Source: Chloroflexota bacterium
Lineage (GTDB): Bacteria; Chloroflexota; Dehalococcoidia; UBA1127; JACQUN01
Length of the DNA: 17,512 nt
NCBI GenBank assembly: GCA_016210285.1
Contig: JACQUN010000155.1
Location: forward strand, 1 to 17,512
Direction: 5' to 3'
Shown: positions 1 to 17,512 of the stretch, piece by piece
Layout of the letters: each line of letters starts with the position of its first letter
How positions within the stretch are numbered: position 1 is the first letter of the stretch
Position numbers and translations under genes: made by a program
The notes under the pieces: generated by a model
Database searches by the model: none
Seen by the model: only the letters and a program-made list of their open reading frames with translations
Told to the model about the DNA's origin: nothing

Positions 1-1150
1 GATCGGGATAGCGCACCTCGATCCGCTTCGCCTTGGGAGACGAGACGACGGGGATACGAACCGCTGCGGAACGGTTGCGCGCCGAATAGGCCAGATTCAC
101 CGGGGCCTCGAAGCCGGGCACCAGGCGGCGATAGGAGTTGGTGGTGGGGGCGCAGATGGCCAGCAGGGCGGGGCTGTGCTTGAGGAGGCCGCCGATGTAG
201 TAGAGGCCCATGCTGGACATCCCTGCCCAGCCTTCTGGGTTGTAGAAGAGGTTGTTGCCGCCCTTCCACAGGCTCTGGTGGGTGTGCATGCCGGAGCCGT
301 TGTCCCCGAAGAGGGGCTTGGGCATGAAGGTGGCGACCTTCCCCTGGGCCCTGGCCACGTTCTTGACCACGTACTTGAAGGCCATGACGTTGTCGGCCAT
401 GCGGGTCAGGATGTCGTACCGCATGTCAATCTCGGCCTGGCCTGCGGTGGCCACCTCGTGGTGGTGCTTCTCCACATGGATGCCGAACTGCGCAAGGCGC
501 AGGCTCACCTCCGAGCGAAAGTCCTGGAAGGTATCGGTGGGGGGAACAGGGAAGTAGCCCTCCTTGTAGCGAGGGCGATAGGCCGCATTCAGGCCACCAC
601 GCAGGTCCCGCTCCTTGCCCGCATTCCAAATCCCCTCGTCTGATTCGATGAAGTAGTACCCGCTGTGCGCGTCCTGGTCGAAGCGCACGGAGTCGAAGAC
701 GAAGAACTCCAGCTCGGGGCCCCAGTAGCTCAGGTCAGCGATGCCGGACTCCTTGAGGAACGCCTCGGCCTTTTGAGCAATGTTGCGGGGGTCACGGCTG
801 TAGTTCTCCCTGGACATGGGCTCCCGAACGTTGCAGAGCAGGCTCAGGGTCGGGACGGTGAAGACGGGGTCCATGACCGCCGTCGCGGGGTCGGGGATCA
901 GCAGCATGTCGCTCTCGTGGATCTCCTGGAAACCCCGGATGGAGGAGCCGTCGAAGCCGGTCCCCTCCTCAAAAAGCTTCTCGTTCAGCTCGTGGGTAGG
1001 GATGGACAGGTGCTGGAGCGTGCCGGGGACGTCAACGAACTTCAGGTCCACCATCTTGGCGCCACTGTCCTGGGCCAACCGGATCACCTCCGCCGCGGTA
1101 GCGGGCCGTGCCCCGTGGCCTTGCCTCCCGGCGCCTCTTGCTTCTGCCAT
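1..1150 (-). CDS. glnA: Glutamine synthetase type I (GlnA), 3' end outside window
   Basis: This enzyme makes glutamine from glutamate, ammonia and ATP and is the entry point for ammonia assimilation. The minus-strand reading frame is open from ATG at 1150 to the window edge, giving 383 complete codons of a protein usually about 440-470 aa long. Family landmarks are visible. After an N-terminal extension of about 18 residues comes the beta-grasp start ([16 protein letters not shown]). Then follow GFDGSSI with the IHESDM segment, the metal and substrate region (ELEFFVFD), the [16 protein letters not shown] stretch, the [14 protein letters not shown]/Glu motif, and [12 protein letters not shown] with the [11 protein letters not shown] arginine loop. 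The C-terminal part, including any adenylylation loop, is missing. An RBS-like GGAGTGAG lies upstream of the ATG. It is 29 bp downstream of the zinc-ribbon gene and probably co-transcribed with it. Control by the GlnR-like protein is inferred from the operator at 1515-1552. Confidence 0.97.
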
Positions 1151-1179
1151 AATTGGTTCTCACTCCTTTCCTCGCCAGG

Positions 1180-1416
1180 CTACCCCTTCTCTTCCTTGTC
1201 GGTGGAGCCGTTGGGGCGCGACGGGGCCAGCGCCATTCCCGCAAGCAACCTCCCCTCCACCCGGCGGAGCTGTTCCCGGCATTCCAGGCACCAGGGATTC
1301 CCGTCCTCCAGAGGGTGCCCCACCCGCTGCGAAGTGAGCCCTCCTTCGCGTTCCACCATCCCTTCCTCGAAGCGGCTGCCGCAGAGCCGGCACTGGGTCA
1401 CAACGCTGATGAACAC
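1180..1416 (-). CDS. Small zinc-ribbon-like protein, 78 aa
   Basis: This is a small cysteine-paired protein of unknown function. I chose the GTG at 1416 because a perfect AGGAGG lies 5 nt upstream. The longer frame back to ATG at 1497 lacks an equivalent site, although it would add another CxxC. The 78-aa product has CRLC near residue 9 and CLEC about 30 residues later, the spacing of a treble-clef or zinc-ribbon knuckle. A basic, hydrophilic tail follows. It lies directly upstream of glnA on the same strand with a 29-bp gap, so it is probably the first gene of the glnA transcript and downstream of the operator-like array. I do not recognise the family. A metal-binding or adaptor role is only a suggestion from the two CxxC pairs. 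Confidence 0.7.
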   Translation of the reverse strand: MFISVVTQCRLCGSRFEEGMVEREGGLTSQRVGHPLEDGNPWCLECREQLRRVEGRLLAGMALAPSRPNGSTDKEEKG

Positions 1417-1514
1417 ACCGTCCTCCTCTTCCTGTGTTGCTCCGGCCCTACCACATCCCCAGCAGGGAGCAAGGTTTTCCTCAGCTACGCACCTCACAAG
1501 GGTGACATCTCGGT

Positions 1515-1552
1515 GTTTCAGAGGCGTTTCACCTGTGTGAACTTTTTGTTAC
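1515..1552 (-). promoter_or_regulatory. Four-half-site GlnR-box-like operator upstream of the glnA operon
   Basis: On the minus strand the half-sites are GTAAC, TTCAC, GAAAC and GAAAC, each separated by exactly 6 nt. They occupy 1552-1548, 1541-1537, 1530-1526 and 1519-1515, a strict 11-bp period or one helical turn. The Streptomyces GlnR box is described as gTnAC-n6-GaAAC repeats, so GTAAC and both GAAAC sites fit well and TTCAC fits partly. The GTTAC site also sits in a perfect palindrome at 1542-1558 (8-bp arms around one base). A weak promoter candidate lies downstream: TTGCTC (1472-1467), 16-bp spacer, TAGGGC (1450-1445) preceded by TG. The array therefore lies about 40 bp upstream of that -35, a position that suits an activator. 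The regulator is presumed to be the adjacent GlnR-like protein. Confidence 0.6.
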
Positions 1553-1634
1553 AAAAAGCACACGGCGGATGCAAGCCCAGTGTGACGCAAGGGGTGGTCA
1601 AGGGCGCTGGCTGCGGCATGATGCCGCTCTGCCC

Positions 1635-2342
1635 TCAGGCGGGGGGAGAAGACGGGATTCCGGACGCCTTTCCGTTTGCCGGTTCTTTGAAGCGGTAGCC
1701 CACGTTCCACACGGTCTCAATGAAGGTGTGGTGGGCGTCTTCAATCTTGCTGCGCAGGCGGCGGATGTGCACATCCACGGTGCGGGTGCCGCCGAAGTAG
1801 TCGTAGCCCCACACACGGGAGAGGAGGGCCTCCCGCGTGAAGACCTGGCCCGGGTTGGAGGCCAGGAGGCGCAACAGCTCGTACTCCTTGAAGGTCAGCA
1901 GGGCCCTCCTGCCCTCCACGTTGACCTCGTACTTGCCCTGATCAATAACCAGGTCCCCTATCCGGATCACCTCCTGGCTGTCACGCCCCCGTGCACGCCA
2001 CAGGAGCTGGCGCACCCGCAGCACTAGCTCCGCGGGACGCACCGGCTCCAGGAGGAAGTCGTCGGCGCCTTCGCTGAAGCGGTAGCGCGGGGCATCCCCT
2101 TCGTCGAGTACGGCCAGTACAGGCAAGTGAAGGCCCCGGCACTGCTCCACGGCCTCCTTCGCATCATCTGCGGGCATAGACGGGGTATCGAGCACCAAGA
2201 GGTCAGGGGTATCCTCAAGGTTCAGCGCTGCCAGGTGGGCAGCCTCGGAGAGGGAGGCGATGGCAAACCCTGCCTCCCGAAGGGGCTGAGAGAGAAGCTC
2301 GCGTCTTCTTGGGTCCGGGGTCAGCAACAGGACTGTGACCAC
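1635..2342 (-). CDS. GlnR-like atypical OmpR-family response regulator
   Basis: This 235-aa DNA-binding regulator has an N-terminal receiver (about residues 3-117) and a C-terminal OmpR/PhoB winged helix (about 126-220). The winged helix has the strong motifs LTFKEYELLRLL, VFTREALLSRVWGYDYFGG, TRTVDVHIRRLRSKI and NVGYRF. The receiver is degenerate. The phospho-acceptor position D52 is kept, but the acidic pair is P9-D10, the conserved Thr is L79 and the conserved Lys is E99, so ordinary phosphorelay seems unlikely. Actinobacterial GlnR, an orphan nitrogen regulator that activates glnA, shows the same loss and a closely similar winged helix. With glnA downstream on the same strand and GlnR-box-like sites between, a GlnR role is my inference. 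The start is GTG at 2342, with GAGGTG 8 nt upstream. No histidine kinase gene is adjacent. A generic PhoB-like regulator is the alternative. Confidence 0.88.
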   Translation of the reverse strand: MVTVLLLTPDPRRRELLSQPLREAGFAIASLSEAAHLAALNLEDTPDLLVLDTPSMPADDAKEAVEQCRGLHLPVLAVLDEGDAPRYRFSEGADDFLLEPVRPAELVLRVRQLLWRARGRDSQEVIRIGDLVIDQGKYEVNVEGRRALLTFKEYELLRLLASNPGQVFTREALLSRVWGYDYFGGTRTVDVHIRRLRSKIEDAHHTFIETVWNVGYRFKEPANGKASGIPSSPPA

Positions 2343-2380
2343 TGCTACGGCACCTCAGTGTGCACGCGCATATCTGGAGA

Positions 2381-2389
2381 AGTATAGCA
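2381..2389 (-). promoter_or_regulatory. Extended -10 promoter for the GlnR-like gene
   Basis: The minus strand reads TGCTATACT, an extended -10 (TGn plus TATACT), ending 38 bp before the GTG start at 2342. The predicted transcript would have a leader of about 30 nt containing the GAGGTG ribosome binding site. I see no convincing -35 at 16-18 bp, which is usual for extended -10 promoters. Confidence 0.5.
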
Positions 2390-2500
2390 CACCCCAGGGA
2401 GGAGCCACGCCTGCAACCTGTGCTCCATCCGGCGCAGAGGGATATGGTAGTCCAGGCCCTGGAGGGCGGCAAGACATACCTGGTTTGGGCTGCTGCACCC

Positions 2501-2527
2501 TTGAACCCTCGGCCCGAAGCGTATAAA
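2501..2527 (+). promoter_or_regulatory. Possible promoter for the selenoprotein-mobAB operon
   Basis: TTGAAC (2501-2506) and TATAAA (2522-2527) are good hexamers on the plus strand, but the 15-bp spacer is shorter than the preferred 17. It is the best plus-strand candidate upstream of 2768 and would give a leader of about 240 nt. Confidence 0.3.
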
Positions 2528-2667
2528 GTGGAAGCCCGCAGGCACCGTCGCACGGGGGCGATGCAAGGCTGCGGCGTTCGCTGTGGAGCACATGCAGCGG
2601 TGGACCAACCTGCCGAGCGTGGTGTCCCCCCGGCGAAGCCGCTGCACCCAGGTCAGAGGCCGAGCTG

Positions 2668-2699
2668 CCTCCGGCGGTCTTGAGACGCCGCGCCGGAGG
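2668..2699 (+). other. Strong G+C hairpin in the leader upstream of the selenoprotein gene
   Basis: CCTCCGGCG at 2668-2676 is perfectly complementary to CGCCGGAGG at 2691-2699. The 14-nt loop itself contains a GTCT/AGAC inverted pair. No T-tract follows immediately, so it is not a classical terminator. It ends 68 bp before the ATG at 2768. A regulatory leader structure is possible but not identified. Confidence 0.45.
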
Positions 2700-2767
2700 A
2701 CGGGCCAGGGGTGTTTTCAGGTTTTCGCGTCCGCCTGCCGAGCGGGCGGAGGAGAGGAGGACCGGAG

Positions 2768-3304
2768 ATGGCCACTGAGCAGGAGCGTCTGGCCCGGGTG
2801 GGGCAGAAGGCGCTGGAGAATGACTACCACGGTGGCTGATCCCAGGCTGTGCTCCTGAGTTTGCAGGAGGAGTTTGGCCTGGGGGACCTGGCGTCCTTCA
2901 AGGCGGCCACGGTGCTGGCGGGTGGGGTAGCGCGGCAAGGCGAGACGTGCGGGGCGCTGCTGGGCGCCCTCATGGCTCTTGGGCTGGCAATAGGGCGAGA
3001 GAGGATGGAGGACACCCAGCCGTACCGGCGGGCCATGGGGCAGGCCCAGGAGGTGGCAAGGCGCTTCCGGCAGGAGTTGCAGACTCAGTTCGGTTTCACC
3101 ATTCCCCTGGAGAGCACCCTCTGTCGGGAGATTCAGGCCCGTGTCTACGGCCGCTCCTTCAATACCAACATCCCCGGGGAGTACGAGGCCTTTCTCGCCG
3201 CTGGCGGCCACTCCGCCCACGGGTGCCCCAAGGTTTGCGCCGTGGCGGCCCAGGCGGCCGCGAGGGAGCTGCTGCACTGGGAGCAGCATCGCCCTGCTCC
3301 CTAG
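2768..3304 (+). CDS. C_GCAxxG_C_C family redox protein with in-frame UGA (probable selenoprotein, Sec24)
   Basis: This is a 178-aa member of the C_GCAxxG_C_C family of probable redox proteins (PF09719/TIGR01909), usually about 140 aa long with four invariant cysteines. Translation starts at ATG 2768 with AGGAGG 7 nt upstream. Codon 24 (2837-2839) is TGA in the context GG-TGA-SQAVLLSL, exactly where relatives have the first cysteine (CSQAV). The frame then continues with the other landmarks: GETCGALLGALMALGL (the CGAxxG motif), a Cys in TLCREIQARVYG, and CPKVCAVAAQAA near the C terminus. It ends at TAG 3302-3304. A SECIS-like hairpin lies directly after the TGA. I recall the family description noting a Geobacter member with Sec at this same Cys. 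The mobA start lies 6 nt downstream, implying an operon. A standard caller would start at 2849 and lose the N terminus. A nonsense mutation is the alternative. Confidence 0.88.
2840..2884 (+). promoter_or_regulatory. Bacterial SECIS-like hairpin for Sec24
   Basis: This hairpin lies in the coding sequence immediately 3' of the UGA. The lower stem pairs CCCAGGC (2841-2847) with GCCTGGG (2877-2883), extended by a U-G pair. A 4/7-nt internal loop follows. The upper stem pairs CTCCTG (2852-2857) with CAGGAG (2864-2869), closed by the hexaloop AGTTTG (2858-2863). The apical loop begins 18 nt after the UGA, inside the 16-37 nt range reported for bacterial SECIS elements, and contains G and U as expected for SelB recognition. 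All stem pairs are perfect. The structure sits on coding sequence, so it must also satisfy the protein frame. Confidence 0.82.
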
Positions 3305-3310
3305 TGCAGA

Positions 3311-3928
3311 GTGGTGGCGCTGGTGACAGGCATCATCCTGGCAGGCGGCAAGAGCACCCGTTTGGGCCGTGACAAGGCCAAGGAGCGGGTGGGGGGCCAG
3401 ACCCTCCTTGAACGGGCTGTGGCTGCCCTGGCCCAGGTAGCAGAGGAGGTCATCATCGTGGTGGCTTCGGACCAGGAGCGAGGGGTCCCGCGCGGTCCCA
3501 GGGTTCGCGTGGCGGAGGATGTCCACCCCGGCCGGGGCCCTGTAGGCGGCTTGCATGCCGGCCTCCTGGCGTGCCGCTCTCCCCACGCATGGGCTGTGGC
3601 CTGCGATATGCCCTTCCTGAACCCCCGTCTGCTGCGCTCCCTGATGGCCCTTGCGCCCGGCTACGACGCTGTGGTGCCCAGGACGGGCGGGCGTGACCAC
3701 ACCCTCCACGCCGTCTATGGTCGGGGTTGCCTTGACACCCTGGAGGGGCTGCTGGCCCAGGAGCAGGAGCACCCTGGCATCCTGGACCTGCTGGCTCGGG
3801 TGCGGGTGCGCTACGTTCAGGAGGCTGAGGTGAGGCTCCTGGATCCGGAGGGCCTCTCGCTCTTCAACATCAACTCGCCCCAGGACCTGGAGCGGGCCAG
3901 GGCCCTGGTAGAGAGGGAAAACCCCTGA
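3311..3928 (+). CDS. mobA: Molybdenum cofactor guanylyltransferase MobA
   Basis: MobA transfers GMP from GTP to molybdopterin to form the guanine dinucleotide cofactor used by DMSO-reductase-family enzymes such as formate dehydrogenase and nitrate reductase. The 205-aa product has the nucleotidyltransferase signature at residues 10-23 (LAGGKSTRLGRDKA), the metal-binding CDMPFL around residues 98-103 and the FNINSPQDL motif near the end, all typical of MobA at about 190-210 aa. The start is uncertain. GTG 3311 gives the listed protein, but GTG at 3314 and 3323 are also possible and no strong ribosome binding site separates them. Only 6 nt follow the selenoprotein stop, so translation may be coupled. 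mobB follows after 17 nt. Confidence 0.95.
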   Translation: MVALVTGIILAGGKSTRLGRDKAKERVGGQTLLERAVAALAQVAEEVIIVVASDQERGVPRGPRVRVAEDVHPGRGPVGGLHAGLLACRSPHAWAVACDMPFLNPRLLRSLMALAPGYDAVVPRTGGRDHTLHAVYGRGCLDTLEGLLAQEQEHPGILDLLARVRVRYVQEAEVRLLDPEGLSLFNINSPQDLERARALVERENP

Positions 3929-3945
3929 CGTGAAGGAGGCGGGCC

Positions 3946-4605
3946 ATGCTCCCGGTCCTCTGCATCGTTGGCAAGTCCAGCTCTGGCAAGACGACCTTCT
4001 TGGAGCGCCTCATCCCGGAGCTCAAGCAGCGGGGCTACCGCGTGGCTACGGTCAAACACAGCTCTCACGGCTTTGACCTCGACGTGGCTGGCAAGGACTC
4101 CTGGCGCTTGCTCAAGGCTGGCAGCGACCTGGTGCTCCTCAGCGGCCCCACGGGGATCGCCCGGTTCCAGGGTGCTTCGAGAGACACGCACCTGGAGGAA
4201 CTGGCCGCTGGAGTGGAGGGCTATGACCTGCTGCTGGCCGAGGGGTTCAAGGGAAGCCCCTTCCCCAAGGTGGAGGTGCACCGGGCCTCCCTGGGGCCGG
4301 ACCTGGTTTGCCAGGAGGCGCAGCTTGCAGCCCTGGTGAGCGATGGGCCGCCGCCCGTGAGCCTCCGCACCTTTGCCCCCACCGATGCCAGCGGCGTGGC
4401 GGACCTCCTGGAGCAGACCTACCTGAAGGGGAAGCCCCCGGCTGAAGAGATACGCCTGGTGGTCAACGGACAGACTGTTTCACTGAACCCCTTCGCCCAG
4501 AGCGTCATCAGCCGGGGCCTGCTGGGAATGGTCTCGGCACTCAAGGGGCTTGGCCCGGTGCAGCAGCTCACCGTCTCCATCTCCAGGCCCAAAGAGGCGC
4601 CGTAG
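3946..4605 (+). CDS. mobB: MobB, molybdopterin-guanine dinucleotide biosynthesis adaptor GTPase
   Basis: MobB is a P-loop GTP-binding partner of MobA that supports bis-MGD formation. The 219-aa protein opens with a Walker A motif (GKSSSGKTT, residues 9-17). It then shows the family features KHSSHGFDLDVAGKDSWR, where MobB binds nucleotide and sulfate, and the DLLLAEGFKGSPFPKVEV segment. The first 165 or so residues cover the ordinary MobB domain. A C-terminal extension of about 55 residues (IRLVVNGQTVSLNPFAQS, then a GMVSALKG segment) is extra, and I do not assign it a function. AAGGAGG lies 6 nt upstream of the ATG. It is the last gene of the selenoprotein-mobA-mobB unit, because a new promoter follows at 4637. 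Confidence 0.94.
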   Translation: MLPVLCIVGKSSSGKTTFLERLIPELKQRGYRVATVKHSSHGFDLDVAGKDSWRLLKAGSDLVLLSGPTGIARFQGASRDTHLEELAAGVEGYDLLLAEGFKGSPFPKVEVHRASLGPDLVCQEAQLAALVSDGPPPVSLRTFAPTDASGVADLLEQTYLKGKPPAEEIRLVVNGQTVSLNPFAQSVISRGLLGMVSALKGLGPVQQLTVSISRPKEAP

Positions 4606-4636
4606 CTACAAGGGGTGTTCTGTCCCTTGGCTCCAA

Positions 4637-4645
4637 TGCTATAAT
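4637..4645 (+). promoter_or_regulatory. Extended -10 promoter (TGCTATAAT) for the SLOG-eno operon
   Basis: TGCTATAAT is a perfect extended -10. The last base is only 11 nt before the ATG at 4657, so transcription would begin about 3-5 nt upstream of the start codon, or at the in-frame TTG 4651. That implies a leaderless or nearly leaderless message, which agrees with the absence of a ribosome binding site there. No good -35 is visible. Confidence 0.6.
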
Positions 4646-4656
4646 GGGGCTTGTCC

Positions 4657-8170
<3,514 letters not shown>

Positions 8171-8202
8171 AACCTAACAAACGAGGGCTGATAAGGAGGT
8201 GA

Positions 8203-9219
<1,017 letters not shown>

Positions 9220-9247
9220 CTCCCACAAGTTCTTTCGGAGGCACACC

Positions 9248-10825
9248 ATGCTGGACCTTCTGATCACCGGCGGGCTGGTCCTGGACGGGGCGGGCAACCC
9301 AGGCTTCTACGGCGCCGTGGGCGTGGAGGGCGAGACCGTCCGCGTCTTCCGGGGGGATGTTTCCGCCCTGGAGGCGGCGCGGGCCATTGACGCCACCGGC
9401 AAGGTGGTCTGCCCTGGCTTCATTGACATGCACGCCCACTCCGGCCTGGTCATCCTCTCCGAGCCGCGCCACGAGCCCAAGGTGCGCCAGGGCGTCACCA
9501 CCGAGGTCATCGGCATAGACGGCAACTCCTACGCCCCCTTTCACTCCCATGAGGACTTCCTGCGCTTCGTGGAGCTGAACTCCGGCCTGGACGGCAACCC
9601 GCCCCTGCCAGGGCGCTGGTCCACGGTAGAGCAATACCTCGCTATGTTTGACCAGAAGGTGGCGGTCAACATCGTCTACATGCTGGGCAACTCGCCGCTG
9701 CGCATCGCCGCCGTGGGGTGGGAGGACAGAAAGGCCACGGGCTCCCAACTGGAGAACATGAGGGCGCTGCTGCGGGAGGGGATGGAGGAGGGGGCCTGGG
9801 GTATGTCCACCGGTCTTGACTACCCCCCTGGCAGCTACGCCGACACCGCTGAGCTCGTGGGCCTCTCCCAGGAGGCGGCGCGCCTGGGGGGGATCTACCA
9901 CACCCACGTGCGCTACAGCCTGGGGGACCGCTACATGGACCCCTTCAACGAGGCCATCCAGATAGGCCGAGGGAGCGGCATCCCGGTGCACATCACCCAC
10001 TTCTACCAGCGGGCCACCTACCCCAGGGGCGGGCGACCCCTCCTGGACCTGGTGGAGGGCGCCCGGAGCGAGGGTCTGGACGTGACCTTCGACAGCTACC
10101 CCTACACCCTCTCCAGCACCCGGCTGCTCATCATGCTCCCCCAGTGGGCCCAGAACGGGGGCCCCGAGCGGGTGAAGCAGCTCCTCCGCTCCCCCGAGGG
10201 CAGGGAGAAGTTGCGGAAGGAGGTCCACCCCCGCGGCCTGTCCTGGCACGACATTTGGCTCACCTACTTCAAGCGGCCCCACAACCACAGGTACGAGGGT
10301 CGCTCCGTGGCCGAGGTGGCGCAGATGATGGGGAGGAGTGAGGCCGACGCCATCTGCGACCTACTGCTGGACGAGGACCTGCAGGTCTCCTACGTCGCCA
10401 CGGGCGCCAACGCGGCCACGCTCCCTTCCTTCGTGTGCCATCCGTGGTCCATGGTGGGCAGCGACGCTCTGCTCCTGGGGGATTTCCCCAGCCCTCGGAC
10501 CTACGGCACCTTCCCCTACATCCTCTCCGAGTTCGTGCGGGAGGAGCGGCTCATCTCCCTGCCCGAGGCAGTCCGCAAGATGACCTCCTACCCGGCGCAG
10601 CGGCTTGGCATCCCGGACCGCGGGGTGTTGCGAGACGGCATGAAGGCGGACCTCGTGGTCTTTGACCCCCAGAGGGTGAAAACACCGGCAACCCGGCTCA
10701 GCCCCAAGCAGTTCCCCGTAGGTATTGACTACGTGCTGGTGAACGGGAGGGTGGTGATAGACCAGGGCGGGCACACCGGGGCCCTGGCAGGCCGGGCGCT
10801 GCGAAGGGGCCGCGCCTCTACCTGA
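9248..10825 (+). CDS. D-aminoacylase-like amidohydrolase (N-acyl-D-amino-acid deacylase family)
   Basis: This is a 525-aa metal-dependent amidohydrolase. Family members hydrolyse N-acyl-D-amino acids or related amides. The beta-sandwich N terminus (LLITGGLVLDG) leads into the TIM-barrel metal motif GFIDMHAHSG with H62 and H64. Further ligands are H220 (YHTHVR), H251 (HITHFY) and D406 (MVGSDA), closely matching D-aminoacylase numbering for the first two histidines. The zinc-bound Cys96 of characterised D-aminoacylase, found in a GNCG motif, appears as D91 in GIDG here, so the metal site differs and substrate prediction is unsafe. The C-terminal ADLVVFDP is the normal amidohydrolase return strand. 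The ATG at 9248 has a GGAGG-like site (TTTCGGAGG) upstream. It lies 28 bp after gap, and ends facing the CocE-like gene. Confidence 0.9.
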   Translation: MLDLLITGGLVLDGAGNPGFYGAVGVEGETVRVFRGDVSALEAARAIDATGKVVCPGFIDMHAHSGLVILSEPRHEPKVRQGVTTEVIGIDGNSYAPFHSHEDFLRFVELNSGLDGNPPLPGRWSTVEQYLAMFDQKVAVNIVYMLGNSPLRIAAVGWEDRKATGSQLENMRALLREGMEEGAWGMSTGLDYPPGSYADTAELVGLSQEAARLGGIYHTHVRYSLGDRYMDPFNEAIQIGRGSGIPVHITHFYQRATYPRGGRPLLDLVEGARSEGLDVTFDSYPYTLSSTRLLIMLPQWAQNGGPERVKQLLRSPEGREKLRKEVHPRGLSWHDIWLTYFKRPHNHRYEGRSVAEVAQMMGRSEADAICDLLLDEDLQVSYVATGANAATLPSFVCHPWSMVGSDALLLGDFPSPRTYGTFPYILSEFVREERLISLPEAVRKMTSYPAQRLGIPDRGVLRDGMKADLVVFDPQRVKTPATRLSPKQFPVGIDYVLVNGRVVIDQGGHTGALAGRALRRGRAST

Positions 10826-10895
10826 GGCTACCCAACAGCACGCCGCAGCCTGACGCAATGACCGAAACAGAGGCCACATCTCCCTGTCATTCCGA

Positions 10896-12737
10896 TCACT
10901 CAGGGACGATGGGAAGCAGGATGTGCGAGGGGCGTTCCCGGTCGTGGTAGACCGCGTTTTCCGCAACCTGCCGACGGCGTGCCAAAGCAGGGTTCTCTCC
11001 CGTATTCGGGTTCACGTCGAAGCGCGGGAAGTTGCTGCTGGAGATGTCCACCCGGATGCGGTGGCCCCGCTGGAAGCGGTTGCTGGTGGGGTAGAGCTGG
11101 ATAGACAACCTGTACACCTGCCCCGGCCCCAGGGGCTCGGGCCGCTCCCAGGAGGTGCGGAATCGTGCCCGCAAGATGCCGTCGGTCACGTTCATGTGGA
11201 AACCCTGGGGGTAGTCGGCACTGGGAGGATAGACGTCCAGGAGCTTGGCAGTGAAATCGGTATCGGGGGTTGAGGAAGAGACCCACAGGTGCACGGTGAT
11301 AGGTCCCGTCACCTCCACATCGGCGGACAGAGGGGGTGTCTGGAAGACGAGTACGTCGTGGCGGGACGCCAGGGGCAGGTAAGGTTCCTGGGAGCCGTAG
11401 AAGCGCGGCCCCTCCCGCTGGTCAAAGGCGCCAGGCTCCATGATGGGCAGCCCGGAGGAGATGTTCCCGCCGATAGTAGGGACGGGATGATTCGGGTCGA
11501 ACAGGTAGCGGCTTGGAGGATGGGCTTGCCCTGGCGCCTCTGGCCGCAGCGAGCCACCGGGGTGGAAGTGGAAGGGCGCCCAGCTTGTCCGGGCCAGGGG
11601 CCACTCGCGCTCCCAGCGCCAGTGGCCGCCGTGATCCAGACGGCCCTCCTGGTTCGTGCGTCCGCTGCCCCCGCCCATCACGAAGATCCGCACCGGCGGC
11701 TCCCGGTCCAGCCCGTTGTCCAGGCCCTTGAGCCAGCGGTCAAACCACCGGAGGCGGAGGTCGTCGTAGTCCAGGGCCAGGTTTCCCTCTATGGCCGCCT
11801 CGAGGCCAAAGTCCACGTCCCCGGCAAAGGTCACGCTATGCTGTCCGTGGGTCCACGGCCCCATGAGCAGCCTCACGGGTCCTTTCTTCATCTGTGAGAG
11901 GGCAGTGAAGTTGTCGGTCGTTGTGCGGGCGTAGGGGTCGTACCAGGAGCCCATATGGAGCATGGGGACATCGCTGTAGGCACCGTAGTGCTCCTGGGCG
12001 CAGAGGCCAACCTGCTTCCAGTAGTCGTCGTACACCTCGTGAGACCAGATCTCCAGGAGGTACTCCTCGTAGTCAGGCACCCAGCAGAGGGGTGACAGCC
12101 CCCTCCTCCAGGGCAGCCGCTGGAACCAGGCCCGGATCTCCTCGGCGGCCAGGGCAGCCTTGACCACGGGGTTCTCCTGGGCCTCCCTGCTCACCAGTGC
12201 CTGGTTGTAGGCCCATGTGACCTGCCGCAGCTCGAAGGCTCCCCCGTTGCGACACGCCGAGTGGTAGGCGCTGGAGAATCCTCCAGAGTCCAGGAGCATG
12301 CAGCCCAGGGCAGGAGGAGTGGTGCATGCCAGGGCGCTCTGGGTGTGGGCGCCATAGGAGATGCCGAAGGTGCCGACCTTCGCGTTGCACCAGGGTTGTC
12401 GGGCCAGCCAGGCCAGGGTGTCATAGCCGTCCTGGCCGTCGGCAGTGTACTTGGTGAAGTGGCCCTCGGAGCCGAAACGCCCGCGGCAGTCCTGGAAGAC
12501 CACGACGTAGCCTCTGGGCACAAAGTAGGTCGCCTGCTGGACTCGCCGCGGGTCTCCCTTGTTGTAGGGCGTCCGCTCCAGAAGGACGGGGAAGGCCCTC
12601 TCCACGGGTAGGCCGCCCCGGGCCGGGCGGTGGATGTCGGAGGCCAGGCAGACTCCGTCCCGCATGGGCACCATCACATCTCGCTCAGTGGCAACCTCGT
12701 AGATGGGCTCTGACCTGGGCCAGTCCAGCTTTGGCAT
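10896..12737 (-). CDS. CocE/NonD family hydrolase (X-Pro dipeptidyl-peptidase S15 type)
   Basis: This 613-aa serine hydrolase has an alpha/beta-hydrolase domain and a C-terminal jelly-roll (PepX_C). The family includes cocaine esterase, cephalosporin acylases and X-Pro dipeptidyl peptidases. Visible features are an N-terminal MVPMRDGVCLASDIHRP, the RTPYNK and FQDCRGRFGSEG segments, and the nucleophile elbow FGISYG with Ser127. Acidic and His residues follow around the MLHMGSWYDPYARTT and LMGPWTHGQHS regions, where the catalytic Asp and His normally lie. The C-terminal half carries HLWVSSSTPDTDFTAKLLDV and HRIRVDISSSNFPRFDVNPNTG, typical of PepX_C. I chose ATG 12737 over an ATG 18 nt upstream because GGGAGGGG precedes it. 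No signal peptide is seen, so a cytoplasmic enzyme is expected. It is transcribed divergently from the CoA-transferase. Confidence 0.92.
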   Translation of the reverse strand: MPKLDWPRSEPIYEVATERDVMVPMRDGVCLASDIHRPARGGLPVERAFPVLLERTPYNKGDPRRVQQATYFVPRGYVVVFQDCRGRFGSEGHFTKYTADGQDGYDTLAWLARQPWCNAKVGTFGISYGAHTQSALACTTPPALGCMLLDSGGFSSAYHSACRNGGAFELRQVTWAYNQALVSREAQENPVVKAALAAEEIRAWFQRLPWRRGLSPLCWVPDYEEYLLEIWSHEVYDDYWKQVGLCAQEHYGAYSDVPMLHMGSWYDPYARTTTDNFTALSQMKKGPVRLLMGPWTHGQHSVTFAGDVDFGLEAAIEGNLALDYDDLRLRWFDRWLKGLDNGLDREPPVRIFVMGGGSGRTNQEGRLDHGGHWRWEREWPLARTSWAPFHFHPGGSLRPEAPGQAHPPSRYLFDPNHPVPTIGGNISSGLPIMEPGAFDQREGPRFYGSQEPYLPLASRHDVLVFQTPPLSADVEVTGPITVHLWVSSSTPDTDFTAKLLDVYPPSADYPQGFHMNVTDGILRARFRTSWERPEPLGPGQVYRLSIQLYPTSNRFQRGHRIRVDISSSNFPRFDVNPNTGENPALARRRQVAENAVYHDRERPSHILLPIVPE

Positions 12738-12760
12738 CTTTACCCCTCCCAACACCGCCC

Positions 12761-12766
12761 ATTATA
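12761..12766 (-). promoter_or_regulatory. -10 box (TATAAT) for the CocE-like gene
   Basis: A consensus TATAAT lies on the minus strand 23 bp before the ATG at 12737, allowing a leader of about 16 nt that just accommodates the GGGAGGGG ribosome binding site. No clear -35 is visible. Confidence 0.5.
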
Positions 12767-12799
12767 CGTGGCCCGGGGGAGATGTTCATGCCCTCTCCC

Positions 12800-12828
12800 T
12801 TGCGCCCACTGCATCCGCCTGCTACGAT
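12800..12828 (+). promoter_or_regulatory. Promoter for the two-domain CoA-transferase gene
   Basis: TTGCGC (12800-12805) and TACGAT (12823-12828) are separated by exactly 17 bp, and TGC immediately precedes the -10, giving an extended -10. The start site would be near 12835, with a leader of about 26 nt that carries the GGGAGGGG site before GTG 12861. Confidence 0.5.
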
Positions 12829-12860
12829 GCGCCCTACGGGATTGTACGGGAGGGGGTTCA

Positions 12861-15290
12861 GTGGGCCAGGTTCTTGAGGGTATCACGGTCCTGGACTTCA
12901 CCTGGGGCATGGCCGGGTCCATCGCCACCATGGTGCTGTCAGACTTCGGGGCGGAGGTTATCAAGGTGGAGCCCCCGGGTGGCGACCCCTTCCGCGCCTT
13001 TCCGGCCTCCCGGCTCTGGAACCGGGGTAAGAAAAGCATCATCCTGGACCTGAAGCGCCCCCAGGCCCGGGAGCAGCTCCTGCGCCTGGTCGCGGGGACC
13101 GATGTGGTCATCGAGAGCTTTCGCCCCGGGGTGGCAGAGCGGCTGGGCATCGGGTACGAGGCCCTCAGGGCCCAGCGCAAGGACCTGGTCTATTGCTCTA
13201 TCACCGGCTTTGGGCCCAGGGGTCAGTACGCACACTACAAGGGTTACGAAGGGGTCGTCGCCGCCAAGGCGGGGCGCATGATGATACTCGAGGGTCTGGT
13301 GGACCGCGAAGGGCCGGCCTACGCCGCGGTGAAGGTCGGAAACCACGCTGCCGCCCTGGCCGCGGTGCGGGGGATCGTGGCTGCCCTGTACGTGCGGGAC
13401 AGAACCGGGCAGGGGCAAAAGGTGGAGACGAGCCTCCTGCAGGCGCTCACCCCCTATGACATGCACCAGTGGATCGTCTGGCAGATGATGATCCGAGACC
13501 CGGAGCGGTTCCCCAACGACCCCCAGGGCGACCCACGCCGCATGACCCACCTGGGGTACACGCCTGCCCGCACCAAGGACGGACGCTGGATCCAGCTCGC
13601 CAACCTGGTGGACCGCCTCTTTCGGGCCTCCCTGCACACCATCGGCCTGGGAGCGGTCTTCGAGGACCCGCGGTTTGCCACGGCTCCCCAGCTCAGCGAG
13701 GAGAACCGGGAGGCGCTGCGGGAGATGATCCTGAAACGGATGCAGGAGAAGACCCTGGACGAGTGGATGGAGATCTTCGTCCACCACACCAGGGACGTGG
13801 CTGCCGAGCCTTTCTTGCACACCCACGAGGGACTGGACCATCCCCAGGTGGTGTACAACGGCCATATCCAGGAGGTGCGAGACCCCGAGGTGGGGGTGAT
13901 GCGCCAGTTGGGTCCGCTGCTGGTGATGGGCGCCACCCCGGGGAGCATCAAGGGCCCAGCGCCCAGGCCGGGTGAGCACACCGGCGAGGTCCTGGGGAGC
14001 ATCAGAAGCGCCTCGACCGGGGCCTCTTCCCTCGGCCAGGCCGGGCTGCCCCCCCACCCATTGGCGGGGATCACCGTTCTTGACCTCTCCACCGTCATCG
14101 CTGGCCCCCTCGGGGGGTCCCTGGTGGCGGAGCTGGGAGCTCGGGTCATCCGCGTGGAGACGCTGGAAGGGGACTGGATGCGGGGCAACGTCAGGGGCGT
14201 GACCGCCAACAGGACTATGGGGGGCACCGAAGGCGTGTCGGTGGACCTGAAGACGCCGGAGGGGCAGCAGATCCTCCGCGCCCTGGTGACGAGGGCAGAT
14301 GTCCTGCACCACAATATGCGTCCCGGTGCCCCTGAGCGTCTGGGGATTGGCTACGACCAGCTCCGCCCGCTCAACCCGAGGCTGGTCTACCTGTACGTGG
14401 CTGGGTATGGCTCCAAGGGGCCATACTCCCACCGCCCTGCTATGCACCCCATCCCCGGGGCTGTGCTGGGAGGAGCCCTCACCCAGCTTGGCCGTGGAGT
14501 CCTGCCTCCCCCGGATGCACCCCTCTCTCTTGAGGAGATCAAGGAGCTCTCCCGCAAGCTGGCCCGCGCCAACGACAGCAATCCCGACCCCAACACCTCG
14601 ATGGCAGTGTCCACGGGAATCATGCTGGGTCTCTACGCCCGGGAGCGCTACGGCATCGGCCAGTACCTGGAGGTGACCATGCTGGGGGCTAATGCCTACG
14701 CCAACGCCGACGACTTCTTCTGGTATGAAGGGAAGCCGCTCCGTCCCCTTCCGGATGCTGGGGGCTATGGCCTTCATGCACTGTACCGGCTGTATCGGGC
14801 CCAGAAGGGCTGGGTCTTCCTGGCCTGCCTGTTCGAGCACGAGTGGCGTGCCCTGTGCGCCGCCATCGGGCGGAAGAACCTCCTGGAGGAGCCCCGCTTT
14901 GCCACGGGGGAAGCGCGACGGCAGCACGATGACGCCCTGGCAGAGGTGCTGGCGCAGGTGTTCGCCACGCGCCCGGCCGCCGCCTGGGAGCAGACCCTGG
15001 CGGCGGCGGATGTGGCATGTGTCCAGGCGGAAGACCGAGGGATGTACCACTTCTTTGCGGAGGACTCTCACGTCCAGGAGAACGGCTTCACCACCGAGGT
15101 GGAGCACCCGCGATGGGGCGCTTTCTGGCGACACAGCCCTGTCATCACCTTCTCTCTCACGCCCGGGAGGGTGGGCCCCGGTCCCCTCAGGGGGCAGCAC
15201 ACCAGGGCCGTCCTTCGGGAGCTAGGGTATAGCGATTCCCAGATTGCCGAGCTGCGCCAGCGACGGGTGGTGGACTGGGAAGAGCCGTAG
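12861..15290 (+). CDS. Fused two-domain CaiB/BaiF (class III) CoA-transferase
   Basis: The 809-aa protein contains two tandem class III CoA-transferase domains. Domain 1 (about 1-385) begins LEGITVLDFTWGMAGSIA and domain 2 (about 401-800) begins LAGITVLDLSTVIAGPLGG. Both carry the GADVIKVE-type strand, the RPGxxERLGIGY motif and the RTGxGQ-type segment (DRTGQGQ, ERYGIGQ). Aligning by eye on the segment before AL-x-x-R, the catalytic Asp (D169 in formyl-CoA transferase) is kept in domain 2 as D576 (DPNTSMAV) but is Asn in domain 1 (N161, GNHAAALA). Domain 1 may thus be structural or regulatory. The same two-domain size is known from DddD-type DMSP CoA-transferase/lyases, but I cannot name a substrate. 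I chose GTG 12861 (GGGAGGGG 5 nt upstream) over the frame opening at 12768, whose first residues are low-quality sequence. Confidence 0.92.
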   Translation: MGQVLEGITVLDFTWGMAGSIATMVLSDFGAEVIKVEPPGGDPFRAFPASRLWNRGKKSIILDLKRPQAREQLLRLVAGTDVVIESFRPGVAERLGIGYEALRAQRKDLVYCSITGFGPRGQYAHYKGYEGVVAAKAGRMMILEGLVDREGPAYAAVKVGNHAAALAAVRGIVAALYVRDRTGQGQKVETSLLQALTPYDMHQWIVWQMMIRDPERFPNDPQGDPRRMTHLGYTPARTKDGRWIQLANLVDRLFRASLHTIGLGAVFEDPRFATAPQLSEENREALREMILKRMQEKTLDEWMEIFVHHTRDVAAEPFLHTHEGLDHPQVVYNGHIQEVRDPEVGVMRQLGPLLVMGATPGSIKGPAPRPGEHTGEVLGSIRSASTGASSLGQAGLPPHPLAGITVLDLSTVIAGPLGGSLVAELGARVIRVETLEGDWMRGNVRGVTANRTMGGTEGVSVDLKTPEGQQILRALVTRADVLHHNMRPGAPERLGIGYDQLRPLNPRLVYLYVAGYGSKGPYSHRPAMHPIPGAVLGGALTQLGRGVLPPPDAPLSLEEIKELSRKLARANDSNPDPNTSMAVSTGIMLGLYARERYGIGQYLEVTMLGANAYANADDFFWYEGKPLRPLPDAGGYGLHALYRLYRAQKGWVFLACLFEHEWRALCAAIGRKNLLEEPRFATGEARRQHDDALAEVLAQVFATRPAAAWEQTLAAADVACVQAEDRGMYHFFAEDSHVQENGFTTEVEHPRWGAFWRHSPVITFSLTPGRVGPGPLRGQHTRAVLRELGYSDSQIAELRQRRVVDWEEP

Positions 15291-15307
15291 CGCGACGCGG
15301 AGGGGTT

Positions 15308-15670
15308 GTGGAACACCGTGGGGAGCAGGGCTCCGTTCGCATAGCTGTGTTCCAGGGCGAGCCCCTGGCCCGCCTGGCGGAGCAGCGCCTCCTGGCTGAG
15401 GGCATCCCCTGCGTGGTGCGTTCTCAGGGCGTCGGGCCAGGGGGGTGGGGGCCTGCCGCCAACCTCCCCTATGCTATTTACGTGCCCCGCTCCAACGAGG
15501 ATCGGGCGCGGGAACTCCTGGAGGTGCTCCCGCCCGACCTCCCCGAGGCTGAGGGGCCGCGTCCGCTCGCCTCTCGCTGGCCCCTGTTGGTGCTGGTCAT
15601 CCTCGTGGTCGTGGCCGCCGCGGTGATCCTCGCAGTAGCGGACGCCGCCTTTGCCCGCCTCTTCCGGTAG
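15308..15670 (+). CDS. DUF2007-domain protein with C-terminal membrane helix
   Basis: This is a 120-aa protein. Residues about 10-75 form a DUF2007-type ferredoxin-like domain: VFQGEPLARLAEQRLLAEGIPC, then PYAIYVPRSNEDRARELLEVL. That domain is annotated as a putative prokaryotic signal-transducing protein, and its biochemical role is unknown. Residues about 91-112 (PLLVLVILVVVAAAVILAV) form one transmembrane helix followed by a short basic tail, so the soluble domain is probably anchored at the inner membrane. GTG 15308 is preceded by GGAGGGG. It follows the CoA-transferase by 17 bp and is probably the last gene of that unit. It is convergent with the peroxiredoxin gene, with only 5 bp between the two stop codons. 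Confidence 0.8.
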   Translation: MEHRGEQGSVRIAVFQGEPLARLAEQRLLAEGIPCVVRSQGVGPGGWGPAANLPYAIYVPRSNEDRARELLEVLPPDLPEAEGPRPLASRWPLLVLVILVVVAAAVILAVADAAFARLFR

Positions 15671-15675
15671 CTGTT

Positions 15676-16125
15676 TTACACCACACCCAACGCCTGGAAC
15701 ACCTCCAGGAACTGGCCCACATTCCCCGGCTGATACCAGGGGATCTTGTGGACGATCCTCCCTTCAGCGTCCAGGACGAACACCGCCCTGCGGCTGCGCT
15801 TGCCATCCTCCCCCAGGACATCGTAGAGGCGGGCGACATGCAACCCCTCGTCGCTGGCCAGGGGAAAGGGGCATCCCCCGATGGCCTCGCAGAACCGACC
15901 GTGGGTTTCCAGGCTATCGGCACTGATGGCAACCACCTCTGCGCCTGCCTCCTGGACGGCCCTGTACTCCTCCCTCAAGGAGGAGACCTCCTGGGTTCAG
16001 CCGGGGGTGTTGTCCTCAGTGTAGAAGGCAAGCACCACCTTCTTTCCGCGCAGGTCCGTAAGGCGTAGTGGGCCCCTGGTGCTGGGCAGCGAGAAATCCG
16101 GCGCCTGCTCTCCCACTTCAGGCAT
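15676..16125 (-). CDS. bcp: BCP/PrxQ-type peroxiredoxin with in-frame UGA at the peroxidatic position (probable selenoprotein, Sec43)
   Basis: Peroxiredoxins reduce peroxides with an active-site Cys. The 149-codon frame starts at ATG 16125 (GGAGGG 8 nt upstream) and reads GEQAPDFSLPS, then LRGKKVVLAFYTEDNTPG, then TGA at codon 43 (15999-15997). It continues TQEVSSLREEY, then AEVVAISADSLETH, PFPLASD and RRAVFVLDAEGRI to TAA at 15678-15676. The TGA therefore replaces the peroxidatic Cys of the TPGCTxE motif. The usual resolving Cys five residues on is Ser48. C79, 36 residues after Sec43, matches the spacing I recall for Xylella-type BCP. PrxU selenoproteins with Sec at this site are known. A SECIS-like hairpin follows the TGA. 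A standard caller would report only a 100-aa fragment from 15978. It lies 58 bp downstream of the flavodoxin gene, same strand, and may share its promoter. Confidence 0.88.
15960..15996 (-). promoter_or_regulatory. Bacterial SECIS-like hairpin for Sec43
   Basis: On the minus strand, directly after the UGA, CTCCTCC (15985-15979) pairs perfectly with GGAGGAG (15973-15967) around the 5-nt loop TTGAG (15978-15974). A short lower stem, CCC (15995-15993) with GGG (15962-15960), closes a 7/4 internal loop. The apical loop starts 18 nt after the UGA, the same distance as in the hairpin at 2840-2884. The lower stem is weaker than in that element. Confidence 0.72.
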
Positions 16126-16183
16126 AGGCTCGACCCTCCCCCTCAAAACGCAGCCCAGGGCAGCGGACGCCTGCGGCAGCGTG

Positions 16184-16705
16184 TCATCTACTCGAAACGT
16201 TGGTTCGCAGCTTCACCGTGAGGTCTGCCACACGAGCGCCCAGGGCACGTGCCTGCTTCAGGTCCTCCTCCGTGATAGCCCCGACGCAGGTCGCCCCGTA
16301 GTAGGAGCCGGAGAGGCGCATGGTGTCGCTCCAGGGGAGACCCACTACCACCATTCCACACGCCAGCATCCAGTGGAGGAGGGCCAGGAGGGTGAACTCC
16401 AGGCCACTGTGGCGGCCACGGCCAGCGGCGAAGGCTGCCCCCACCCTCCCCGCCAGCGTCCCCTCCTCCCAGAGGTCCCCCTGCGTATCGAGCCAGGTCT
16501 TCATTCCCCCCGAGACGCCGCTCCAGTTGGGCGAGCCCACGATGAGAGCATCGGCGACCTGAAGATCCCCCCTCGTGGCTTCAGCGGCGGTCCGCAGGAC
16601 AGCCTGGACGCCCGAGATCTCTCTTGCCCCTTGGGCCACGGCCTCCGCAAGGTGTTGCATCTGGGAGCCTGTAGCATCGTACAGCACCAGGACAGTCAGG
16701 GCCAC
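16184..16705 (-). CDS. WrbA-like flavodoxin / NAD(P)H-dependent FMN reductase family protein
   Basis: This is a 173-aa flavodoxin-fold protein likely to bind FMN and reduce quinones or other acceptors. The N-terminal strand and phosphate loop is VLVLYDATGSQMQHLAEAVAQG. ADALIVGSPNWSGVSGGMKTWLD and AAFAAGRGRHSGLEFTLLALLHWMLACGMVVVGLPW follow, matching the WrbA pattern of a Gly-rich loop, a Gly-His-Gly-Gln-Glu-like stretch and a GMxVVGLPY-like strand. WrbA proteins are usually about 200 aa, so this is a compact variant. The start is GTG 16705 with a GAGAGGAAG stretch upstream and an extended -10 further up. It precedes the peroxiredoxin by 58 bp, so a joint oxidative-stress role is plausible but inferred. 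Confidence 0.88.
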   Translation of the reverse strand: MALTVLVLYDATGSQMQHLAEAVAQGAREISGVQAVLRTAAEATRGDLQVADALIVGSPNWSGVSGGMKTWLDTQGDLWEEGTLAGRVGAAFAAGRGRHSGLEFTLLALLHWMLACGMVVVGLPWSDTMRLSGSYYGATCVGAITEEDLKQARALGARVADLTVKLRTNVSSR

Positions 16706-16762
16706 AGGAGCTTCCTCTCGGGCCGGCTAGGGGTCAGAGCAGCCCCGGTGATTGCCAGCCCA

Positions 16763-16771
16763 AGTATAGCA
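16763..16771 (-). promoter_or_regulatory. Extended -10 promoter (TGCTATACT) for the flavodoxin-peroxiredoxin unit
   Basis: TGCTATACT on the minus strand is identical to the element before the GlnR-like gene. It lies 57 bp upstream of the GTG at 16705 and downstream of the terminator of the cupredoxin gene, so a new transcript would begin here. No clear -35 is visible. Confidence 0.55.
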
Positions 16772-16794
16772 GGAGCCGCGACAAAGGGGCAATG

Positions 16795-16849
16795 GAAAAG
16801 ACGAACGCAGCGGGCGGCGGCCCTCCCTGGTTGCGCCGCCCGCTGCGTT
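16795..16849 (-). terminator. Rho-independent terminator after the cupredoxin gene
   Basis: AACGCAGCGGGCGGCG (16804-16819) and CGCCGCCCGCTGCGTT (16834-16849) form a perfect 16-bp inverted repeat with a 14-nt loop. On the minus strand it is followed by CGTCTTTTCC, a short T-tract. The plus-strand side has no T-tract, so it acts for the minus-strand gene ending at 16892. The T-run is short, but the stem is very stable. Confidence 0.8.
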
Positions 16850-16891
16850 TCGCCTGGCCCGGCAGAATGGCTGGTGTTTCAGAAGCGCTGA

Positions 16892-17512
16892 CTAGTAGCT
16901 GTACCCTGAGTCAGTCGTTGCTGGGGTTTGGGCGGCCACAACGAGGCTCCCCGCCATGCTGGAGTGGAACTCGCAGAAGTAGCTGGTGTTTTGTGACTGG
17001 GAGAACGACATGGCATCGGAGCTCAAGGTTTGCCCTGGGGAGAGGGTCAGGTTCACGTTCTGGTTGCCCGCGTGAAACGTGAAGGTGTGAGGCACGCTCC
17101 CATTGTTGGCGGCGGTGAAGCGCACCATCTCCCCGGTTTGCACCGAGATGCTTGATGGCACTATCTGGAAGTCCACCAGGCTTACCTTGATCTCCCTCGC
17201 CTGGGCTGTCGGCTTGGGCGTGGGTGTTGCAGCGACGGGGGTCGTCGTGGGCGCAGGCGCTGGGGCGGCAGTAGGCGTTGGGGCGACACCAACCTGCTTT
17301 CCTTCAGAGGAGATGACGAACCAAACGCCACCCACCGCCTGACCTGTGGTGTCCCCCGGCTTTTGGTCCCTGCTGAAGTAGTGGAGGGGCCACCCGTTGT
17401 AGGTGACCTGGCTGGAGCCGTCCTTGCGCTTGGAGGTCCCCAGCAGGGTAGCGGTGGCCCCTGCCCCGGCGGTGGGGTCGCCTGCGGTCAGGAGCGGGGG
17501 CCAGAGCTGGGC
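16892..17512 (-). CDS. PF03640 lipoprotein repeat fused to a cupredoxin, 5' end outside window
   Basis: The frame is open from the window edge to TAG at 16892, giving the last 206 residues. Residues 1-70 resemble the secreted PF03640 (Lipoprotein_15) repeat: WPPLLT, then QVTYNGWPLHYFSRDQKPGDTTGQ, then VWFVIS. Residues about 75-105 are a Pro/Thr/Ala linker typical of extracytoplasmic proteins. The rest is a cupredoxin domain with the type 1 copper set: a His in SVPHTFTFH, then Cys, His and Met in YFCEFHSSMAG. The signal peptide would be upstream, outside the window. PF03640 repeats have an unknown function, and the cupredoxin suggests extracellular electron transfer or copper binding. It is followed by the terminator at 16795-16849. 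Confidence 0.85.
   Translation of the reverse strand, partial: AQLWPPLLTAGDPTAGAGATATLLGTSKRKDGSSQVTYNGWPLHYFSRDQKPGDTTGQAVGGVWFVISSEGKQVGVAPTPTAAPAPAPTTTPVAATPTPKPTAQAREIKVSLVDFQIVPSSISVQTGEMVRFTAANNGSVPHTFTFHAGNQNVNLTLSPGQTLSSDAMSFSQSQNTSYFCEFHSSMAGSLVVAAQTPATTDSGYSY

Follow-up and report, generated by a model that had tools for sequence, protein, structure and literature searches.

Selenoproteins of the C_GCAxxG_C_C family have been listed before. The family appears as a single entry in the table of PMC9312934 and as forms 1 and 2 in that of PMC13188914, where form 2 is credited to PMC2398784; neither GCAxxG nor pfam09719 occurs in the main text of the latter. No established function was found for the family. 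The literature on selenocysteine (Sec) and Chloroflexi, as far as it was covered, reports Sec formate dehydrogenases, and no publication on a Chloroflexota form of the C_GCAxxG_C_C protein was found in this partial coverage; searches for SAR202 selenoproteins and for DVU_1555 likewise returned no literature. The gene described here lies on a single 17.5-kb contig of a Chloroflexota bacterium, the whole of which is referred to as the window. Its product shares the PF09719/TIGR01909 domain of the listed selenoproteins above cut-off. Since such proteins are already present in both tables, it is an added member and not a new selenoprotein family, and an earlier note on this DNA, which proposed the Sec form as a lead, holds for the Sec form itself. 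Compared with forms 1 and 2 at the level of their table entries, the window protein belongs to a Chloroflexota/Rokubacteria clade apart from the Syntrophaceae type, and this clade, whose SECIS has a register of its own, adds modestly to what is known. Two other described groups match the window protein partly across the Sec region, but it is a member of neither: the HUGP/GUXX-star fusion selenoprotein NF045501 (34.9 bits, cut-off 325) and the DVU_1555 family NF045669 (37.4 bits, cut-off 103).

The gene occupies positions 2768-3304 on the forward strand and would code for a protein of 178 residues whose residue 24 is Sec. An AGGAGG ribosome-binding site at 2755-2760 (+) ends 7 nt upstream of ATG 2768, and from this start to the TAG at 3302-3304 the frame is interrupted only once, by the TGA at 2837-2839 (+), which is codon 24 and the Sec candidate. 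When the TGA was translated as Cys, the product scored 73.1 bits against PF09719 (cut-off 27) and 52.5 bits against TIGR01909 (cut-off 47.4), a model described by NCBI as "C-GCAxxG-C-C family (seleno)protein". Both matches begin at residue 24, and the TGA column is the first Cys of the family. The window's own database entry, P0003, is 27 residues shorter at the TGA end and comprises 151 residues from GTG 2849. A reassigned TGA codon was ruled out because genes of the window terminate at TGA, which is the ordinary terminator in 7 of the 17 window frames examined.

A protein search gave 409 matches, and 32 homologs from the best 120 of these were aligned with the window protein. Cys occupies the TGA column in each of the 22 full-length rows, and the 23 residues preceding this column in the window protein align with the full-length homologs. 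The 10 further rows, known as protein entries only, begin 3-9 residues past the TGA column, as would be expected if the gene calls had been cut at a TGA. One of these short entries, P0006 from a Dehalococcoidia bacterium, is named "(seleno)protein", which is the family name and reflects no test for Sec. In a 46-row alignment with distant members excluded, position 24 (TGA rows taken as Cys), Cys61, Cys119, Cys153, and Cys157 are invariant, and no CxxC is formed by any of these five positions. The earlier note had described an in-frame TGA on the first invariant Cys, a good ribosome-binding site, a homologous N terminus, and retention of the other family Cys residues, and each of these points was borne out.

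The genome contig scan provided 44 loci from other genomes, and codon 24 is TGA in 15 of them (L001, L002, L008, L009, and L026-L036), a Cys codon in 28, and truncated in one (L039), which was left out of the Sec/Cys tallies. The second TGA found in L008 ends its reading frame. The set of 23 Cys rows, the recoding tests, and the tree leave out the five distant loci with Cys, L040-L044. Further searches of 294, 197, and 95 genomes, sets that overlapped the earlier ones, yielded 8, 3, and 5 matches under the thresholds applied; the additional ones were Cys codons in L046-L052 (seven genomes) and L064, and TGA in L062 and L063, both from the search of 95 genomes. Viral contigs gave nine pattern matches and no relative. 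A tandem pair of C_GCAxxG_C_C genes was observed in a Bathyarchaeota locus (L018:10001-11040).

According to the published model of the bacterial SECIS, the loop has 3-9 nt with a G within its first two positions, the upper stem has 4-16 bp, and the element lies 16-37 nt from the UGA (values as given in PMC13188914). The putative SECIS of the window gene spans 2840-2884 (+); its lower stem pairs 2840-2849 with 2875-2884, and its apical hairpin at 2852-2869, CTCCTG[AGTTTG]CAGGAG with the loop at 2858-2863, has 6 bp and the loop AGUUUG 18 nt after the TGA, in agreement with the model. The perfectly paired two-stem hairpin of the earlier note calls for caution: in the predicted minimum-energy fold the upper stem takes a register different from the one conserved in the relatives. 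A 61-nt stretch of the window folds at -29.3 kcal/mol (z -2.36; 2 of 200 shuffles were as good). Against synonymous recodings, the apical hairpin was not significant (p 0.179) and a 48-nt stretch was borderline (p 0.05), and the recoded fraction under a strict SECIS rule, defined as six Watson-Crick pairs, was 0.09. Across the gene set, the window included, the apical hairpin was unusually stable relative to random synonymous recodings (p at most 0.05) in 13 of 16 TGA genes and in 2 of 23 Cys genes; the strict rule held in 12 of 16 TGA genes (1.5 expected) and in 2 of 23 Cys genes (2.2 expected), and these counts are not independent because the rows are related. It is in the TGA genes as a set that the SECIS signal is clear; in the window's gene alone it is weak. 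The hairpin of L001, L002, L008, and L009 is TCCTCCTG[AGTTTG]CAGGAGGA. Among the 11 Syntrophaceae-type genes, a GCTY loop on a perfect 7-8 bp stem was found in 6, the loop of L036 is shifted, and four genes (L030, L031, L032, and L034) fall outside the strict rule. No Rfam family matched the window at gathering score, and one match close to the gene, at 17.7 bits where the gathering score is 50, was taken as chance.

The window is known from its one contig, in which a tRNA search found nothing over 17.5 kb, and the results for selA, selB, selC, and selD therefore describe the genomes of relatives. SelB above cut-off was present in 13 of 15 TGA genomes against 2 of 23 close Cys genomes, and the same counts, 13/15 against 2/23, were obtained for tRNA-Sec of at least 60 bits, a threshold chosen post hoc after a gap in the scores was visible. 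When the gathering score was applied instead, tRNA-Sec was found in 13 of 15 TGA genomes, 5 of 23 Cys genomes, and 5 of 14 controls; three Cys genomes (G019, G021, and G022) have tRNA-Sec at 47-49 bits, above that score. At least one of SelB and tRNA-Sec occurs in all 15 TGA genomes, SelD is above cut-off in 14 of them, and SelA in 12. Among the 23 close Cys genomes, only G003 and G013 have both SelB above cut-off and tRNA-Sec of at least 60 bits, and the same two have SelA and SelD above cut-off among the 7 searched for these. The association between the Sec machinery and the TGA form is imperfect, and genomes that bear the machinery can retain the Cys form. In the distant Cys genomes G040-G044, SelB was above cut-off in 4 of 5 and tRNA-Sec above 60 bits in all 5 (G041-G044 have both and G040 has tRNA-Sec alone), and the Cys form is kept in all of them. 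G511 has the TGA form with SelB and tRNA-Sec both under cut-off, and in G524 the codon is for Cys although tRNA-Sec is present, with SelB not above cut-off. As a separate observation, of the 16 genomes with selD above cut-off, 15 (G001, G002, G008, G009, G013, G026, G027, and G029-G036) show a single in-frame TGA in that gene, suggesting that SelD is probably a selenoprotein too in those genomes.

In addition, a second gene of the window shows the same TGA arrangement. The reading frame at 15676-16125 on the reverse strand matches AhpC-TSA peroxiredoxins (PF00578, 121.9 bits with the TGA taken as Cys) and carries an in-frame TGA, a Sec candidate, at codon 43 (15997-15999, reverse strand), within a TPGU (TxxU) motif; its product is a probable selenoprotein. 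Its AhpC-TSA domain and TxxU motif are those of the Bcp-type Sec peroxiredoxin in the table of PMC9312934, but its score falls below the cut-off of every NCBIfam peroxiredoxin model. The apical hairpin, CTCCTCCT[TGA]GGGAGGAG, at 15967-15985 (reverse strand), 19 nt past the TGA, fits the SECIS geometry with one G-U pair. Only 0.5% of 2000 synonymous recodings were as good for the apical hairpin (p 0.005), and 0.55% for a 48-nt stretch; compared with dinucleotide shuffles, a 63-nt stretch was no better (z -0.67; 51 of 200 as good). In six relatives the TGA column is TGA in L058 and Cys in L053, L055, and L056, and L054 and L057 gave no useful alignment. The occurrence of two TGA-for-Cys genes on one 17.5-kb contig points to an organism that uses Sec.

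Taken together, the TGA at the same codon elsewhere, the hairpin 18 nt downstream in most of these genes, and the Sec machinery in those genomes indicate that Sec is very probably inserted at codon 24 in this organism, at the first family Cys, as the earlier note had proposed. Two other readings of the codon deserve consideration. As the window is a single contig read, the TGA could be suspected to be an error of sequencing or a nonsense codon acquired by a gene in decay, but the recurrence of the TGA in 15 of the 44 other loci, the intact frame on either side, the recurrence of the hairpin among relatives, and the second TGA gene of the window make this explanation extremely improbable. It might also be supposed that the real protein is the 151-residue product called from GTG 2849 in the database, with the upstream codons not co-translated. 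This GTG, however, is replaced by GTC in L001, L002, L008, and L009, the upstream residues align with the Cys homologs, and without the N terminus the TIGR01909 score drops to 42.7 bits, under the cut-off of 47.4. Over 19 upstream codons, third positions account for 13 of 23 differences from L001, 14 of 24 from L002, 13 of 23 from L008, and 8 of 16 from L009, even though the residue is altered at 8-10 of the 19 codons. On balance we consider the shorter product highly improbable. With Sec insertion, ribosomes would initiate at ATG 2768, SelB with Sec-tRNA(Sec), bound to the downstream hairpin, would place selenocysteine at the TGA at 2837-2839, and translation would proceed to 3304.

In its likeliest role, the product might then be soluble and take part in thiol/selenol redox chemistry, with Sec24 as the attacking residue and a conserved Cys resolving it. 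Like its partner, this role is a guess, drawn from conservation and the predicted fold, and we regard it as about an even chance. The predicted model, built with Cys at position 24, is all helical (pLDDT 93.5, pTM 0.90), with helices that start at 4, 24, 41, 62, 83, 119, 136, and 153, and the fold so predicted is not thioredoxin-like. In this model positions 24, 119, and 153 begin helices, Cys61 lies one residue ahead of the helix 62-75, and Cys157 is in a first helix turn. Such placement at helix starts would favor either reactivity of a selenolate/thiolate or binding of a metal, and the main rival to the redox role, in which Sec is inserted all the same, is that Sec24 and conserved Cys residues ligate a non-haem iron or an iron-sulfur center in an electron carrier or metal sensor. 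Besides the predicted helix starts, five invariant Cys/Sec positions with no CxxC among them are consistent with this role. So is the match to split-Soret cytochrome c 1h21, the only plausible relative of solved structure in sequence, which is accompanied by weak NCBIfam matches (E 0.0081 for the window protein; for two relatives of the Cys form, 0.00096 and 0.00022). The relation to 1h21 is weak, however: it is confined to the region around GxxCGALxG, with E 0.19, and the rest of the window protein barely aligns. No on-topic literature was found for Sec as an iron-sulfur ligand, and to our knowledge Sec ligands of such centers are rare, which counts further against the metal site. We consider a metal-ligand role less likely than the redox role.

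A third role was considered from the genes that follow on the same strand. A MobA-like NTP transferase gene, mobA, at 3311-3928 (+) (PF12804, 131.2 bits; all NCBIfam MobA models below cut-off) has its first possible GTG start about 6 nt past the stop of the selenoprotein gene, and mobB comes next at 3946-4605 (+) (PF03205, 140.3 bits; TIGR00176 above cut-off), so the selenoprotein gene is probably co-transcribed with mobA. This position could mean that the protein serves molybdenum cofactor maturation, and the earlier note regarded a Sec form beside mobAB as a useful lead on the redox chemistry of the family. However, neither MobA nor MobB of the window had a tblastn match at 1e-6 in the 44 related loci, whose flanks range from 0.3 to 10 kb and are short in many cases, and the neighbors vary elsewhere (a uroporphyrinogen decarboxylase-like (URO-D) gene with a corrinoid protein, lactonase, MFS, amidase, and others). 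With 0/44 loci, mobAB offers poor guidance to function and was rejected as a functional partner, and a part in cofactor maturation appears very unlikely.

Other features of the neighborhoods are noted here. URO-D genes lie 3' of the Sec-form genes in L001 (5708-7656), where a B12-binding protein accompanies it, in L026 (about 460 nt past the TGA), and in L028 (10533-11573). As a neighbor shared by the TGA group, URO-D was rejected with 3 of 16 TGA loci, the window counted, and 0 of 23 Cys loci, numbers that are too few; two of the three loci had supplied the queries. In L013, a C_GCAxxG_C_C gene of the Cys form immediately follows selA and selB (the three at 6618-10525), with a tRNA-Sec at 12007-12103, an arrangement that possibly links the family to selenium metabolism. 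As a general link it was not retained: SelB adjoins in one of six matches of L013's order, that of L013 itself, within flanks of at most about 1.5 kb. In the window, a GmrSD-type gene (PF03235 and PF07510; 6488-8170, forward strand) lies between an enolase-like reading frame and GAPDH and is perhaps an insertion. Among named entries, those nearest to the GAPDH come from Chloroflexota and Dehalococcoidia. A long frame at 12840-15290 (+) matches CaiB-type CoA-transferases in as many as three stretches, none of which reaches an NCBIfam cut-off, and looks like two fused domains.

A 39-row tree computed after blanking the Sec column divides the TGA rows into two separate groups. The window groups with L001, L002, L008, and L009 (98/93) in the Chloroflexota/Rokubacteria clade, apart from the Syntrophaceae-type clade, and two hairpin registers are found across these two TGA clades. 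The starred branches of the tree force two state changes, and none of 200 bootstrap trees had one. This pattern may reflect two gains, or a single gain followed by losses. A bolder reading, which we consider unlikely as a whole, combines both questions: Sec would have replaced the same Cys on two or more occasions, with a separate SECIS register on each, and would bind, as a selenolate, an iron or iron-sulfur center at helix N-termini. In that same joint reading, the registers would overlie the same VLxxLQ codons, with the 6-nt loop AGUUUG in the Chloroflexota/Rokubacteria clade and mostly the 4-nt loop GCUY in the Syntrophaceae type. If true, the protein would be a small model, provided by nature, of a cluster with a selenolate ligand.

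The natural exchange of Sec and Cys singles out position 24 as the first residue to test for function in the C_GCAxxG_C_C family. In addition, two clades that share the TGA codon but differ in hairpin register offer a natural comparison of how a SECIS may originate within a constrained coding sequence.
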